A stretch of DNA of 64,000 nucleotides from Massilia soli. GTDB taxonomy: Bacteria > Pseudomonadota > Gammaproteobacteria > Burkholderiales > Burkholderiaceae_D. Below, piece after piece: positions 1 through 64,000 of the stretch. The notes below the pieces were generated by a model, which did no database searches, was not told where the DNA came from, and saw nothing but the letters and a program-made list of their open reading frames with translations. How positions within the stretch are numbered: the first letter of the stretch is position 1; each line of letters begins with the position of its first letter. The stretch spans positions 310,001 to 374,000 of the forward strand of contig NZ_JAFBIL020000005.1 in assembly GCF_016809835.1 (NCBI RefSeq), read 5' to 3'. The position numbers were made by a program, and so were the translations under genes.

Positions 1-175
1 TGTGCCCGGCCTCCCAGTTCTTCTTTTTCTTGGTCGTCGCGAAGCTGACCCGCTCGCCCGGCAGCGCGCCTTCGACAAACACCACCTTGCCCGGCGAGCC
101 GTCTTCATTGTCGAGGTGGCCGACGCCGCGCGCGTCCATGTCGAGGGATTTGATGTCGATGATCTTGTCGTGCAT
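1..175 (-). CDS. rlmD: 23S rRNA (uracil-C5)-methyltransferase RlmD, N-terminal part only
   Basis: The gene runs off the left edge; about 58 residues are visible from an ATG at 175. They read MHDKIIDIKSLDMDARGVGH, then a KVVFVEGALPGERV stretch and a Lys-rich KKKKNW run. This is the TRAM RNA-binding domain that opens RlmD/RumA-type S-adenosylmethionine-dependent methyltransferases, which methylate uracil 1939 of 23S rRNA. The catalytic half is outside the window, so a related family member such as RlmC or TrmA-like cannot be fully excluded. Confidence 0.8.
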   Translation of the reverse strand, partial: MHDKIIDIKSLDMDARGVGHLDNEDGSPGKVVFVEGALPGERVSFATTKKKKNWEAGH

Positions 176-213
176 AGCGATAAGGGATGGGGAAAGTGGT
201 GTGGTGAATTCAC

Positions 214-291
214 CGTCATTCCGGCCCACGCGGGAATCGATGCCACCTCTGCGCGGAGGAGCGATGGGTTCCCGCGTTCGCGGGAACGACG
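214..291. repeat. dRS3-like palindromic repeat, copy 1
   Basis: Two inverted units face each other. The left one starts cgtcattcc and the right one reads gggttcccgcgttcgcggga and ends acgacgg. It fills the gap between the 5' end of rlmD and the 3' end of rpoS. It is the first of eight related copies in the window. Confidence 0.8.
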
Positions 292-318
292 GCGTTTCGG
301 CTGCTCAGCCGGTGCGCA

Positions 319-1317
319 TCATAGCAAGGAATCGCGCACCACGCCACGCGAGGCCATCGCCCGCTTCAGCTTGATCAGCGCTTCCTGCTGGATCTGGCGC
401 ACCCGCTCGCGCGTCACGCCCATCTCTTCGGCCAGGGTTTCCAGGGTGGCCGGATCGTCGTTGTCGAGGCCAAATCGGCGCATCACCACGATGCGCTGCT
501 TGTCCGGCAGGCGGCTGAGCCAGTCGCGCACCAGCAGCGTCATTTCGTGGTGTTCGGCGCGCGAATCGGGGGCGTCGTCGGCGTCGCCAGGCAGCATGTC
601 CATCAGGCTGGACTGGGGATCGTTGTCCAGCGGGGCGTCGAGCGAGGTGGCGTGCTCGGACAGCGCCAGGATGTCCTGCACCTCCTCGACCGGCCGCCCG
701 ACCAGGTGGGCGATGTCTTCGGCCTTGGCGTCCTTGCCGTCATGGTGCTGGGCTTCGAGGTGGTATTTGGCGCGCAGGATCTGGTTCAGCTCGCGCACCA
801 TGTGCACCGGCAAGCGCACCGTGCGCGCCTGGTTCATGATGGCGCGCTCGATGCTCTGGCGGATCCACCAGGTGGCGTAGGTCGAAAAACGGAAGCCGCG
901 CTCGGGCTCGAACTTGTCGATCGCGCGCATCAAGCCGATATTGCCTTCCTCGATCATGTCGAGCAGCACGACGCCGCGGTTGATGTAGTGCTTGGCGATC
1001 GACACCACCAGCCGCAGGTTGTGCTCGATCATGGCCTGGCGCGCGTCGAAGTCGCCCGCCTTGGCCAAGGTGGCGAAATGCACTTCCTGGGGCGCGGTAA
1101 GCAACGCCCTGGTGCCGATCTGGTTCAGGTAATGCTGGGTGGTGTCGGTGGAGAGCTCGGCTGCCAGCACTTTCTTGAGCTCGTCAACGGTCTCGAGTAC
1201 CGGAACCGCTTCGGCCCCGCTGGCGGGCGCGTCGCCGCCCTCGCCGTCATCTATCGCCTCGTCGGGATAATCATCGGCCGAGGGGTCGTCTTCAAGTTGG
1301 CGCGGCGAGTGTGACAT
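319..1317 (-). CDS. rpoS: RNA polymerase sigma factor RpoS
   Basis: Stationary-phase/general-stress sigma-70 family factor of 332 residues, which directs core RNA polymerase to stress promoters. After an acidic, low-complexity N-terminus (about residues 1-50) come region 1.2 and region 2, with the near-invariant [18 protein letters not shown] block and the RTVRLPVHM region 2.4. Region 3 follows, then a C-terminal region 4 helix-turn-helix ([19 protein letters not shown]). A GGAGAG ribosome site precedes the ATG. The gene lies directly downstream of nlpD, the usual proteobacterial order in which the main rpoS promoter lies inside nlpD. The order and the absence of a long region 1.1 favour RpoS over RpoD or RpoH. 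Confidence 0.96.
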
Positions 1318-1340
1318 TTGCTACTCTCCGGAAGGAGTGT

Positions 1341-2270
1341 TTAGCGTATCGGCAAAAACTTCGATGGGTCGACCGGCTTGCCCTGCTGGCGGATCTCGAA
1401 GTGCAGTTTAACCGAGTCGGCATCGGAATCGCCCATTTCGGCGATGACCTGTCCCTTGTTCACGTTCTGTCCTTCCTTGACCACGATGCTGCGGTTGTGG
1501 GCGTAGGCGGACAGCAGGCTGTTGCTATGCTTAACGATGACGAGATTACCATATCCGCGGATGCCGCTGCCTGCATACATGACTTTTCCGGCGCCGGCGG
1601 CCATCACATGCTGCCCTGCCCGGCCGGCAATGTCGATGCCTTTATTCTTGCCTTCGTCGAAAGTGGCGACAATGCGGCCGTCCGATGGCCACATCCACGA
1701 CAGCTTTTCGTCGTCGGTGGCAGTGACGGTCGCCCCTGGCACGATCACTGGCGCGGCCGGCGCGGCGACGGCGATTGGCGCGGCCGGCTCGGGACGCTCG
1801 ACCGGTCTCTGGTCGGCGCGGCCGTTGTTGCCCTCGCCCTTCTGGGCGTCGGCCACCGCGGTGTCGGTGTACGGGCGCTTGTCGGCGCGCGGCGTGGTCT
1901 TGCGCGGCACCACAGGCTGGCGGGTTTCCGGCGGGGCAACCGGCGCGGCCTGCGCCAGCTGGGCAGGCGGCGACACGCGCAGCACCTGGCCATACTTGAT
2001 GTCGTTCGGGTCCGACAGGTTGTTCCAGACAACCAGGTCGCGGTAGTTCTGGCCGAAGTCGAGCGCGATGCCCATCAGGGTGTCGCCCTTCTGCACGGTG
2101 TATTGGTTACGGTCTTCCTTGACTGGCTGGGGCGCGGGCGCCGACGGGCGCGACGGCGCAGGCTGGGTGCGCTCGACGACGGGCGCCTTGCGGGTGCTGC
2201 TGGTACAGGCGGAAAGCAGGCCGACGGTAACGGCCAGCAGTGCATATTGGATTTTTTGATTCATTCTCAT
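1341..2270 (-). CDS. nlpD: NlpD-type murein hydrolase activator lipoprotein
   Basis: Outer-membrane lipoprotein of 309 residues that in the family activates the amidase AmiC at the division septum. The N-terminus has a signal peptide with lipobox LLSAC. A LysM peptidoglycan-binding domain follows (about residues 57-105, QYTVQKGDTLMGIA...). A Pro/Ala-rich linker leads to a C-terminal M23/LytM domain (about 195-305). The M23 domain lacks the full metal set: the usual first histidine region reads GIDIAG and the HxH motif is reduced to LHFEI, as expected for a non-catalytic NlpD activator. It sits 23 bp upstream of rpoS, whose main promoter probably lies within it. A second in-frame ATG two codons in is an alternative start. 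Confidence 0.93.
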   Translation of the reverse strand: MRMNQKIQYALLAVTVGLLSACTSSTRKAPVVERTQPAPSRPSAPAPQPVKEDRNQYTVQKGDTLMGIALDFGQNYRDLVVWNNLSDPNDIKYGQVLRVSPPAQLAQAAPVAPPETRQPVVPRKTTPRADKRPYTDTAVADAQKGEGNNGRADQRPVERPEPAAPIAVAAPAAPVIVPGATVTATDDEKLSWMWPSDGRIVATFDEGKNKGIDIAGRAGQHVMAAGAGKVMYAGSGIRGYGNLVIVKHSNSLLSAYAHNRSIVVKEGQNVNKGQVIAEMGDSDADSVKLHFEIRQQGKPVDPSKFLPIR

Positions 2271-2300
2271 ATTCTGTAGGTCGACAAGCCTGGCATCCGT

Positions 2301-3191
2301 TTAAACGATGCCAGGACGCAACGGCACGAAGTGGCACGCTTCCAACGTGTCGCTGGTCCATTCTGCCTTGCCGGTGCGGGTAATCAATTGCAGGTGCTGT
2401 GTCTGCGCACCCACCGGGGCAACCAGGCGTCCGCCGATTGTCAGTTGTTCAAGCAGCGCCTGCGGCACCGCGAGACCGGCCGCCGCGAGGATGATGCCGT
2501 CGAACGGGGCAGCCTGCGGCAGGCCAAGCATACCATCTCCGTAATGCAAACGCAGGTTTGCAATACGCAACGGACGCAAATTGGCCTTGGCCAGCTCGTG
2601 CAGCGGCTTGATCCGCTCGATCGAAAACACGTTGCGCGCCACGCAAGAGAGCACCGCAGCCTGGTAGCCGCAGCCAGTGCCGATCTCGAGCACGTTGTTA
2701 AGTTGACCACCGTTGCGCATCACTTCGATCATGCGCGCGACGATGTATGGCTGGGAAATGGTCTGGTGATGCCCGATCGGCAGCGAGGCGTCGATATACG
2801 CCTGGGCCGACAGCGCCGGCTCGATGAAGCCATGGCGCGGCACGGTATTGAGCGCGGCCAGCACCACCTGGTCCTGGACGCCCTGGCGCGCGACCCGCTG
2901 TACCATCTGGTTGCGGATCGCATCCGAAATCATCATGTCGGCGCGCGGCGCGGCCACCGGAACCGGTTGCACGCGCTGGGCGAAGCCCTGCACGGGCGCG
3001 GCGCCGGAACGAACCGGCGTTGCAACCCGAGCAACAAAAGCTCCTTGCACCGCGGTATGCGCGGCATTGCGTGTCGCCGTCTGCGGCGTGGCCACGCGGA
3101 TCGGCTGGCTGGACGGCACGCCGCCTGGCTTGGCGTTGCTGCCCGTTACCGAGGACAGCGGCAAGGGGAAATTGCTGCGCTTGTCGTTCAT
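2301..3191 (-). CDS. pcm: protein-L-isoaspartate O-methyltransferase with N-terminal extension
   Basis: Repairs isoaspartyl residues in aged proteins by S-adenosylmethionine-dependent methylation. The SAM-binding motif I is [15 protein letters not shown], followed by NVFSIERI and a GDGMLGLP motif. The PIMT core starts near residue 87 ([15 protein letters not shown]) and is of normal length. About 85 residues of Ala/Pro/Val-rich, low-complexity sequence precede it, making the protein 296 residues against roughly 210-220 for a standard Pcm. The chosen ATG overlaps the surE stop codon as ATGA, which supports translational coupling and the long form. Neighbours surE, nlpD and rpoS form the classical stress-survival group. 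Confidence 0.93.
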
Positions 3192-3925
3192 GCGAGTCCC
3201 TTGGCCAGCAAATCGAGCTGGAGCTTGTGGGTGAGGTCGATTTGCAAGGGAGTGATCGACACCTGTCCCTGGCTGGTCGCGTGGAAGTCGGTGCCTTCGC
3301 CGGCGTCGCGGGTCGCGCCCGGCGGCCCGATCCAGAAGATCTCGCGCCCGCGCGGGTCGAGCGCGCGGATCACGGCTTCGGCCTGGTGGCGGCGCCCGAG
3401 GCGGGTCGCAGTGATCGTGGTCAGCTGCTCGTACGGCAGGTTCGGGATATTTACGTTCAGCAGGTAAGGCGACGGCAGTTCGTCGAAGCGGCGCATCACC
3501 AGGTCGCGCGCAACCCTGGCGGCGGCGTCGATGTTGCCCCAGCCGTAGTCGACTTGCGAAAAAGCGATCGCCGGGATGCCGAACAGGAAGCCTTCGGTGG
3601 CGGCGGCCACGGTGCCCGAATACAGGGTGTCGTCCCCCATGTTCTGGCCGTTGTTGATGCCGGAAACGATCAGGTCCGGCCGGTAGTCGAGCATGCCGGT
3701 CAGCGCGATGTGGACGCAGTCGGTCGGCGTGCCGTTGACGAAATAAAAGCCGTTGGCGGCCTTGGTCACCGACAGCGGACGGTCGAGCGACAGCGAGTTG
3801 GACGCGCCCGAGCGGTTGCTGTCGGGCGCCACCACCACGATGTCGGCCACCGATGCCAGTGCATCGGCCAATGCATTGATGCCGGGGGCGAGATAGCCGT
3901 CGTCGTTACTGATTAAGATTCGCAT
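3188..3925 (-). CDS. surE: 5'/3'-nucleotidase SurE
   Basis: Metal-dependent nucleoside monophosphate phosphatase of 245 residues, linked in the family to stationary-phase survival. The N-terminal [16 protein letters not shown] carries the two metal-binding aspartates, and [17 protein letters not shown] is the second signature with the binding-loop serine/asparagine. The [19 protein letters not shown] block gives the remaining metal-site asparagine. The stop codon overlaps the pcm start by four bases, so surE and pcm are almost certainly co-transcribed. Confidence 0.97.
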
Positions 3926-3995
3926 CCCGCGATTTTACCTGAAGCAACGGTCCTGTCGTTCGTTCAGCTGCAACATTTCCATTGCCTACCAACAC

Positions 3996-6440
3996 TTATT
4001 CTGCGGCGACCCTCCTTCCGCCCGCGGCGTGGTTCAGGTGGGCGTCGAGCAGAGCCACCTCATCTTGTACGAACGACAGCAAGGCGTCCTTGTCGCCGTC
4101 GCGCGTGTAGACCTTGCGGATCATGGCCACGCCGCGCTTTCTGAGGGGATGGGCGACGCTCGGGCGCAGCACCGACTTGCGCAGGCTGTCGGCCAGCTCG
4201 CGCGCTTCGCCGTCGCTGCGGCTGTCGATCAGCTGCTGCAGCTGCTCCAGCTTTTCATTGAGCGACTGCATCAGCTGCTCGCTGGCATGGTCGCGCTCTT
4301 GCGGACCGGCCGCGGGGTAATGCAACAGTCGGTGCGACTCGTGCGGCCCGGACACCATCGCGCGCGGCGCCAGCTGCCGGTCGGCCCGGTGCGCGACCGC
4401 GTCTTCGAGCCGGCGCGCGTCGAGCGTGTGCCCCTGTTCGCTGAGCGTTTTTGCCAGCATTTTCTTGCTGTGCAAAGTCTGCGGGCTGTCGGCGCCGTAC
4501 ATGCGCTCCTGGGTGTCCACCACGCGCTGCTGCAGCACACAGGCAGCATCGAGTTCGCCCTGCATACCCAGCGTCGTTGCCAGGCTCAGCTGAATGCTGA
4601 GGGTTTCCGGATGTTCGGAGCCGAGGTTGCGCTCGCGCGTACGCGCCAATTCTTCCTGCAGCGCGCGCACCGCCGGAATATCGCCCAGCCCGGCAAGGAT
4701 TTCAGCCAGGATCTCGCGCGCCTTCACCGTTGACGGATGGTCCGCCCCGGCATGGCGCTCGCGCGCCGCGACCACGCCCTGCTGCAGCTTTTTGGCGTTG
4801 GCCATGTCGCCGAGGTCCGACAGCACGATCGCCAGCTGTTGCGCGCAGCGCAAGGTGTCGTCGTGTTCATTGCCGAGCAGGCGCTGGCGTCCGTCAAGCA
4901 CCAGCTCAAACAGCATCCGCGCACGGCTGAACTCGCGCTGGCGCGCCAGCGTCTGCGCCTGGCCCGCATAGCTGTTCAGTGTCAGCAAGTGGTCGTTGCC
5001 GAACCGGTCTTCGCAGATCCGCGTGATGGCCGCGTGCAGCGCAAGCGCTTCGTCGAACTCGCCCAGCTGAGCCAGGGTCGAAGCGAGACCGGAGCGCGCC
5101 GCCAGGGTTTCGGGATGTTCTTCCCCAAGCAGCCGCTGGCAGTCGCGCGCCAGCATCGCGTACAGCTCGCGGGCATCATCGAGCTTGCCGGAATCGCGCA
5201 GCAGCCGCGCCAGCTTGCTGCAGCCGGCGCGGGTATCCGGATCGTCGTTGCCCAGCATGCGCTGGCGGATCGACAGGCTCTCTTCCAGACACTCGCGCGC
5301 CTGCACTTCCCTGCCATTGGCGCGATACAGGTCGCCGAGTTCGGCCAGGTCGCGCGCCAGCGGCAGCAGCGCCGGACCGGACAGCGCATCGCCGGCCTGC
5401 GCACGCGCCGCCGCAATCGTGCCGAGCAGCGCGATTTCGCTGCGCGACTGCCACGGAAAACGGTCGTGCTCCATCCAGTCAAGCAGCGTGTCGAAGGTGC
5501 GTTCGAGCGAGAAGCGGTCGACGCCATGGCCGCGCAGATGCGACAGCGGCGCCCCGCCCGACATGGCCGCGGTCTGCTGCAGCTGGACTTCGTCAAGGTA
5601 GCTGTCGAGCGACAGCTGCGACAAGCCGTACGACTGCGCCAGCAGGCGTTCGAGCACTGGCTGATAGCCGGTGCTGCCGCGCAGCGGGTCGCCGCGCCGC
5701 CACTGCATGCGGCGTTCGCAGTCGGCGCTGTCGACCAGCGCGGGCAGCGGATACACCATCAGTGGCCGCTGCGCTTCTTCGTGGCTGCAACGGTAATCGA
5801 TGGCGCGGTTGACCACGCCGGCCAGCCCTTCCAGGCTGCGCTGGTTGGGTGTGAACAAGCCCACCAGCTTGCGCGGCAACAGCGCCGTACAGATGCTGAC
5901 GGCCGCCGAGCGCCCGCTGCGCGCATCGATCAGCACATGGCGAAACCTGCTCGACATGAAATCGCCGAAACTGCGGAACAGCGCAGGGCAAGCGGCAAAC
6001 AGGCTGTCCCAGTCCATCGCATGGGCGCGCTCGCCATAGCTGTCGTCAAACCGCCCGGCGCGCATCAGGTAAAGCGGGCGGCTTTCGTCAACCCGCTCGA
6101 CGTACAATTCCCAATCAATTGATTCAAGCACATGGCGCGCCATCGCCTCGTCATCGCCGCCGCTGGTGCCGGCCAGCAGCCGCAAGTGATCGCGGCAGGC
6201 CTGGAAATATTCGAGCAGTCCCAGCTTTTCTTCGCGCTGCTCGAAAAAATGGTGCAGTCCGGGCGACTCGGTGTCCCAGTCGATCATCAGCACCGGTACC
6301 GTGGCGTGTTGGCGCCCCGCCAGCAGTACGGCCATGTTCGACAATGCCACGCTTCGCGCTGTTCCGCTCTCGAACGAATAAAACGTGGTCACCTCGCCGG
6401 GAGCGGTTATCGGCGGAAGCGTAATTCGGTTCAGTTCCAT
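3996..6440 (-). CDS. TPR protein with degenerate KGGVGR-type P-loop NTPase domain
   Basis: An 814-residue protein with two parts. Residues 15-210 resemble the MinD/ParA-like ATPases with a KGGVGR variant Walker A (family pattern TFYSF-KGGVGR-TMALAN). Here it reads TFYSF-ESGTAR-SVALSN at residues 19-35, so the P-loop lysine and two glycines are gone, while LMIDWDTESPGLHHFF (51-66), VLIDARSG (169-176) and LFTPNQRSLEGL (195-206) persist. From about residue 360 to 690 there are kinesin-light-chain-type TPR repeats with the recurring pattern LG-x-H/D-P-x-T. The C-terminus is basic. It starts 9 bp after the TIR gene ends, with its GAGGAG ribosome site abutting the TIR stop codon. I infer a sensor/scaffold partner of the TIR effector, possibly without ATPase activity. 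Neither substrate nor trigger is visible. Confidence 0.75.
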   Translation of the reverse strand: MELNRITLPPITAPGEVTTFYSFESGTARSVALSNMAVLLAGRQHATVPVLMIDWDTESPGLHHFFEQREEKLGLLEYFQACRDHLRLLAGTSGGDDEAMARHVLESIDWELYVERVDESRPLYLMRAGRFDDSYGERAHAMDWDSLFAACPALFRSFGDFMSSRFRHVLIDARSGRSAAVSICTALLPRKLVGLFTPNQRSLEGLAGVVNRAIDYRCSHEEAQRPLMVYPLPALVDSADCERRMQWRRGDPLRGSTGYQPVLERLLAQSYGLSQLSLDSYLDEVQLQQTAAMSGGAPLSHLRGHGVDRFSLERTFDTLLDWMEHDRFPWQSRSEIALLGTIAAARAQAGDALSGPALLPLARDLAELGDLYRANGREVQARECLEESLSIRQRMLGNDDPDTRAGCSKLARLLRDSGKLDDARELYAMLARDCQRLLGEEHPETLAARSGLASTLAQLGEFDEALALHAAITRICEDRFGNDHLLTLNSYAGQAQTLARQREFSRARMLFELVLDGRQRLLGNEHDDTLRCAQQLAIVLSDLGDMANAKKLQQGVVAARERHAGADHPSTVKAREILAEILAGLGDIPAVRALQEELARTRERNLGSEHPETLSIQLSLATTLGMQGELDAACVLQQRVVDTQERMYGADSPQTLHSKKMLAKTLSEQGHTLDARRLEDAVAHRADRQLAPRAMVSGPHESHRLLHYPAAGPQERDHASEQLMQSLNEKLEQLQQLIDSRSDGEARELADSLRKSVLRPSVAHPLRKRGVAMIRKVYTRDGDKDALLSFVQDEVALLDAHLNHAAGGRRVAAE

Positions 6441-6449
6441 CAGTGCTCC

Positions 6450-7058
6450 TCATATTTTTGGGAAAGTTATATCCGGAATGTCGCGCCATGCAGGTGGGAC
6501 ATCGGGGAGCACAAATTGGTTGCAATTATGGCTCGCCGGCATATGCTTTTTTTGATACTCGTAGTGGATCGCAATGCGATCGACGATTTTCTTGATGTCG
6601 GGTAGGAAATCCGGGTTCGCCATCAGGTCTCCCGTTGCCATGGTGAAGTTTGAAAAGTCGACATACATGTTCGACTCGGCCACCTGGGGCGGCAGGCGGC
6701 CGGGATGCTTGGTCATGATCACTGGGATGATCAGGCGGCTGGGCAGCTCATACCACTGGCTGCGCTCGGCTTCGAGCAGCTGCATGGCGGCATATTCGCG
6801 CCGCGTGTAAGGGTGCGACTCATACTTGGGCGTATAGATCATGATCATCGCCACGCTCTCGCACATCGCGCGCGCGATGCGGCGGTCGATGTCGTCGCCG
6901 CCGCCGAGCTGTTCGGTGTCGATGAACAGCTCGTTCTCATTGTCGAAGTAGGGTTCCAGATAACAGCGGATGGCATCCGACAGCGCATTCTTGAACCGGT
7001 TCATCAACGCATAGCGGCCATGGGCATAACTGAAGAAACAGCCATAACGGATCGCCAT
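6450..7058 (-). CDS. TIR-domain protein, probable effector
   Basis: A 202-residue protein whose first about 130 residues fit a bacterial TIR domain: strand A with CFFSYAHG (residues 7-14), the BB-loop region LFIDTEQLGGGDDIDRRIARAM (44-65, here in part) and the hydrophobic strand VAMIMIYTPKY. The SHPYTRREY segment follows, whose Glu88 is in the position of the catalytic NADase glutamate of TIR enzymes. The remaining about 70 residues are unassigned. The start at 7058 is chosen because GAGGAGG lies six bases upstream of that ATG; an ATG nine codons earlier has no such site. It is the first gene of a two-gene operon with the TPR/degenerate P-loop protein. NAD cleavage or an anti-phage role is inference from family and context. 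Confidence 0.75.
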   Translation of the reverse strand: MAIRYGCFFSYAHGRYALMNRFKNALSDAIRCYLEPYFDNENELFIDTEQLGGGDDIDRRIARAMCESVAMIMIYTPKYESHPYTRREYAAMQLLEAERSQWYELPSRLIIPVIMTKHPGRLPPQVAESNMYVDFSNFTMATGDLMANPDFLPDIKKIVDRIAIHYEYQKKHMPASHNCNQFVLPDVPPAWRDIPDITFPKI

Positions 7059-7248
7059 TGCAGCCTCCTCTTTGCAGATTGCCAAACCGGCGCGCTTCCA
7101 TCCACGACTCTAACAAGCTCGACTTTCGTCACTTTGTGCACGCGCAAGCGCTCCCGATGGTGCGGTGAGCCCGCGTCGAGCCGCACAACTTCGGGCATAA
7201 TCAAAAGCAAACGACCGTCTTTTTTTGAGACCAGACAACGGAGACATC

Positions 7249-8223
7249 ATGAAAGCAGTAGTGTGCAAAGCGTGGGGATTGCCCGACAGCCTGACCGTGG
7301 ACGAGGTGCCCGACCTGGTGCCCGGCGCGGGCGAAGTGGTGGTCGACGTCAAGGCGGCGGGCGTGAATTTTCCCGACGTGCTGATCGTGCAGGGCAAGTA
7401 CCAGTTCAAGCCGGCGTTGCCGTTCACGCCAGGCAACGAGCTGTCGGGCGTGCTCCGCGCGGTCGGGCCGGATGTGACCGGATTCAGCGTTGGCGACAAG
7501 GTCATTGCGTTTACGCCGGTCGGCGCGTTTGCGCAGCAGGCACTGGTGCCGGTGCGCGCACTGATGCCGATGCCTCCGGGAATGGACTTCGATACCGCGG
7601 CGGCGATCACCCTGACCTACGGCACTTCCCATCACGCGGTGGCCGATCGCGCCGCGCTGAAGGCAGGCGAGACCATGCTGGTGCTGGGCGCCGCTGGCGG
7701 CGTCGGACTGGCGGCGATCGAGATCGGCAAGGCGCTTGGCGCGCGCGTGATCGCGGCGGCGTCATCGGATGAAAAGCTGGCGGTATGCCGCGCGCACGGC
7801 GCCGACGCGACCATCAATTATGCGACCGAAGATTTGCGCGAGGCGATCAAGGCGGCCACCGATGGCAAGGGGCCGGACGTGATTTACGACCCGGTGGGCG
7901 GGGAGTACGCCGAGCCGGCATTCCGCTCGATCGGATGGCGCGGGCGCTATCTGGTGGTCGGGTTCGCGAACGGCGAGATTCCCAAGCTGCCGCTGAACCT
8001 GGCGCTGCTCAAGGGCGCGTCGCTGGTCGGCGTGTTCTGGGGCGAATTCGCCAAGCGCGAGCCGAAGGCGAACCTGGCGGCGATGCGCGAGATGATGGGC
8101 TGGCTGGCCGAAGGCAAGATCAGGCCGCACATTTCGGGCCGGTACAAGCTGGAAGACACGGCGCAGGCCTTGAACGACATGGCGGCGCGTAAAGTGACCG
8201 GAAAAGTCGTCATCAACCCTTGA
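7249..8223 (+). CDS. NADPH:quinone oxidoreductase, zinc-free MDR family
   Basis: A 324-residue medium-chain dehydrogenase/reductase that should transfer electrons from NADPH to quinones or reduce activated alkenes. The N-terminal GroES-like half has FPDVLIVQGKYQ and LPFTPGNELSG, typical of the quinone reductase branch and without the zinc-ligand cysteines. The Rossmann half has the dinucleotide loop VLGAAGGVGLAAIEIGKALG near residue 150, and GPDVIYDPVGG. The start at 7249 is preceded by a GGAG site; an earlier in-frame ATG has none. It is transcribed divergently from the TIR operon and is probably unrelated to it. Confidence 0.88.
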   Translation: MKAVVCKAWGLPDSLTVDEVPDLVPGAGEVVVDVKAAGVNFPDVLIVQGKYQFKPALPFTPGNELSGVLRAVGPDVTGFSVGDKVIAFTPVGAFAQQALVPVRALMPMPPGMDFDTAAAITLTYGTSHHAVADRAALKAGETMLVLGAAGGVGLAAIEIGKALGARVIAAASSDEKLAVCRAHGADATINYATEDLREAIKAATDGKGPDVIYDPVGGEYAEPAFRSIGWRGRYLVVGFANGEIPKLPLNLALLKGASLVGVFWGEFAKREPKANLAAMREMMGWLAEGKIRPHISGRYKLEDTAQALNDMAARKVTGKVVINP

Positions 8224-8226
8224 CCC

Positions 8227-8289
8227 CGTCGTTCCCGCGTACGCGGGAATCCATGCCCGGCATAGGTTCCCGCCTGCGCGGGAACGACG
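8227..8289. repeat. dRS3-like palindromic repeat, copy 2
   Basis: Inverted pair of units (cgtcgttcccgcg ... cgcgggaacgacg) that fills the whole space between the stop of the quinone oxidoreductase gene and the stop of the convergent helicase gene. It could double as a transcription terminator for both. Confidence 0.8.
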
Positions 8290-10353
8290 TCAGGCCGGAT
8301 CGGCGGGTTTGAAAAACGCGATCACGTCGGCTTCCACGCGGGTGCGCTTGAATGGCGGAAGACTCTGCCACACGCGGCGGCCGTACGATTTACTGATGAT
8401 GCGCGGATCGCAGATCATCAGCACGCCACGGTCGGTCTCGTCGCGGATCAGGCGCCCTGCCCCCTGTTTCAGGTTGATGATCGCCTCCGGCAAGGTATGG
8501 TGCATGAACCCGTTCATGCCCTGCTTTTCCATCACGTCGATGCGCGCGGCCAGCACCGGGTCATCGGGCGGCGCGAACGGCATCTTGTCGATGATCACCA
8601 GCGACAGCGCGTCGCCGCGCACGTCGACGCCTTCCCAGAAACTCTGGCTGCCGACCAGCACCGCGTTGCCCGCCGCACGGAACGAGTCGAGCAGTTCGGT
8701 GCGTCCGCGCTCGCCCTGCACAAACAGTGGGAAATCGAGGCCGCGCGCGGCGAACTCGGTGCGCAGCCGTTCCGCCACATGCTTGACCGCGCGAATCGTC
8801 GTGCACAGGAAAAAGGTGCGCCCGCCGGCCGCCTCGATCACCGGCAGCGCCGCATCGACCACCGCATCGGTGTAGCCGAACGCGTTCGGCTCCGGCAGTC
8901 CGCTCGGCACGTACAGTAATCCTTGCTGCTCGTAATTGAACGGGCTTGGCCAGTTCTTGGCCTCTTCGCCTTCCAGGCCCATCTGCGCCGAAAAGTGCTT
9001 GAAGTCATTCTTGACGGCTAAGGTTGCCGACGTAAAGATCCAGCTGCGCGGCGTGCCTTCGCGCTGGTTCGAGAAGATCGGCGCGATCGACAGCGGCGTT
9101 TTGTGCAGCTGCAGCGCGGACGAGAACGCCTCGACCCACAACACCGCCTGGTCGCCCTCGACCACCTTGCCTTTGGTGTCGGCCTTCCAGGCATCCAGGC
9201 CCGCTGCCAGCTCGACCGCGCGCACGCGGCATTGCTCGATGCTTTCGGCGCGCGCGGCCTGGTCTTCCAGCACATCGATCATCGCCGCCAGCTGCTCCTT
9301 CAAGGTGTCCAGCGCGGGGAAAAAGTCGGACGACGGCATGATCTGCGCCAGCGCCAGGCGCATGATGTCTTGCGGGAAGGCCAGGCGCAGGTCGCGCGCG
9401 GCCTTCTCGACCGCGGTAACGACCTTGGCCCAGTCCGGTCCACCGCGCGCATGGGCCAGGCCTTCGGCCAGCACGTCGCGGCACAGTTCGAGAATCTGCG
9501 AGGTCGACACCGTCTGGCCGAAGAACAAGGTGGCGGTGTCGGGCAGCTGGTGCGCTTCGTCGAAGATGATGGTGTTGGCCGACGGCAGCAGCTCGGCCAC
9601 GCCGGTGTCCTTCAGCGCCACATCGGCGAAGAACAGGTGGTGGTTGACCACCACCACATCGGCCTGCTGGGCCTCGCGGCGCGCCTTCATCACGAAGCAG
9701 TCCTGGTAGTACTGGCACTCGGCGCCCATGCAGGTGTCGCGGGTCGAGGTGACCAGGTTCCAGATGGTGGCGTTCTCGGGCACCTTGGTCAGTTCGGCCT
9801 TGTCGCCCGAACTGGTCATCTTGATGAAGCGCGAAATCTCGCGCAGGTGGCCGACGTCGTCGCGCGAGGTCATGCGCCCGTTGTTGAGCGTGCGTTCGAG
9901 GTGGTAATGGCAGACGTAATTCGAGCGCCCCTTGAGCAGCGCCACCGAGACCGGCGCGCGCAAGGCGGTGCGCACGGTCGGGATATCGCGCAGGAACAGC
10001 TGGTCCTGCAAGTTCTTGGTGCCGGTCGAGACGATGGTCTTGCCGCCCCACAGCAGTGCCGGGACCAGGTAGGCGAAGGTCTTGCCGGTGCCGGTGCCGG
10101 CTTCGGCGATCAGGGTTTTCTGGCCGGCGATGGCTTGCGCGATCGATTTGGCCATCTCGGTTTGCGAGCGGCGCGGGCTGAACGCACCGACCGAAGGCGC
10201 AAGGGGGCCGCCCGCGGAAAACAGGCGGTCGATTTCGGCGTCGTACTTGCCGGCCGGAGCGGCCTCGAAGGCGCCCTGGTCAGGCAGCACGCCGGTCGTG
10301 CCCGGGGCTGGTGTTTGCTCGGTCAAAGTGGATGGCAGGTAATGCGAAGACAA
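8290..10353 (-). CDS. DinG/YoaA-type ATP-dependent DNA helicase
   Basis: A 687-residue XPD-like superfamily 2 helicase that unwinds damaged or structured DNA 5' to 3'. Walker A is AEAGTGTGKT at residues 84-93 and the DEAH box is IIFDEAHQLPD. Four cysteines between them (NYVCHY, DTCMGAEC, QDCF) fit the 4Fe-4S cluster of this family. C-terminal motifs include VLVGSQSFWEGVDVRG (motif V) and QGAGRLIRDETDRG (motif VI). Length and the short N-terminus without an exonuclease domain fit YoaA better than long DinG proteins of Firmicutes. The start lies 2 bp after the stop of the upstream DUF465 gene. Confidence 0.9.
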   Translation of the reverse strand: MSSHYLPSTLTEQTPAPGTTGVLPDQGAFEAAPAGKYDAEIDRLFSAGGPLAPSVGAFSPRRSQTEMAKSIAQAIAGQKTLIAEAGTGTGKTFAYLVPALLWGGKTIVSTGTKNLQDQLFLRDIPTVRTALRAPVSVALLKGRSNYVCHYHLERTLNNGRMTSRDDVGHLREISRFIKMTSSGDKAELTKVPENATIWNLVTSTRDTCMGAECQYYQDCFVMKARREAQQADVVVVNHHLFFADVALKDTGVAELLPSANTIIFDEAHQLPDTATLFFGQTVSTSQILELCRDVLAEGLAHARGGPDWAKVVTAVEKAARDLRLAFPQDIMRLALAQIMPSSDFFPALDTLKEQLAAMIDVLEDQAARAESIEQCRVRAVELAAGLDAWKADTKGKVVEGDQAVLWVEAFSSALQLHKTPLSIAPIFSNQREGTPRSWIFTSATLAVKNDFKHFSAQMGLEGEEAKNWPSPFNYEQQGLLYVPSGLPEPNAFGYTDAVVDAALPVIEAAGGRTFFLCTTIRAVKHVAERLRTEFAARGLDFPLFVQGERGRTELLDSFRAAGNAVLVGSQSFWEGVDVRGDALSLVIIDKMPFAPPDDPVLAARIDVMEKQGMNGFMHHTLPEAIINLKQGAGRLIRDETDRGVLMICDPRIISKSYGRRVWQSLPPFKRTRVEADVIAFFKPADPA

Positions 10354-10354
10354 A

Positions 10355-10555
10355 TCAGGCCGGAACGTCCGGCACCAATTGCATTTTCAGCAGGGTGATA
10401 TGGTCTTTCAGCTGCAGTTTGCGCTTTTTCAGGCGGCGCAGCTGCAGCTGGTCGTTGTGGCCGTCCTCGGTCAGCTTGTTTATGACCGCGTCCAGATCGC
10501 GATGTTCCACGTCGAGTTCGACGAGGCGGCTCTGGATATTTTCTACGTCAGTCAT
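10355..10555 (-). CDS. DUF465/YdcH-type small coiled-coil protein
   Basis: A 66-residue, charged, almost wholly helical protein (ENIQSRLVELDVEHRDLDAV ... RRLKKRKLQLKDHITLLKMQL). Both the heptad pattern and the RLKKRKLQLKD block are characteristic of the DUF465 family, whose biochemical role is unknown. It ends 1 bp before the helicase gene begins, so the two are probably one transcript. Confidence 0.85.
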   Translation of the reverse strand: MTDVENIQSRLVELDVEHRDLDAVINKLTEDGHNDQLQLRRLKKRKLQLKDHITLLKMQLVPDVPA

Positions 10556-10767
10556 TGTCGCTTTCCCAACCTTGTTTCAGTGCTGCTAACGGGCGCCGTG
10601 CGGCGTGCATACATTTGGATACAAAAGTTTCGGGAGGACAACCGTTTCATCTTGCAACTTAGGGTGTTCCCGGTGCATAGTTTAATCTACCGCGACGTTG
10701 CCGCCAATACAGATCGAGCGCGCGCTGCAATTGCAGTGATAACGCAGCAACGGAAAACATAGACGAG

Positions 10768-11574
10768 ATGAGTTCATACAAGATTGAAGCGGGCACGGCG
10801 CAGCACATTGGCAACCGCGCACAGCAGAACGACCGCGCTGCCCTGTTCACCGGCGCGCGCGCGCCGGGCTATGTGCTGGCCATCCTGGCCGACGGCCAGG
10901 CCGGCGGCGCCATCGCGCCCGAGCAGGTGCTGCACACGGCCAGGCTGGTGTTCAATGAATTCAAGCCTGGCGACGTCGCCAGCACCGCGCGCATGGCCGA
11001 CCTGCTGCGCGCCATCGTGCACGAGAGCCACCTGGTCATCAAGATGAACGGCGTCACCACCGGCACCGAGCCGACCGCCAGCTTCGTCGGCTTGCTGATC
11101 AGCCCGCAAGGACAGGCGGTCTGGGCGCATGCCGGCGATTCGCGCCTCTACCATTTCGTTGCTGGCCAGTGCCGCGCCCGCACCACGGACGCGGCGTATG
11201 TCGACCATTTGACCGTGAACGACAAGCTTCCGCTGGAAGCTGCGAAGGCGCACCGCCAGTCGCCGCTGCTGGCCAACGTGCTTGGCAATATCGTCAAGGA
11301 ACCGTTCGTGGCGATCGGCAGCCACGATGGCCTCGCCGCGGACGACGCTTTCCTGTTGTGCTCGGACGGCCTGTGGGCGTACTTTACCGATACCGAGCTG
11401 GGCTCGGTGCTGAACAAGAACGCCCCGCGCCAGGCGTCCGAAATGCTGATCAACAAGGCAATCGAACGCGCCGACGGCAAGGGCGACAACTGCACGATGG
11501 CGATGATCAAGCTGGTGCGCCCGCCGAAGGAAGTGCCGGACTATAAGGTGGAAAAGATGCGCCGGGCAGTCTGA
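10768..11574 (+). CDS. PP2C-family serine/threonine phosphatase
   Basis: A 268-residue cytosolic metal-dependent protein phosphatase. The PPM motifs are in order: GNRAQQNDRAALF with Asp22, ILADGQ with Asp42-Gly43, the SFVGLL and WAHAGDSRLYHF blocks, LLCSDGLWAYF, and C-terminal GDNCTMAMIKL. Aspartates for the two-metal centre are retained. The ATG has only a weak ribosome site, but no better start lies downstream before the first motif. No kinase or FHA partner lies next to it, so its substrate is not evident. A 212-bp gap upstream separates it from the divergent DUF465 gene. Confidence 0.85.
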   Translation: MSSYKIEAGTAQHIGNRAQQNDRAALFTGARAPGYVLAILADGQAGGAIAPEQVLHTARLVFNEFKPGDVASTARMADLLRAIVHESHLVIKMNGVTTGTEPTASFVGLLISPQGQAVWAHAGDSRLYHFVAGQCRARTTDAAYVDHLTVNDKLPLEAAKAHRQSPLLANVLGNIVKEPFVAIGSHDGLAADDAFLLCSDGLWAYFTDTELGSVLNKNAPRQASEMLINKAIERADGKGDNCTMAMIKLVRPPKEVPDYKVEKMRRAV

Positions 11575-11728
11575 GGGGACGCGAATCGGCGGCGTTTCGC
11601 GCCGCGGCCGCGCGGTCTATCGCTGGAATCTGCGGCTCATGCTGTGTTTCCAACATTTCATCCCGTAGGGCATCCGTCGCGGCCATTATCCGCGTATGTT
11701 ATTTCCTTTCAATCAAATGGAAAATGAC

Positions 11729-13072
11729 ATGCATATCCGCCTCCTACTCGTTGCACTAGCCGTTGCCAGCACGGTGCAGGCCGCACCTCCCGCGGCCAGT
11801 GCAAAGCCAGGTCAGTTCAGCGGCAACACCATCAAGCGCCATCTGTTTTCCGTCGACCAGTTTGCCGGGATCCAGGCCGAGTTTGACAAGCGCAAGTTGC
11901 GGGTCGCAGACGCCCCACGGGTGCCGGCAAGCGGATTGCCGATGCGGATGACGGCGACCGGCGGAAGCGGCATCGCCACGCCCCTCCTGATCGAGCATGC
12001 CAACGGCCGCTTTCACGTGTACGCCGAGCGCCGCCGACCGCAGCACCCCGCCGCGCCGCTTCCCTATGTCAGCCAGGACGTCGTGTTCGATACCGGGAAT
12101 CCCGAGGTGGCGCCAGTCGGTACGCTAAGCTATCCATCATCGGCCGGGCCTTTTCCTGGTGTGGTGCTGGTTGCCGGATCAGGCCCCCACGATCGCGATG
12201 GCGGCATGTCGCTGCACAAAACGATGGCCGTCCTGGCCGATCACCTGACCCGCCAGGGCTTCGCCGTACTGCGCTATGACAAGCGCGGTGTCGGCCTGAC
12301 GGGCGGCAACTTACATCCGGGCTCCACGACGGATGACTACGCCGACGATGCACTGGCCGCGGTCCGCTTCCTTCAAATTCAGCCGCAGGTCCGTTCAGCG
12401 CAGATCGGCATCGTCGGCCACAGCGAGGGCGCGATCATTGCGTCGATGGTGGCTGCGCAAGCGCCAGCTGAAGTGCGCTTCATTGTCATGCTCGGCGGCA
12501 CAGGACTCCCCGGCGCAGAAGTCCAAACCCGGCAAGATGCCGCCGCCCGGCGCGCCGACGGGATGCCGGAAGCACTTGTCCTCCTGAACCAGTCGCAAGA
12601 GCGCGACCTGCTGGACATCGCGGCAAGCGATCGGAATCGCACCGACGCGCTCAGCGCGATGCGCGCGGCGACGCTTGCACTGCCAGCGGCGACCAAGGCC
12701 GAACTCGGCATCGCGCCTGACGGCCTGCCCGACGAAGCCTTCGAGGGGCTGCTGACGCCGTGGCATCGGCGATTTCTTGCGCTGGATCCGCGCGTGTACC
12801 TGAATCGGGTCACTTGTCCGGTGCTCGCGCTGGGCGGCGAAAAGGACATGCAGGTGACGCCGGCCGACAACCTGAACGAAATCGAGCGCGCGCTCAAGCG
12901 CGCCGCGCCACTGGCGACGGTGCGCCAGCTTGCTGGGCTGAACCATAATTTCCAGACGGCCAGGACCGGGCATCCCGGCGAGTATGGGCTGATTGAAGAA
13001 ACCATCGCGCCGTCCGCGCTGGCGACGATATCAACATGGATGACAAATGTGACCGGCAACGGCAAGCGATAA
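11729..13072 (+). CDS. secreted alpha/beta hydrolase
   Basis: An exported serine hydrolase of about 447 residues with a signal peptide (MHIRLLLVALAVASTVQAAP). The alpha/beta-hydrolase core shows an oxyanion region VVLVAGSGPHDRDGG, LRYDKRGVG, the nucleophile elbow IVGHSEGAII, and late motifs CPVLALGGEKDMQVTPADN (acid) and LAGLNHNFQ (histidine). The GSGPxDRDG signature is common in S33/S9-like esterases and peptidases of unknown substrate. Starts at 11717 and 11696 are also open; 11729 is preferred because it places the signal peptide at the N-terminus, although the ribosome site is weak. Confidence 0.8.
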   Translation: MHIRLLLVALAVASTVQAAPPAASAKPGQFSGNTIKRHLFSVDQFAGIQAEFDKRKLRVADAPRVPASGLPMRMTATGGSGIATPLLIEHANGRFHVYAERRRPQHPAAPLPYVSQDVVFDTGNPEVAPVGTLSYPSSAGPFPGVVLVAGSGPHDRDGGMSLHKTMAVLADHLTRQGFAVLRYDKRGVGLTGGNLHPGSTTDDYADDALAAVRFLQIQPQVRSAQIGIVGHSEGAIIASMVAAQAPAEVRFIVMLGGTGLPGAEVQTRQDAAARRADGMPEALVLLNQSQERDLLDIAASDRNRTDALSAMRAATLALPAATKAELGIAPDGLPDEAFEGLLTPWHRRFLALDPRVYLNRVTCPVLALGGEKDMQVTPADNLNEIERALKRAAPLATVRQLAGLNHNFQTARTGHPGEYGLIEETIAPSALATISTWMTNVTGNGKR

Positions 13073-13136
13073 GAGCGCAAATACCCATCCGCAGCGTGGC
13101 ATCGCCCCGTTCGAACCAGCTCTGCCGCGCAGCCGC

Positions 13137-14027
13137 CTAGTCCCCTGCCCGCTGCTCGAGGTGCTGCAGGAACGCGCTGGCGACCGGCGAGAGCTTCTTG
13201 CCTTTCCGGTAGATTGTCCACCAGTTGGACTGCACCGGGAAACCGGCGACATCGAGCACGGCAAGATGCTCATCGGCCGGATTCTTCGCCAGCGCGTGGC
13301 GGGACACGACAGCAATTCCCAGTCCCGCCGCGACCGCTTGCTTGATCGCTTCATTACTGCCCAACTCCATCCTCACCGTCGGCTCGAATCCCAGGCGCCT
13401 GAACTGGTTGTCGCCGGCCAACCGGGTGCCCGAGCCCTTCTCGCGCAGGATGAAGCGCATCGCACCCAGGTCCGCCAGCGTAACCTGCTGCCTTCCCGCC
13501 AGTGGATGCGAGTCGATCGCAATCACGTCGAGCGGGTTGGTCAGAAAGGCGTGGCGCTCGAGCTCCATGTCGTCGGGCGGCATCGACATGATGTAGAGGT
13601 CATCGAGGTTCTCGCGTAGCCGGTTCAGCACGCCATCGCGGTTCAGCACTTCGAGGGCGATATCGACATCCGGATACAGCGCGCAAAACGTTCCCAGAAC
13701 ACGCGGCACGAAATATTTCGCGGTGCTAACCACCGACAGCCGCAACCGTCCGCGGGTCATGCCCTTGAGCGCGTCGGCGTGCTGCTCAAACGCGCCCCAT
13801 TCGTTCATCATGTTGCGCGCGGTGGTGGCCAGCGCTTCGCCAGCGGCGGTCAGGTAAAGCCGCTTGCCCACCTGTTCGTACAGGGGCAGCCCGATACCCT
13901 CGGAAAGCTCCTTTAGCTGCATCGAGGCGGTCGGCTGGGTGACGTGACAGGCACGCGCGGCCGCAGTCACACTCAGGTGTTCGGCAAAGAACAGGAACAG
14001 GCGAAGCTGGCGGAAAGTGGCGTTCAT
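13137..14027 (-). CDS. LysR-family transcriptional regulator, CbbR/CmpR-like
   Basis: A 296-residue LysR-type regulator. The N-terminal winged helix-turn-helix (residues 1-65) reads FRQLRLFLFFAEHLSVTAAARACHV in part, followed by TQPTASMQLKEL. A periplasmic-binding-like effector domain follows from about residue 90 (RGRLRLSVVSTAKYFVPRVLG). The FRQLRLF start and SVVSTAKYFVP resemble CbbR/CmpR regulators, which sense carbon-fixation metabolites. It is divergent from an SbtA-type bicarbonate permease gene 92 bp away, with a perfect 8-bp inverted repeat between them, so it most likely controls that transporter. Confidence 0.88.
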   Translation of the reverse strand: MNATFRQLRLFLFFAEHLSVTAAARACHVTQPTASMQLKELSEGIGLPLYEQVGKRLYLTAAGEALATTARNMMNEWGAFEQHADALKGMTRGRLRLSVVSTAKYFVPRVLGTFCALYPDVDIALEVLNRDGVLNRLRENLDDLYIMSMPPDDMELERHAFLTNPLDVIAIDSHPLAGRQQVTLADLGAMRFILREKGSGTRLAGDNQFRRLGFEPTVRMELGSNEAIKQAVAAGLGIAVVSRHALAKNPADEHLAVLDVAGFPVQSNWWTIYRKGKKLSPVASAFLQHLEQRAGD

Positions 14028-14057
14028 AGATTTTTCTCTATTCTAGCCATCATGATA

Positions 14058-14077
14058 ATCGATTTTTATAAATCGAT
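14058..14077. promoter_or_regulatory. candidate LysR operator between lysR and the bicarbonate permease
   Basis: Perfect inverted repeat atcgattt-ttat-aaatcgat in the 92-bp divergent intergenic region. It contains the T-N11-A pattern favoured by LysR-type regulators. The role is inferred from position and symmetry. Confidence 0.5.
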
Positions 14078-14119
14078 CGCAGCCGTTAGGATGCTTAACC
14101 TTCGCAAACAACGCTTCCC

Positions 14120-15121
14120 ATGCACAACCTCCTCGATCCAGCCATCCTGTTCTTCGCCTTCGGCATCCTTGCCGGTTGCCTCAAGTCCAATCTTGAAATT
14201 CCCCAGCCGATCTCGCGCTTCCTGTCGCTCTACCTGCTCATGGCGCTGGGCTTGAAAGGCGGCTTCGCGCTCGCGCAATCGGGCCTGACGACCGAAGTGG
14301 CTGTGAGCCTGGGCTGCGCGGTGCTGCTGGCGATCATCGTCCCGCTCATTTCTTACCACCTGCTCAAGCGCAGCCTGCCGGCGTTCGATGCCGCCGCGGT
14401 CGCCGCCACCTACGGCTCGGTCAGCGCCGTGACCTTCATCACCGCCACGCAGTACCTGGATGCCCAGCAGATCGTGTATGGCGGCCATATGGCGGCCGCC
14501 ATGGCGCTGATGGAATCGCCCGCCATCATCATTGCCGTCGTGATTGCCAACACGCTGAGGCAAACGGCGGCGCAACCGGTGATGGCAGCCGGCGGCGCAG
14601 CCGTGCTTGGCGTGGGCGGGCCGAAGCAAAGTGGGCTGGGAAAGATTCTTCACGAATCGCTGACCGATGGCACCCAGCTATTGCTGCTGGGCGCGATGGT
14701 GGTCGGACTGCTGACGGGAGAAGCCGGAAAAGCGGCGATGGCGCCGTTTTCCATCGACCTGTTCAAAGGCATGCTCGCCTTCTTCCTGCTCGACATGGGG
14801 CTGATGACTGCGCGCAATCTGGGAAAATTGCGCGAGCAATCGCGCTGGCTGATCGCTTACGCCAGCGGCGCGCCGGTTCTGCATGCTGGCCTCGCACTTG
14901 GCCTGTCGCTGATGCTGGGTCTGTCGACCGGCAACGGTGCGCTGCTGATGATCCTTGCCGCGAGTGCTTCTTACATCGCGGTTCCGGCTGCCTTGCGGTA
15001 TGCGATTCCAGAGGCGAACCCGTCGATCTATTTCAGCATGTCGCTGGGCGTGACGTTTCCCTTAAATCTTTTGTTCGGCATTCCTGTGTACACCTATCTC
15101 GCCGGCGCGGTCCTTGGCTGA
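14120..15121 (+). CDS. SbtA-type sodium-dependent bicarbonate transporter
   Basis: A 333-residue integral membrane protein with about ten hydrophobic segments arranged as an inverted repeat. It opens with NLLDPAILFFAFGILAG and has LKSNLEIPQPISRFLSLYLL, a strong signature of the SbtA family (DUF897). The second half shows LFKGMLAFFLLDMGLMTARNL and the closing FPLNLLFGIPVY. In cyanobacteria the family imports bicarbonate with sodium. In a heterotroph it probably supplies bicarbonate for carboxylation reactions. It is divergent from a CbbR-like regulator, which supports a carbon-supply role. No SbtB-like PII partner lies beside it. Confidence 0.85.
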   Translation: MHNLLDPAILFFAFGILAGCLKSNLEIPQPISRFLSLYLLMALGLKGGFALAQSGLTTEVAVSLGCAVLLAIIVPLISYHLLKRSLPAFDAAAVAATYGSVSAVTFITATQYLDAQQIVYGGHMAAAMALMESPAIIIAVVIANTLRQTAAQPVMAAGGAAVLGVGGPKQSGLGKILHESLTDGTQLLLLGAMVVGLLTGEAGKAAMAPFSIDLFKGMLAFFLLDMGLMTARNLGKLREQSRWLIAYASGAPVLHAGLALGLSLMLGLSTGNGALLMILAASASYIAVPAALRYAIPEANPSIYFSMSLGVTFPLNLLFGIPVYTYLAGAVLG

Positions 15122-15147
15122 CCGCGGCGCTGCGCTGCGCCGGCCGA

Positions 15148-15177
15148 GGCAGTGGCAGTGGCAGTGGCAGTGGCAGT
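15148..15177. repeat. (GGCAGT)5 tandem repeat
   Basis: Five perfect hexamers 27 bp after the bicarbonate permease stop codon, outside any convincing gene. Confidence 0.9.
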
Positions 15178-15257
15178 GGTAAGTTAGATTGACGGCGAAG
15201 CCGAGCTCTATCAGCGTGGCGACAAGGCCGACTCGCGAGACCATGTCACAGCATCAT

Positions 15258-15337
15258 GCTCCGGCACCACCTCGGCCGACATCAGAGCTTGACCTTGTTG
15301 GTCGTTGAACACGTCGATCAGCCACGTGAAGTGGCGG
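15258..15337 (-). pseudogene. fragment of zapE, C-terminal region
   Basis: About 80 bp closely match the intact zapE gene at 19359-19439 on the same strand. The fragment translates to HFTWLIDVFNDQQGQALMSAE where zapE has RFTWLIDVFYDHKVKLLMSAE. One base has been lost and another gained a few codons apart, so the frame is shifted and restored. Neither end continues as zapE, so this is a non-functional duplicate piece. Confidence 0.8.
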
Positions 15338-15471
15338 CCGACAAAATCACGAGATGCAAGCGGCTGGTCAGCGTCACCATCGGTGATCTCGGGGTGAACG
15401 CGTACGGCGCGGTGTCGGAGGTGCAGGCGCATTTGGTGGTGGGCTTGGCTGCGGTTGCTAACGAGGTGAAC

Positions 15472-15897
15472 ATGAGGACATTCCCTGCAACATCGGAACC
15501 GGATGGGCGGCTTTCCGCCTTTGAGGTGGAAAACGCATACATCGGGCCATCTGCGGTCGCTCAAATCCTCCGAGGGACGGAGGGCGTGACGGAGGTGGAG
15601 CAGCGCCGTCTCTTCTCCCGCGACAGCGACGTCCATGTGAAGTTTAAGTACCGAGGGTATCCCTGCATTGTCTGGGAGCCCTACGGCGACAACAGCAGGT
15701 ACTGGATTGGCCCAGCGAGCACAGGCATGTTTACGGAAGACATGGCTCCTGTGGAAAAGGCCTTCGCTCACTACCAGCCACCCCTGCACCGGACGCTTGT
15801 GGGAGACATTCTGACCCTTCGCTTCGGGAAGCGAGACAAACAGGGGACGGAGTGCGCCAGTACCAAATGGGGCCCCACCCTCTTCCCGGGAAAATAG
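15472..15897 (+). CDS. hypothetical protein, island gene
   Basis: A 141-residue soluble protein of unknown function. It reads as a folded protein: SAFEVENAYIGPSAVAQILR, a VTEVEQRRLFSRDSDVHVKF segment, and a Tyr/Trp-rich YRGYPCIVWEPYGDNSRYWI block. I recognise no catalytic motif. The ATG at 15472 follows a GAGGTG site; the frame is open upstream into the zapE remnant but that part does not look coding. Its neighbours (zapE fragment, Sel1-like gene, IS30 element) place it in the accessory island. Confidence 0.6.
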   Translation: MRTFPATSEPDGRLSAFEVENAYIGPSAVAQILRGTEGVTEVEQRRLFSRDSDVHVKFKYRGYPCIVWEPYGDNSRYWIGPASTGMFTEDMAPVEKAFAHYQPPLHRTLVGDILTLRFGKRDKQGTECASTKWGPTLFPGK

Positions 15898-16067
15898 TGG
15901 CGTGGGGAACGATAGCAAAGGTGAGGAGCGGGCGGAGCCGGGGCGGCCCGTGTCGCCTTCGCCGCAAGGTCGGCAACCAAGAGGGGACATTGGAAAATTT
16001 ACGCAGCGTAGCTTTACACGATGCTGAACACGTTGACGAATTGAATGGGCGGAGTGAGGGGACAGGA

Positions 16068-16637
16068 ATGACTCATCGAGCGGCAGCAGAATCGGCATAT
16101 TTGCTGGCATGCAATGACCAGGAAGACGTGGCAAGGCTCGGACTACGCCTATTAGAAGATCTGGCTGTCAAGGAATGCTATTTAGCCAAATTGTGCATGA
16201 TGTATGTGTACGATTTTGGAGGACTCGTTGACCCCGATCCAAAAGTGGCAAGGATGTGGGCAGACCAGGCTCGGGCAATGCATTCAACACTGTCAGACCC
16301 GGATGATCTTCATGATGCCGGGCAAAAGTGCAAATGGGATCGTCACCGTTTTCTGGCATCAGATCAGGATGCCCTTGCGCTCTGGGAAAAGTCTGCCTCG
16401 CTTGGAAATGGTGCGGCGCTTTTTGCCATCTGTGACGCTACGCATTATGACGCGGATCGCCCTAAAGATTGGACCGAGAGATTGACCGCTGCGGCACACT
16501 TAGGTAGTACCCAGGCAATAGTCGAACTTGCTGGGCAGGATGGAGTTCGTGGAACTGAGCAAGAGTTGATATGGCTTCGTGCTGCCGTCGCACTTGAAAG
16601 TTTAAGGGCAAAAGAAATGCTCGAATGCTCCGAATAG
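16068..16637 (+). CDS. Sel1/TPR-like helical repeat protein
   Basis: A 189-residue helical protein. It has short alpha-solenoid repeats of the Sel1 type: CYLAKLCMMYVYDFGGLVDP with KVARMWADQARAM, DALALWEKSASLGNGAALFAIC, and LTAAAHLGSTQAIVELAGQD. Such repeats mediate protein contacts; no enzymatic domain is present. The ATG at 16068 has an ACAGGA site upstream and marks the point where coding-like sequence begins. Its base composition is visibly less GC-rich than the flanking core genes, consistent with acquisition. Partner and role are unknown. Confidence 0.6.
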   Translation: MTHRAAAESAYLLACNDQEDVARLGLRLLEDLAVKECYLAKLCMMYVYDFGGLVDPDPKVARMWADQARAMHSTLSDPDDLHDAGQKCKWDRHRFLASDQDALALWEKSASLGNGAALFAICDATHYDADRPKDWTERLTAAAHLGSTQAIVELAGQDGVRGTEQELIWLRAAVALESLRAKEMLECSE

Positions 16638-16743
16638 TTAAAGCGGTATTTTGAAAGGCTCGCGAGTGTCTACCAAACTCGTGGCGATTCACTCGGTAAT
16701 AAATAAAGTCGCGATTGGCGAGAAGGTGCTCCTTGCGATTACC

Positions 16744-16770
16744 TGTATTAGCTCAGACTTGACCTGACAC
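16744..16770. repeat. left outer inverted repeat
   Basis: Starts tgtattagctcag and ends cttgacctgacac. It is the inverse of 18483-18509 with two mismatches in 27. Confidence 0.8.
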
Positions 16771-16785
16771 ACGACGTTTGACTGG

Positions 16786-18039
16786 CTGCATCCGACTGCG
16801 GATTCAACTGATCATCGCAACACAGCTTTCAAATCGTTGAGCAGGAGTCTCGTAAAGCAGCGTCTTCCGTGGTCGCTCGTTGAGTCGCCTGGCAATCTCA
16901 TCCAGATTGTCCTGCGTGTAGGCGGATAGGTCTAGTCCTTTAGGAAGATACTGTCTCAGTAATCCATTCGTGTTCTCGTTCGAGCCGCGTTGCCATGGGT
17001 TTCTGGGATCACAGAAATAGACCTGAATGTCGGTCGCCAATGTAAATCGTTTGTGGCCGGCCATTTCCTTACCTCTATCCCACGTCAGAGATTTGTAGAG
17101 TTCTTGCGGTAGCCGTCGTGCATTGTCTATCAACGCACTGACGACCGTTTCAGTATCTTTGCCATCCACTTTCACCAGCATGACGTAGCGTGTCTGTCGT
17201 TCGACCAGAGTCGCGATCTGGCTGTTATGGCTGCCAAAAATAAGGTCGCCTTCCCAGTGCCCAGGGACCGCACGATCTCTTGCCGATGCTGGCCGCTCAC
17301 TGATTGATACGGCATCGCTAATCCTGCCGTGGTTGTCCGTTTTTTGGGTGTGGTGCCGCGAGCGCCGCATGACGCGGGTTCGTCTCAAGTGCTCTAGTAG
17401 CTCTTTTTTCAGAGCACCGCGGGCCTGGATGTACAGGCTTCGATATATGGTCTCGTGTGACACGGAGTACTCCCGGCGGCCGGAGAAAAGCCGTTTGAGC
17501 CAACCCGCGATTTGTTCTGGAGACCACTGCATTTGCAGCTTACCGGCCACCAGGTTGGCTAGCATGGGGTTCTCTGTCAGCTTACAGTCTTTTGGGCGCC
17601 GCGCTCGATCCCATGCATGCTGGTCCGCTTGATTGGCCCGGTACACCTCCTTGCCGCCATTGCGCTTCAGCTCTCTACTGACAGTCGATGGTGAGCGGCA
17701 AAGCCGTGCTGCAATCCACCGGATTGATTGACCGGCAAGGACGTGTCTTGAAATCTCTTCGCGCTCGGCCAGCGTCAACGCTCGAGGAGAGCGACATCGC
17801 GATGCTGGCCGGATACCGCCAGTTTCGGCAAGAATGCGTTGAACGGCGGAGTGATTGCGGTCGAACAGCTGCGCAATCGTCTGCAAGGAGTCGCCTTGCT
17901 TCCAGCGATCCCACATCAGCGCTTTCTGGCTCTCATTGTAATAAATCCGAGGTCTCTGTTTCATCGCCAACACCTCCCCGTGATTGCATGAATGGGTTAG
18001 AGTGTTGCGACCACCGATTGAATCCGCAACCCATTGCAG
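16786..18039 (-). mobile_element. IS30-family insertion sequence
   Basis: Imperfect terminal inverted repeats of about 38 bp flank a single transposase gene. The conserved part of the left end is tgcggattcaa ... tcgcaacac (16797-16823) and of the right end gtgttgcga ... ttgaatccgca (18002-18028). The outer few bases (ctgca, 16786-16790 and 18035-18039) also pair. Exact ends and target duplication were not resolved. A 67-bp near-identical copy of the right end lies at 56998-57064. Confidence 0.8.
16804..17964 (-). CDS. IS30-family transposase
   Basis: A 386-residue DDE transposase, apparently intact. The N-terminus carries two helix-turn-helix segments: one around QTIAQLFDRNHSAVQRIL and the IS30-type SIRWIAARLCRSPSTVSREL. 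The catalytic residues are in the expected contexts: first Asp in PGHWEGDLIFG, second Asp in LTWDRGKEMAGH, and Glu in RGSNENTNGLLRQYLPKG. The start is placed at the ATG reading MKQRPRIYY; another in-frame ATG lies three codons upstream. No frameshift or premature stop is seen, so the element may still be active. Confidence 0.92.
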   Translation of the reverse strand: MKQRPRIYYNESQKALMWDRWKQGDSLQTIAQLFDRNHSAVQRILAETGGIRPASRCRSPRALTLAEREEISRHVLAGQSIRWIAARLCRSPSTVSRELKRNGGKEVYRANQADQHAWDRARRPKDCKLTENPMLANLVAGKLQMQWSPEQIAGWLKRLFSGRREYSVSHETIYRSLYIQARGALKKELLEHLRRTRVMRRSRHHTQKTDNHGRISDAVSISERPASARDRAVPGHWEGDLIFGSHNSQIATLVERQTRYVMLVKVDGKDTETVVSALIDNARRLPQELYKSLTWDRGKEMAGHKRFTLATDIQVYFCDPRNPWQRGSNENTNGLLRQYLPKGLDLSAYTQDNLDEIARRLNERPRKTLLYETPAQRFESCVAMIS

Positions 18040-18066
18040 ACCTTCGGTAAAACTAGGTTCCCGCCG

Positions 18067-18408
18067 CTAGCCCCAGGTAAGTGCTCGGTTAAGGGCAGAC
18101 TCGAGCTTGGCAAGGGGTATTGGTGCTGCAGCAGCGATCGTAGCAACTTGGGCAACGCAGTCGATCTCGACGTTCAGTTGTTCTGGCCAATGATTCCCCG
18201 GGAACTTGCGGAGGATGAGACTTACCTGGTTCTCGCTGGACCAAACGCTATTGTCTGCAGACCAAGATTCGTCCTCAAACGAAAGTATGTGCAGGTTCCG
18301 CTCGACGTCCAAAATGCTTGGGGTGTACACCCAAAGTGAATTTCGAGCCTCCCAGACGTCAGCCTGAATTTGAAAGCGCCCAGTCGGTGAAGTCGAGATT
18401 ATTTCCAT
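18067..18408 (-). CDS. hypothetical protein carried between IS30 and the outer repeat
   Basis: A 113-residue soluble protein of unknown function. The sequence is rich in Trp and looks coding: RFQIQADVWEARNSLWVYTP, HILSFEDESWSADNSVWSSE, VSLILRKFPGNHWPE, and a conserved-looking end with VEIDC and LNRALTW. I recognise no known domain. It lies between the right end of the IS30 element and the right outer inverted repeat, on the same strand as the transposase, and may be a passenger gene of the larger element. At the 57-kb copy of these ends the gene is missing apart from a possible ccgctagcc match at its stop codon. Confidence 0.6.
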   Translation of the reverse strand: MEIISTSPTGRFQIQADVWEARNSLWVYTPSILDVERNLHILSFEDESWSADNSVWSSENQVSLILRKFPGNHWPEQLNVEIDCVAQVATIAAAAPIPLAKLESALNRALTWG

Positions 18409-18482
18409 ATGTCGTGTTCGGTTGGCTAGGTCCGCTCTTGGCCGGTAGCGGCCTCTTAGAACTCTAACTCATCTGACAGTTC

Positions 18483-18509
18483 GTGTCAGGTCAAGTATGA
18501 GCTAGTACA
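18483..18509. repeat. right outer inverted repeat
   Basis: Begins gtgtcaggtcaag and ends tgagctagtaca. It mirrors 16744-16770 at 25 of 27 positions. Confidence 0.8.
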
Positions 18510-18572
18510 GATTACCCCTGTCTACGGCGCTACTGTCATTGCGCTTGTCACGAAAGTTTCGGAGCCATACCC

Positions 18573-19214
18573 CTAATTATTGTCGGCCTCGCGTTCGGCC
18601 TGGCGCTTCCTGCGCTGGGCTTCGCGGCGCTCCGACTCCAGGCGCTTCTTCTCGAAGTTGGCGGCGTTCTGCGCGCGCTGGCCTGCCTCGGCCTGCTCCT
18701 TCTCCGCGATGCGCTTCAGCTTAGCCGCGTTGTCGGCGGCGCGGTTCGTCTGCGCCGCAATCGGCTTTGGCTCCGGCGCCGGTTCCTCAACCCGCTCGGG
18801 ACGCGGATTGGCCGCGCGCTGGGCGGCGTCAGCCTCGAATTCCTTCTGCGACTCGGCCAGCGCGCGGTCGCGCGCATCGGCCTTGGCGCGGCGCTGATAC
18901 AACTCTGCTTCGACTTCAATCGAGCGCACCACCGCCAGCGCTTCGCGGCGCTTCTCTTTCGCCTTCTCCAGGCAGCTGTTGACGAAGAATTTCTTGTAGC
19001 AGACCTGCTCGCTGGCCGCGAACTCCGCTTCAATCGCGCTGCGTTCGGCGATGGCGTCGGCCAGCTTGCGCTCGGCTTCGGCCAGCGACGACGAGGTTGG
19101 CGCCACATGCTGCACATTCGGCGGCAGCAGCACGTAGGAGCAGGCGGATAGCGCCGCGCATGCCAGTACCACGGCGGCATGACGAAGCGTTGAGTAAGCG
19201 AACGGAGTTGCCAT
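18573..19214 (-). CDS. lipoprotein with coiled-coil and basic C-terminus
   Basis: A 213-residue predicted lipoprotein: signal peptide with lipobox ALSACSYV (Cys25), then a long helical, charged region (about residues 43-115: SSLAEAERKLADAIAERSAI ...) with two cysteines in CYKKFFVNSCLEKAKEKRRE that could form a disulfide. A Pro/Glu linker (EEPAPEPKP) follows, then a Lys/Arg/Glu-rich tail typical of coiled coils. It lies 24 bp downstream of zapE on the same strand and probably shares its transcript. Function is unknown; envelope attachment is inferred from the signal. Confidence 0.75.
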   Translation of the reverse strand: MATPFAYSTLRHAAVVLACAALSACSYVLLPPNVQHVAPTSSSLAEAERKLADAIAERSAIEAEFAASEQVCYKKFFVNSCLEKAKEKRREALAVVRSIEVEAELYQRRAKADARDRALAESQKEFEADAAQRAANPRPERVEEPAPEPKPIAAQTNRAADNAAKLKRIAEKEQAEAGQRAQNAANFEKKRLESERREAQRRKRQAEREADNN

Positions 19215-19238
19215 TATTATTGTCCTTGTTGGCGCCGG

Positions 19239-20336
19239 TCAGGCCAGCGCGTCTGCGGCGTCACGCCGCTGGGAGTCCATGTATTCGCGCGACTGCATCT
19301 CAATGATACGCGAGGCCGTGCGATGGAACTCGTTCGCCATCTGGCCCTGCGTGTACAGCTGCTCCGGCTCCACCTCGGCCGACATCAAGAGCTTGACCTT
19401 GTGGTCGTAAAACACGTCGATCAGCCACGTGAAGCGGCGCGCCTCGGACGACTGCGACGCCGACATCGCCGGCACGCCCGACAAGATCACGGTATGGAAG
19501 CGGCTGGCGATTTCCAGGTAATCGTTTTGCGAGCGCGGCCCGCCGCACAGCGTGTGGAAGTCGAACCAGATGATGCCGCCGGCGCGGCGCAGCGAGCGGA
19601 TTTCGCGGTGCTCGATATGCACGATCGGGTCTTCATCGGCGATTTCAGCCACTGCCGCGTAAGCGTCGCGCAGCGCCTTGTCGGCCGCCGCGCCGAGCGG
19701 CGTGTAATAGGCCTCGACCTGTTCCAGCGCACGCTTGCGATAGTCGATCCCGGCGTCGACGTTCATCACGTCGAGCTTGTCCTTCAGCAGCGCGATGGTC
19801 GGCAGCATGCGGTCGCGGTGCAGCCCGTCCGGGTACAGCTTGTCCGGATCGTAGTTCGACGTCATCACGAACGATACGCCGTTGTTGAACAATGCGGTGA
19901 GCAGGTTATACAGGATCATCGCGTCGGCGATGTCCGAGACATGGAATTCGTCGAAGCAGATCAGGCGATATTTTTTGGCGATGCGGCGCGCCACTTCGTC
20001 GAGCGGATCGGCTACGCCCTTGAGGTCATCGAGCTGGCGGTGCACGCCGCGCATGAATTCGTGGAAGTGCAGGCGCGTCTTGCGCACCACCGGCACCACC
20101 GAGTAGAAGCTGTCCATCAAAAACGACTTGCCGCGCCCTACCCCGCCCCACAGGTACACGCCGCGCGGCACATCCGGACGGTTGATCAGGCGCTTGAAGC
20201 TGGACGACCGCTGCGACTTGAAATGCACCCACTCTTCATAGGCAAGCTGCAGGCGGTCAACCGCGCGCTGCTGCGCATCGTCAGGCTTGAATCCACGCTG
20301 GGACAGCGCGTGCTGGTAGAACTCTTGGACATTCAT
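19239..20336 (-). CDS. zapE: cell division protein ZapE (AFG1-like ATPase)
   Basis: A 365-residue P-loop ATPase of the AFG1/ZapE family, which in E. coli acts at the FtsZ ring during constriction. Walker A is YLWGGVGRGKSFLMDSFY (near residue 65), Walker B LICFDEFHVSDIADA, followed by a VMTSNYDPDKLYPDGL sensor region and the RFTWLIDVFYD block near the C-terminus. Length is normal for the family. It follows lpdA by 55 bp on the same strand. A broken piece of this gene's C-terminal region is found 4 kb away at 15258-15337. Confidence 0.93.
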   Translation of the reverse strand: MNVQEFYQHALSQRGFKPDDAQQRAVDRLQLAYEEWVHFKSQRSSSFKRLINRPDVPRGVYLWGGVGRGKSFLMDSFYSVVPVVRKTRLHFHEFMRGVHRQLDDLKGVADPLDEVARRIAKKYRLICFDEFHVSDIADAMILYNLLTALFNNGVSFVMTSNYDPDKLYPDGLHRDRMLPTIALLKDKLDVMNVDAGIDYRKRALEQVEAYYTPLGAAADKALRDAYAAVAEIADEDPIVHIEHREIRSLRRAGGIIWFDFHTLCGGPRSQNDYLEIASRFHTVILSGVPAMSASQSSEARRFTWLIDVFYDHKVKLLMSAEVEPEQLYTQGQMANEFHRTASRIIEMQSREYMDSQRRDAADALA

Positions 20337-20391
20337 GGGAGGGCAATGCGAGGAGCCGGACAGGCGCGAGGCCCATCCGGCTTGGTACAGA

Positions 20392-21825
20392 TTAGAAGTT
20401 CAGCGAACGCTTGTCGACTGCGAGCGCGGCTTCCTTGGTTGCTTCCGACAGCGATGGGTGTGCGTGGCAGATGCGCGCGATGTCTTCCGACGATGCGCGG
20501 AACTCCATCGCGACCACGGCTTCCGAGATCAGCTCGGAGGCCATCGGGCCGACGATATGCACGCCCAGGATTTCATCGGTCGTCGCATCGGCCAGAAACT
20601 TGACCATGCCCGAGGTGTCACCCAGCGCGCGCGCACGGCCGTTGGCCATGAACGGGAAGGTGCCGGCCTTGTAGGCCACGCCGTCGGCTTTGAGCTGCTG
20701 CTCGGTGCGGCCAACCCACGCGATTTCCGGCGAGGTGTAGATCACCCACGGAATCGTGTTGAAGTTGACGTGGCCGTGCTGGCCGGCGATACGCTCGGCG
20801 ACGGCAACGCCCTCTTCTTCCGCCTTGTGCGCCAGCATCGGGCCGCGCACCACGTCGCCCACTGCCCATACGTTCGGCAGGTTGGTCTTGCATTCGTCGT
20901 CGACGGCGATGAAGCCGCGCTCGTCGAGCGCCAGGCCGACCGCTTCCGCGCCCAGGCCGATGGTGTTCGGTACACGGCCGATCGAGATGATGAGCTTGTC
21001 GAACACCGCAGTCTGCGCCGCGCCGGTGGCATCGGCGTATTCAACGGTGACGTTGTTGGTGCCCTTGGTGATCGCGCCGATCTTGCAGCCGAGGTTGATC
21101 TTCAGGCCCTGCTTGGTAAACAGCTTGTGCGCTTCCTTGGCGATCTGCTCGTCGACCGCGCCGAGGAAGGTTGGCAGGCCTTCGAGGACGGTGACGTCGG
21201 CGCCGACACGGCGCCATACGCTACCCATTTCCAGGCCGATCACGCCGGCGCCGATCACGCCCAGTTTCGCCGGAACGGCTTCGATCGCCAGAGCGCCGGT
21301 GTTCGACAGGATCAGCTTTTCGTCGAATTCCGCGCCAGGCAGCGGACGCGCGTTGGAGCCGGTCGCGATAACGACATGCTTGGCCTGCAGCGTGTCGGCG
21401 CCAGGGCCGGTCACGTTGATGGTGTAGCCGCCGTCCGCGGCGGCGGCAAACGCGCCGCGGCCGTGGAAGAAGCTGACCTTGTTTTTCTTGAACAGGAACA
21501 GGATGCCGTCGTTGTTCTGCTTGACGATGGTTTCTTTACGCTTGAGCATCTGCGGCAGGTTCAGCGACAGGCCGGCAACTTCGATGCCGTGCTCCTTGAA
21601 TGCGTGGCCGGCGTGCTCGAAATGCTCGGACGACTGCAGCAGCGCCTTCGAAGGGATGCAACCGACGTTGGTGCAGGTGCCGCCTGGGGCAGGACCGCCC
21701 TTGGCGTTGGCCCACTCGTCGACGCAGGCGACGTTAAAGCCCAGCTGCGCGGCGCGGATTGCGGCGATGTAGCCGCCAGGGCCGCCGCCGATCACGACGA
21801 CATCGAATTGTTTAGAAGTGCTCAT
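20392..21825 (-). CDS. lpdA: dihydrolipoyl dehydrogenase (E3)
   Basis: A 477-residue flavoenzyme that reoxidises the lipoyl arms of the 2-oxoacid dehydrogenase complexes using NAD. The FAD motif VVVIGGGPGGYIAAIRAAQLG opens the protein. The redox-active disulfide is in GGTCTNVGCIPSKALL, the NAD-binding loop is IGAGVIGLEMGSVW, and the C-terminal catalytic pair is CHAHPSLSEA. It is third in the sucA-sucB-(PspC gene)-lpdA arrangement and is therefore the E3 of the 2-oxoglutarate dehydrogenase complex. Confidence 0.97.
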   Translation of the reverse strand: MSTSKQFDVVVIGGGPGGYIAAIRAAQLGFNVACVDEWANAKGGPAPGGTCTNVGCIPSKALLQSSEHFEHAGHAFKEHGIEVAGLSLNLPQMLKRKETIVKQNNDGILFLFKKNKVSFFHGRGAFAAAADGGYTINVTGPGADTLQAKHVVIATGSNARPLPGAEFDEKLILSNTGALAIEAVPAKLGVIGAGVIGLEMGSVWRRVGADVTVLEGLPTFLGAVDEQIAKEAHKLFTKQGLKINLGCKIGAITKGTNNVTVEYADATGAAQTAVFDKLIISIGRVPNTIGLGAEAVGLALDERGFIAVDDECKTNLPNVWAVGDVVRGPMLAHKAEEEGVAVAERIAGQHGHVNFNTIPWVIYTSPEIAWVGRTEQQLKADGVAYKAGTFPFMANGRARALGDTSGMVKFLADATTDEILGVHIVGPMASELISEAVVAMEFRASSEDIARICHAHPSLSEATKEAALAVDKRSLNF

Positions 21826-21839
21826 TGATTATTCCTTGA

Positions 21840-22181
21840 TTATTCTTCGGGGACGAAAATCCACAACAGCAGGTAGATTACAAGTCCGAAACCAAACGAG
21901 ATGGTGAACAGCGCGAACACCAGGCGCCAGATCCAAGCATCCATGCCCGATGCCTTGGCCAGGCCGCCGCAGACGCCGCCGATCCAGCGGTCGGTACGCG
22001 AGCGGCGCAGGCGCGAGAACTCGTCGCCCAGGCTACCGTTACCAGATGGGGTGTGGCCTGGCTTGTTCAAGTCGGCGGAAGCCGACAGCAGCCGCGCCTT
22101 GGCTTGCTCGAATTCGGCATCGGTCAGCGCGCCGGCCTGGTGCAGTTCGTGCAAACGCTTGATTTCATCGGAGATGTTCAC
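21840..22181 (-). CDS. SHOCT plus PspC-domain membrane protein
   Basis: A 113-residue protein with two short domains: a SHOCT-type helix pair at the N-terminus (IKRLHELHQAGALTDAEFEQAKARLL, in part) and a PspC domain (DRWIGGVCGGLAKASGMDAW) followed by one hydrophobic segment (LVFALFTISFGFGLVIYLLL). PspC proteins are linked to envelope-stress signalling, but there is no PspA or PspF nearby, so a role in a phage-shock system is not supported. It is inserted between sucB and lpdA, ending 14 bp before lpdA. Confidence 0.85.
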   Translation of the reverse strand: MNISDEIKRLHELHQAGALTDAEFEQAKARLLSASADLNKPGHTPSGNGSLGDEFSRLRRSRTDRWIGGVCGGLAKASGMDAWIWRLVFALFTISFGFGLVIYLLLWIFVPEE

Positions 22182-22220
22182 GTGCTACCCTCGCTTAAAG
22201 CAAAAAGATAACTGCCGAAC

Positions 22221-22292
22221 CGTCGTTCCCGCGAAAGCGGGAACCCATACACAGCGTACTCGGCATGGGTCCCCGCGTTCGCGAGGACGACG
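22221..22292. repeat. dRS3-like palindromic repeat, copy 3
   Basis: cgtcgttcccgcgaaagcgg followed after a spacer by the inverse gggtccccgcgttcgcgagg. It ends 8 bp before the sucB stop codon, in the sucB-PspC gap of an otherwise continuous operon, so it lies inside the likely transcript. Confidence 0.8.
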
Positions 22293-22299
22293 GGCTGTA

Positions 22300-23553
22300 T
22301 TACAGATCCAGCAGGAGGCGCGATGGATCTTCCAGCGTTTCCTTCATCGTGACCAGGCCGAGGACGGCTTCGCGGCCGTCGATGATGCGGTGGTCGTACG
22401 ACATCGCCAGGTAGTTCATCGGACGCACCACGATCTGGCCGTTTTCGACGACCGCGCGGTCCTTGGTCGCATGCACGCCCAGGATGGCCGACTGCGGCGG
22501 GTTGATGATCGGGGTCGACAGCATCGAGCCGAAGGTGCCGCCGTTCGAGATCGAGAAGGTACCGCCGGTCAGGTCTTCCAGGGTCAGCTTGCCTTCTTTC
22601 GCCTTCTGGCCGAATTCGCCGATCTTCTTTTCGATCTCGGCGATCGACATCTGGTCGGCGTTGCGCAGGATAGGCACCACCAGGCCGCGCGGCGAACCGA
22701 CAGCGATACCGATGTCGAAGTAGCCGTGGTAAACGATGTCGTTACCGTCAACCGATGCGTTGATGATCGGGTACTTCTTCAGTGCCGCGACAGCCGCCTT
22801 GACGAAGAACGACATGAAGCCCAGCTTGACGCCGTGCTCTTTCTCGAACTTGTCCTTGTACTTGTTGCGCAGGTCGATGACCGGCTGCATGTTGACTTCG
22901 TTGAACGTGGTCAGGATCGCGTTGGTCGACTGCGACTGGATCAGGCGCTCGGCGATACGGGCGCGCAGGCGGCTCATTGGCACGCGCTCTTCCGGACGGT
23001 CGCCCAGGTTTGCTGGCGCCGGTGCCGCGACCTGCTGCAGTGCAGGCTTGGCGGCAGGTGCAGGGGCTGCAGGCGCAGCAGGCTTGGCGCTAGAGGCGAC
23101 CGCTGCCAGGGCGTCGCCCTTGGTGACGCGGCCGTCCTTGCCGCTACCGGCGACGTCGGCTGCGTTCATGCTGTTATCGGCCAGGATCTTCGATGCTGCC
23201 GGCATTGCCACGCCGGCCATCGACTGCGATGCCGCAGGCGCTGCCGCCGCTGGTGCCGCCGGTGCTGTTGCTGGCGCGCTCGATACTTCGATCGGGCTGA
23301 CCTTGACCGAACCTTCGGTGTCGATGATCGCGATGACTTCGCCCGCGACAACGGTCTCGCCGTCGCCCTTGATGATGCGGCAGATCACGCCTGCTGCAGG
23401 CGCCGGCAGTTCAAGAACCACCTTGTCGGTTTCGATATCGATCAGGTTCTCGTCGCGGGTGACCGCTTCGCCGAGCTTCTTGTGCCATGCCAGCAGGGTA
23501 GCTTCAGCGACCGATTCCGACAGTTGTGGGACCTTGACTTCAATTTGTGCCAT
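22300..23553 (-). CDS. sucB: 2-oxoglutarate dehydrogenase E2, dihydrolipoyl succinyltransferase
   Basis: A 417-residue E2 core protein that transfers the succinyl group from lipoate to CoA. One lipoyl domain (residues 1-77) carries the modified lysine in [15 protein letters not shown]. An Ala/Pro linker follows, then the E3-binding domain ([20 protein letters not shown]) and the catalytic domain with the active-site motif [12 protein letters not shown] near the C-terminus. A GGAG site precedes the ATG. It follows sucA by 54 bp, and the IIDGREAV context with upstream sucA supports succinyl rather than acetyl specificity. Confidence 0.96.
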
Positions 23554-23607
23554 GTATAACTCCGTATTCTGTTTTTATGTGCCCGCCGCCCGGCAGGCAC
23601 CTTGTTA

Positions 23608-26466
23608 TCACTGTTTGTTCAACACAAAGCCCTTGAGCTTCGAGAATGCCGTTTCCAGCAGTTCCTTCTGCTGCGCGTAGTGCTTGTCGTAGTAGCCGAC
23701 AGCTGGCGCGGCGGAAGCTGGGCGTCCGGCGTACGCAAGGCGCTGGCCCGACTCCATGTTCTCGAACAGGTTGTGCTGGATCTGGAACCATGCGCCCTGG
23801 TTTTGCGGCTCGTCCTGCGCCCATACCAGCTCGGTCGCGTTCGGGAACTTCTTGAGCTCCGCGGCGAACGACTTGTGCGGGAACGGATACAGCTGCTCGA
23901 CGCGGATGATCGCGGTGTCGGTCTGGCCGCGCGTCTTGCGTGCGTTGACCAGGTCGAAGTACACCTTGCCCGAGCAAGCCACAACGCGCTTGACCTTCTT
24001 GGCGTCGATCTTGTCGTCGGTCTCGCCGATCACGGTGTGGAAGGCGCCCTTGGACAGGTCGGTCAGCGGCGAACCGGCATCCTTGTTACGCAGCAGCGAC
24101 TTCGGCGTCATGATCACCAGCGGCTTCCTGAACTGGCGCACCATCTGGCGGCGCAGCAGGTGGAAGATCTGGGCGGCGGTGGTTGGCTGCACCACTTGCA
24201 TGTTGTTCTCTGCGCACAGCTGCAGGAAACGCTCAGGACGCGCCGACGAGTGCTCAGGACCCTGGCCTTCGTAACCGTGCGGCAGCATCATCACCAGGCC
24301 GGAGGCGCGGCCCCACTTGACTTCGCCCGAGCTGATGAACTGGTCGATGACGACCTGCGCACCGTTGGCGAAGTCGCCGAACTGCGCTTCCCAGATGGTC
24401 AGCGTGTTTGGCTCCGCGGTCGAATAGCCGTACTCGAAGGCGAGTACCGCTTCTTCGGACAGCACCGAGTCGATCACGGTGAACGGCGCCTGGGTTTCCG
24501 ACACATTGCACAGCGGGACATAGGTACCTGCGTCCCAACGCTCGCGGTTCTGGTCGTGCAGTACCGCGTGGCGGTGCACGAAGGTGCCGCGGCCGGCATC
24601 CTGGCCGGTCAGGCGCACTGCGTAGCCCGAGGCTACCAGCGACGCGTAGGCCAGGTGTTCGCCCATGCCCCAGTCAAGGTTGTTGTCGCCGTTGCCCATC
24701 GCGGCGCGGTCGCCCAGAACTTTCTCAACCAGCGAGTGCGGCTTGAAGCCTTCCGGCACCGTGGTGATGCGGGCGGCCAGGCGCTTGAGTTCCGTCATCG
24801 GCACGGCGGTGTCGGCGCTGTCGGTCCACTTCTTGTTCAGGAACGGCAGCCAGTCGACCGCGTACTTGTTCTTGAAATCGGTGATGACCGGGTCGTGCGT
24901 GTGCTTGCCCGCGTCCATCGCGTCGCGGAAGGCAGCGACCATCTTGTCGCCTTCGTCCTCGGCGATGACGCCTTGCGCGATCAGCTTGTCCGCATACAGC
25001 TTGCGGGTGCCCGGGTGCTTGGCGATCTTCTTGTACATCAGCGGCTGGGTCAGCGCAGGCGTGTCCTGCTCGTTGTGGCCCAGTTTGCGGTAGCAGATGA
25101 TGTCGAGGACGACGTCCTTCTTGAACTCCATGCGGTAGTCGAGCGCGATCTGGGTCGCCAGCACGACCGCTTCCGGGTCGTCGCCGTTGATGTGCAGGAC
25201 CGGTGCTTCGATCATCTTGACGACGTCCGAGCAGTAGGTGGTCGAGCGCGCGTCGCGCGGGTCGGAGGTGGTGAAGCCGATCTGGTTGTTGATCACGATG
25301 TGCACCGTGCCGCCCGTGCCGTAGCCGCGGGTCTGTGCAAGGTTCAGCGTTTCCATGACCACGCCCTGGCCGGCGAATGCGGCGTCGCCGTGGACCAGGA
25401 TCGGCAGCACTTGGGCGCCTTCCTTGTCGCCGCGGCGGTCCATGCGCGCCTTGACCGAACCTTCAACCACCGGGTTGACGATCTCGAGGTGCGACGGGTT
25501 GAATGCCAGCGACAGGTGAACCGGGCCGCCAGCGGTCGAGATATCGCTCGAGAAGCCCTGGTGGTACTTGACGTCGCCCGATGGCAGTTCGTCGCCGTGC
25601 TTGCCTTCGAATTCTTCGAACAGGTCCTGCGGCGATTTGCCCAGGGTGTTGACCAGCACGTTCAGGCGGCCGCGGTGGGCCATGCCGATAACGATCTCCT
25701 GCACGCCTTTTTCGCCGGCGCGCTGGATGGTCTCGTCGATCGACGGGATGAACGATTCGGAGCCTTCGAGCGAGAAGCGCTTCTGGCCGACGTAGCGGGT
25801 GTGGAGGTAGCGCTCGAGGCCTTCGGCCGCGGTCAGGCGGTCGAGGATGTGCTTCTTCTCTTCCTTGTTGAAGGCCGGGGTCGAACGGATCGATTCGAGG
25901 CGTTCCTGCAGCCAGCGCTTTTCGGCCGGATCGCTGATGTACATGAACTCAGCGCCCACCGAACGGCAGTAGGTGTCGCGCAGCAGGTTGAGCAGGTCGC
26001 GCAGGGACGCGGTCTCTTGCCCGAAGTAGGTGTTGCTGATGTTGAAGACGGTGTCGAGGTCGGCATCCGAGAAGCCGTACGACGCCGGGTCCAGTTCAGG
26101 AATAAGCGGACGTTCCTGGCGCTGCAGCGGGTCGAGGTTGGCCCAGCGCGCACCGAGGTAACGGTAGGCAGCGATCATTTGGGTGACGGCGACGCGCTTG
26201 CGACCCATTTCGACATCGGTCGACGCGGTCACAACGCGGATTGGTCCCTGCTTGGCGCGTTCGGCAAACGAGGCGATGACAGAAGCGTGCGCGACGTCAG
26301 GCTTGTTCGAGCCATCGACCGCAGGCACATGCTGCATGGAGTCGAAATAGGAGCGCCAGTTATCTGGCACCGAGCCCGGATTGTCGAGGTAGGCCTCGTA
26401 CAACTCCTCTACGTAGGGCGCATTACCGCCGAACAAATAGGAGTTGGCGGTGTTTTCTTTCATCAT
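23608..26466 (-). CDS. sucA: 2-oxoglutarate dehydrogenase E1
   Basis: A 952-residue thiamine-diphosphate-dependent decarboxylase, the first and rate-setting component of the complex. It opens with the E1 signature MMKENTANSYLFGGNAPYVE and YEAYLDNPGSVPDNWRSYFD, then GMAHRGRLNVLVNTLGK, and the diphosphate site region HGDAAFAGQGVVMETLNL. The C-terminal transketolase-like part includes FVHRHAVLHDQN and LMMLPHGYEGQGPEHSSARP. The start at 26466 is preceded by AGGTGAG; the frame is open for 56 more codons upstream but that part lacks family similarity. It heads the operon with sucB and lpdA. Confidence 0.96.
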   Translation of the reverse strand: MMKENTANSYLFGGNAPYVEELYEAYLDNPGSVPDNWRSYFDSMQHVPAVDGSNKPDVAHASVIASFAERAKQGPIRVVTASTDVEMGRKRVAVTQMIAAYRYLGARWANLDPLQRQERPLIPELDPASYGFSDADLDTVFNISNTYFGQETASLRDLLNLLRDTYCRSVGAEFMYISDPAEKRWLQERLESIRSTPAFNKEEKKHILDRLTAAEGLERYLHTRYVGQKRFSLEGSESFIPSIDETIQRAGEKGVQEIVIGMAHRGRLNVLVNTLGKSPQDLFEEFEGKHGDELPSGDVKYHQGFSSDISTAGGPVHLSLAFNPSHLEIVNPVVEGSVKARMDRRGDKEGAQVLPILVHGDAAFAGQGVVMETLNLAQTRGYGTGGTVHIVINNQIGFTTSDPRDARSTTYCSDVVKMIEAPVLHINGDDPEAVVLATQIALDYRMEFKKDVVLDIICYRKLGHNEQDTPALTQPLMYKKIAKHPGTRKLYADKLIAQGVIAEDEGDKMVAAFRDAMDAGKHTHDPVITDFKNKYAVDWLPFLNKKWTDSADTAVPMTELKRLAARITTVPEGFKPHSLVEKVLGDRAAMGNGDNNLDWGMGEHLAYASLVASGYAVRLTGQDAGRGTFVHRHAVLHDQNRERWDAGTYVPLCNVSETQAPFTVIDSVLSEEAVLAFEYGYSTAEPNTLTIWEAQFGDFANGAQVVIDQFISSGEVKWGRASGLVMMLPHGYEGQGPEHSSARPERFLQLCAENNMQVVQPTTAAQIFHLLRRQMVRQFRKPLVIMTPKSLLRNKDAGSPLTDLSKGAFHTVIGETDDKIDAKKVKRVVACSGKVYFDLVNARKTRGQTDTAIIRVEQLYPFPHKSFAAELKKFPNATELVWAQDEPQNQGAWFQIQHNLFENMESGQRLAYAGRPASAAPAVGYYDKHYAQQKELLETAFSKLKGFVLNKQ

Positions 26467-26790
26467 CTTGCTCACCTTTCTTCGCGCTTCGCGAGGTTGG
26501 CGGGTTAATCTAACCTTCCGCGACACGGCCTGACCGTTTAGCGGATTGCACATCAAGTTGTGGGGAAGGACTTTAAAGCCGGAGTATTCTTTCCAGGGTG
26601 CGTCAGAATAGCACGCGATATTGTATCGCAACACCCGAGCGGAGGAAAAAGTGCCCGCGAATGTTGCGATTTAGAAGGTTTGCACGGACAACATTATCAT
26701 TGCGATAAGTTGATCCTTTGCACAAAGAGGCGTTGACGATCTAAATGAGAATCGTTATTATTCGCAATAACGAATCTGCTCAGTGATCCA
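26467..26790. other. divergent control region, sucA versus the iron-regulated operon
   Basis: The 324 bp between the sucA start and the PepSY gene start hold no gene. The right part contains the Fur-like site at 26741-26759. The left part must contain the sucA promoter; I see no clear -35/-10 pair. Confidence 0.7.
26741..26759 (+). promoter_or_regulatory. Fur box upstream of the flavin-transfer operon
   Basis: ctaaatgagaatcgttatt matches the 19-bp Fur consensus at about 13 positions. Its core aaatgagaatcgttat recurs exactly, in inverse orientation, upstream of the TonB receptor gene. It lies 32 bp before the PepSY gene start, where iron-bound Fur would block the promoter. Confidence 0.75.
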
Positions 26791-27435
26791 ATGCCACCAA
26801 CCTCTCCTTCCGGCCTGCCAGGCACCGGCCGCGCCGTGTGGCTCAAGACGCTGCATCAATGGCACTGGATCAGCGCCTCGCTGTGCCTGCTCGGCATGCT
26901 GATGTTCAGCTTTACCGGCTTCACCCTCAACCACGCCACCCAGATCGAATCGGCACCGCAGGTCAGCAACCGCAAGGCGAGCTTGCCGGCGCCGCTGCAT
27001 GCGCGCATGGCCAGCAGCGCCGAACGGCATGCCGACGCCAGCGCCCCGCTGCCGCCGGCCGTTGCTGGCTGGGTGCGGCGCACCTTCGACATCGATGTCG
27101 AAGGCGTCGAGGCGGAATGGAGTCCTGACGACGCCTACGTGCCGCTGCCGCGTCCGGGCGGCGACGCCTGGCTGCGCATCGGCGTCGATGGCGCCGCCGA
27201 ATACGAGGTGACCACGCGCGGCGCGGTCTCCTGGCTCAACGACCTGCACAAGGGCCGCAACACCGGGCCGGTATGGAGCTGGTTCATCGATATCTTCGCG
27301 ATCGCCACGCTGGTGTTCTCGATTACCGGTTTCCTGATCCTCAAGCTGCACGCGGCTAACCGCCCTGCCACCTGGCCGGTGGTCGGCTTCGGCATTGTCG
27401 CCCCCGTTTTAATCGCCCTCCTCTTCATCCACTGA
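26791..27435 (+). CDS. PepSY-associated TM-helix membrane protein
   Basis: A 214-residue inner-membrane protein with an N-terminal hydrophobic helix (HWISASLCLLGMLMFSFTGF), a periplasmic domain of about 120 residues, and two C-terminal helices (IDIFAIATLVFSITGFLIL and VVGFGIVAPVLIALLF). The LKTLHQWHW start and WLNDLHKGRNTG segment with the paired histidines are typical of PepSY-associated membrane proteins, relatives of which bind haem and reduce ferric siderophores. It is the first gene of a Fur-box-controlled operon and could pass electrons across the membrane to the flavinylated DUF2271 protein. That role is inferred. Confidence 0.8.
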   Translation: MPPTSPSGLPGTGRAVWLKTLHQWHWISASLCLLGMLMFSFTGFTLNHATQIESAPQVSNRKASLPAPLHARMASSAERHADASAPLPPAVAGWVRRTFDIDVEGVEAEWSPDDAYVPLPRPGGDAWLRIGVDGAAEYEVTTRGAVSWLNDLHKGRNTGPVWSWFIDIFAIATLVFSITGFLILKLHAANRPATWPVVGFGIVAPVLIALLFIH

Positions 27436-27444
27436 ACCGCCCCC

Positions 27445-27960
27445 ATGAAACTACAACACACGCTGGCCCTCACCCTTCCGATGCTCAGCAGCTGGGCTGT
27501 TGCCGCCGACCTCACCGTCAAGTTCGAGATTCCGCAGCTGAACGTGGCCGAATATCACCGCCCGTACGTCGCCATCTGGCTCGAGCGCGCCGACCAGACC
27601 ATCGCGTCGAACCTCGCCGTGCTGTACGACGTCAAGAAGAAGGACAACGGCGGTACCAAGTGGGTGAAGGACCTGCGCACCTGGTGGCGCAAGGCCGGAC
27701 GCGAAATGGAGCTGCCGATGGACGGGGTCAGCGGCGCGACCCGCGCGACCGGCACGCAGACCATGAACTTCGGCCCGGCGCGAACGCAGATCGACAAGCT
27801 GCCGGCCGGCGACTACAAGCTGGTGATCGAGGCGTCGCGCGAGGCTGGCGGCCGTGAGCTGGTACGCATTCCGTTTACGCTGCCGGCCAAGCCGGGCCAG
27901 CTCTTGAGCGCCAGCGGCAAGGAAGAACTGGGCGCGGTCAGCCTCCAGGTCAGCAAATAA
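27445..27960 (+). CDS. DUF2271 periplasmic protein with ApbE flavinylation motif
   Basis: A 171-residue exported protein: signal peptide (about residues 1-21, ending WAVAAD) then a beta-rich DUF2271 domain starting LTVKFEIPQLNVAEYHRPYV. Residues 93-99 read DGVSGAT, matching the D-x-x-[ST]-G-A-T motif in which ApbE attaches FMN covalently to the threonine (Thr99). An apbE gene lies three places downstream in the same operon. It starts 9 bp after the PepSY gene. The inferred role is a periplasmic flavin electron carrier. Confidence 0.82.
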   Translation: MKLQHTLALTLPMLSSWAVAADLTVKFEIPQLNVAEYHRPYVAIWLERADQTIASNLAVLYDVKKKDNGGTKWVKDLRTWWRKAGREMELPMDGVSGATRATGTQTMNFGPARTQIDKLPAGDYKLVIEASREAGGRELVRIPFTLPAKPGQLLSASGKEELGAVSLQVSK

Positions 27961-27972
27961 TCGGAGCCAGAC

Positions 27973-28791
27973 ATGAACCACACCAAGAACATTTTGCTGG
28001 CCGCCGTGCTGGCCACTCTGGCGCTGCAAGCGAGCGCGCACCGTCCCTGGCTGTTGCCGTCGCTGACCCAGGTCGATGGCAAGGAGCCGGTCGTGATCAT
28101 CGACGGCGCCGTGTCGGAAGAACTGTTCGAGTTCGACCACATCGCGCTCAAGCTGGACGGCGTGATGATCACCGGCCCGGACGGCGCGGTAATGCCGGCG
28201 CCTGCCGCCACCAGCCTCAAATCACGCAGCAGTTTCGACCTGAAGCTGTCCAAGCCTGGAACCTATAAAGTCAGCATGGCCAGCACCACCATGATGGCTA
28301 GCTGGAAGGAAGGCGCCGAGACCCGCCGCTGGCGCGGTCCGGAAGCCGATTTCGCGAAGCAGGTGCCGGCCAATGCGGCGGAGCTCAAGACCAGCGTGAT
28401 GCAGACCCGCATGGAGACCTTCATCACGTCGAACAAGCCAAGCGCCGGCGCTCTGGCACCAAGCGGCAACGGACTTGAAATGGTCCCGGTCACGCATCCG
28501 AATGAACTGCGCGCGGGCGAAACCGCGAAGTGGCGCTTCCAGCTCGATGGCAAGCCGCTGCCCAACTTCCCGTTCTCGCTGGTTCCAGGCGGGGTGCGCC
28601 ACCGCGGCGTGCTGGGCGAGATCCGCCTCGGCACCGATGCCAAAGGCGAGGTCGCGGTGCAGCTGCCGGCAGGCGGCATGTACTGGCTGAGCGCCAGCTA
28701 CCCGGCCGGCCTGGCCAAAGGCGAACAGCCGCAAGGCCCGAACCCGCGCCGCTATTCGTACTCGGCGACGCTCGAAGTGCTGCCGGAGTAG
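27973..28791 (+). CDS. DUF4198 periplasmic protein
   Basis: A 272-residue exported protein with a signal peptide (MNHTKNILLAAVLATLALQASA). The mature protein starts HRPWLLPSLTQVDGKE, the usual opening of the DUF4198 family, whose N-terminal histidine could bind metal. Beta-sandwich-like strands follow, and the end reads YSYSATLEVLPE. The family is frequently found with TonB receptors and metal-uptake genes, but its molecular function is not established. It sits between DUF2271 and apbE in the Fur-controlled operon. Confidence 0.82.
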   Translation: MNHTKNILLAAVLATLALQASAHRPWLLPSLTQVDGKEPVVIIDGAVSEELFEFDHIALKLDGVMITGPDGAVMPAPAATSLKSRSSFDLKLSKPGTYKVSMASTTMMASWKEGAETRRWRGPEADFAKQVPANAAELKTSVMQTRMETFITSNKPSAGALAPSGNGLEMVPVTHPNELRAGETAKWRFQLDGKPLPNFPFSLVPGGVRHRGVLGEIRLGTDAKGEVAVQLPAGGMYWLSASYPAGLAKGEQPQGPNPRRYSYSATLEVLPE

Positions 28792-28793
28792 AC

Positions 28794-29795
28794 GTGCGGC
28801 GCGTACTGGTGCCGCTGGCGGTGCGCGGTGGCGAGGTGCCCGAGGGGCGGATCGCCACCATTTCCGGGACATCGATGGGAACCACCTGGTCAGCCAAAGC
28901 GGTACTGGCCGACGGCTTCGACAGCGTCCTGTCCGATCAGCTCCAGGGCGCGCTCGACGATGTCGTGGCGCAGATGAGCCACTGGGAAGCCGGCTCGAAC
29001 CTCGGCGTCTACAACCGTTCGGAAGCAGGATCCTGGCACGTGTTGCCGGAAGCGTTCGCACGCGTGATCGACTACGCACTGTGGGTGCGCTCGGCCACCA
29101 GCGGCGCTTACGACCCATGCGCCGGCGCACTGGTGAACCTGTGGGGCTTCGGTCCCCATCGGCGCTACGACCAGCCGGAATTCCACCTGCCGTCTGCCGC
29201 CGCGATTCGCACCGTACTGGCGCGCGGCGACGGCGCGCGCGTGCGCTTCGACCCCGTCACGCGGCGCATTCTCCAGCCAGGCAGTGTCGAACTTGACCTG
29301 TCGGCGGTTGCCAAAGGCTTTGCGGTCGACCAGCTTGCCCGCACGCTGGAAGCGGCCGGCGTGAACGACTACCTTGTGGAAGCGGGCGGTGAGTTGCGCG
29401 GCGCCGGCGTCAAGCCGGACGGCCAGCCGTGGTGGGTCGAACTCGAAAGCGTGCCGGGCGAAGACAGCGGCGCGCCAATGGTCGTGGCCCTGCATGGCCT
29501 GTCGGTTGCTACCTCGGGCGACTACCGCCGCCAATTCCGCCACGGCGACCTGCGCGCTTCGCACACCCTCGATCCTCTCACCGGCTATCCGATCGCCAAT
29601 CGCATCGCCTCGGTCAGCGTGCTCCATCGGGACTGCATGGCGGCTGACGCGCTGTCGACGGCGCTATCGGTTCTCGGACCGGATGCAGGCCTGGCCTTCG
29701 CCGAACGGCACCAGCTGGCGGCGCGCTTCCTGCTGCGCGCGCCGGGCAAGCTGGAAGAAATCACCTCAAGCGCCCTGCGCGCCATGCTCCAATGA
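28794..29795 (+). CDS. apbE: FAD:protein FMN transferase ApbE
   Basis: A 333-residue enzyme that attaches FMN from FAD to a threonine or serine of extracytoplasmic proteins. Conserved blocks: SGTSMGTTWSAKAV at the N-terminus, GAYDPCAGALVNLWGFG, the core LDLSAVAKGFAVDQLARTL with EAGGELRG, VATSGDYRR, and the metal-site region HTLDPLTGYP with MAADALSTAL. The start is GTG at 28794, 3 bp after the DUF4198 stop and with GGAG six bases upstream; the next ATG would cut into the first motif. No signal peptide is evident, which is unusual for enzymes that act in the periplasm. The likely substrate is the DUF2271 protein. Confidence 0.9.
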   Translation: MRRVLVPLAVRGGEVPEGRIATISGTSMGTTWSAKAVLADGFDSVLSDQLQGALDDVVAQMSHWEAGSNLGVYNRSEAGSWHVLPEAFARVIDYALWVRSATSGAYDPCAGALVNLWGFGPHRRYDQPEFHLPSAAAIRTVLARGDGARVRFDPVTRRILQPGSVELDLSAVAKGFAVDQLARTLEAAGVNDYLVEAGGELRGAGVKPDGQPWWVELESVPGEDSGAPMVVALHGLSVATSGDYRRQFRHGDLRASHTLDPLTGYPIANRIASVSVLHRDCMAADALSTALSVLGPDAGLAFAERHQLAARFLLRAPGKLEEITSSALRAMLQ

Positions 29796-31126
29796 TCACC
29801 GTCGACCCGGGCCGCATCGCGGCTGCCGCCATGTTGTTGTGCGCGTATGCCGGCATGTGCGCGGCGATCGTGCGCTCGGTGCGTGCCCGCGTCAAGACGC
29901 CAGCCGCAGGCGGCGACTGGCTGGTTGCCTACGCCAGCCAGACCGGAACCGGCGAATATCTGGCCGAACAGACCGCGGCCACCTTGCGCGCTGCGGGACT
30001 GGCGGCCAGCAGCGCCAGCATCGACACCCTCGGCGCGGACGTACTGGGCAGCGGCTGCCGCATCTTGTTCATCGCCAGTACCTACGGCGAGGGCGATGCG
30101 CCGGACAGTGCGGCGCGCTTTGCCAGCCGGCTGGCGGCAAGCGACGCGTCGCTGGCCGAGCTTCATTATGCGGTGCTGGCACTGGGCGACAGCACCTACG
30201 CCAATTACTGCGGCTTTGGCCGCTGGCTGGACGACACGCTCCAGGCGCGCGGCGCGCAGCCGCTGTTCGCGCGGATCGACGTCGACCGCGGGGTCGGCGT
30301 CGACGCCTGGCAGCACCAGCTCAGCCACCTGGCCGGAACCTCCGACGCCCCCGACTGGAGCGCGCCGATCTTCCAGCCCTGGCGTATCGATAGCCGCCAG
30401 CTGCTCAATCGCGGCAGCGCCGGCGCGCCGGTCTACCTGATCTCGCTGGCGCCTGCCGACGGCCCGCTGCCGCCATGGGAGGCCGGCGACCTGGTACAAG
30501 TGAGCCCGCCTTCCGACCCCGGCCAGCCGCGCGAATATTCCATCGCGTCGGTGCCTGGCGACGGCCGCCTCGAACTGCTGGTGCGCCTGCACCTGCATGA
30601 CGACGGCAGCCGCGGCGCGGCCTCGGGCTGGTTGTGCGAAGGCGCGGACAACGGCGGCACGGTCGCGCTGCGGGTACGCCAGCATAGCCGCTTCCGGCTT
30701 GGCGCCAACGCCGGCCGTCCGCTGATCCTGATCGGCAACGGCACCGGCATCGCCGGGCTGCGCGCGCACCTGCGCGCCCGCGTGGCCGCTGGCGAGAAGC
30801 GCAACTGGCTGTTGTTCGGCGAGCGCAATGCCGCCACGGACAACTTCTTCGGCGCCGAGATCGGCCGCTGGCATCGAGACGGCTTGATCGAACAGGCCGA
30901 CTTCGCGTTCTCGCGCGATGGCGCCGGCCCGCGCTACGTGCAGGATGCCGTGACCCTGCGGGCCAGCCAGATACGTGCCTGGGTCGAGCTGGGCGCGGCC
31001 ATCTATGTCTGCGGCAGCCTGCAAGGCATGGCCGCTGGCGTCAACGCCGCCCTAGGCGCTGCCATCGGCGCCGGCCAGCTCGACGCGCTTGCCGCCGATG
31101 GCCGCTACCAGCGCGATGTCTATTGA
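29792..31126 (+). CDS. membrane-anchored flavodoxin/ferredoxin-reductase flavoprotein
   Basis: A 444-residue diflavin reductase similar to the sulfite reductase flavoprotein (CysJ). An N-terminal membrane helix (IAAAAMLLCAYAGMCAAIV) is followed by an FMN flavodoxin domain (WLVAYASQTGTGEYLAEQTA, then ASTYGEGDAPD). The ferredoxin-NADP-reductase part has REYSIASVP for FAD, LILIGNGTGIAGLRA for NADPH, YVCGSLQGMA and the terminal YQRDVY. Its ATG overlaps the apbE stop codon as ATGA. It lacks a sulfite reductase haem subunit nearby. In this operon it most likely draws electrons from NADPH and feeds the PepSY/flavinylated-protein chain. Confidence 0.85.
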   Translation: MITVDPGRIAAAAMLLCAYAGMCAAIVRSVRARVKTPAAGGDWLVAYASQTGTGEYLAEQTAATLRAAGLAASSASIDTLGADVLGSGCRILFIASTYGEGDAPDSAARFASRLAASDASLAELHYAVLALGDSTYANYCGFGRWLDDTLQARGAQPLFARIDVDRGVGVDAWQHQLSHLAGTSDAPDWSAPIFQPWRIDSRQLLNRGSAGAPVYLISLAPADGPLPPWEAGDLVQVSPPSDPGQPREYSIASVPGDGRLELLVRLHLHDDGSRGAASGWLCEGADNGGTVALRVRQHSRFRLGANAGRPLILIGNGTGIAGLRAHLRARVAAGEKRNWLLFGERNAATDNFFGAEIGRWHRDGLIEQADFAFSRDGAGPRYVQDAVTLRASQIRAWVELGAAIYVCGSLQGMAAGVNAALGAAIGAGQLDALAADGRYQRDVY

Positions 31127-31148
31127 CATCGCAATCGCGAATGCGATT

Positions 31149-31167
31149 GATAACGATTCTCATTTAC
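31149..31167 (-). promoter_or_regulatory. Fur box upstream of the TonB receptor gene
   Basis: gataacgattctcatttac fits the Fur consensus at about 15 of 19 positions. On the minus strand it contains the same 16-bp core (aaatgagaatcgttat) as the site at 26741. It lies 127 bp before the receptor start codon. A short palindrome, aatcgc-gaat-gcgatt, sits just upstream. Confidence 0.8.
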
Positions 31168-31293
31168 AAATCGCATGCGCGTGATTACAATCTGCCATCA
31201 GACATCCTGACGATCGCAAGCCATCTGTAGCCGGCCTCTTCCGAGTTCGCGTTGCCCAGTAGCCAGCGCCATATAACCCGAAGAAGAGAAACC

Positions 31294-33582
31294 ATGGCCA
31301 CTATCAACAGCCGCAAGCACGCGACCACGTTCAACCATCACATCAACGCCACCCTGGCCGCCATGCTGCTGCCGGTCGCGGCGCACGCCGGCACCGCGCC
31401 CGCCAGCCCGCAGCCAACCCGCGCGATGCCCGAAGTAACCGTCAAGGCCAGCGCCGAGAATGCGTTCAAGGCCGACAAGGCATCGTCGCCGAAGTACACC
31501 GAAGACCTGGTCGACACCGCGCAGACGATTACCGTGATCAAGAAGGAACTGATCCAGCAGCAAGGCGCGGTGACCCTGACCGAAGCGCTGCGCAACACGC
31601 CAGGCGTAGGCACCTTCTTCCTCGGCGAAAACGGCAACACCACGACCGGCGATGCGATCTACATGCGTGGCTTCGACTCGTCGACCAGCATCTACGTCGA
31701 CGGCGTGCGCGACATCGGTTCGGTGTCGCGCGACGTCTTCAACATCGAGCAGATCGATGTGCTGAAAGGCCCGGCCGGCACCGACAGCGGCCGCGCATCG
31801 CCGACCGGCTCGGTCAACCTGGTGTCGAAGCAGGCGTCGATGGACGACGGCTTCAGCGGGTCGCTTAGCGCCGGCAGCGGCAGCGTCAAGCGCGCCACTG
31901 CGGACCTGAACCGCGTGACCGACGCCGCCAATGGCAGCGCCTTCCGCCTCAATATGATGGCGCAGGACAGCGGCACTCCGGGCCGCGACGTGGTAAACAA
32001 CAAGCGCTGGGCGGTCGCACCGTCGTTCGCGTTCGGCCTGGGCGGCACTACCCGTGCCTACCTGAATTTCCTGCACGTCGACCAACGCAACACGCCCGAT
32101 GGCGGCGTGCCGACCATTGGCTTGCCGGGCTACAGCAGCCCTGACCCGAAGCGCCCGTTCCTGGCCACCGCGGCACCGGTCAATCCTGAAGGCTTTTACG
32201 GCTCGGCGACCGATAACGACGACGTCAAGGCCGACATGGTGACCTTCAAGGTCGAGCACGACGCCGCGCGCGGCGCCAGGGTGCAGAACACCTTCCGCTA
32301 CGGCAGAACCGCGCAGGACTACCTGCTGACGGCATTCATGGGCAACACCGCCAACCTGGTCACGCCCGACCAGGCCAATCCGTCCGGCTGGACCCTGGCG
32401 CGCACGCTGCGTACCGTCAAGGACCAGACCAACAAGATCCTGACCAACCAGACCGCGCTGACCCTGGACTTCGGCAGCGGCGACATCACCCATACCCTGG
32501 TGACCGGCCTCGAACTGACCAACGAAAAGCAGACGACCTTCGGCTACAGCGGCCTCGGCGCCCTGGCGCCCGCAGCGCTGTACGCGCCCAACCCGTACCT
32601 GCCGGTTGGCGCGCTGAACCCGCTGCGCAACGGCGTACGCAGCGATGCCACCGTTAGCACGCAGAGCCTGTACGCCTTCGACACGCTGCGCCTGGGAGAC
32701 AAGTGGATCTTCAACGCCGGCGTGCGCGCGGACCATGTCGACATCGACTACGACGCGACCTCGCTGTCGACCGCTAACTCGCACCCTGCGCTGCCGGCCG
32801 GCACGCTGGTGCCGACCTCGCTGAAAGTAAATGACACGCTGGTCAACGGCAAGCTGTCGGCGCTGTACAAGCCGACCCCGCACAGCAGCGTCTACGCGCT
32901 GATCGCAACATCGAAGCAGCCGCCGGGCACCAACCTGGTGTTGTCCACTTCGGCCAGCAGCGCATCGAACCCGCGCTTCGAGCCGCAGGATTCGACCACG
33001 ACCGAAGTCGGCGCCAAGTGGGACCTGCTGCAGCGCAAGCTGGCGCTGTCGGCGGCGCTGTACCGCACCACGGTCAGGAATGAAGTGGAACAAGACCCGG
33101 TCGACCTGAAGTACTACCAGACCGGCCGCAAGCAGGTACAGGGTATCGAGCTGGGCGTCACCGGCGAAGTGGCGCGCAACTGGCTGGCCAGCGCTGGCTA
33201 CACCCGCATGGATACCGAGGTCGACACCGGCAAGATCGTCACCGCGAGCGGCGAGAACACGCTGAGCTACACGCCCAGGCAAGCCTTCACCGCATGGACC
33301 TCGTACACCCTGCCGATGGGCCTGAAGCTGGGCGGTGGTGCGCGCTTTGTCGACAAGCTGCTGCGTGGCACCGATGGCGCGGTCGGCACCCCGGCGTTTG
33401 CCGATTCCTACTGGATCGTCGATGCGATGGCGTCGTATAACGTCAGCAAAAACGTGGAACTGCAGTTGAACGTGTACAACCTGGGTGACGAGACGTATAT
33501 CGCTGCGATCAACAAGAGCGGCTACCGTTACACGCCAGGCGCACCGCGTTCGGCCAGCCTGACCGCCAACATCCGCTTCTAG
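31294..33582 (+). CDS. TonB-dependent ferric-siderophore receptor
   Basis: A 762-residue outer-membrane receptor. A signal region is followed by a TonB-box-like MPEVTVKASAEN, a plug domain (TLTEALRNTPGVGTFFLGEN, AIYMRGFDSSTSIYVDGVRD, IEQIDVLKGPAGTDSGRASP), and a long beta-barrel ending in LTANIRF with a terminal Phe. The plug resembles catecholate receptors of the Fiu/CirA group. The start at 31294 is chosen for its AAGAAGAG site and because the 14 codons upstream do not extend the signal. A Fur box precedes it and a PiuC-type hydroxylase follows by 12 bp, as in the Fiu-PiuC pairing of other bacteria. Confidence 0.92.
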   Translation: MATINSRKHATTFNHHINATLAAMLLPVAAHAGTAPASPQPTRAMPEVTVKASAENAFKADKASSPKYTEDLVDTAQTITVIKKELIQQQGAVTLTEALRNTPGVGTFFLGENGNTTTGDAIYMRGFDSSTSIYVDGVRDIGSVSRDVFNIEQIDVLKGPAGTDSGRASPTGSVNLVSKQASMDDGFSGSLSAGSGSVKRATADLNRVTDAANGSAFRLNMMAQDSGTPGRDVVNNKRWAVAPSFAFGLGGTTRAYLNFLHVDQRNTPDGGVPTIGLPGYSSPDPKRPFLATAAPVNPEGFYGSATDNDDVKADMVTFKVEHDAARGARVQNTFRYGRTAQDYLLTAFMGNTANLVTPDQANPSGWTLARTLRTVKDQTNKILTNQTALTLDFGSGDITHTLVTGLELTNEKQTTFGYSGLGALAPAALYAPNPYLPVGALNPLRNGVRSDATVSTQSLYAFDTLRLGDKWIFNAGVRADHVDIDYDATSLSTANSHPALPAGTLVPTSLKVNDTLVNGKLSALYKPTPHSSVYALIATSKQPPGTNLVLSTSASSASNPRFEPQDSTTTEVGAKWDLLQRKLALSAALYRTTVRNEVEQDPVDLKYYQTGRKQVQGIELGVTGEVARNWLASAGYTRMDTEVDTGKIVTASGENTLSYTPRQAFTAWTSYTLPMGLKLGGGARFVDKLLRGTDGAVGTPAFADSYWIVDAMASYNVSKNVELQLNVYNLGDETYIAAINKSGYRYTPGAPRSASLTANIRF

Positions 33583-33594
33583 GAGAACCCTGCC

Positions 33595-34275
33595 ATGATG
33601 CTGCACATCCCAGCCGTACTTACGCCCAATCAGGTCGCATCGATGCGCGCGCAGCTCGACCAGTCCGGCTGGGTGGACGGCCGCGCCACCGTGGGGCCGC
33701 AGGGCGCGCAGGTCAAGCGCAACCGCCAGTTGCCGGAGGCTGCGCCGCTGTCGCGCGAACTCGGGCAAGTGGTGCTGGCGGCATTGGCGGCGAACCCGCT
33801 GTTCTTTGCCGCCGCGCTGCCGCTGCGCATCGTGCCGCCGCTGTTCAACCGCTACGGCGTGGGCGAAGCGTACGGCGCCCACGTCGACGGCGCGGTGCGC
33901 CAGGTGCCCGGCAGCCCGCTGCCGCTGCGCACCGACGTCTCGGCCACCCTGTTCCTGTCGGAGCAAGATGAATACGACGGCGGCGAACTGGTCGTCATGG
34001 ACATGTATGGCGCGCACGAGGTCAAGCTGGCTGCCGGCGACATGGTGGTGTACCCGTCGTCGAGCGTGCACAAGGTCGAACCCGTCACCCGTGGCGAACG
34101 CATCTGCGCATTTTTCTGGGTACAAAGCATGGTGCGCGACGACGCGCGCCGCAGCATGCTGCTCGAACTCGACCAGACCATCCAGCGCCTGCGCGCGCGC
34201 CTCGGCGACTGCGACGACACCGTCGCACTCACCTCGCACTATCACAATTTGCTGCGCCAGTGGGCGGAGACCTGA
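33595..34275 (+). CDS. PKHD-type Fe(II)/2-oxoglutarate dioxygenase, PiuC/YbiX-like
   Basis: A 226-residue hydroxylase with the double-stranded beta-helix iron site: AHVDGAV gives the HxD pair, [14 protein letters not shown] the distal histidine, and [12 protein letters not shown] the arginine that binds 2-oxoglutarate. The opening [20 protein letters not shown] matches the PiuC/YbiX family. It follows the TonB receptor gene by 12 bp with an AGGAGA site, so it is in the same Fur-controlled unit. Its natural substrate is unknown; association with siderophore receptors suggests siderophore or receptor modification. Confidence 0.92.
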
Positions 34276-34294
34276 CGCCGCCCAGTCCGTAGGT

Positions 34295-34675
34295 TCAGTG
34301 CGCCTGTGCGCCTGCGCCGACGCCGGCACCTTTGCCGCGCTGCCCCATGCCCGCCATGCGCCGGCATTCCTCAGCGCAGCGCCGGCAAGCTTCAGCACAC
34401 TCCTGGCAATGCGCCATCGCGTGCTTCCCGCATTCGTCCGCGCAGCTGTCGCAAATGTCAGCACACATCTGGCACACCGTGGCCGAAAACTCGCTGCCGC
34501 GTGCCATGTACGATGCGGCCATGCGGCAAAGCTGTGCGCAGTCCATGTCGATCGCGATGCAGCGCGCCATCATCTTGACGTCCTGTTCCTTCAAGCAAGA
34601 TGCCGCGCAGAAATCGCAAGCATCCGCGCACGCGTTGCAGGCGTCGATGCAGGATTGATACTGTTGCTGTGCCAT
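34295..34675 (-). CDS. four-helix-bundle copper-binding protein (DUF326)
   Basis: A 126-residue cytosolic Cys-rich protein. Repeated CxxxC spacing (CIDACNACADACDFCAASC, then CQMCADICDSCADECGKH, and CQECAEACRRCAEECRRM) gives about 20 cysteines lining a four-helix bundle, as in copper-storage Csp/DUF326 proteins that hold many Cu(I) ions. The C-terminus is a Gly/Ala tail. The start at 34675 follows a GAGGAG site; an earlier in-frame ATG is less likely. It is divergent from a BlaI-type repressor gene whose operator-like repeats lie in between. Confidence 0.9.
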   Translation of the reverse strand: MAQQQYQSCIDACNACADACDFCAASCLKEQDVKMMARCIAIDMDCAQLCRMAASYMARGSEFSATVCQMCADICDSCADECGKHAMAHCQECAEACRRCAEECRRMAGMGQRGKGAGVGAGAQAH

Positions 34676-34844
34676 TTTTTTCTCCTCATTTGATTGCAAT
34701 TATTAAGGGACCTCACTGGACAAACCTCGTATCGGGGGAGGCGCCGCCCAGGCAGCGCGCGATAAAATAACCGTGTCCTTATTGATATGACTCAGGGGCG
34801 GCCACGCGAGTTCGAATCGATTACAGCCGGCTGCAGCGGCCTCG

Positions 34845-34877
34845 CTAGACATTTTCGTCTAGATCATTTATTCTAGA
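34845..34877. promoter_or_regulatory. candidate BlaI-type operator
   Basis: A perfect inverted repeat ctagac-attttc-gtctag (34845-34862) overlaps the first of two tctaga palindromes (34858-34863 and 34872-34877). The last lies 26 bp before the BlaI-type gene start. Symmetry and position suggest autoregulation, possibly also of the divergent copper-protein gene. Confidence 0.5.
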
Positions 34878-34903
34878 TTCATCCACCGACTCGCATTTCC
34901 GCC

Positions 34904-35284
34904 ATGACCAGCCCCGCCAACGTACCGAAGCCAACCGCCTCCGAGCTCGAGATGCTGCGGCTGCTGTGGCAGCTTGGCCCGGCAACGGCGCGCCAGGTGC
35001 ACGATGCCGCGGTGGATGGCCGCCCGGACATGGCGTACGCCAACGTGCTGCGCCTGCTGCAGATGATGCACACCAAAGGCTTGCTGCTGCGCGACGAAAG
35101 CCAGCGTGCCCATGTGTACTCTCCGGCCCAGCCACAGGACACCTGGCAAACCAGCCTGATCAAGGACCTGATCAACAAGGCCTTCGCCGGCTCCGGCAAG
35201 GACCTGATCCTGGCCGCCCTGCGCGGCCACGTCAGCGACCGCGAGCGCGCCGAAATCCAGTCGATACTCGACCGCGAAAAGTGA
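34904..35284 (+). CDS. BlaI/MecI/CopY-family repressor
   Basis: A 126-residue winged-helix regulator. The family opening is ASELEMLRLLWQLGPATARQV, followed by YANVLRLLQMMHTKGLLLRD and the Tyr-rich turn HVYSPAQ. The C-terminal half mediates dimerisation. Family members are inactivated either by a BlaR1/MecR1 protease or by copper binding. No M56 protease gene is nearby and no CxC copper motif is seen in the protein, so the signal is unknown. It faces the copper-protein gene and shares a palindromic intergenic region with it. Confidence 0.87.
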   Translation: MTSPANVPKPTASELEMLRLLWQLGPATARQVHDAAVDGRPDMAYANVLRLLQMMHTKGLLLRDESQRAHVYSPAQPQDTWQTSLIKDLINKAFAGSGKDLILAALRGHVSDRERAEIQSILDREK

Positions 35285-35478
35285 CCGCCCCGACAGCTCC
35301 CGACGCCGCCCTGCCCGATCCGCCGCCGCGCCCGCCGCAACAGCCGGCGCTGGAAGACTGCTGCCTGGGCGGCTGCTCGCCCTGCATCTTCGAGCTGTAC
35401 GAGGATGCGCTGGAGCGCTATCGCATCAAGCTCGCGCAATGGCAGGCGCGCCATCCTGAACGTTCCCCGCACGACTGA
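35281..35478 (+). CDS. small oxidoreductase-like domain protein
   Basis: A 65-residue protein. After a Pro-rich start comes LEDCCLGGCSPCIFELYEDALERY, reported here only by its key residues Cys-Cys-x3-Cys-x2-Cys followed by LY. That is the Oxidored-like N-terminal domain also found in eukaryotic OXLD1, of unknown activity. The start is GTG overlapping the repressor's stop codon (GTGA), so translation is coupled. It is often annotated only as a small Cys-rich protein. Confidence 0.75.
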   Translation: MTAPTAPDAALPDPPPRPPQQPALEDCCLGGCSPCIFELYEDALERYRIKLAQWQARHPERSPHD

Positions 35479-35557
35479 TTGCCGGTGTTGGCACGTTTAT
35501 TTGCGATATGTAAGATGACGCAATACTGTGCAGGCCGATGCTTCTGGGAGAAATCGC

Positions 35558-36025
35558 ATGTTTGACATGGAATATCCGTGGTGGGAATTCGTCGCGCGCG
35601 GCGCCATCGTGTACCTGGTGCTGCTGGTGATGGTACGGGTATCGGGGCGGCGCACGGTCGGCCAGTTCACGCCATTCGACCTGCTGGTCGTCATGCTGCT
35701 GAGCGAATCGGTCTCCAACGCGCTCACTGGCGGCGACCAGTCGATCGGTGGCGGCCTGATCGTGGCGGCCGTGCTGGTGGCGCTGAACATGCTGATGGCC
35801 TTCCTGTCCTCGCATAGCGAGAAAATGTCGAAGGTGCTCGACGGTTCCTCGGTCCTGCTGGGCCGTGACGGCGTGCTGTACGAGAAGGTCATCAAGAAAT
35901 GCCGCCTGTCCGACGAGGAGGTGCAGGAGTCGATGCGCGAGTGCGATTGCCGGCTCGGCGAAATGGAGTTCATGTTCCTTGAAGCGGACGGCCGCATCAC
36001 AGTGCAGAAGAAACGCCCGTCCTGA
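35558..36025 (+). CDS. DUF421 (YetF-like) membrane protein
   Basis: A 155-residue protein with a short N-terminus, two or three membrane helices (VARGAIVYLVLLVMVRV and IGGGLIVAAVLVALNMLMAF) and a cytosolic domain. The signature RVSGRRTVGQFTPFDLLVVM and LLSESVSNAL, followed by DGSSVLLGRDGVL, are typical of DUF421. The family's role is unknown; Bacillus relatives are involved in spore or stress physiology. The start at 35558 follows a GGGAG site; an ATG ten codons earlier lacks one. Confidence 0.88.
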   Translation: MFDMEYPWWEFVARGAIVYLVLLVMVRVSGRRTVGQFTPFDLLVVMLLSESVSNALTGGDQSIGGGLIVAAVLVALNMLMAFLSSHSEKMSKVLDGSSVLLGRDGVLYEKVIKKCRLSDEEVQESMRECDCRLGEMEFMFLEADGRITVQKKRPS

Positions 36026-36184
36026 GCCGCGCGCCTCAGCGCTCAGGATTGCTACGGAAAATTGGAAGTCGGACAGCGATTCATTTCCGCGCCAGCGCAT
36101 TTTCAACGATGCTTAAATCAAGGCGCGGTAACGACATCGGGTGTCGCATGATCCGCTCTTTGACAATTAACCGGAGCAAAAAAA

Positions 36185-36781
36185 ATGAAACGGTTTATTT
36201 CCCTCTTTGCCCTTGCGCTCGCGATGGCCGCCGCGCCGGCGGCCTTCGCCGACAACCTCTACTATCGCGCCACCATGAGCGGTCCTGCGGAAGCGCCGCC
36301 GAATGCGTCGCCTGGCTATGGCGTCGCCTTCTTCATCGTCGACGACGTGGCCCAGACCATGCGCATGAGCGTCCCATTCTTCGATCTGATCGGAACCACC
36401 ACCGCCGCGCACATTCACTGCTGCACGGCCGACCCGCTCACCGGTACTGCCGCGGTGGCCACCGCGGTGCCAACGCTGCCCGGCTTTCCTGACGGCGTCA
36501 TCACGGGCCAATACGAGCGCACCTTCAGCCTGGCCGACGAGGCGTTCTACAACCCTGGCTTCATCACGGCCAATGGCGGCACCGTCGATACGGCGCGTGC
36601 CGCATTTCTAAGCGGGCTGGCCAGTAACGAGGGCTATTTCAACATCCATACCACCGAGTATCCGGCTGGCGAAATCCGCGGCTTCCTGGTGGCGGCGCCC
36701 ATTCCCGAGCCAGCGACCTGGGGCATGCTGGCGCTGGGCCTGGGGGTGCTCGGGCTGTGGGGACGGCCCAGGCGCAGCTGA
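36185..36781 (+). CDS. CHRD-domain protein with PEP-CTERM sorting signal
   Basis: A 198-residue secreted protein: signal peptide (MKRFISLFALALAMAAAPAAFA), a CHRD domain (YYRATMSGPAEAPPNASPG, AAHIHCCTADPLTG, TTEYPAGEIRGFL), and a C-terminal PEP-CTERM tail (PEPATWGMLALGLGVLGLW followed by RPRRS). The tail is recognised by exosortase and ties the protein to the cell surface or exopolysaccharide. No exosortase gene is in the window. CHRD domains are beta-rich and of uncertain function. Confidence 0.9.
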   Translation: MKRFISLFALALAMAAAPAAFADNLYYRATMSGPAEAPPNASPGYGVAFFIVDDVAQTMRMSVPFFDLIGTTTAAHIHCCTADPLTGTAAVATAVPTLPGFPDGVITGQYERTFSLADEAFYNPGFITANGGTVDTARAAFLSGLASNEGYFNIHTTEYPAGEIRGFLVAAPIPEPATWGMLALGLGVLGLWGRPRRS

Positions 36782-36790
36782 CACCCGCGC

Positions 36791-37690
36791 CTAGGTGGCG
36801 CCGCGTTGCCTGAGCAGCGCATCCCAGGCAGGGACGGCAGCTTGCCAGAACTGGCTGACGCTTGCGGCTGGCACCGGCGCCAGGCCGAGGTAGATGGCGG
36901 CTTGCTGCAACACCGCCAGCGCCGCCGGCTCGTCGCCAGCCGCCACCGCCACCGCGCCGGTTTGCTTGGACAGCTTCTCGCCCTGGGCGTTGCGCACGAC
37001 AGGCACGTGCAGGTAGCGCGGGCTCGGCACACCGAGCAGCCGCTGCAGGTAGATCTGGCGCGCGGTCGAGTCGATCAGGTCGGTGCCGCGCACGATATCG
37101 GTGACGCCCTGTTCGGCGTCGTCAACCACGACGGCAAGCTGGTAGGCCCAGTAGCCGTCGCCGCGCTTGAGGACAAAGTCACCCGACTCGCTGGCCAGGT
37201 GCTGGGTGATGGTGCCGGCAAACCGGTCGGTAAACGAGATGGTGTCGTCCTGCTCGCCGGCGTCGGGCACGCGCACGCGCAGGCTGCGCCCGGTGCGCCC
37301 TTCGGCCAGGCCATCGCGGCAGGTGCCGGGATAGATGGCCGAGCCATCGGGCGCGATGCCCAGGCGCGAATCGGCGATTTCGCGGCGGTTGCAGCCGCAG
37401 GGGAAAGTGTGCGCGGCGATGCTGTCGGCCGCGGCCTGATACAGCTGCTTGCGCGCGCTTTGCCAGACCACGTCGCCATCGGAACGCATGCCCAGCGACG
37501 CGAGCACCTGCAAGATGTCTTCGGCGGCCCCAGGTACGCTGCGGCCTTCGTCGACATCCTCGATGCGCACCAGCCAGCGGCCATGGTGGGCGCGCGCGTC
37601 GAGGTAGCTGGCCACGGCCGCCACCACCGACCCCGCGTGCAGCGGGCCGGTCGGCGATGGGGCGAAGCGGCCTGTATAGTTGCTGGGCAT
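36791..37690 (-). CDS. gluQ: glutamyl-Q tRNA(Asp) synthetase
   Basis: A 299-residue truncated glutamyl-tRNA synthetase that attaches glutamate to queuosine in the anticodon of tRNA-Asp. The class I motif is [18 protein letters not shown]-site and substrate residues follow in [11 protein letters not shown], and zinc ligands occur in CGCNRREI and the downstream YPGTCRDG. The KMSKS-like motif is EKLSKQTGA. The anticodon-binding domain of full GltX is absent, which is the hallmark of GluQ-RS. Confidence 0.95.
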
Positions 37691-37729
37691 CGTTGCTGCG
37701 TTGGCTGTCGCTGGGCTGACCGGTCCGGC

Positions 37730-38233
37730 TTATTTCGCCGACATGGCTGCCGGCTGCGCCTCGAAGTCCTTGATGGTCTTGGTGACCTTGTCGGCGACGT
37801 CGTTGGGCACGGCAATCGATAGCTGGTAGTGCTGGATTTCAAAACCCTTGTCGGTCTTGCGGATCACGCCGCTGGCCTGGCACACGCCCATCTGGGTATC
37901 GAGCAGTTCGTCGAACCAGATGAACTTCTGGTCTTCGGACATGTAGACGTTGCGCTTGGTCGCCTTGAACGCCCATGCCGACTTGCGCTCAAAAAAGCGC
38001 TTGGCCCAGGTCTTGAATGCGTCGCGGTTCCACAGTTCGGTCTTGTCGGTGCCGATGTAGACGCCGTCCTTCGCCATCTTGTCGAAGTAAGCCAGGCGCG
38101 CGTTGGCCGCATCGTCATGCCACTCGTCGATGAACGCGTTGACCCTGGCGCGGGTCTCGGCCTGATCCGAAGGCGCCGCGGAGGCGGACAAGGCAAACAA
38201 GGCCATGCAGGCCGCCAGAATAAAGTTCTTCAT
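37730..38233 (-). CDS. exported SnoaL/NTF2-like protein
   Basis: A 167-residue protein with a signal peptide (MKNFILAACMALFALSASAAP) and an NTF2-like cone fold of the SnoaL_3 type: ARVNAFIDEWHDDAANARLA, KDGVYIGTDKTELWNRDAFK, WIFDELL-like strand FIWFDELLDTQMG, and IQHYQLSIAVPND. The family binds small molecules or serves as a scaffold; no catalytic residue set is evident. It lies 39 bp upstream of gluQ on the same strand and may be co-transcribed. Confidence 0.8.
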   Translation of the reverse strand: MKNFILAACMALFALSASAAPSDQAETRARVNAFIDEWHDDAANARLAYFDKMAKDGVYIGTDKTELWNRDAFKTWAKRFFERKSAWAFKATKRNVYMSEDQKFIWFDELLDTQMGVCQASGVIRKTDKGFEIQHYQLSIAVPNDVADKVTKTIKDFEAQPAAMSAK

Positions 38234-38318
38234 TTTCTTCCTGTCGTGGTGGGGCGCGCCGCGCCGGGCACACTGCGCAGGCGATTGTACACAATGCTGC
38301 CAGGTTTGGAGGCCAATG

Positions 38319-38345
38319 CAAAAAGGGCTGCCGAAGCAGCCCTTT
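38319..38345 (-). terminator. intrinsic terminator after the subtilase gene
   Basis: Hairpin aaagggctgc-cgaa-gcagcccttt with 10-bp arms. Read on the minus strand it has a UUCG loop followed by a run of T. It lies 20 bp beyond the subtilase stop codon. Confidence 0.85.
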
Positions 38346-38365
38346 GTCCGGCAATTGCCGCAAGC

Positions 38366-39982
38366 TTAGTTGTTGCAACCCATCGTGGCGATGCGGTCGT
38401 AGGCAGCCTTCGCCTGTACCAGGCCATGGCCGTACTTGACGTCACGGCCCGGGGTTCCCAGGTCTTGCGCCGACTTGGCCAGCGTGCTGCGGATCTGCGA
38501 CGCGGTGCAGCTTGGGAAGTAGCTCCACACCAGGCCAGCGACCGCGGCGACGTGTGGCGTTGCCATCGAGGTGCCGTTGAAGTAAGCGTAGTTACCGGCC
38601 TTGACCGTGACGGTCGCAGCCTGGCCCAGCTGGGCCAGCATCGACGTGCCTTCCGCCAGCGATGCCGCCACCGACGGAATCGACGTGACGGTGGTGCCCA
38701 GGGTTGGGCTCAGGGCGCCTGCGACATTGTTAAACAGCACTGCGCCGACGCCGCCGGATGCCTGGCAGTTGGCAACTTTAGCGCCGAAGGCGATCGCGCC
38801 GCGCTTGATCAGGCAAACCTTGCCCGCCATCGCAGGATTGATGGTGTCGCCAATGCCGAAGTCAGCCAATGGCGCGGTGGCCGTGCCGTACGGCGAACCA
38901 GTGACGGAACCGACCGCGTAGGCGCTGGTACCGACATTCAGCGCGACGATCAGCGCGCTGCCCATCGGTACGGTCGACAGTACCTGTACGCCAGGCGCCG
39001 ACAGTTCGACCTTCGGGTTGAAGTTCGAGAAGCTTGCCCAGTTCTTGTCGCTGTCGAGCGCGCCAACCGAGACCACGCTCTGGTAGCCCGCTGGCCAGCG
39101 TGGCGCTTCGGTGCCGGCGTTGCTCGACGCGGCCACCGACAGGATGCCCTTGGCTGCGAGCGCGTCGAATGCCGCCTGTTCGGTGGCGCTAGGCTCAGGA
39201 CCGCTCAGCGACATGCTGATGATGTTGGCGCCGGCGGCGCCGCACTTGTTTGCTGCATCGGCCAGCTCGGACGAATACGCCCAGCCTTCGGCGCCGAATA
39301 CCTTGACGATATGCAGGCGCAGCTGGCGGTTAGGGATCACGCCCACGACGCCAACGCCGTTGTTGTTGACTGCGGCGATAGTGCCCGCCACGTGGGTACC
39401 GTGGCTGTTCTCGTCGGTGTACCACCAGCCGGTGCCTGAATCGAATTCGCCGGTGACGGTGCCGTTGTTGTTCAGATCTTCGTGGCTGCGGTCATAGCCC
39501 GAATCGATAATGCAGATCTTGCGGTTGCCGGTCTTGGCGCCGCCGTTTGGCAGCTGGTCGGCCTGTACCATGCCGATGCCGTAAGGGACATCCTGGCCGA
39601 GGTAGTAGCTCTTGCCCGACGCCGGGTTGGCTGCGGCGCTGCGCTCGGTGGCGCTGGTGTACTCAGGGCTCATTTCCATCGACGGCAGGTAGCGCGGCGG
39701 ATCGATCTCGACGTACGACACATTCTTGTCGGCGCGCAGGGCCTCAACGGCAGCGTCAGGCAATTCGACCGACATGGCATTCATGCCATTGATTTTGCGT
39801 TTCACGTTGCCACGTGCGCGGATGACGGCTGCGCTGGCATCGGTGTCGGCGCCGGCCTTGAAGCCGACGATGTAGCGGGCCGGCGGCGCTGCGCTGGCGG
39901 CGCTGGAGGCCAGGCCAAGCACGGCGGCGGAGCACAGCATGGCAATGGTGCGAATTGGGAGTGCGGTAATCTTGTGGTTCAT
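38366..39982 (-). CDS. secreted subtilisin-family (S8) serine protease
   Basis: A 538-residue exported protease. A signal peptide is followed by an I9-type propeptide inhibitor (RYIVGFKAGADTDASAAV ... VSYVEIDPPRYL). The catalytic triad is Asp in KICIIDSGYDRSHEDL, His in ENSHGTHVAGTIAA, and Ser in FNGTSMATPHVAAVAGL. Between His and Ser a protease-associated (PA) domain is inserted (AGKVCLIKRGAIAFGAKVANC to about VTVKAGNY). The C-terminal PEP-CTERM signal of some relatives is missing. The start at 39982 (MNHKITALP) is preferred over an ATG seven codons earlier because it begins the signal peptide. Confidence 0.92.
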   Translation of the reverse strand: MNHKITALPIRTIAMLCSAAVLGLASSAASAAPPARYIVGFKAGADTDASAAVIRARGNVKRKINGMNAMSVELPDAAVEALRADKNVSYVEIDPPRYLPSMEMSPEYTSATERSAAANPASGKSYYLGQDVPYGIGMVQADQLPNGGAKTGNRKICIIDSGYDRSHEDLNNNGTVTGEFDSGTGWWYTDENSHGTHVAGTIAAVNNNGVGVVGVIPNRQLRLHIVKVFGAEGWAYSSELADAANKCGAAGANIISMSLSGPEPSATEQAAFDALAAKGILSVAASSNAGTEAPRWPAGYQSVVSVGALDSDKNWASFSNFNPKVELSAPGVQVLSTVPMGSALIVALNVGTSAYAVGSVTGSPYGTATAPLADFGIGDTINPAMAGKVCLIKRGAIAFGAKVANCQASGGVGAVLFNNVAGALSPTLGTTVTSIPSVAASLAEGTSMLAQLGQAATVTVKAGNYAYFNGTSMATPHVAAVAGLVWSYFPSCTASQIRSTLAKSAQDLGTPGRDVKYGHGLVQAKAAYDRIATMGCNN

Positions 39983-40223
39983 TTGTCTCGTTTCCAATCT
40001 CATTATAGGTATGTGTTTTAACTTGATTCGCGCCGTCCCGGAGGGTATCTCGTGGATGAACCGAACTCAGCGACAAACGATCCTAATTCGTACCGCATGG
40101 CATCGTCAACAACATTTGGCGACATTTCAGATGATTTTTTTGAAAGTTGATACAGGTCGCCGACATGCTTGACACTGCCTTAAAAACTCGCATCCTGGTG
40201 ACCCATCGATGGAAAATTTGTAG

Positions 40224-40254
40224 TTGCCACATGCACCCTTCGCGCGACTATAAT
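40224..40254 (+). promoter_or_regulatory. possible sigma-70 promoter of the binding-protein gene
   Basis: ttgcca and tataat separated by 19 bp, 27 bp before the start codon at 40281. The spacing is longer than optimal, so this is tentative. Confidence 0.35.
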
Positions 40255-40280
40255 TGCCGGTCTCCTCTATTGCTGAGCAA

Positions 40281-41090
40281 ATGCGCCCTCCCCATTTTTC
40301 GTTGATGCTCGCCCTGGCATTCGCCGCCGGCCACGCCGCGGCCGCGTGCCCTTCGGTGCGCCTGGGCTACGTCGACCATCACCGCGCACCCTATTTCCTG
40401 GGTACCGGCAGCGACGAGGCCAAGCCGGCTGGCGCTGCCGTCGACCTGGTGCGCGAGGCGGCGTCTGCTGCGGGGTGCAAGGTCACCGTGGTACGCCTGC
40501 CGCAAGCGCGGCTGCGCAACGCGCTCAAGACCGGCGACATCGATGCCATGGCGATGGAGGCGGTCGATGCCGACCGCGACCTGTATGCGCTGCCGCTGGA
40601 TGCGGCGGGCAAACTCGACCAGGGCAAGGCGCTGCGCGTGCAGATGGTCGTGTTCGTCCGCGCCAACGACAGCGCGCTGCGCAATATCGACCCGGCGCGC
40701 GAGTTCGGCCAGCGCTGGATGGGCAGCAATTACGCCGCGCCCCAGGTGGCGCTGTTGCGCAAGGCGGGCTTCAAGGTCGATGACGGCGCGCTCGATCCGG
40801 AACGCAATTTTGAAAAGCTGATGCGTAACCGGATCGATGGCTATGCGGTGTCGCTGGCGTCGCCAGGAGATTTGGATAACTGGATCGCCTCCAGGTTCGG
40901 CAATGCGATCGTGCGGCTTGAGCGCCCGCTCCAGACCAACTACATCTGGCTCGCCATGAGCAAGGACTTTCAGGCGCGCAACCCTGAGCGGGTGAACGCC
41001 ATGTGGGGCTGGATGGCACAGCAAGGCCGCCAGCGGTTCGCCCGGCTGGTCAGGAAATACGACAAGCAGCTGGCGGGTACCGGAAGCTAA
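40281..41090 (+). CDS. periplasmic solute-binding-type protein
   Basis: A 269-residue exported protein: signal peptide (MRPPHFSLMLALAFAAGHAAA) and a type II periplasmic-binding fold similar to amino-acid-binding proteins (SBP_bac_3). The mature start is CPSVRLGYVDHHRAPYFLGT, then VDLVREAASAAGCKVTVVRL with ARLRNALKTGDIDAM, and late WGWMAQQGRQRFARLVRKY. No permease or ATPase gene is adjacent, so it may be an orphan transporter component or a sensor-like protein. The ligand is unknown. Confidence 0.8.
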   Translation: MRPPHFSLMLALAFAAGHAAAACPSVRLGYVDHHRAPYFLGTGSDEAKPAGAAVDLVREAASAAGCKVTVVRLPQARLRNALKTGDIDAMAMEAVDADRDLYALPLDAAGKLDQGKALRVQMVVFVRANDSALRNIDPAREFGQRWMGSNYAAPQVALLRKAGFKVDDGALDPERNFEKLMRNRIDGYAVSLASPGDLDNWIASRFGNAIVRLERPLQTNYIWLAMSKDFQARNPERVNAMWGWMAQQGRQRFARLVRKYDKQLAGTGS

Positions 41091-41143
41091 GCGGGCTTCC
41101 GGCGGCGGTCATTCGGCGGATGCGCCCTACCGTGCCGATGGCG

Positions 41144-41174
41144 AAAAAAAAGCGAGCCGAGGCTCGCTTTTTTT
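41144..41174. terminator. bidirectional intrinsic terminator
   Basis: Hairpin gcgag-ccgagg-ctcgc flanked by a7 on the left and t7 on the right. It lies between the convergent binding-protein and gltA genes and can stop both. Confidence 0.9.
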
Positions 41175-41187
41175 GATCGCGCAATGC

Positions 41188-42492
41188 TTACTTGCGCTTG
41201 TCCATGGCTGGCACGTCGCGTGCCGGCGAACCGATGAACAGCTGGCGCGGACGGCCGATCTTCTGTTCCGGGTCGGCGATCATTTCGTTCCACTGGGCGA
41301 TCCAGCCGATCGTGCGCGCCATCGCGAAGATGCCGGTAAACAGCGACACTGGAATGCCCAGCGCCGATTGCACGATGCCCGAGTAGAAGTCGACGTTCGG
41401 GTACAGCTTGCGCGATACGAAGTACTCGTCTTCCAGCGCGATTTTTTCCAGCGCCATGGCCAGCTTGAACAGCGGGTCGTCCTGCAGGCCCAGCTCTTCC
41501 AGCACTTCGTGGCAGGTCTCGCGCATCAGCTTGGCGCGCGGGTCGAAGTTCTTGTAGACGCGGTGACCGAAGCCCATCAGCTTGACGCCGGAGTTCTTGT
41601 CCTTCACCTTTTCGATGAACGCAGGAATGTTCTCGACGGTGCCGATTTCCTTCAGCATGTTCAGTGCCGCTTCGTTGGCGCCGCCGTGGGCAGGGCCCCA
41701 CAGGCAGGCGATACCTGCTGCGATACAGGCGAACGGGTTGGCGCCCGACGAACCGGCCAGGCGGACGGTCGAGGTCGAAGCGTTCTGCTCGTGGTCTGCG
41801 TGCAGGATCAGGATGCGGTCCAGCGCGCGCACCAGCACGTCGTTGACGACGTACTCTTCGCATGGATTGCCGAACATCATGCGCATGAAGTTGGCGCTGT
41901 ACGACAGGTCGTTGCGTGGGTACACGAACGGCTGGCCGACGGTATACTTGTAGGCCATCGCGACCAGCGTCGGGAGCTTGGCGATCAGGCGGATCGCCGA
42001 TACTTCGCGGTGATGCGGGTCGTTGATGTCGAGCGAGTCGTGGTAGAACGACGCCAGGGCGCCGACGGTGCCGACCAGCACCGACATCGGGTGCGCGTCG
42101 CGGCGGAAGCCGCGGAAGAAGAATTGCATCTGCTCGTGGACCATCGTGTGCTTGGTCACGGTGTCCGAGAACTTCTGGTTCTGGGCCGCGTTCGGCAGTT
42201 CGCCGTTCAGCAGCAGGTAGCAGGTTTCCAGGAAGTCGCAGTTGACCGCCAGTTGCTCGATCGGGTAGCCGCGGTACAGCAGCTCGCCCTTGTCGCCGTC
42301 GATGTAGGTGATCGACGAGTTGCAGGCGGCGGTCGACATGAAGCCTGGGTCGTAGGTGAATTTGCCGGTCTGGCCGTACAGCTTGCGGATGTCGATGACG
42401 TCCGGACCTACCGTACCTTTGTAGATCGGCATGTCGATGGCTGGGCTGCCATCGGAGAACGACAGGGTGGCTTTGTTATCAGAGATGTTCAT
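41188..42492 (-). CDS. gltA: citrate synthase
   Basis: A 434-residue type II citrate synthase that condenses oxaloacetate with acetyl-CoA. Catalytic histidines are in [14 protein letters not shown] and [15 protein letters not shown], and the aspartate region is [11 protein letters not shown]. The N-terminal extension ([20 protein letters not shown]) is typical of the NADH-regulated Gram-negative form. It is the last gene of the minus-strand sdhCDAB-sdhE-gltA group and is followed by a strong terminator. Confidence 0.97.
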
Positions 42493-42559
42493 GGCACTTC
42501 CTTCTTGGGAGGTGAGTCTTCAAAATAAAATCGGTCGAAACGTCTTCCGTGCGGCGACC

Positions 42560-42841
42560 CTATGCCTGGCGCAGGCGTTCCAGCAGCGCGCGCACGTGCG
42601 GCACGTCGAGCTCGCCTTCGGGCTCTTTGCGCGCCAGCAGCAGGTCCAGCAGCGGATTGTCCGCCAGGTCCAGCAAGCGGGTCAGCGCATCGACGTCCTC
42701 GTCGCTGAGCGTTTCCTCATGTTTGTCGAGGAAGCGCGTCAGCACCAGGTCGTTTTCAAGCAGTCCGCGGCGGCTGCGCCAGCGCAGGCGGGCACGGTTC
42801 GCGGGATCGGATTGATGCGTTGTCACACTAGAACCTGTCAT
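42560..42841 (-). CDS. sdhE: FAD assembly factor for succinate dehydrogenase, SdhE
   Basis: A 93-residue protein of the SdhE/Sdh5 family that promotes covalent FAD attachment to SdhA. The defining RGxxE motif is in RWRSRRGLLENDLVLTRFL, followed by the small helical bundle LSDEDVDALTRLLDLADNPL. It sits between sdhB and gltA, the usual betaproteobacterial position. The ATG at 42841 has no clear ribosome site; a GTG five codons in is preceded by AGG and is a possible alternative. Confidence 0.93.
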   Translation of the reverse strand: MTGSSVTTHQSDPANRARLRWRSRRGLLENDLVLTRFLDKHEETLSDEDVDALTRLLDLADNPLLDLLLARKEPEGELDVPHVRALLERLRQA

Positions 42842-42908
42842 TGGGTCAACACTATACTCCGCCCGCCGGGATTAGGCAGTACGGTACTACTACTGTATTG
42901 CTGAGCTA

Positions 42909-42989
42909 CGTCGTTCCCGCGAAGGCGGGAACCCATAGTGCGCTGATGAGATCGGCTCAGTATAGGTTTCCGCTTGCGCGGGAACGACG
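42909..42989. repeat. dRS3-like palindromic repeat, copy 4
   Basis: Paired inverted units (cgtcgttcccgcgaaggcgg ... ccgcttgcgcgggaacgacg) in the sdhB-sdhE gap, inside the probable sdh-gltA transcript. Confidence 0.8.
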
Positions 42990-43002
42990 TGTTAGCGGCG
43001 CT

Positions 43003-43713
43003 TTATACAGCGCGGCGAACCATCAGTTCCTTGATCTTGCCGATGGCCTTGTTCGGGTTCAGACCCTTAGGGCAGACATCGACGCAGTTCATGATCGAGT
43101 GGCAGCGGAACAGGCGGTACGGATCTTCCAGGTTGTCCAGGCGGTCGCCGGTGGCTTCGTCGCGGCTGTCGGCGATGAAGCGGTAGGCTTGCAGCAAGCC
43201 GGCCGGGCCGACGAACTTGTCCGGATTCCACCAGAACGACGGGCACGACGTCGAGCAGCAGGCGCACAGGATGCACTCGTACAGGCCGTCGAGCTCTTCG
43301 CGCTCGGTCGGGGTCTGCAGGCGCTCTTTTTCCGGCGGGATCGATTCGTTGATCAGGAACGGCTTGATCGAATCGTACTGCTTGAAGAACTGCGTCATGT
43401 CGACGATCAGGTCGCGGATCACCGGCAAGCCAGGCAGCGGACGCAGCACGATCGGCTGGGTCAGCTCGTTCAGGTTGGTGGTGCAGGCCAGGCCGTTCTT
43501 GCCGTTGATGTTCATCGCGTCCGAACCGCAAACGCCTTCGCGGCACGAGCGGCGCAGGCTGAGCGTGTCGTCGACGTCCGACTTGATGCGCTGCAGCGCG
43601 TCGAGCAGCATCTTGTCGGTGTCTTGCAGTTCTACCGTGACGTCCTGCATGTACGGCTTGGCGTCCTTGTCCGGATCGTAACGGTAGATCTTGAGTTGTA
43701 CTGTGCGTGTCAT
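43003..43713 (-). CDS. sdhB: succinate dehydrogenase iron-sulfur subunit
   Basis: A 236-residue protein that carries electrons from the flavin of SdhA to quinone. The 2Fe-2S ligands are in SCREGVCGSDAMNINGKNGL, and the ferredoxin half has CILCACCSTSCPSFWWN and CHSIMNCVDVCPKGLNP for the 4Fe-4S and 3Fe-4S clusters. The ATG at 43713 begins MTRTVQLKIYRYD, the normal N-terminus, and lies 10 bp after the sdhA stop codon; the open frame extends further upstream without similarity. Confidence 0.97.
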   Translation of the reverse strand: MTRTVQLKIYRYDPDKDAKPYMQDVTVELQDTDKMLLDALQRIKSDVDDTLSLRRSCREGVCGSDAMNINGKNGLACTTNLNELTQPIVLRPLPGLPVIRDLIVDMTQFFKQYDSIKPFLINESIPPEKERLQTPTEREELDGLYECILCACCSTSCPSFWWNPDKFVGPAGLLQAYRFIADSRDEATGDRLDNLEDPYRLFRCHSIMNCVDVCPKGLNPNKAIGKIKELMVRRAV

Positions 43714-43723
43714 GTTTGTTGCC

Positions 43724-45502
43724 TTAGAAAGTACGTGCTTTTGGCTTGAAGGTATCAACCGTCAATGGCTTGGTGACCACGGCCTTGTAATCGAGGCGGT
43801 TGCCTTCCGAGTACCACAGGGTGTGCTTCATCCACACTTCGTCGTCGCGCTGCTGGAAGTCGCTGTGCGCGTGGGCGCCGCGCGATTCCTTGCGCGCCTG
43901 GGCCGAGACGATGGTGGCCTTGGCCGTTTCGATCAGGTTGTCCAGTTCGAGCGCTTCGACGCGCGCGGTGTTGAAGACCTTCGACTTGTCCTTGTACGAG
44001 ACGTGCTTGCGGCGCTCGTCGAGGACCATGATCTCTTTCACGCCCTGGGTCAGCAGTTCGTCGGTACGGAACACGCCGCAGTACTTCTGCATCGTGGCGC
44101 GGATGTCGTTGGCGACGCCCTGCACTTTTTCCGAGCCGGTCGAGGTCTCGAGGCGGTTGATGCGGTCCATCGCGTACTCGGACGCGTCTTTCGGCAGTGC
44201 CTTGTTCGAGCGCGCCTTCAGGTTCGACTGCACCACGTGGTTGCCGGCGGCGCGGCCGAACACGATCAGGTCGAGCAGCGAGTTGGTGCCCAGGCGGTTG
44301 GCGCCGTGCACCGAGACGCAGGCGCATTCGCCGATCGCGTACAGGCCATTGACGATCTTCTGCGAGCCGTCGGCGCTTGGCGCGACAACCTGGCCGTAGA
44401 TGTTGGTCGGGATGCCGCCCATCTGGTAGTGAATCGTCGGCACGACAGGAATCGGTTCCTTGGTGGCGTCGACGTTGGCGAACTTGTGGCCGATTTCGAG
44501 AATCGACGGCAGGCGCTTTTCAATGGTCTCGGCGCCGATGTGGCGCAGGTCCAGCAGCACGTGGTCCTTGTTCGGACCGCAGCCGCGGCCTTCCTTGATT
44601 TCCTGGTCCATCGAGCGCGACACGAAGTCGCGCGGCGCCAGGTCTTTCAGGGTAGGCGCATAGCGCTCCATGAAGCGTTCGCCATTGCTGTTGATGAGGA
44701 TACCGCCCTCGCCGCGCACGCCTTCGGTGATCAATACGCCCGCGCCGGCCACGCCGGTCGGGTGGAACTGCCAGAACTCCATGTCCTGCAGCGGCAGGCC
44801 GGCGCGTGCCGCCATGCCCATGCCGTCGCCGGTGTTGATGAAGGCGTTGGTCGATGCGGCAAAGATGCGGCCTGCGCCGCCGGTGGCGAAGATGGTGGTC
44901 TTCGCTTCGAGGATCATGCACTCGCCGGTTTCCATTTCAAGCGCAACCACGCCAACCACGTCGCCTTCGGCGTCGCGGATGATGTCGATCGCCATCCATT
45001 CGACGAAGAAGTGGGTACGGGCGCGCACGTTGCGCTGGTACAGCGTGTGCAGCAGCGCGTGGCCGGTGCGGTCAGCCGCCGCGCAGGCGCGCTGGACTGG
45101 CTTCTCGCCGAAGTTGGCGGTGTGGCCGCCAAACGGGCGCTGGTAAATGGTGCCATCTGGATTGCGGTCGAACGGCATGCCGAAGTGTTCCAGCTCGTAC
45201 ACGACTTTCGGGGCTTCGCGGCACATGAATTCGATCGCATCCTGGTCGCCCAGGTAGTCGCCACCCTTGACGGTGTCGAACATGTGCCAGTACCAGTCGT
45301 CCTCGCTCATGTTGCCGAGGGACGCGCCGATGCCGCCCTGCGCCGCCACGGTGTGCGAACGGGTTGGGAAGACTTTCGACAGCACGGCCACGTTCAGGCC
45401 GGCTTCAGCCAGCTGCAGCGATGCGCGCATGCCGGAGCCGCCGGCGCCGACGATAACCGCGTCGAAGCGACGGGTAGGGATTGCAGTTTTAATTGCTGCC
45501 AC
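43724..45502 (-). CDS. sdhA: succinate dehydrogenase flavoprotein subunit
   Basis: A 592-residue flavoprotein that oxidises succinate to fumarate. The FAD motif is FDAVIVGAGGSGMRASLQLAEAG, the covalent FAD histidine is in RSHTVAAQGGIGASLGNM, and the substrate region includes FHPTGVAGAGVLITEG and HGANRLGTNSLLDLIVFGRAAG. The start is GTG at 45502 (reading V/M-AAIKTAIPTRRF), 2 bp after the sdhD stop codon; the frame is open upstream but there it overlaps sdhD. The protein works in complex with SdhB and the membrane subunits SdhC and SdhD. Confidence 0.97.
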   Translation of the reverse strand: MAAIKTAIPTRRFDAVIVGAGGSGMRASLQLAEAGLNVAVLSKVFPTRSHTVAAQGGIGASLGNMSEDDWYWHMFDTVKGGDYLGDQDAIEFMCREAPKVVYELEHFGMPFDRNPDGTIYQRPFGGHTANFGEKPVQRACAAADRTGHALLHTLYQRNVRARTHFFVEWMAIDIIRDAEGDVVGVVALEMETGECMILEAKTTIFATGGAGRIFAASTNAFINTGDGMGMAARAGLPLQDMEFWQFHPTGVAGAGVLITEGVRGEGGILINSNGERFMERYAPTLKDLAPRDFVSRSMDQEIKEGRGCGPNKDHVLLDLRHIGAETIEKRLPSILEIGHKFANVDATKEPIPVVPTIHYQMGGIPTNIYGQVVAPSADGSQKIVNGLYAIGECACVSVHGANRLGTNSLLDLIVFGRAAGNHVVQSNLKARSNKALPKDASEYAMDRINRLETSTGSEKVQGVANDIRATMQKYCGVFRTDELLTQGVKEIMVLDERRKHVSYKDKSKVFNTARVEALELDNLIETAKATIVSAQARKESRGAHAHSDFQQRDDEVWMKHTLWYSEGNRLDYKAVVTKPLTVDTFKPKARTF

Positions 45503-45504
45503 GA

Positions 45505-45870
45505 TTACACACTCCAGAGAATTTGCACGGTCCAGGCCGCGCAGGCCACCAGCCACAGGATGGTGCCGATTTGCAGTGCCAGGCGGATGCCGACTGGCTT
45601 GACGTAGTCCATCCAGATGTCGCGCATGCCGACCCACGCGTGGTAGAACAGCGCGGCGAAGGTGACGAGCGAGAACAGCTTGAACCACTGCTGGGCGAAC
45701 AGGCCAGCCCAGCCTTCATAGGTGAAATTCTGGCCGGTCAGGAAGGCGACCAGCAGGACGACGGTGTACACCGCCATGACGATCGCGGTCACGCGCTGCG
45801 CCATCCAGTCTTTCCAGCCATAGCCGGCGCCGACGACGAGGCGCTTTGGTCCGATATTATTGTTAGCCAT
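45505..45870 (-). CDS. sdhD: succinate dehydrogenase membrane anchor subunit SdhD
   Basis: A 121-residue membrane protein with three helices (VTAIVMAVYTVVLLVAFL, WFKLFSLVTFAALFYHAWVG in part, and LALQIGTILWLVACAAW). The YHAWVGMRDIWMDYV segment contains the haem-ligand histidine region and quinone-site residues. The start is the ATG at 45870, which shares a base with the sdhC stop codon (TGATG). It is translationally coupled to sdhC. Confidence 0.94.
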   Translation of the reverse strand: MANNNIGPKRLVVGAGYGWKDWMAQRVTAIVMAVYTVVLLVAFLTGQNFTYEGWAGLFAQQWFKLFSLVTFAALFYHAWVGMRDIWMDYVKPVGIRLALQIGTILWLVACAAWTVQILWSV

Positions 45871-46292
45871 CAAAATACTCCAAACAATTTAAGGCCGCAC
45901 AGCACGGTCAGCACGAGGGTGACGGCGATGACGCTGACAGCGGACTGGCGCGACGAATCCTTCTCGATGCCCCAGTGGATGTCCATGAACAGGTGGCGCA
46001 CGCCGGCGCAGAAGTGCTGCAGGTAGGACCAGATCAGGCCCAGCAGGACCAGCTTGGCGAGCGGGTGTTCGAGGATGCCGGCGATCCGCGCGAACGTCAT
46101 CTCCGAGCTGATCGACAACTGCAGCAGGTACAGTACGAACGGCAGCAGCAGGAACATGGCTGCGCCGCTGATGCGGTGCAGGATCGACACAATGCCTGCC
46201 GGCGGCAAGCGGTAGTTCATCAAATCGGTAACATGAATGTTACGGAATTGCGGCCGCTCTTTTTTTGGAACTTCTTTCACGGCTTCGGACAT
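45870..46292 (-). CDS. sdhC: succinate dehydrogenase cytochrome b556 subunit SdhC
   Basis: A 140-residue membrane subunit with three helices. The family signature RPQFRNIHVTDLMNYRLPPA and SILHRISGAAMFLLLPFVLY contains the conserved SxxHRxSG motif, and FCAGVRHLFMDIHWG contains the haem-ligand histidine context. It is the first gene of the sdhCDAB-sdhE-gltA group. Its promoter should lie in 46293-46370; I see no clear operator there. Confidence 0.95.
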   Translation of the reverse strand: MSEAVKEVPKKERPQFRNIHVTDLMNYRLPPAGIVSILHRISGAAMFLLLPFVLYLLQLSISSEMTFARIAGILEHPLAKLVLLGLIWSYLQHFCAGVRHLFMDIHWGIEKDSSRQSAVSVIAVTLVLTVLCGLKLFGVF

Positions 46293-46635
46293 ACAGACCT
46301 CCCCTTAAAACAAACTGAATAAGTAACCCGCAATTTTCGCCGATTTCACTGACCGGACCAATATCTAAATTTCAAGATGCAGCAAAAGCAACGAGAACGC
46401 ACGCATCCCCTGCTAAGTTCCGCCGAACAACGTATCTTAACCGCAACGCATGGGGTTTGCTGGCTGCGACCCGGTTTTCTGATCGGCGAACCCGCCGCGC
46501 CACCCGCACCGCCGTCATTCCCGCGAAAGCGGGAATCACCGCCGTCATTCCCGCGAAAGCGGGAATCCATGGCACGTTCAACCAGAGTCAGCATGGGTTC
46601 CCGCTTTCGCGGGAATGACGGTTTTTAGTTAGCGA
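46293..46635. other. intergenic region between sdhC and the GntR gene
   Basis: About 340 bp. The left part must hold the sdhC promoter, and the right part (46513-46620) is a triple dRS3-like repeat. No gene is supported. Confidence 0.6.
46513..46620. repeat. dRS3-like palindromic repeat, copy 5 (three units)
   Basis: Two direct units and one inverted unit. The first contains attcccgcgaaagcgggaat, an exact fit to the Neisseria dRS3 pattern ATTCCC-N8-GGGAAT. It abuts the 3' end of the GntR gene. Confidence 0.85.
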
Positions 46636-47430
46636 TTACGACAATTCGTTCTGGTAATGATGCTGCGAGGTCAGATATAGCCCCCGGCGCAGCTCCACCG
46701 CCTTGTCTCCGTAGGTAAACGACACCCGCTCGGCGCACAGCAGCGGCGTGCCCTCAAGCACATGCAGGAACTCGGCGGCGCTGGCGTCGGCCGCGACCGC
46801 GCGGATCTTTTCGGTCGCGCGGATCATCCGGGTGCCGAATTCCGACTCGAACAGGCCATACATTGGACCCTTGTACTCCACCAGGCGTTCAGCGGTCAGC
46901 CCCTTGAACAGCAGCCCGGGCAGCCACAATTCTTCCAGGATGGTCGGCGCGCCCTCGAACGACTGCACCCGCTTGATATAGACCACCGCGTCGCCGCTCT
47001 TGAGGTCGAGCAGGCGCGCGACCTCGGCCGGCGCGCGCATGCGCTTGACTTCGATGATCTTGTTGTCGGGATGATGGGGCACGCCTTCGTCGGGCATCAG
47101 CCGCAGGAAGCGGAAGTGAGCGCGCGCTTCATGGTGGGTGGACACGAAGGTGCCCTTGCCCTGCCGGCGCATGACCAGGTTTTCGGCCGCCAGCTCGTCG
47201 ATCGCCTTGCGTACAGTGCCCTGGCTGACCTTGAAACGGCCGGCCAGCTCCACTTCGCTGGGGATCATCTCGCCCGGCTTCCATTCGCCCGACTGCAGGC
47301 TTTGGGTGATCAGGGCCTTGATTTGCTGGTACAGCGGGCTGAAGGTGGGTGAACCGCCCGTGCCATTCCCGCCCGCGCCTGATCCAGACGGTGCGCCACT
47401 GTTGTTCGAATTCGACGAGACTGGGTTCAT
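46636..47430 (-). CDS. GntR-family regulator, HutC-type, between the sdh and mdh clusters
   Basis: A 264-residue repressor-type protein. A Ser/Gly/Asn-rich leader (about 30 residues) is followed by a GntR winged helix (PLYQQIKALITQSLQSGEW, PSEVELAGRFKVSQGTVRKA, GKGTFVST) and a UTRA effector domain from about residue 100 to the end. The start is ATG 47430; the frame is open for 25 codons upstream across a palindrome and is less likely coding there. It lies between sdhCDAB-gltA and mdh-acnA with a perfect 16-bp palindrome upstream, so control of citric-acid-cycle genes is likely. The ligand is not evident. Confidence 0.88.
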   Translation of the reverse strand: MNPVSSNSNNSGAPSGSGAGGNGTGGSPTFSPLYQQIKALITQSLQSGEWKPGEMIPSEVELAGRFKVSQGTVRKAIDELAAENLVMRRQGKGTFVSTHHEARAHFRFLRLMPDEGVPHHPDNKIIEVKRMRAPAEVARLLDLKSGDAVVYIKRVQSFEGAPTILEELWLPGLLFKGLTAERLVEYKGPMYGLFESEFGTRMIRATEKIRAVAADASAAEFLHVLEGTPLLCAERVSFTYGDKAVELRRGLYLTSQHHYQNELS

Positions 47431-47488
47431 AGACCACGATTTCACCACAAAAGGGCATATCCGTCCAGCATCAACGGCCGGAGTTTTC

Positions 47489-47504
47489 TGTCTTATATAA
47501 GACA
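47489..47504. promoter_or_regulatory. perfect 16-bp palindrome, candidate GntR operator
   Basis: tgtcttatataagaca is fully symmetric and lies 59 bp upstream of the GntR start and 194 bp upstream of mdh. Such AT-centred palindromes are typical GntR operators. Autoregulation and control of mdh are inferred. Confidence 0.65.
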
Positions 47505-47697
47505 TATGATATGAATTGACAGAAGCCCCCTGCCCGCCTACACTCGCGATCGATTCCGGCTTGCGCGCGCGTCAGAACTTCAACACGCTGCTGCGCCTGG
47601 CCGGGTTGCGGGTGCGCGGTTTTGGTATGATTGCACTTTTGCTGAACCGGCGTATCCTCAGCTTCGACCGTTTTCTTTCTCACTTTGGAGATTCACC

Positions 47698-48690
47698 ATG
47701 GCTAAGACCCCAATGCGCGTTGCTGTCACCGGCGCCGCCGGCCAGATCGGCTACTCCCTGCTGTTCCGCATCGCCAACGGCGACATGCTGGGCAAGGACC
47801 AGCCGGTCATCCTGCAACTGCTGGAAATCGCTGACGAAAAAGCACAGAAAGCGCTCAAGGGCGTCATGATGGAAATCGACGACTGCGCATTCCCGCTGCT
47901 GGCCGGCATGACCGCGCACTCGGACCCGATGACCGCGTTCAAGGATGCCGATTTCGCCCTGCTGGTTGGCGCGCGTCCACGCGGCCCGGGCATGGAGCGC
48001 AAGGACCTGCTGGAAGCCAACGCGCAGATCTTCACCGTGCAGGGCAAGGCGCTCGACGCCGTCGCTTCGCGCAACGTCAAGGTCCTGGTGGTGGGCAACC
48101 CAGCCAACACCAACGCCTACATCGCCATGAAATCGGCGCCATCGCTGCCGGCCAAGAACTTCACCGCCATGCTGCGCCTGGACCACAACCGCGCGCTGTC
48201 GCAGGTTGCAGCCAAGACCGGCAAGCCGGTATCGTCGATCGAAAAGCTGGCCGTCTGGGGCAACCACTCGCCGACCATGTACGCCGACTACCGTTTCGCG
48301 ACCATCGACGGCGCATCGGTCAAGGACATGATCAACGACGACGCATGGAACCGCGACACCTTCCTGCCAACCGTCGGCAAGCGCGGCGCAGCGATCATCG
48401 AAGCGCGCGGCCTGTCGTCGGCAGCATCTGCAGCCAACGCGGCGATCGACCACATGCACGACTGGCACATCGGCACCAACGGCAAGTGGACCACGATGGG
48501 TATCCCGTCGGACGGTTCGTACGGCATCCCGCAAGACACCATGTTCGGCTTCCCTGTCACCGTTGAAAACGGCGAATACAAGATCGTGCAAGGCCTGGCC
48601 ATCGACGAGTTCTCGCAAGAGCGCATCAACCTCACGCTCAAGGAACTGACCGAAGAGCGCGAAGGCGTTGCACACCTGCTGAAGGCGTAA
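47698..48690 (+). CDS. mdh: malate dehydrogenase
   Basis: A 330-residue NAD-dependent enzyme interconverting malate and oxaloacetate. The nucleotide loop is [35 protein letters not shown] and [15 protein letters not shown] follow, and the catalytic histidine is in [15 protein letters not shown]. The [17 protein letters not shown] block places it in the large (cytosolic-type) malate dehydrogenase subgroup common in betaproteobacteria. A GGAG site precedes the ATG. It leads the plus-strand group ending with acnA. Confidence 0.97.
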
Positions 48691-48700
48691 GCCAACCCCG

Positions 48701-48780
48701 CGTCGTTCCCGCGCAGGCGGGAACCTATACCTTGCCGGCGCTGCCGCCTGAGGTTTGGGTTCCCGCTTTCGCGGTATCGA
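48701..48780. repeat. dRS3-like palindromic repeat, copy 6, degenerate right unit
   Basis: cgtcgttcccgcgcaggcgg on the left; the right unit reads gggttcccgctttcgcggta and then diverges. It separates mdh from the CoA-ester lyase gene. Confidence 0.7.
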
Positions 48781-48802
48781 TGCTAGCAAGAGAAGAAATA
48801 CC

Positions 48803-49800
48803 ATGCACCCATCCGAGGTTTTATTCCAGGGAAAACGCCAGCCCCTGCTGCTCCCAGCCTGCGATCATTATTGCGGCACCGAGAAGCTGATGGTCAAGTC
48901 GATGGCCCTGCAACAAGAGCTTGGCCCCCTGTTCGACATCACGTTCGACTGCGAAGACGGCGCCGCCTCCGGCGACGAGCCGGCGCACGCCCAGCTGGTC
49001 GTGCGCCTGCTTAACGACGAAGGCAACCGCTTCAACCGCATCGGCGTGCGCGTGCACGATGTCGCCAGCCCGTTCTTCGAGGGCGACATCGCCGTCATCG
49101 TCGGCGGCGCCGCGGCGCGCCTGGCCTACGTCGTGCTGCCGAAAATCGACAGCACCGCCGACGTGATGCGCGCGATTGACCTGATCAACCAGCACGCCGC
49201 CAAGGCCGGCCGCACCGACCTGCCGGTACACGTGCTGATCGAAACCCATGGCGCGCTGCGCGACGCCTACAACATCGCCGCCCTGCCGCAGGTCGAATGC
49301 CTGTCGTTTGGCATCATGGACTTCGTCTCGGCCCACTACGGCGCCATTCCGGGCGCCGCGATGCGCACGCCCGGCCAGTTCACCCACCCGCTGGTGGTAC
49401 GCGCCAAGCTGGAGATGGTTGCGGCATGTCATGCGCACGGCAAGGTTGCGTCGCATAATGTGACCACCGAAATTCGCGATACTGCGGTGGTGGCCAACGA
49501 CGCCCAGCGCGCCGCCGCGGAATTCGGGTTCACGCGCATGTGGAGCATCCACCCTGACCAGATCAAGCCGATCATCAAGGCATTCACCCCGCGCCTGTCC
49601 GAAGTAAATGACGCCACCAACATCCTGACGGAAGCGATCAACGCAAATTGGGGACCAATTGCGCAACAAGGGCGCTTGCATGACAGAGCCAGCTACCGAT
49701 ACTATTGGACAGTTCTCCAGCGCGCACGCCTCGCTGGACTTGGGCTGCCCGACGCAGCCGCCGCCCTTCTCGGCCAAGACCCACACACGGAACCTACCTG

Positions 49801-49801
<1 letters not shown>
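48803..49801 (+). CDS. HpcH/HpaI aldolase/citrate-lyase-type CoA ester lyase
   Basis: A 332-residue TIM-barrel lyase related to CitE and malyl-CoA lyase, which cleaves or forms 3-hydroxyacyl-CoA esters using Mg. FDITFDCEDGAASGDEPAHA holds a metal-site glutamate/aspartate, LPVHVLIETHGALRDAYNIA the second glutamate, and LSFGIMDFVSAHYG the Mg-binding aspartate. The C-terminal TRMWSIHPDQIKPI matches the family's substrate loop. The start at 48803 follows an AGAAGAAA site. Position between mdh and acnA suggests an organic-acid role; the exact substrate is not determined. Confidence 0.87.
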
Positions 49802-50403
<602 letters not shown>

Positions 50404-50437
50404 CTAAGTAATAACAATCCCCACTGAAGGAGAGGAC

Positions 50438-53146
<2,709 letters not shown>

Positions 53147-53166
53147 TCGTTTCGTAAAGCGACACC

Positions 53167-53194
53167 AAAAACGCCGGCTAGCCCGGCGTTTTTT
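53167..53194 (+). terminator. intrinsic terminator after acnA
   Basis: Hairpin aacgccgg-ctagc-ccggcgtt followed by a T run, 20 bp after the acnA stop. Confidence 0.9.
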
Positions 53195-53439
53195 ACATCT
53201 GAAGCCGCCCCGCCTCCCGTTAGCACTCGAACAACACCCGTAGGGCGGATAAGCGCCCCGCGCGCATCCGCGTGCATGCATTCCCGCGACAGCATTCCTT
53301 CCCCAGGCAACTATCTGCACCATTCTTGCGCAGTGTTCATCCCCCTCCCCCGAATCAACTACAATACGGAGATAAGGGTTTATCATTGTTCATAGATCAA
53401 TCGAACCGTTCACTTCACCTACGAGAGACTCTTAGCGTT

Positions 53440-54702
53440 ATGCGTCGACCATCCAAAGATCCATCGAACAAACTGTCGGCCGAAAGCCAGCGACTGGTCA
53501 GCATTTCCCAATCAATCGTCCAGGCCGGTAGCCGCCTGGAAGAACGCATCTTTGAACGCCAGCTCGATACGCAGCTGCAGAAACTCCTCAAGACCGGCCA
53601 CCAGGACACCGTCGATTCGACGCTGAACGTGCTGTTCAAGGACGATCTCAATGCCTACGACGTGCTGATGGAAGGCGTCGAAGCGGTCAGCGAATCGTCG
53701 ACCATGGTCGACGTGGCCGACGGCGTCGAAACCACGTACCAGGCGCTGCTCGTGGCCGCGCCGGTGCTCGCATGGACGCGCTTCTCGATCGCCTCGGGCA
53801 GCATCCCCGGCGAGCTGCTGACGGTACTATCGGCCCACTTCGCCGCGCACCTGCTGGCCGAAGGCACGCAGATGTCGATGGCCCCTACCCTGTTCGCGAT
53901 CGACCAGCTGCCGCGCACGCACGCCGAGACATACGCGATGACGCACAAGCTGGCGCAAGCCGCGCACAAAGGCAGCAGCGTCAAGCCACTGGCACGCCCG
54001 GCCGAAACCGCGCCGTTTTTGGCCGACACGCGCTACCTGCTGGTGGCCGTCGTGGCACCGCTCGGCGCGCCGCTGTTCCGCTGGCAGGAAGCGCAGAACC
54101 TGACCAACTTCACCGCCGAACGCGAAGCCGCGCTCGAGCAATGGCGCACGCAAGCCACGCCAAGCATTGCGCGCCTGCTGCCTGGCTGCGGCATCGAGAT
54201 GCTGCTGCCGGAAGCGTATTACGTCGCATGCCGCGAAGCCGACAAGCTGATTCGCCCGGTATCGATCCGTGCCGCGGTGCACTACCTGACCAATACATTG
54301 GGTGTGGAAGCATCCGACCTGCGCGCCGTGATCGCGGCGTTCGGCGAAGAGACCACCGACGGCCAGATCGACGAGTACCGCGTGTCGTTCACGATGCGCC
54401 AGGAAGCTGACGTCATCTACGGCATCGTGTGGCCGCTGTATGGGCAGGAAGACGAGGAAGGCACGCCGCTCGAAGGCCTGACGCATTCAGCCCTTGCGAC
54501 CGGCGAGATCGTCCGCCCGATCGACGAGATCGTGGCGCACCTGAACGACTGCGGCATCACGCACATCAAACGGCATGCCGAGCGCTTTGTGGTTGAATAC
54601 TGCGACGATTGCGGCGCGCCGCTGTTTGCCGATCCCACCGGTGAATTGGTGCATGCCGAAATGCCGGAAGACACGCCCCAGGGTGGAGAACACTTCCACT
54701 AA
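53440..54702 (+). CDS. DUF2863-family protein
   Basis: A 420-residue cytosolic protein of unknown function. It opens MRRPSKDPSNKLSAESQRLV, has a helical middle (LAWTRFSIASGSIPGELL, APTLFAIDQLPRTHAETYAM) and ends with a mixed domain where YCDDCGAPLFADPTGELVHA carries a CxxC pair. The order after acnA and the overall sequence match the DUF2863 family, which is confined mainly to Burkholderiales. The start at 53440 follows ACGAGAG; the frame is open upstream but unlike coding. A 290-bp gap and the acnA terminator separate it from acnA, so it has its own promoter. Confidence 0.8.
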   Translation: MRRPSKDPSNKLSAESQRLVSISQSIVQAGSRLEERIFERQLDTQLQKLLKTGHQDTVDSTLNVLFKDDLNAYDVLMEGVEAVSESSTMVDVADGVETTYQALLVAAPVLAWTRFSIASGSIPGELLTVLSAHFAAHLLAEGTQMSMAPTLFAIDQLPRTHAETYAMTHKLAQAAHKGSSVKPLARPAETAPFLADTRYLLVAVVAPLGAPLFRWQEAQNLTNFTAEREAALEQWRTQATPSIARLLPGCGIEMLLPEAYYVACREADKLIRPVSIRAAVHYLTNTLGVEASDLRAVIAAFGEETTDGQIDEYRVSFTMRQEADVIYGIVWPLYGQEDEEGTPLEGLTHSALATGEIVRPIDEIVAHLNDCGITHIKRHAERFVVEYCDDCGAPLFADPTGELVHAEMPEDTPQGGEHFH

Positions 54703-54793
54703 GCGCGTTCGCCGGCGCGGCGCAAGCCCCTGCTCAGCGAATATCGAGCAGTGCCCCGGCGGGGGCGCCGGGTACGACATCCATTGAAGCGTT

Positions 54794-55255
54794 CTAACGG
54801 TTCGCGCCGCTGCGCTCGATGTCGTTGATCAGTGCCTCCATCTCGGCAATTTCACGCCGCTGCGCCTCGATGATGCTGTCGGCCAGCTTGCGCACGCGCG
54901 GGTCGCTTATCTTGGCGCGTTCGCTGGTCATGATGGCGATCGAATGATGGGGAATCATTGCGCGCATATAGGAGACGTCATCGACTGTCGACTGGCTTCT
55001 CACCAGCCAGAGCGAGGCGCCAAAGACCAGGACCGCTCCCACGTAGATGGCAACATTGCGTCCCTTGTCCTTATACATACCCAGCATAAAACTGAGCATC
55101 ACCGCCGCCATCGCCGCGCCCATCACCAGGGCCATCCAGGCGCGGGTCTGGCTGAACCGAACGTGCGACATCTCATAGGTGTTCAGGTACATCAGGCCAA
55201 ACATGACCAGGGTGGAGCAGGCAATCATCACACCAAAGCGCAGGTAGTTACCCAT
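54794..55255 (-). CDS. DUF305 membrane protein
   Basis: A 153-residue membrane protein with four hydrophobic helices in the first half (FGVMIACSTLVMFGLMYL, WMALVMGAAMAAVMLSFMLG, VAIYVGAVLVFGASLWLV) and a DUF305 region (SYMRAMIPHHSIAIMTSERA, then ISDPRVRKLADSIIEAQRRE). The HH pair and the downstream EIAEME are typical of the ferritin-like DUF305 family, often linked to copper resistance. The start at 55255 has a GGAGG site and begins MGNYLRFG. No copper genes are adjacent, so the metal link is inferred. Confidence 0.85.
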   Translation of the reverse strand: MGNYLRFGVMIACSTLVMFGLMYLNTYEMSHVRFSQTRAWMALVMGAAMAAVMLSFMLGMYKDKGRNVAIYVGAVLVFGASLWLVRSQSTVDDVSYMRAMIPHHSIAIMTSERAKISDPRVRKLADSIIEAQRREIAEMEALINDIERSGANR

Positions 55256-55630
55256 AATTCCTCCAAGCAATAAATTTGCGCAAATATATTTTTGCAAGGA
55301 TGACATCGTAGCGTTAACACAAGATCGGCCGCACGCGCTTGCCGCGCTGACTTGGAATTGCGGCAAAGAGATGGCAGACGCAAGCGATTACGCTGGAGAC
55401 CCATATCCAAGGCTATTTCGGCGATCCCCGGCATTTATGGCAACGTGGATGGAATGAAAATACAACCCGCTGTTACGGCAGTTTCTTTCGAAAGGAATGC
55501 ACCTCTCTGCTTCCGAAAGTCATGAGTAGTTCTGCCCACATCGGAATTGCCTTCCAACTGGTGAAGGCCCGCTTTGGCCAACCGCCCCTCTTACCGGAGG
55601 ACCGCTATCGCCCGAAGCGGATGGCGCGTA
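55256..55630. other. intergenic region, no gene seen
   Basis: About 375 bp between the DUF305 start and the stop of the next minus-strand gene. The left part should carry the DUF305 promoter; otherwise I see no gene, repeat or clear hairpin. Confidence 0.5.
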
Positions 55631-55966
55631 CTACTTATTTGCCGCCAAGTAAATCGTGGCAGCGGTAACTTGAACCAAAGGATATAAGAGGCAAAACCAG
55701 TGCCAAGCGCTAAAAACCACTGTGCGGTTTCGTACTCCAATAGCGAAGTAGAAAAGCCCTGCAAGACAACTTACCAGTGCAATCAGGTAAGCGAAGAACG
55801 TCATCATCAGGACGCCGATGACGTCAAAGGCGACGTCCCGTCCGGCGGCCCGGCCCTCGTTGAGTGATGCCATCAAATAGAGGATCAAAACGCCGGCGAG
55901 TGTACACGGCATGCTGCCAAGAATCATTCCAATGCCGATGGCGGTCGTCGTTTTGCTGTTTTTCAT
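55631..55966 (-). CDS. small membrane protein of unknown function
   Basis: A 111-residue protein with three hydrophobic segments (AIGIGMILGSMPCTLAGVLI, VIGVLMMTFFAYLIALVSCL, WHWFCLLYPLVQVTAATIYL). No recognised domain. It could be a small integral membrane protein of the accessory kind. Codon pattern is plausible, and the ATG is the only candidate start. It is 75 bp from the next minus-strand gene, and the two may be one unit. Confidence 0.55.
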   Translation of the reverse strand: MKNSKTTTAIGIGMILGSMPCTLAGVLILYLMASLNEGRAAGRDVAFDVIGVLMMTFFAYLIALVSCLAGLFYFAIGVRNRTVVFSAWHWFCLLYPLVQVTAATIYLAANK

Positions 55967-56040
55967 CCATCAGATCACTTTTTCTGCATAGCGTTTAACG
56001 TCCGCTGCCGAGAGCGGACATTCCCGAGAACATGAGTGTG

Positions 56041-56682
56041 TTACTGGCTTTCGCCTATCACGGGGAACAGTTGCACCGGTTCGTCGTTAGCGAAAAACAG
56101 CGCTTCGCAAATCATCGTGCTGCACATGAACGACACGTGGCGGGGCTTGACGCCGAGGTCTCTCCGCTCGATGACGGTCCCATTTATCTCATAGATCAAT
56201 TCCGTTCCAACGATCCGGACGCTGAGTTCGTAGACCTCGTTAACGGCCACCGTCGCGCGTGATGCGGTGGTTTCGTACTTCGCCCCTTTTGCGCGCATGA
56301 AGCGCTCGAACACCATTAAATTGGATTGCTCGGGATATTTGATGAAGCCGAGACAACTCGCCGGTAAACCCTCTGCGCCGCGGAAACAAAAGTGCATAAT
56401 TGGATCCCACTCACCTCCTTGATTCAACCGCAAAATCCGGAATTCGGCAGCAAGGGTGAACGGGGCGCCGGAGGCATCAAGTGGCAATAGCCATTCCCCC
56501 CTTTCGTATTTGCCATGTGAGGCATCATAACGGGCGGCCATGGCGGGCTGGGGAGGCAAGTCCTCCGCAACAACCGGGGGCAAGCTGACCGCCGTTGGCG
56601 ATGGCGTTGAACAACCGAGTACCGCTGTCATGGCAACGAGGACGATCAAGCTCTTTAGTGCAGTTGAACAGGGGAGATTCAC
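56041..56682 (-). CDS. lipoprotein of unknown function
   Basis: A 213-residue predicted lipoprotein. The start is taken as GTG at 56682 because AAGGAAGAG lies just upstream; an ATG fourteen codons earlier is open but unsupported. The signal ends in lipobox AVLGCS. The mature region is beta-rich (FTLAAEFRILRLNQGGEWDP, MVFERFMRAKGAKYETTASR, YELSVRIVGTELIYEINGTV) and is reminiscent of a concanavalin-like or 3-keto-disaccharide-hydrolase-like jelly roll, but no catalytic signature is visible. Confidence 0.6.
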   Translation of the reverse strand: MNLPCSTALKSLIVLVAMTAVLGCSTPSPTAVSLPPVVAEDLPPQPAMAARYDASHGKYERGEWLLPLDASGAPFTLAAEFRILRLNQGGEWDPIMHFCFRGAEGLPASCLGFIKYPEQSNLMVFERFMRAKGAKYETTASRATVAVNEVYELSVRIVGTELIYEINGTVIERRDLGVKPRHVSFMCSTMICEALFFANDEPVQLFPVIGESQ

Positions 56683-56997
56683 GCTCTTCCTTGGGCAAGT
56701 TTTACGGCTGAGGCAACAGTACAATGCCTGATGTCAATTATTGCCCGACCATAAGCATTTGTATATTAGAGTTTAAACACGACGAGGTACGCGTCGTTAT
56801 GCTTCGGCGCACTGTCGGCGATTGTTCGCGATCGAATAGAGATACTTGTGCGAACACTACTGCCGCCGCTGCGTTATACCCGGGACGACAACTCGCTGAG
56901 CTGGCCGTGGTTTATATGGACCACATGAAAGCCAAAAATATGTCACTTCTAACGCTGTTGAAAACAATAACAGGGAAGTTTGAAAATGTACTGATGG

Positions 56998-57064
56998 CAT
57001 CGCCAACACCTCCCCGTGATTGCATCAATGGGTTAGAGTGTTGCGACCACAGATTGAATCCGCA
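56998..57064 (-). mobile_element. solo right end of the IS30-family element
   Basis: These 67 bp match 17962-18028, from the transposase start codon to the terminal repeat core, with two mismatches. The rest of the element is absent, so this is a deletion remnant. The near identity suggests a recent event. Confidence 0.85.
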
Positions 57065-57106
57065 GCCGCTAGCCGCCTTTCCGAATTCAAACTCATCGAA
57101 ACGTTC

Positions 57107-57133
57107 GTGTCAGGTTAACTCTGAGCTAGTGCA
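57107..57133. repeat. third copy of the 27-bp outer repeat
   Basis: Same orientation as 18483-18509 and 23 of 27 matches to the 16744-16770 inverse. It lies 43 bp beyond the solo IS30 end, the same relative order as in the 18-kb element. Confidence 0.75.
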
Positions 57134-57164
57134 CCTAATGCTCCGTGAAGAAAGTCCAGCGTTG

Positions 57165-58310
57165 TCACTTAATCGCCGCGATCACACGCTTGGCAAACTC
57201 CGCAGAATTCCCTGAGTGCCAGCGCCACACGACCACCAGGTCGTGATTTGGTGACACCGTGATCGTATTGCTCCCCGCGCCCAGCGCAGCGAACGCATTT
57301 GACGGCAACCCTGGCAAGGTCTTGCCCTTTGTATTCAACCACCACAGGTAGCCAAGATCAGGGCCGTGCTCGCTCGGCGTCAACGCTTCCTTCACATACG
57401 ATGGCTGCAGCAGCTGCTTGCCACCCCACTGCCCGCCGCGCAGCCACAGGTAGCCAAAGCGCGCCATGTCCCAGGAGTTAATCCACATCCCGCCGCCCCA
57501 GCGCGTACCACCGCTGACCGTTGGCATGCGCTTGCCCTCATGCTGCACGTAGCTGTTTGCATAGGGTACCCACTTCCACGACGACGATGCGCCGATCGGA
57601 TCCATCACTTCTTGCTGGAATACGTCAGGCACGCTCTTGTCCATCACGCGCAGGAGCGACAGCGCAAAGCGGTTGATGCGTACGTCGTTATATTCGTAGA
57701 AACCGCCAGGCTGCTTTAACTCGCGCGGCTTGCGCTCGCCCTTGCCAAATTGCGCTGCACCGATAAAGTCGTCCTTCTTGCCAAACATTTCGCCCTGCCA
57801 CTCGGATGCCTGCTGCAGGTGCATCTTCCACGTGACCGCTGCGTTGTGCGGGGAAGCGTAGCCGCCGTCTTTCACGGAAGCGGCTACCGGTTGGTCGAGC
57901 GAAGCGATACGTCCGTCGCGCAATGCCACACCAGCGACTGTGGCCAGCATGCTCTTGGCGACCGAATAGGTTGGATCAACCGCGCCCGTATCGCCGAATT
58001 CCGCTACCACGTAGCCTTTGTAAATCACCACGCCGTTGGTCTTCGCGCGCCGGGTCGGCATGGAACCTAGCAACGATCCGAAGATCACTTCCTGGTCCGA
58101 CAGGTCGAGCGGACGTTCGGTCTCATGTTGTTGCGCGTAGCTGACGGCTTCGGCCAGTTTGGCTGGGTCCATTCCCAGCTCGGCTGCCGATTTTTTGGCC
58201 CAGGTGCCGGCGGGCGGGAAGTATGGTGCGGATTGCGCAAAAGCGCTGATGGCGGTAGAGGCGGCGAGTGCTACGCACAGGCGTAATGCGGTACGGCGGG
58301 ATGAGAGCAT
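57165..58310 (-). CDS. exported beta-lactamase-fold serine hydrolase
   Basis: A 381-residue secreted protein of the class C beta-lactamase/transpeptidase-like superfamily. Signal peptide (residues 1-25, ending AFAQ), nucleophile motif SVAK at 116-119 in DPTYSVAKSMLATV, a Tyr/Asn motif region FYEYNDVRINRFAL, and C-terminal VVWRWHSGNSAEF. The domain layout (EVIFGSLLGSMPTRR, GMWINSWDMARFGYLWLRGG) resembles 6-aminohexanoate-dimer hydrolase-like enzymes and esterases more than true beta-lactamases. The native substrate is unknown. The mobile-element remnants lie immediately downstream. Confidence 0.87.
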   Translation of the reverse strand: MLSSRRTALRLCVALAASTAISAFAQSAPYFPPAGTWAKKSAAELGMDPAKLAEAVSYAQQHETERPLDLSDQEVIFGSLLGSMPTRRAKTNGVVIYKGYVVAEFGDTGAVDPTYSVAKSMLATVAGVALRDGRIASLDQPVAASVKDGGYASPHNAAVTWKMHLQQASEWQGEMFGKKDDFIGAAQFGKGERKPRELKQPGGFYEYNDVRINRFALSLLRVMDKSVPDVFQQEVMDPIGASSSWKWVPYANSYVQHEGKRMPTVSGGTRWGGGMWINSWDMARFGYLWLRGGQWGGKQLLQPSYVKEALTPSEHGPDLGYLWWLNTKGKTLPGLPSNAFAALGAGSNTITVSPNHDLVVVWRWHSGNSAEFAKRVIAAIK

Positions 58311-58353
58311 GTGGGGCCTTAGTTAATGGTCTATGTCATCGTTCAATCACAAC

Positions 58354-58457
58354 CGTCGTTCCCGCGAAAGCGGGAACCCATACCCAACACTCAAGTCAGG
58401 AAATCGGTTCTCTACCTGGGCGGTGCGGTATAGGTTCCCGCCTTCGCGGGAACGACG
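58354..58457. repeat. dRS3-like palindromic repeat, copy 7
   Basis: cgtcgttcccgcgaaagcgg ... gttcccgccttcgcgggaac with acgacg at the end. It directly abuts the CYTH stop codon and may stop its transcript. Confidence 0.8.
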
Positions 58458-58922
58458 TTACCACTTCGAGAACGGCAGGCGAATCAGGCTGGAGTTGTAG
58501 TAGCGCGAATCATCGGTGACTTCCTCACCAATCCACGACGGCTTGTCGAACTGCTGGTCTTCGGATTCAAGCTCCACTTCCGCGAACATCAAGCCTTTGT
58601 TTTCGCCGAGGAATTCATCCACTTCCCACGTCAACCCAGCAAACGCAATCCGCCGACGATACTTTTCAATGATCGGCTTTTCGCATAACTGGTCAAGCAG
58701 CTCATTCGCATCAGGCAGCGGAATCTCATACTCCCACTCGCCGCGCGTGGCGCCGTTGCTGCGGCCCTTGATCGTCATGGTCGCGCGTTCGCCTTCAATA
58801 CGCACACGCACCACGCGGTCCGGCTGCGACGACAGGTAGCCCTGGCGCAGCAGCACCGGCTCGCCAAGGCTGCGCCAATCGTCGCCCGTCAGCAGGAACT
58901 TGCGTTCGATTTCAACACCCAC
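58458..58922 (-). CDS. CYTH-domain phosphohydrolase-like protein
   Basis: A 154-residue protein of the CYTH (CyaB/thiamine triphosphatase) superfamily, which binds triphosphates in a beta-tunnel with metal. The ExExK motif opens the protein (GVEIERKFLLTGDDWRS). YLSSQPDRVVRVRIEGERAT and KGRSNGATRGEWEYEIPLPD provide further basic and acidic tunnel residues, and TWEVDEFLGENKGLMFAEVE the later acidic ones. Tripolyphosphatase is the likely activity. The start is GTG at 58922, 2 bp after the M14 gene's stop codon, so the two are coupled. Confidence 0.9.
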   Translation of the reverse strand: MGVEIERKFLLTGDDWRSLGEPVLLRQGYLSSQPDRVVRVRIEGERATMTIKGRSNGATRGEWEYEIPLPDANELLDQLCEKPIIEKYRRRIAFAGLTWEVDEFLGENKGLMFAEVELESEDQQFDKPSWIGEEVTDDSRYYNSSLIRLPFSKW

Positions 58923-58924
58923 GG

Positions 58925-60046
58925 TCAGTCCAGCGACTGCAGGATCGGCTGCAGGATCGCCGCGCCCAGCTCCGCGCTGCGCGCGCCGTTCCAGCCGGTG
59001 TAAGCATCAGGCAGGTCAGCGTTGTCCTTGAACGGCATCTCCAGCGTCAGCGACAGGCACTTGAAGGTGTGGCCGATGTATTTCGATGCGAGCGTCAGCA
59101 GCTCTTCGTTGTATTTCGAAGCGGCGTAGCCGTACACATTCTGGAAGTCCGGGCTGGCGGCCATGTACTGGTCGACAAACGCCTTCTGGCGCGCCGCGCG
59201 CTCCGGCGTAAAGTCGGCCAGCATCTCGTTACCCGCCACGAAGTTGTAAGGCAGCGCTTCATCGCCATGAATGTCGAAGAACATGTCGACACCGGTTTCA
59301 TGAATCTTGTTCTTCACGCACAGCACTTCTGGGCTGCGCTCCAGGCTTGGCGTCATCCATTCGCGGTTGAGGTTCGCGCCGGCCGCGTTGGTGCGCAGGT
59401 TGCCGCGCGCCGAGCCGTCCGGGTTCATGTTCGGCACGATGTAGAACACGGCGCGCTGCAGCAGCTTGCGCGCAACCGGGTTGGCGTTGTCGAGCAGCGC
59501 GTCCATCATGCCTTCGACGTACCACTCGGCCATCGTTTCGCCCGGGTGCTGGCGCGCGATGACCCAGATCTTCTTTTCCGCTGCCGGGTCGCCAATGACA
59601 ACCAGATTCATGTCGCGGCCGTCCACCGTGGTGCCGATGTCGTGCACGCGCGCGATCGGGTTCTCGGCTACTTCGCCCAGCAGGCGCAGGTGGCGTTCCC
59701 ACGAATACGGCTCGAAGTAGGCGTAGTAGACGCTGTCAAGTTCAGGGGTATGGGTGACGGTCATGACCTGGCCGTCGAACGTGGTCGGCACGCGGAACCA
59801 GTTCTCGGTGTCGTAGCTGGCGCAGACCTTGTAGTCTTCAAAGCCCTTGGCATAGGTCGCCTTGCCAGCGTTCAGGAAGCGGATCGTGCATGCCTGGCTG
59901 CGCGCGCCTTGCAGGCGGAAGTGGAACCACTGGTGGATGTCGGCGTGCGAGTCGCTGCGCAGGTTCAGGTCGATCTGGCTTGCGCTGTCTGCCTGCACCA
60001 CCTCGATGGCGCCGGAGTCGAAATGCTGGCTGATTTTGATGGGCAT
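58925..60046 (-). CDS. M14-family zinc carboxypeptidase
   Basis: A 373-residue cytosolic metallopeptidase of the cytosolic-carboxypeptidase-like (M14) branch. An N-terminal beta-sandwich domain (ISQHFDSGAIEVVQADSASQ through YFEPYSWERHLRLLG) precedes the catalytic domain. Zinc ligands are in ARQHPGETMAEWYVEG (HxxE) and FFDIHGDEALPYNFV; YIVPNMNPDGSARGNLRTNA and LNREWM bind substrate, and LTLEMPFKD carries the catalytic glutamate. It is co-transcribed with the CYTH gene. Confidence 0.92.
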   Translation of the reverse strand: MPIKISQHFDSGAIEVVQADSASQIDLNLRSDSHADIHQWFHFRLQGARSQACTIRFLNAGKATYAKGFEDYKVCASYDTENWFRVPTTFDGQVMTVTHTPELDSVYYAYFEPYSWERHLRLLGEVAENPIARVHDIGTTVDGRDMNLVVIGDPAAEKKIWVIARQHPGETMAEWYVEGMMDALLDNANPVARKLLQRAVFYIVPNMNPDGSARGNLRTNAAGANLNREWMTPSLERSPEVLCVKNKIHETGVDMFFDIHGDEALPYNFVAGNEMLADFTPERAARQKAFVDQYMAASPDFQNVYGYAASKYNEELLTLASKYIGHTFKCLSLTLEMPFKDNADLPDAYTGWNGARSAELGAAILQPILQSLD

Positions 60047-60145
60047 GGCTGCGTCCTTTTGTTGAGCTTCAAAAGAACAGAATGATAACCCAGCCCTGCC
60101 AAGCTGTGCTCCCCCGCGAGCCTTGTCCGCGAGGTACAGCAGTAT

Positions 60146-60550
60146 TTACTCGGCGTCGAGGTCGATCAGGTCTTTGCTGTACGCAACCATCATCTGGCGC
60201 ATCAGTTCGACGTTCGAGCGGTCGAGCAGCACCATCAGGTCGGGGCCGCGTTCCAGCGCGAACTGCATGCGGATCGCATTCGAAAACTGTTTGCATTGCA
60301 CGGTCAGCGCGCGGGGCGTGTTTGGGTTGTCCCAGTCATATTGCTCGACGCGTGGAACAACCGCGGGCGCCGTCAATTGCGGGTCCTGATTGACCGGCAG
60401 GTGCTTGAGCAGCCAGAAAACGATCGATGCCGGCACGAAGATGCAGGTTTCTTTCCCCGCCACCGGGAGGAACTTGACCAGCAGCAAATTGCCGATCCGG
60501 TCGCATGACATGTTGAGACTTTTTACTTCACGGATGACCGGAGTTTTCAC
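60146..60550 (-). CDS. conserved hypothetical protein
   Basis: A 134-residue soluble protein I do not recognise. The N-terminal half is beta-like (IGNLLLVKFLPVAGKETCIF), with VFWLLKHLPVNQDPQL in the middle and an acidic C-terminus (VAYSKDLIDLDAE). The start is GTG at 60550, preceded by AAGGAAACGA with eight-base spacing; no ATG serves better. It stands alone between the M14 gene and the KGG gene. Coding character is supported by composition and the ribosome site only. Confidence 0.65.
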   Translation of the reverse strand: MKTPVIREVKSLNMSCDRIGNLLLVKFLPVAGKETCIFVPASIVFWLLKHLPVNQDPQLTAPAVVPRVEQYDWDNPNTPRALTVQCKQFSNAIRMQFALERGPDLMVLLDRSNVELMRQMMVAYSKDLIDLDAE

Positions 60551-60624
60551 GAAATCGTTTCCTTAAGGATAGAGAAAAAAGGCGCGACGATTCTACCGCA
60601 TCCTTCCCTTATTTTGGTGATTTG

Positions 60625-60654
60625 AAAAAGAAATGGGGAGCTCGCGCTCCCCAA
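60625..60654 (-). terminator. intrinsic terminator after the KGG-repeat gene
   Basis: Hairpin ggggagc-tcgc-gctcccc followed, on the minus strand, by a T-rich tract. It lies 21 bp beyond the stop codon of the KGG gene. Confidence 0.8.
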
Positions 60655-60674
60655 CGTTGTTCCGCTGCCGATAC

Positions 60675-61061
60675 TTATCGGTTGCCTGGCTTGCTGCCGC
60701 TGCGGCTTCCGCTCTGGCTAGCGCTTTGCTTGCTGGCGGACTTGGCGTCCGACTGCTTGCTGCCCTGCTTGGCGCCTGGCTTGCTGTCGGACTGGTTGCT
60801 GTCCGATTGCTGGCCACCCTGCTTGCTGCCGCTGTCCTGCTTCATGCCAGTGCTGGCGTTGGCGGACTGGCGATTGCCGTGACTCATGCTGCCGGCACGG
60901 CGCGCTTCCTCGGAGGTGAACTCATGTGCGGTTCCCTTCTGGTGTGCTGCCTTGCCGCCTTCGCTGGCGATCTCACGCTGGCGCTGGGGGTCCATCGACG
61001 CGAATCCACGATTGCTGGTACCGCTTCCCGACTGCTTGTTGCCCGGATTGTTTGTAGCCAT
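60675..61061 (-). CDS. KGG-repeat stress-induced protein
   Basis: A 128-residue hydrophilic protein. The N-terminal part carries two KGG-type (stress-induced, GsiB/YciG-like) repeats: GFASMDPQRQREIASEGGKA and AHEFTSEEARRAGSMSHGNR. The rest is a Ser/Lys/Gln/Gly-rich disordered tail. Such proteins are general-stress, desiccation- or acid-related and often RpoS-dependent, which would suit the rpoS gene elsewhere in the window. It is divergent from the Gln-rich gene with a shared upstream region. Confidence 0.87.
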   Translation of the reverse strand: MATNNPGNKQSGSGTSNRGFASMDPQRQREIASEGGKAAHQKGTAHEFTSEEARRAGSMSHGNRQSANASTGMKQDSGSKQGGQQSDSNQSDSKPGAKQGSKQSDAKSASKQSASQSGSRSGSKPGNR

Positions 61062-61430
61062 TATGAATCTCCTTAGTCTGGAAAACCCCCGCCGATGCGT
61101 AGGGCAATTGCTCCGACCGCCGGCGGTATGCCGATGAGTAATCGAGCAAATCCATCATAGGCAGCGTTACCGCATGCAGGTATAGGAGTGAGGTGACAGT
61201 CTTTGTAGGACTAGATGAGATAGAAATTGCGCAAAAAAAATAGAACATTCCTGAGGTAAAAGCACTAAGACCTAGTCCTACAGCGAGGCGGTCTGTGTAC
61301 CGATACGCCGCCGCAATTTTGACGAGCATTATGGGAACCCTAGCAAGGCCGCGGCGAACTGGACGTTAGCCACTTCCCCCGCCAACTGCGGTCACCCAAT
61401 TGCTAACCCTACACTTCAAAAGGAAACGAC
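61062..61430. other. divergent control region of the two stress-type genes
   Basis: About 370 bp without a gene. It holds an 11-bp perfect inverted repeat, tgtaggactag (61204-61214) and ctagtcctaca (61272-61282), and an A-rich stretch between. Both flanking promoters should be here. Confidence 0.6.
61204..61282. promoter_or_regulatory. paired inverted sites tgtaggactag / ctagtcctaca
   Basis: Two perfect 11-bp inverted arms 57 bp apart in the shared upstream region. They look like two binding sites for one regulator in opposite orientation. Confidence 0.45.
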
Positions 61431-62060
61431 ATGAACTCGAACCAACGTAACCAAGGTAACAACCAATCGAACAACGGTGGCAACGAGAAATTTGAATCCT
61501 CGTCGCGCGGCGGAAAGACTGACGAGAGCAATGCCCGTCAGGAATCGCTGTCGCAACAATCCCAACAGTCGGCAAGCCAGCAGTCGGGCAAGCGCGATAG
61601 CGAAGTGGGCATGGACCGCCCGCAGGAAAATCAGGAAGATCCATCGTGGGGCCGCGAAGGCAAGGCGCAGCCAACTGGCGCCGATAAGCTGGGCAACCCA
61701 GGCAATCGTCAAACCGGCCAATCGGATTCCCTGCAGCAGGGCCAACAGAAGCCAGGCCAGCAAAAGCCAGGCCAGCAGCAGCAAGGTAATCAGCAGCAAG
61801 GCAACCAGCAGCCAGGTCAGCAGCAGCCTGGCCAGCAGCAGGGTAATAAACAGCAAGGCGGCATGCCTGGCACCGAGCGCACCGGTTCGCAGAGCGGCAA
61901 CCAGCAAGGCGCGAGCCCACATAGCGGCGGCCACATGAATGCCGACCAGAAAATGGACGACGATACCGGCCTGTCCAATACCGCCAACCGCCAGTCGGCG
62001 GAGCAGGATCAGTCGAAGCAAAGCAACGTCGGACGCCGTAGCGATATGACGGCTGATTAA
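61431..62060 (+). CDS. Gln/Asn/Gly-rich low-complexity protein
   Basis: A 209-residue, strongly hydrophilic, probably disordered protein. It starts MNSNQRNQGNNQSNNGGNEK and has an imperfect repeat tract of QQGNQQ, QQPGQQ and QKPGQQ units at about residues 102-144. The C-terminus is acidic and Ser/Gln-rich. No domain is recognised. The AAAGGAAA site and codon pattern support translation. It is divergent from the KGG stress gene and shares its composition bias, so a related stress or desiccation role is plausible but unproven. Confidence 0.65.
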   Translation: MNSNQRNQGNNQSNNGGNEKFESSSRGGKTDESNARQESLSQQSQQSASQQSGKRDSEVGMDRPQENQEDPSWGREGKAQPTGADKLGNPGNRQTGQSDSLQQGQQKPGQQKPGQQQQGNQQQGNQQPGQQQPGQQQGNKQQGGMPGTERTGSQSGNQQGASPHSGGHMNADQKMDDDTGLSNTANRQSAEQDQSKQSNVGRRSDMTAD

Positions 62061-62071
62061 AACAGTGGCTT

Positions 62072-62146
62072 CGCGGGAAGCCTTCCTTCCCGCGTAGTTC
62101 GTCAAAGCGCCAGCGCTGATTTGATCAGCCCTGGCGCTTTTCTTTT
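62072..62146 (+). terminator. two tandem hairpins after the Gln-rich gene
   Basis: First hairpin cgcgggaag-ccttc-cttcccgcg (62072-62094), second aagcgccag ... ctggcgctt with an inner gctgat/atcagc stem (62105-62139) and a T-rich tail. The second is a convincing terminator. Confidence 0.8.
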
Positions 62147-62157
62147 CAGGCGCATCG

Positions 62158-62262
62158 CGTCGTTCCCGCGCAGGCGGGAATCCATAACCAATAGCAAGTT
62201 AAAACGCACATCTCGCCACTATCGCCAGCGGTTCATAGGTTCCCGCTTCCGCGGGAACGACG
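62158..62262. repeat. dRS3-like palindromic repeat, copy 8
   Basis: cgtcgttcccgcgcaggcgg ... ggttcccgcttccgcgggaa ending cgacg. It sits between the terminator and the ABC exporter gene. Confidence 0.8.
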
Positions 62263-62297
62263 ATAGCGGCACGACTCTCATTACGTCTGGGAGCTAA

Positions 62298-64000
62298 GTG
62301 CAGGCGTCGCTTGTCCAATCCGTTATGGAACAGGACAAAGCCCCGGACACCGACAAGCACGGCGTTGCTGCCGAGCTAAGGCATATCGTCTCCGAGTACC
62401 GCTGGCGCATCCTCGCCTCCCTTGCATTTCTTATTACAGCCAAAATCGCCACGGTTGCGGTTCCCTTGCTGCTCAAGCGCATCATCGATGCCTTCGCTGC
62501 GCCAGGCAAGCTCGCCATGCTGCCGATCTACCTGCTGGCCGGCTACGCGATCCTGCGTTTCCTCAGCACCCTGTTCAATGAATTGCGCGACCTGCTGTTT
62601 GCCCGCGTAACGCTGCGCACCGTCGCAGCCTACGCGCAGAAGACCTTCGCCCACCTGCACGCGCTCAGCCCTGCCTTCCATGCGCGGCGCCAGATCGGCG
62701 CGCTATTGCCGGACATCGACCGCGGCACCAACGGCATCGCCTTCCTGTTGAACGTCGCGCTGTTCACCATCGTACCCACGCTCATTGAAATCGCCCTGGT
62801 GCTGGCCGTAATGCTCAACCGCTACAGCGCCGGCTTTGCCATCATCATTACCACCATGTTCCTTCTATATGGCGGATTCACGCTGGTGTTCACCAACCGG
62901 CGCGTGATGTACCAGCGCCGCGTCAACAAGCTCGATTCCGGCGCCAAGGGTCAGTTGGCCGACAGCCTGATCAATTACGACACGATCAAATACTTCGCCA
63001 ACGAAACGATCGAGGCGGCGCGCTTTCAAGACACCATGGGGAAGTGGCAAGAGGCCGGCATGGGCAACCAGAAAGCGCTGTTCACGCTGCACGTCGGCCA
63101 AAGCGCGGTGATCGGCATTGGTGTCGGCGCGATCATGCTGCTGGCCGGCGATGCCGTCTGGCGCGGCGAGATGCGGGTTGGCGACCTAGTACTGATCAAC
63201 GCCTATGCACTGCAAGTCTGTCTGCCGCTCAATGCGCTCGGCTTTGTCTACCGCGAGGCGCGCGACGCATGGGTCAATGCCGAACGGCTGTTCCAGTTGC
63301 TGCGCGAGAAGCCCGACATCGCGGAGCCGCCGAGCATGCGACGGCTGCAAGCCGACAAGGGCGAGGTCGTGTTCGACCGTGTCTGGTTCCATTACGACCC
63401 CACTCGTCCGGTACTGTGCGACGTTAGCTTTCGGATCCCTCCTGGCAAGACGGTGGGTGTTGTAGGCCGCAGCGGTTCGGGCAAGTCTACGCTGGCGCGC
63501 CTGCTGTTGCGCTTGTATGACCCGGTGCAAGGACGCATCCTGATTGACGGCGACGACCTCGGCGAAGTCAGCCCGGGCAGCGTGCGCGAGGCAATCGGCG
63601 TGGTGCCGCAAGACACCGCCTTATTCAACGACACCATCGGCTACAACATCGGCTACGGCCGTATCGGTTGCTCGCGCGCCGACGTGGTCGCCGCCGCACA
63701 GGCGGCGCACGTTCACGATCTCATTGATTCGCTTCCCGCCAAATACGAGACCGAGGTCGGCGAGCGCGGCGTCAAGCTGTCCGGCGGTGAAAAGCAGCGG
63801 ATCGCGATCGCGCGCGCGATCCTGAAATCGCCGCCCATCCTGATCTTCGACGAAGCAACGTCAGCGCTTGATTCAGATTCAGAGCACGCGATACAGCAGG
63901 AACTGGAGCGCTTGTCGCTGAATCGAACCACTCTCATCATCGCGCATCGGCTGTCCACCGTCGTCGGCGCGCACACCATCCTGGTGATGGACAAAGGGCG
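62298..64000 (+). CDS. Atm1-type ABC exporter (runs off the window)
   Basis: At least 567 residues of a half-size ABC transporter with fused membrane and ATPase domains. Membrane helices span about residues 35-300. The segment DSLINYDTIKYFANE is the hallmark of the Atm1/HMT1 family, which exports glutathione-linked or persulfide compounds for iron-sulfur or metal homeostasis. ATPase motifs are Walker A GRSGSGKS, Q-loop PQDTALFND, signature LSGGEKQR, Walker B ILIFDEATSALD and H-loop IIAHRLSTV. The GTG at 62298 has GGGAG upstream; an ATG at 62325 is an alternative. The C-terminal end is beyond 64000. Confidence 0.87.
   Translation, partial: MQASLVQSVMEQDKAPDTDKHGVAAELRHIVSEYRWRILASLAFLITAKIATVAVPLLLKRIIDAFAAPGKLAMLPIYLLAGYAILRFLSTLFNELRDLLFARVTLRTVAAYAQKTFAHLHALSPAFHARRQIGALLPDIDRGTNGIAFLLNVALFTIVPTLIEIALVLAVMLNRYSAGFAIIITTMFLLYGGFTLVFTNRRVMYQRRVNKLDSGAKGQLADSLINYDTIKYFANETIEAARFQDTMGKWQEAGMGNQKALFTLHVGQSAVIGIGVGAIMLLAGDAVWRGEMRVGDLVLINAYALQVCLPLNALGFVYREARDAWVNAERLFQLLREKPDIAEPPSMRRLQADKGEVVFDRVWFHYDPTRPVLCDVSFRIPPGKTVGVVGRSGSGKSTLARLLLRLYDPVQGRILIDGDDLGEVSPGSVREAIGVVPQDTALFNDTIGYNIGYGRIGCSRADVVAAAQAAHVHDLIDSLPAKYETEVGERGVKLSGGEKQRIAIARAILKSPPILIFDEATSALDSDSEHAIQQELERLSLNRTTLIIAHRLSTVVGAHTILVMDKG

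Follow-up and report, generated by a model that had tools for sequence, protein, structure and literature searches.

The TIR-domain protein gene and the adjoining partner gene of the window (the whole stretch of 64,000 nucleotides that was analysed) are best read, with a probability of roughly 45%, as an Oxalobacteraceae two-gene module, in which an FxsC-like TIR protein and a MinD/ParA-fold partner would form a NAD-cleaving assembly on a pseudo-MinD hub. The P-loop loss of the partner is a shared and stable state under purifying selection and is old in the Massilia line.

The TIR gene (6450..7058, minus strand) encodes 202 residues and starts with an ATG at 7058, immediately preceded by AGAGGAGG; its stop codon is overlapped by GAGGAG. 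The partner gene (3996..6440, minus strand) encodes 814 residues, which comprise a MinD/ParA-fold pseudo-NTPase domain, TPRs of the kinesin-light-chain (KLC) type and a C-terminal part. Both frames are open. The spacing of 9 nt between the TIR stop and the partner ATG (6441..6449, minus strand) is as first described, and across 79 loci it ranges from 7 to 24 nt with a median of 9, the P-loop region of the partner being recognised in each. On the 3′ side, surE follows the partner after 70 nt (3188..3925, minus strand) and is succeeded by pcm, nlpD and rpoS (NCBIfam assignments); one promoter-like site was found between partner and surE, where 0.5 are expected, so that co-transcription is only a possibility. 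The other edge of the site carries a divergent PIG3-type quinone oxidoreductase gene (7249..8223, plus strand; 265.2 bits at a cut-off of 296.8).

The pair recurs in Massilia/Telluria, Duganella, Rugamonas, Pseudoduganella and Janthinobacterium. Of 100 genomes searched, all 17 from the window's genus have the TIR protein (in G001 and G005 in pieces), as does a single genome in each of four further genera; separate counts for two genera gave 57/62 and 74/74 genomes. Both genes stand together in the same order in all 79 loci in which both are readable, and the partner is likewise absent from the site in five genomes without the TIR gene, as judged over 8 kb around surE, with a TPR remnant in one of them. 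The co-occurrence proposed in the preliminary description is thereby borne out. Downstream, surE is found in 73 of 80 loci, a set that leaves out L122 and L125 with a TIR gene cut by the contig end; six of the remaining loci are cut by contig ends, and L124 has 1,580 nt without surE. Upstream of the TIR gene, the quinone oxidoreductase gene is found at a distance of no more than 600 nt in 56/80 loci. Among 13 of the 16 same-family genomes that lack the pair, six have the oxidoreductase gene directly adjoining surE with nothing between. From this place and range, the locus is most likely inherited vertically. The alignments A1 and A2 exclude L071 (G005), whose frames are interrupted, and L072, whose TIR gene is on another contig, A2 also excludes L059, and A3 consists of 55 chosen sequences.

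These data bear on an anti-phage two-gene conflict system, in which the partner would sense an invader and release NAD depletion by the TIR protein. This reading is unlikely, although TIR proteins of bacteria frequently serve as effectors in defence. The partner varies in length from 402 to 950 residues among 74 long closed frames, and one protein encoded on a Sinorhizobium plasmid, with further TIR genes nearby, joins a relative of its domain to a TIR domain; both would suit a defence role, as would the listing of FxSxx-type systems, which have TIR and MinD/ParA-like components, among predicted conflict systems (PMC7159879). Against it stand the single chromosomal site in most loci, the 66 invariant TIR columns across 79 rows and the lack of a TIR match at E 1e-3 in 72,556 plasmid and 50,697 phage records. 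PADLOC yielded no convincing model for either protein, the best E value being 0.011 for the TIR protein and the partner giving a short match of 55 residues (E 2.5e-07). The defence-gene enrichment looked for in the neighbourhood is not seen among the ten window neighbours scanned, which include rpoS, nlpD, pcm, surE, the quinone oxidoreductase gene and yoaA; their own PADLOC matches (RpoS, isoaspartate methyltransferase, a YoaA-type helicase and a PP2C phosphatase) look generic, and a defence island in the window is rejected. A recent mobile origin is rejected on the plasmid and phage null and on the empty sites with the oxidoreductase gene beside surE. Synteny, housekeeping neighbours and the plasmid and phage null thus make an ordinary mobile defence island unlikely, though a role in defence is possible.

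The TIR protein matches TIR_2 (Pfam PF13676; E = 2.7e-10, 41.2 bits at a gathering score of 28). Its AF2 model has a pLDDT of 64.1, and the top Foldseek matches are SPARTA, IL-1RAPL2 and the SARM1 TIR domain, of which only SPARTA lies below E 0.001. A profile search against PDB sequences gave best E values of 0.62 (a TetR regulator) and 0.88; in the latter, weak match, E88 aligns with a glutamate in the TIR domain 4c7m. Glu88, which lies in YTRREY at the usual catalytic position and was put forward as the putative NADase residue, is kept in 79/79 relatives, so the counter-case of a glutamate not conserved among them falls away. A Trp and a Cys often directly precede the TIR glutamate; here, the residues just before it are mostly Tyr and Thr. 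This substitution is among the points that favour a TIR protein acting as an assembly module and not as an enzyme, the pair then being a complex with a structural or regulatory part in stationary-phase or envelope physiology, together with surE-pcm-nlpD-rpoS. The conserved place beside these genes would fit such a complex, but gene order alone is weak functional evidence. The glutamate is also common among TIR domains without reported activity and is not diagnostic (PMC7075850). On the other side, not only the glutamate but also L51 and G53–D56 in the BB-loop region show no variation over 79/79 rows, and a purely structural TIR protein appears rather improbable.

The N-terminal 360 residues of the partner (5361..6440, minus strand) are predicted to adopt a MinD/ParA fold (AF2; pLDDT 85.7, pTM 0.87). 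Foldseek matched this model to ParA (3ea0; E = 3.2e-8), MinD (1hyq and 1g3q; E = 2.2e-7), FlhG (4rz3) and McdA (6non). The domain shares sequence similarity and predicted fold with the KGGVGR-variant AAA domain (AAA_KGGVGR, NCBIfam NF047398; E = 4.6e-23, 82.5 bits) but differs in falling below the 90-bit cut-off and in carrying ESGTAR in place of KGGVGR; it is thus a KGGVGR/MinD-ParA protein by predicted fold and lacks the signature lysine of the P-loop (E24). The translation confirms ESGTAR at residues 24–29 (6354..6371, minus strand), and the motifs TFYSF, SVALSN and LMIDWDTESPGL flank it as claimed. The P-loop lysine is kept as KGG[TSA]GR in 20/79 partners and lost in 59/79. Intact copies exist, as the preliminary description implied, but in this lineage they read KGGTGR (18), KGGSGR (1) and KGGAGR (1) and not the KGGVGR it gave for the family. 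In a search for the KGGVGR domain in 299 genomes of the phylum, all of the best 30 loci are over the cut-off and 29 of them keep the lysine.

Among 53 Massilia-type partners, residue 24 is Glu or Asp in every row and Arg29, D54 and D56 are invariant, with positions 25–28 varying. These three kept residues are the basis for supposing that the partner has kept a capacity to bind or hydrolyse nucleotide through other side chains, a very unlikely reading in view of what is gone: the signature lysine, Asp179 and Gly28 in 53/53 rows, Gly25 in 35/53 and D172 in 14/53, and an acidic residue at the lysine position would be expected to push phosphates away. Residue 179 is Ala in the window (5904..5906, minus strand) and Asp in 20/20 P-loop-intact relatives; D179 is still present in 3/58 lysine-less rows, and a test of its association with K24 rested on three pairs, too few events to reach significance.

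On the tree, the lysine state needs at least 4 changes, 3 of which are forced by starred branches; L128, lysine-less and with a long branch, sits on the side of the intact partners in the quick tree, which is rooted at its midpoint. The dN/dS of partner residues 1–240 is 0.035–0.317 in 13 degenerate pairs and 0.061–0.105 in 6 intact pairs, these 19 pairs being hand-chosen and, with one triple among them, not all independent. In the TPR part, it reaches 0.46 in one degenerate pair and 0.70 in an intact one. Constraint is weaker on the degenerate domain, with a mean pairwise identity of 0.65 vs 0.79 in the intact one and a mean column entropy of 1.16 in 53 degenerate rows vs 0.61 in 20 intact rows. 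A decaying pseudogene, to which the lost P-loop, the higher entropy, the TPR-part value of 0.46 and the stop after 66 residues in L095 (one of 75 partner frames ending on their contig; left out of the tree and its counts) might point, is hardly credible and already contradicted by the 74 other partners, whose frames are long and open, and by a dN/dS of at most 0.317 over residues 1–240 in all 19 pairs. Close homologues with an intact loop do exist, as the preliminary description allowed for, but that the copy is simply decaying does not follow, because the degenerate form is common to 50-odd Massilia-type loci at dN/dS well below 1; local decay of the window's copy is ruled out by this shared form, the tree and the low dN/dS. 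Since the loss of the nucleotide-binding site in the Massilia line is old and selection has nevertheless maintained the partner, the degenerate MinD-like protein appears to have a lasting partner or scaffold role and not to be a broken gene.

The TPR region of the partner (about residues 364–703; 4332..5351, minus strand) features seven stretches each of Pfam TPR_12 and TPR_10 and resembles KLC1, KLC2 and KLC-like chains in the PDB. The TPRs are dispensable to the partner, because 6/9 partners scanned have no Pfam TPR. Of the earlier proposal that the TPR protein senses or scaffolds without ATP hydrolysis, the shared, stable P-loop loss stands, but not the TPRs as its essential part.

Among named systems, FxsC and FxsT of FxSxx-COOH (NF040588 and NF040586) are the best NCBIfam families for both proteins and likewise combine a TIR-like protein with a KGGVGR-type/TPR protein. 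Both matches are below cut-off (FxsC 37.2 of 130 bits, FxsT-type 204 of 300 bits); unlike in the FxSxx-COOH proteins, the P-loop lysine is lost here, and no NB-ARC, NACHT or other STAND domain matched the partner in Pfam at E up to 1. The FxsC profile has matches in 22/60 genomes, none over the cut-off, and in 0/14 controls. The radical SAM enzyme FxsB is over its cut-off in 0/60 genomes, with weak matches in 57/60 genomes and 11/14 controls; in the window's own genome, the best one (E = 1.2e-9) covers positions 4–126 of 363, and in G009 and G013 of the same genus nearly full-length matches stay sub-cut-off at 268.9 and 229.5 of 370 bits. With FxsC, FxsT and FxsB all below cut-off, membership is rejected. 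In Thoeris (ThsA/ThsB) and type III Thoeris, a TIR protein also has a partner. Here, the ThsB model gave E = 0.035, ThcB4 matched over 49 residues with 21.4 of 220 bits, no ThsA was named among the ten neighbours scanned, and membership is rejected on these grounds. The likeness extends to VMAP/peptide-processing conflict systems, whose MinD/ParA-like domains are predicted inactive and linked with TPR- and TIR-bearing proteins (Kaur et al. 2020, PMC7159879). As described there, those are vWA-MoxR ternary or actinobacterial peptide systems, whereas here the pair stands alone, occurs in Betaproteobacteria and has both intact and degenerate members at a single locus.

In the preferred reading, that of a NAD-cleaving assembly on a pseudo-MinD hub, an older partner would have carried a KGG[TSA]GR loop, and the nucleotide-binding residues would have been lost in the Massilia/Telluria line and, separately, in some lineages of the Pseudoduganella type, with the remaining fold kept. 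The TIR protein and its partner would be made together and bind each other, and the pseudo-MinD domain may serve as a fixed hub that does not switch and on which the TIR protein is held or assembled. The variable C-terminal parts, with TPRs in many and none in some, could bring the cue, upon which the TIR domains would form clusters that cleave NAD or some related nucleotide. The position of the pair ahead of surE-pcm-nlpD-rpoS suggests a use in the physiology of slow growth or stress, which could include defence; the stationary-phase link rests on gene order. A fairly doubtful extension is that a domesticated Oxalobacteraceae TIR protein, encoded at the head of the surE-pcm-nlpD-rpoS region, turns over NAD in stationary phase, its regulator having several times independently traded the MinD-type nucleotide switch for a pseudo-NTPase state and, in the main line, fixed an acidic residue where the P-loop lysine was.

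The TIR system behaves like a pair of genes that is widespread and stays in one place, and not like a mobile defence cassette. It offers a natural series at one locus in many species, in which the MinD-type loop in the partner of a single TIR protein passes from intact to degenerate. This series lets one ask whether the TIR protein needs a nucleotide-driven switch and whether pseudo-NTPases with a MinD fold serve as fixed scaffolds.

The TIR gene (202 aa; 6450–7058, minus strand) and the partner gene (814 aa; 3996–6440, minus strand) are open frames, the latter starting 9 nt past the TIR stop. The locus given in the preliminary description is confirmed, and the motifs it named are exact: partner residues 24–29 read ESGTAR, and residue 88 of the TIR protein is Glu. 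Pfam assigns TIR_2 to the TIR protein above the cut-off. The partner matches TPR families, its TPRs resembling kinesin light chains in the PDB, and, weakly and under the cut-off, DUF4404 and DUF7017. The nearest NCBIfam families are FxsC_Nterm (37.2 bits, cut-off 130), FxSxx_TPR (204 bits, cut-off 300), and AAA_KGGVGR (82.5 bits, cut-off 90). Opposite the partner gene, the plus strand carries long open frames of 234 and 461 aa (4029–6122), probably because of high G+C.

The predicted model of the N-terminal 360 aa of the partner has a pLDDT of 85.7, with ParA, MinD, FlhG, McdA, and Soj as structural matches. The model of the TIR protein is weaker (pLDDT 64.1); its top matches are the TIR domains of SPARTA, IL-1RAPL2, and SARM1, and from rank 6 on, unrelated folds are interspersed. 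Among nine partners scanned with Pfam, TPRs occur in L151, L127, and L088, and no family is found at E 0.01 in the other six, all from the Massilia-type group (L093, L108, L113, L119, L121, and L123). Hence, the constant core consists of the TIR and the MinD-like domain, to which the TPRs are an addition. The proposal that the TPR protein acts as sensor is only partly supported.

The P-loop reads KGG[TSA]GR in 20 of 79 partners (78 loci and the window) and differs in 59; its last position is Arg in 76. The lysine-bearing rows belong to Duganella, Rugamonas, Janthinobacterium, and P. namucuonensis. RGGAGC is found in P. rivuli, P. ginsengisoli, and one metagenome bin, QEGCGR in P. violacea, and REAASR in another bin. 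Residue 24 is acidic throughout the 53 Massilia-type rows (Glu in 39, Asp in 14), residues 25–28 are variable, and Arg29, Asp54, and Asp56 are invariant; Asp179 is present in none, and Asp172 is replaced by Ala in 14. Asp179 is kept in three of the five lysine-less rows outside this group. The 30 best AAA_KGGVGR loci across 299 genomes of the phylum are all above the cut-off, one of them from the window's taxonomic family, and 29 keep the lysine; under its cut-off, this model hits almost all genomes and each of the 14 controls. Because the lysine is kept elsewhere in the KGGVGR family, its loss is taken as the derived state. A tree of TIR and partner N-domain (P-loop columns removed, 78 rows, L095 omitted) needs four changes of the lysine state, three of them forced by starred branches, the tree being of the "quick" type, unrooted, and with long branches for L124, L150, L128, and L151.

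Simple decay of this copy, a concern of the preliminary description, is very unlikely. For partner residues 1–240, dN/dS (Nei–Gojobori counts, own script) is 0.035–0.317 in 13 degenerate pairs and 0.061–0.105 in six intact pairs. Over all 19 pairs, it is 0.027–0.259 for the TIR and 0.032–0.696 for the partner beyond residue 360. The degenerate group is more divergent, with a mean pairwise identity of 0.65 versus 0.79 in the intact group for residues 1–240 and of 0.80 versus 0.87 for the TIR, so that constraint on it is somewhat relaxed, not absent.

The TIR occurs in 21 of 100 relatives searched: in every one of the 17 genomes from the window's genus, with only pieces in G001 and G005, and in a single genome from each of four other genera. 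Matches are found in 74 of 245 genomes of the family, three of them only weak (E 1e-4 to 8e-4) and the remaining 71 confined to five genera. In two genera counted separately, the TIR is present in 57 of 62 and 74 of 74 genomes (G718 a piece only). A phylum-wide sample yields matches in four of 398 genomes, strong only in two, both of the window's family. The best 80 of 142 named relatives carry the titles Massilia, Telluria, Duganella, Rugamonas, Pseudoduganella, and Janthinobacterium, together with a single "Herbaspirillum" and some metagenome bins. Near-full-length FxsB-like radical SAM matches under the cut-off (268.9 and 229.5 bits, cut-off 370) also occur in two genomes of the window's genus (G009 and G013; L163 and L164), away from the TIR locus.

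Plasmid and phage records contain no match to the TIR at E 1e-3, and ten plasmid records match the partner N-domain, each over at most 66% of its length. On a Sinorhizobium chiapasense plasmid (L243, 4995–7199), a relative of this domain and TIR_2 reside in one protein, with more TIR genes nearby. On plasmids of Massilia forsythiae (L244, 3434–5854) and Rhizobium phaseoli (L245, 4486–6863), a KGGVGR-like gene annotated as "ParA family" directly follows an annotated MqsA-family antitoxin gene, with a 3 nt gap in one and a 1 nt overlap in the other; this is possibly a separate two-gene module.

The pair occupies a recurrent site. surE follows the partner in 19 of 20 loci of the first set, the exception (L059) ending at a contig edge. 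Among the best 80 of 142 named loci, 73 have a closed partner frame and a same-strand downstream surE, at less than 300 nt in 67, 321–625 nt in four, and 2.7 and 3.1 kb in L092 and L095; contig ends interrupt six of the others, and in L124 no surE lies within 1,580 nt downstream. In 56 of the 80, a divergent quinone oxidoreductase gene (Qor) lies upstream of the TIR at a distance of no more than 600 nt. In six of 13 pair-less genomes of the same family (L200, L201, L202, L204, L206, and L208), Qor directly adjoins surE, which suggests insertion of the pair between them. In the five TIR-less genomes of one genus, the partner is absent from the site as well: Qor stands beside surE in L251, Qor is missing too in L252, L254, and L255, and only a stretch matching partner residues 488–596 is left in L253. 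This joint absence supports the pair being one unit, short of proof since L252–L255 possibly represent few events, and the pair is not essential. In the Massilia locus L095, the partner frame (from about 8615) ends after 66 aa with similarity going on downstream; either the copy is broken or the assembly contains an error.

Elsewhere in the window, the match of the NCBIfam methyltransferase model to the pcm protein (2301–3191) is preceded by 86 residues, owing to start-codon choice or an extension. NCBIfam identifies the DinG-like gene at 8290–10353 as a YoaA repair helicase (882.6 bits, cut-off 680); the PADLOC match to type IV CRISPR DinG looks generic. Positions 16001–18000 have a G+C of 0.534 versus 0.60–0.68 across most of the window, a possible insertion.

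The data show pairing, place, joint absence, and a nucleotide site that was lost while the predicted fold was retained. Beyond these, TIR and partner would bind each other, the pseudo-MinD domain would serve as a fixed scaffold or holder, a cue may enter via the variable C-termini, and the TIR would cleave NAD. The glutamate is present in >70% of TIRs according to PMC7075850 and, hence, is by itself weak evidence for an enzyme. PMC7159879 places related modules in conflict systems, so a defence role is possible. The earlier defence reading is only partly supported. The same paper predicts inactive MinD/ParA-like domains in conflict systems, which makes an inactive MinD-like partner less novel as an idea. 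No paper on this pair was found in an open-licence library that lacks most subscription papers. The present analysis adds an intact-to-degenerate series within a single locus, together with its rpoS-linked setting.
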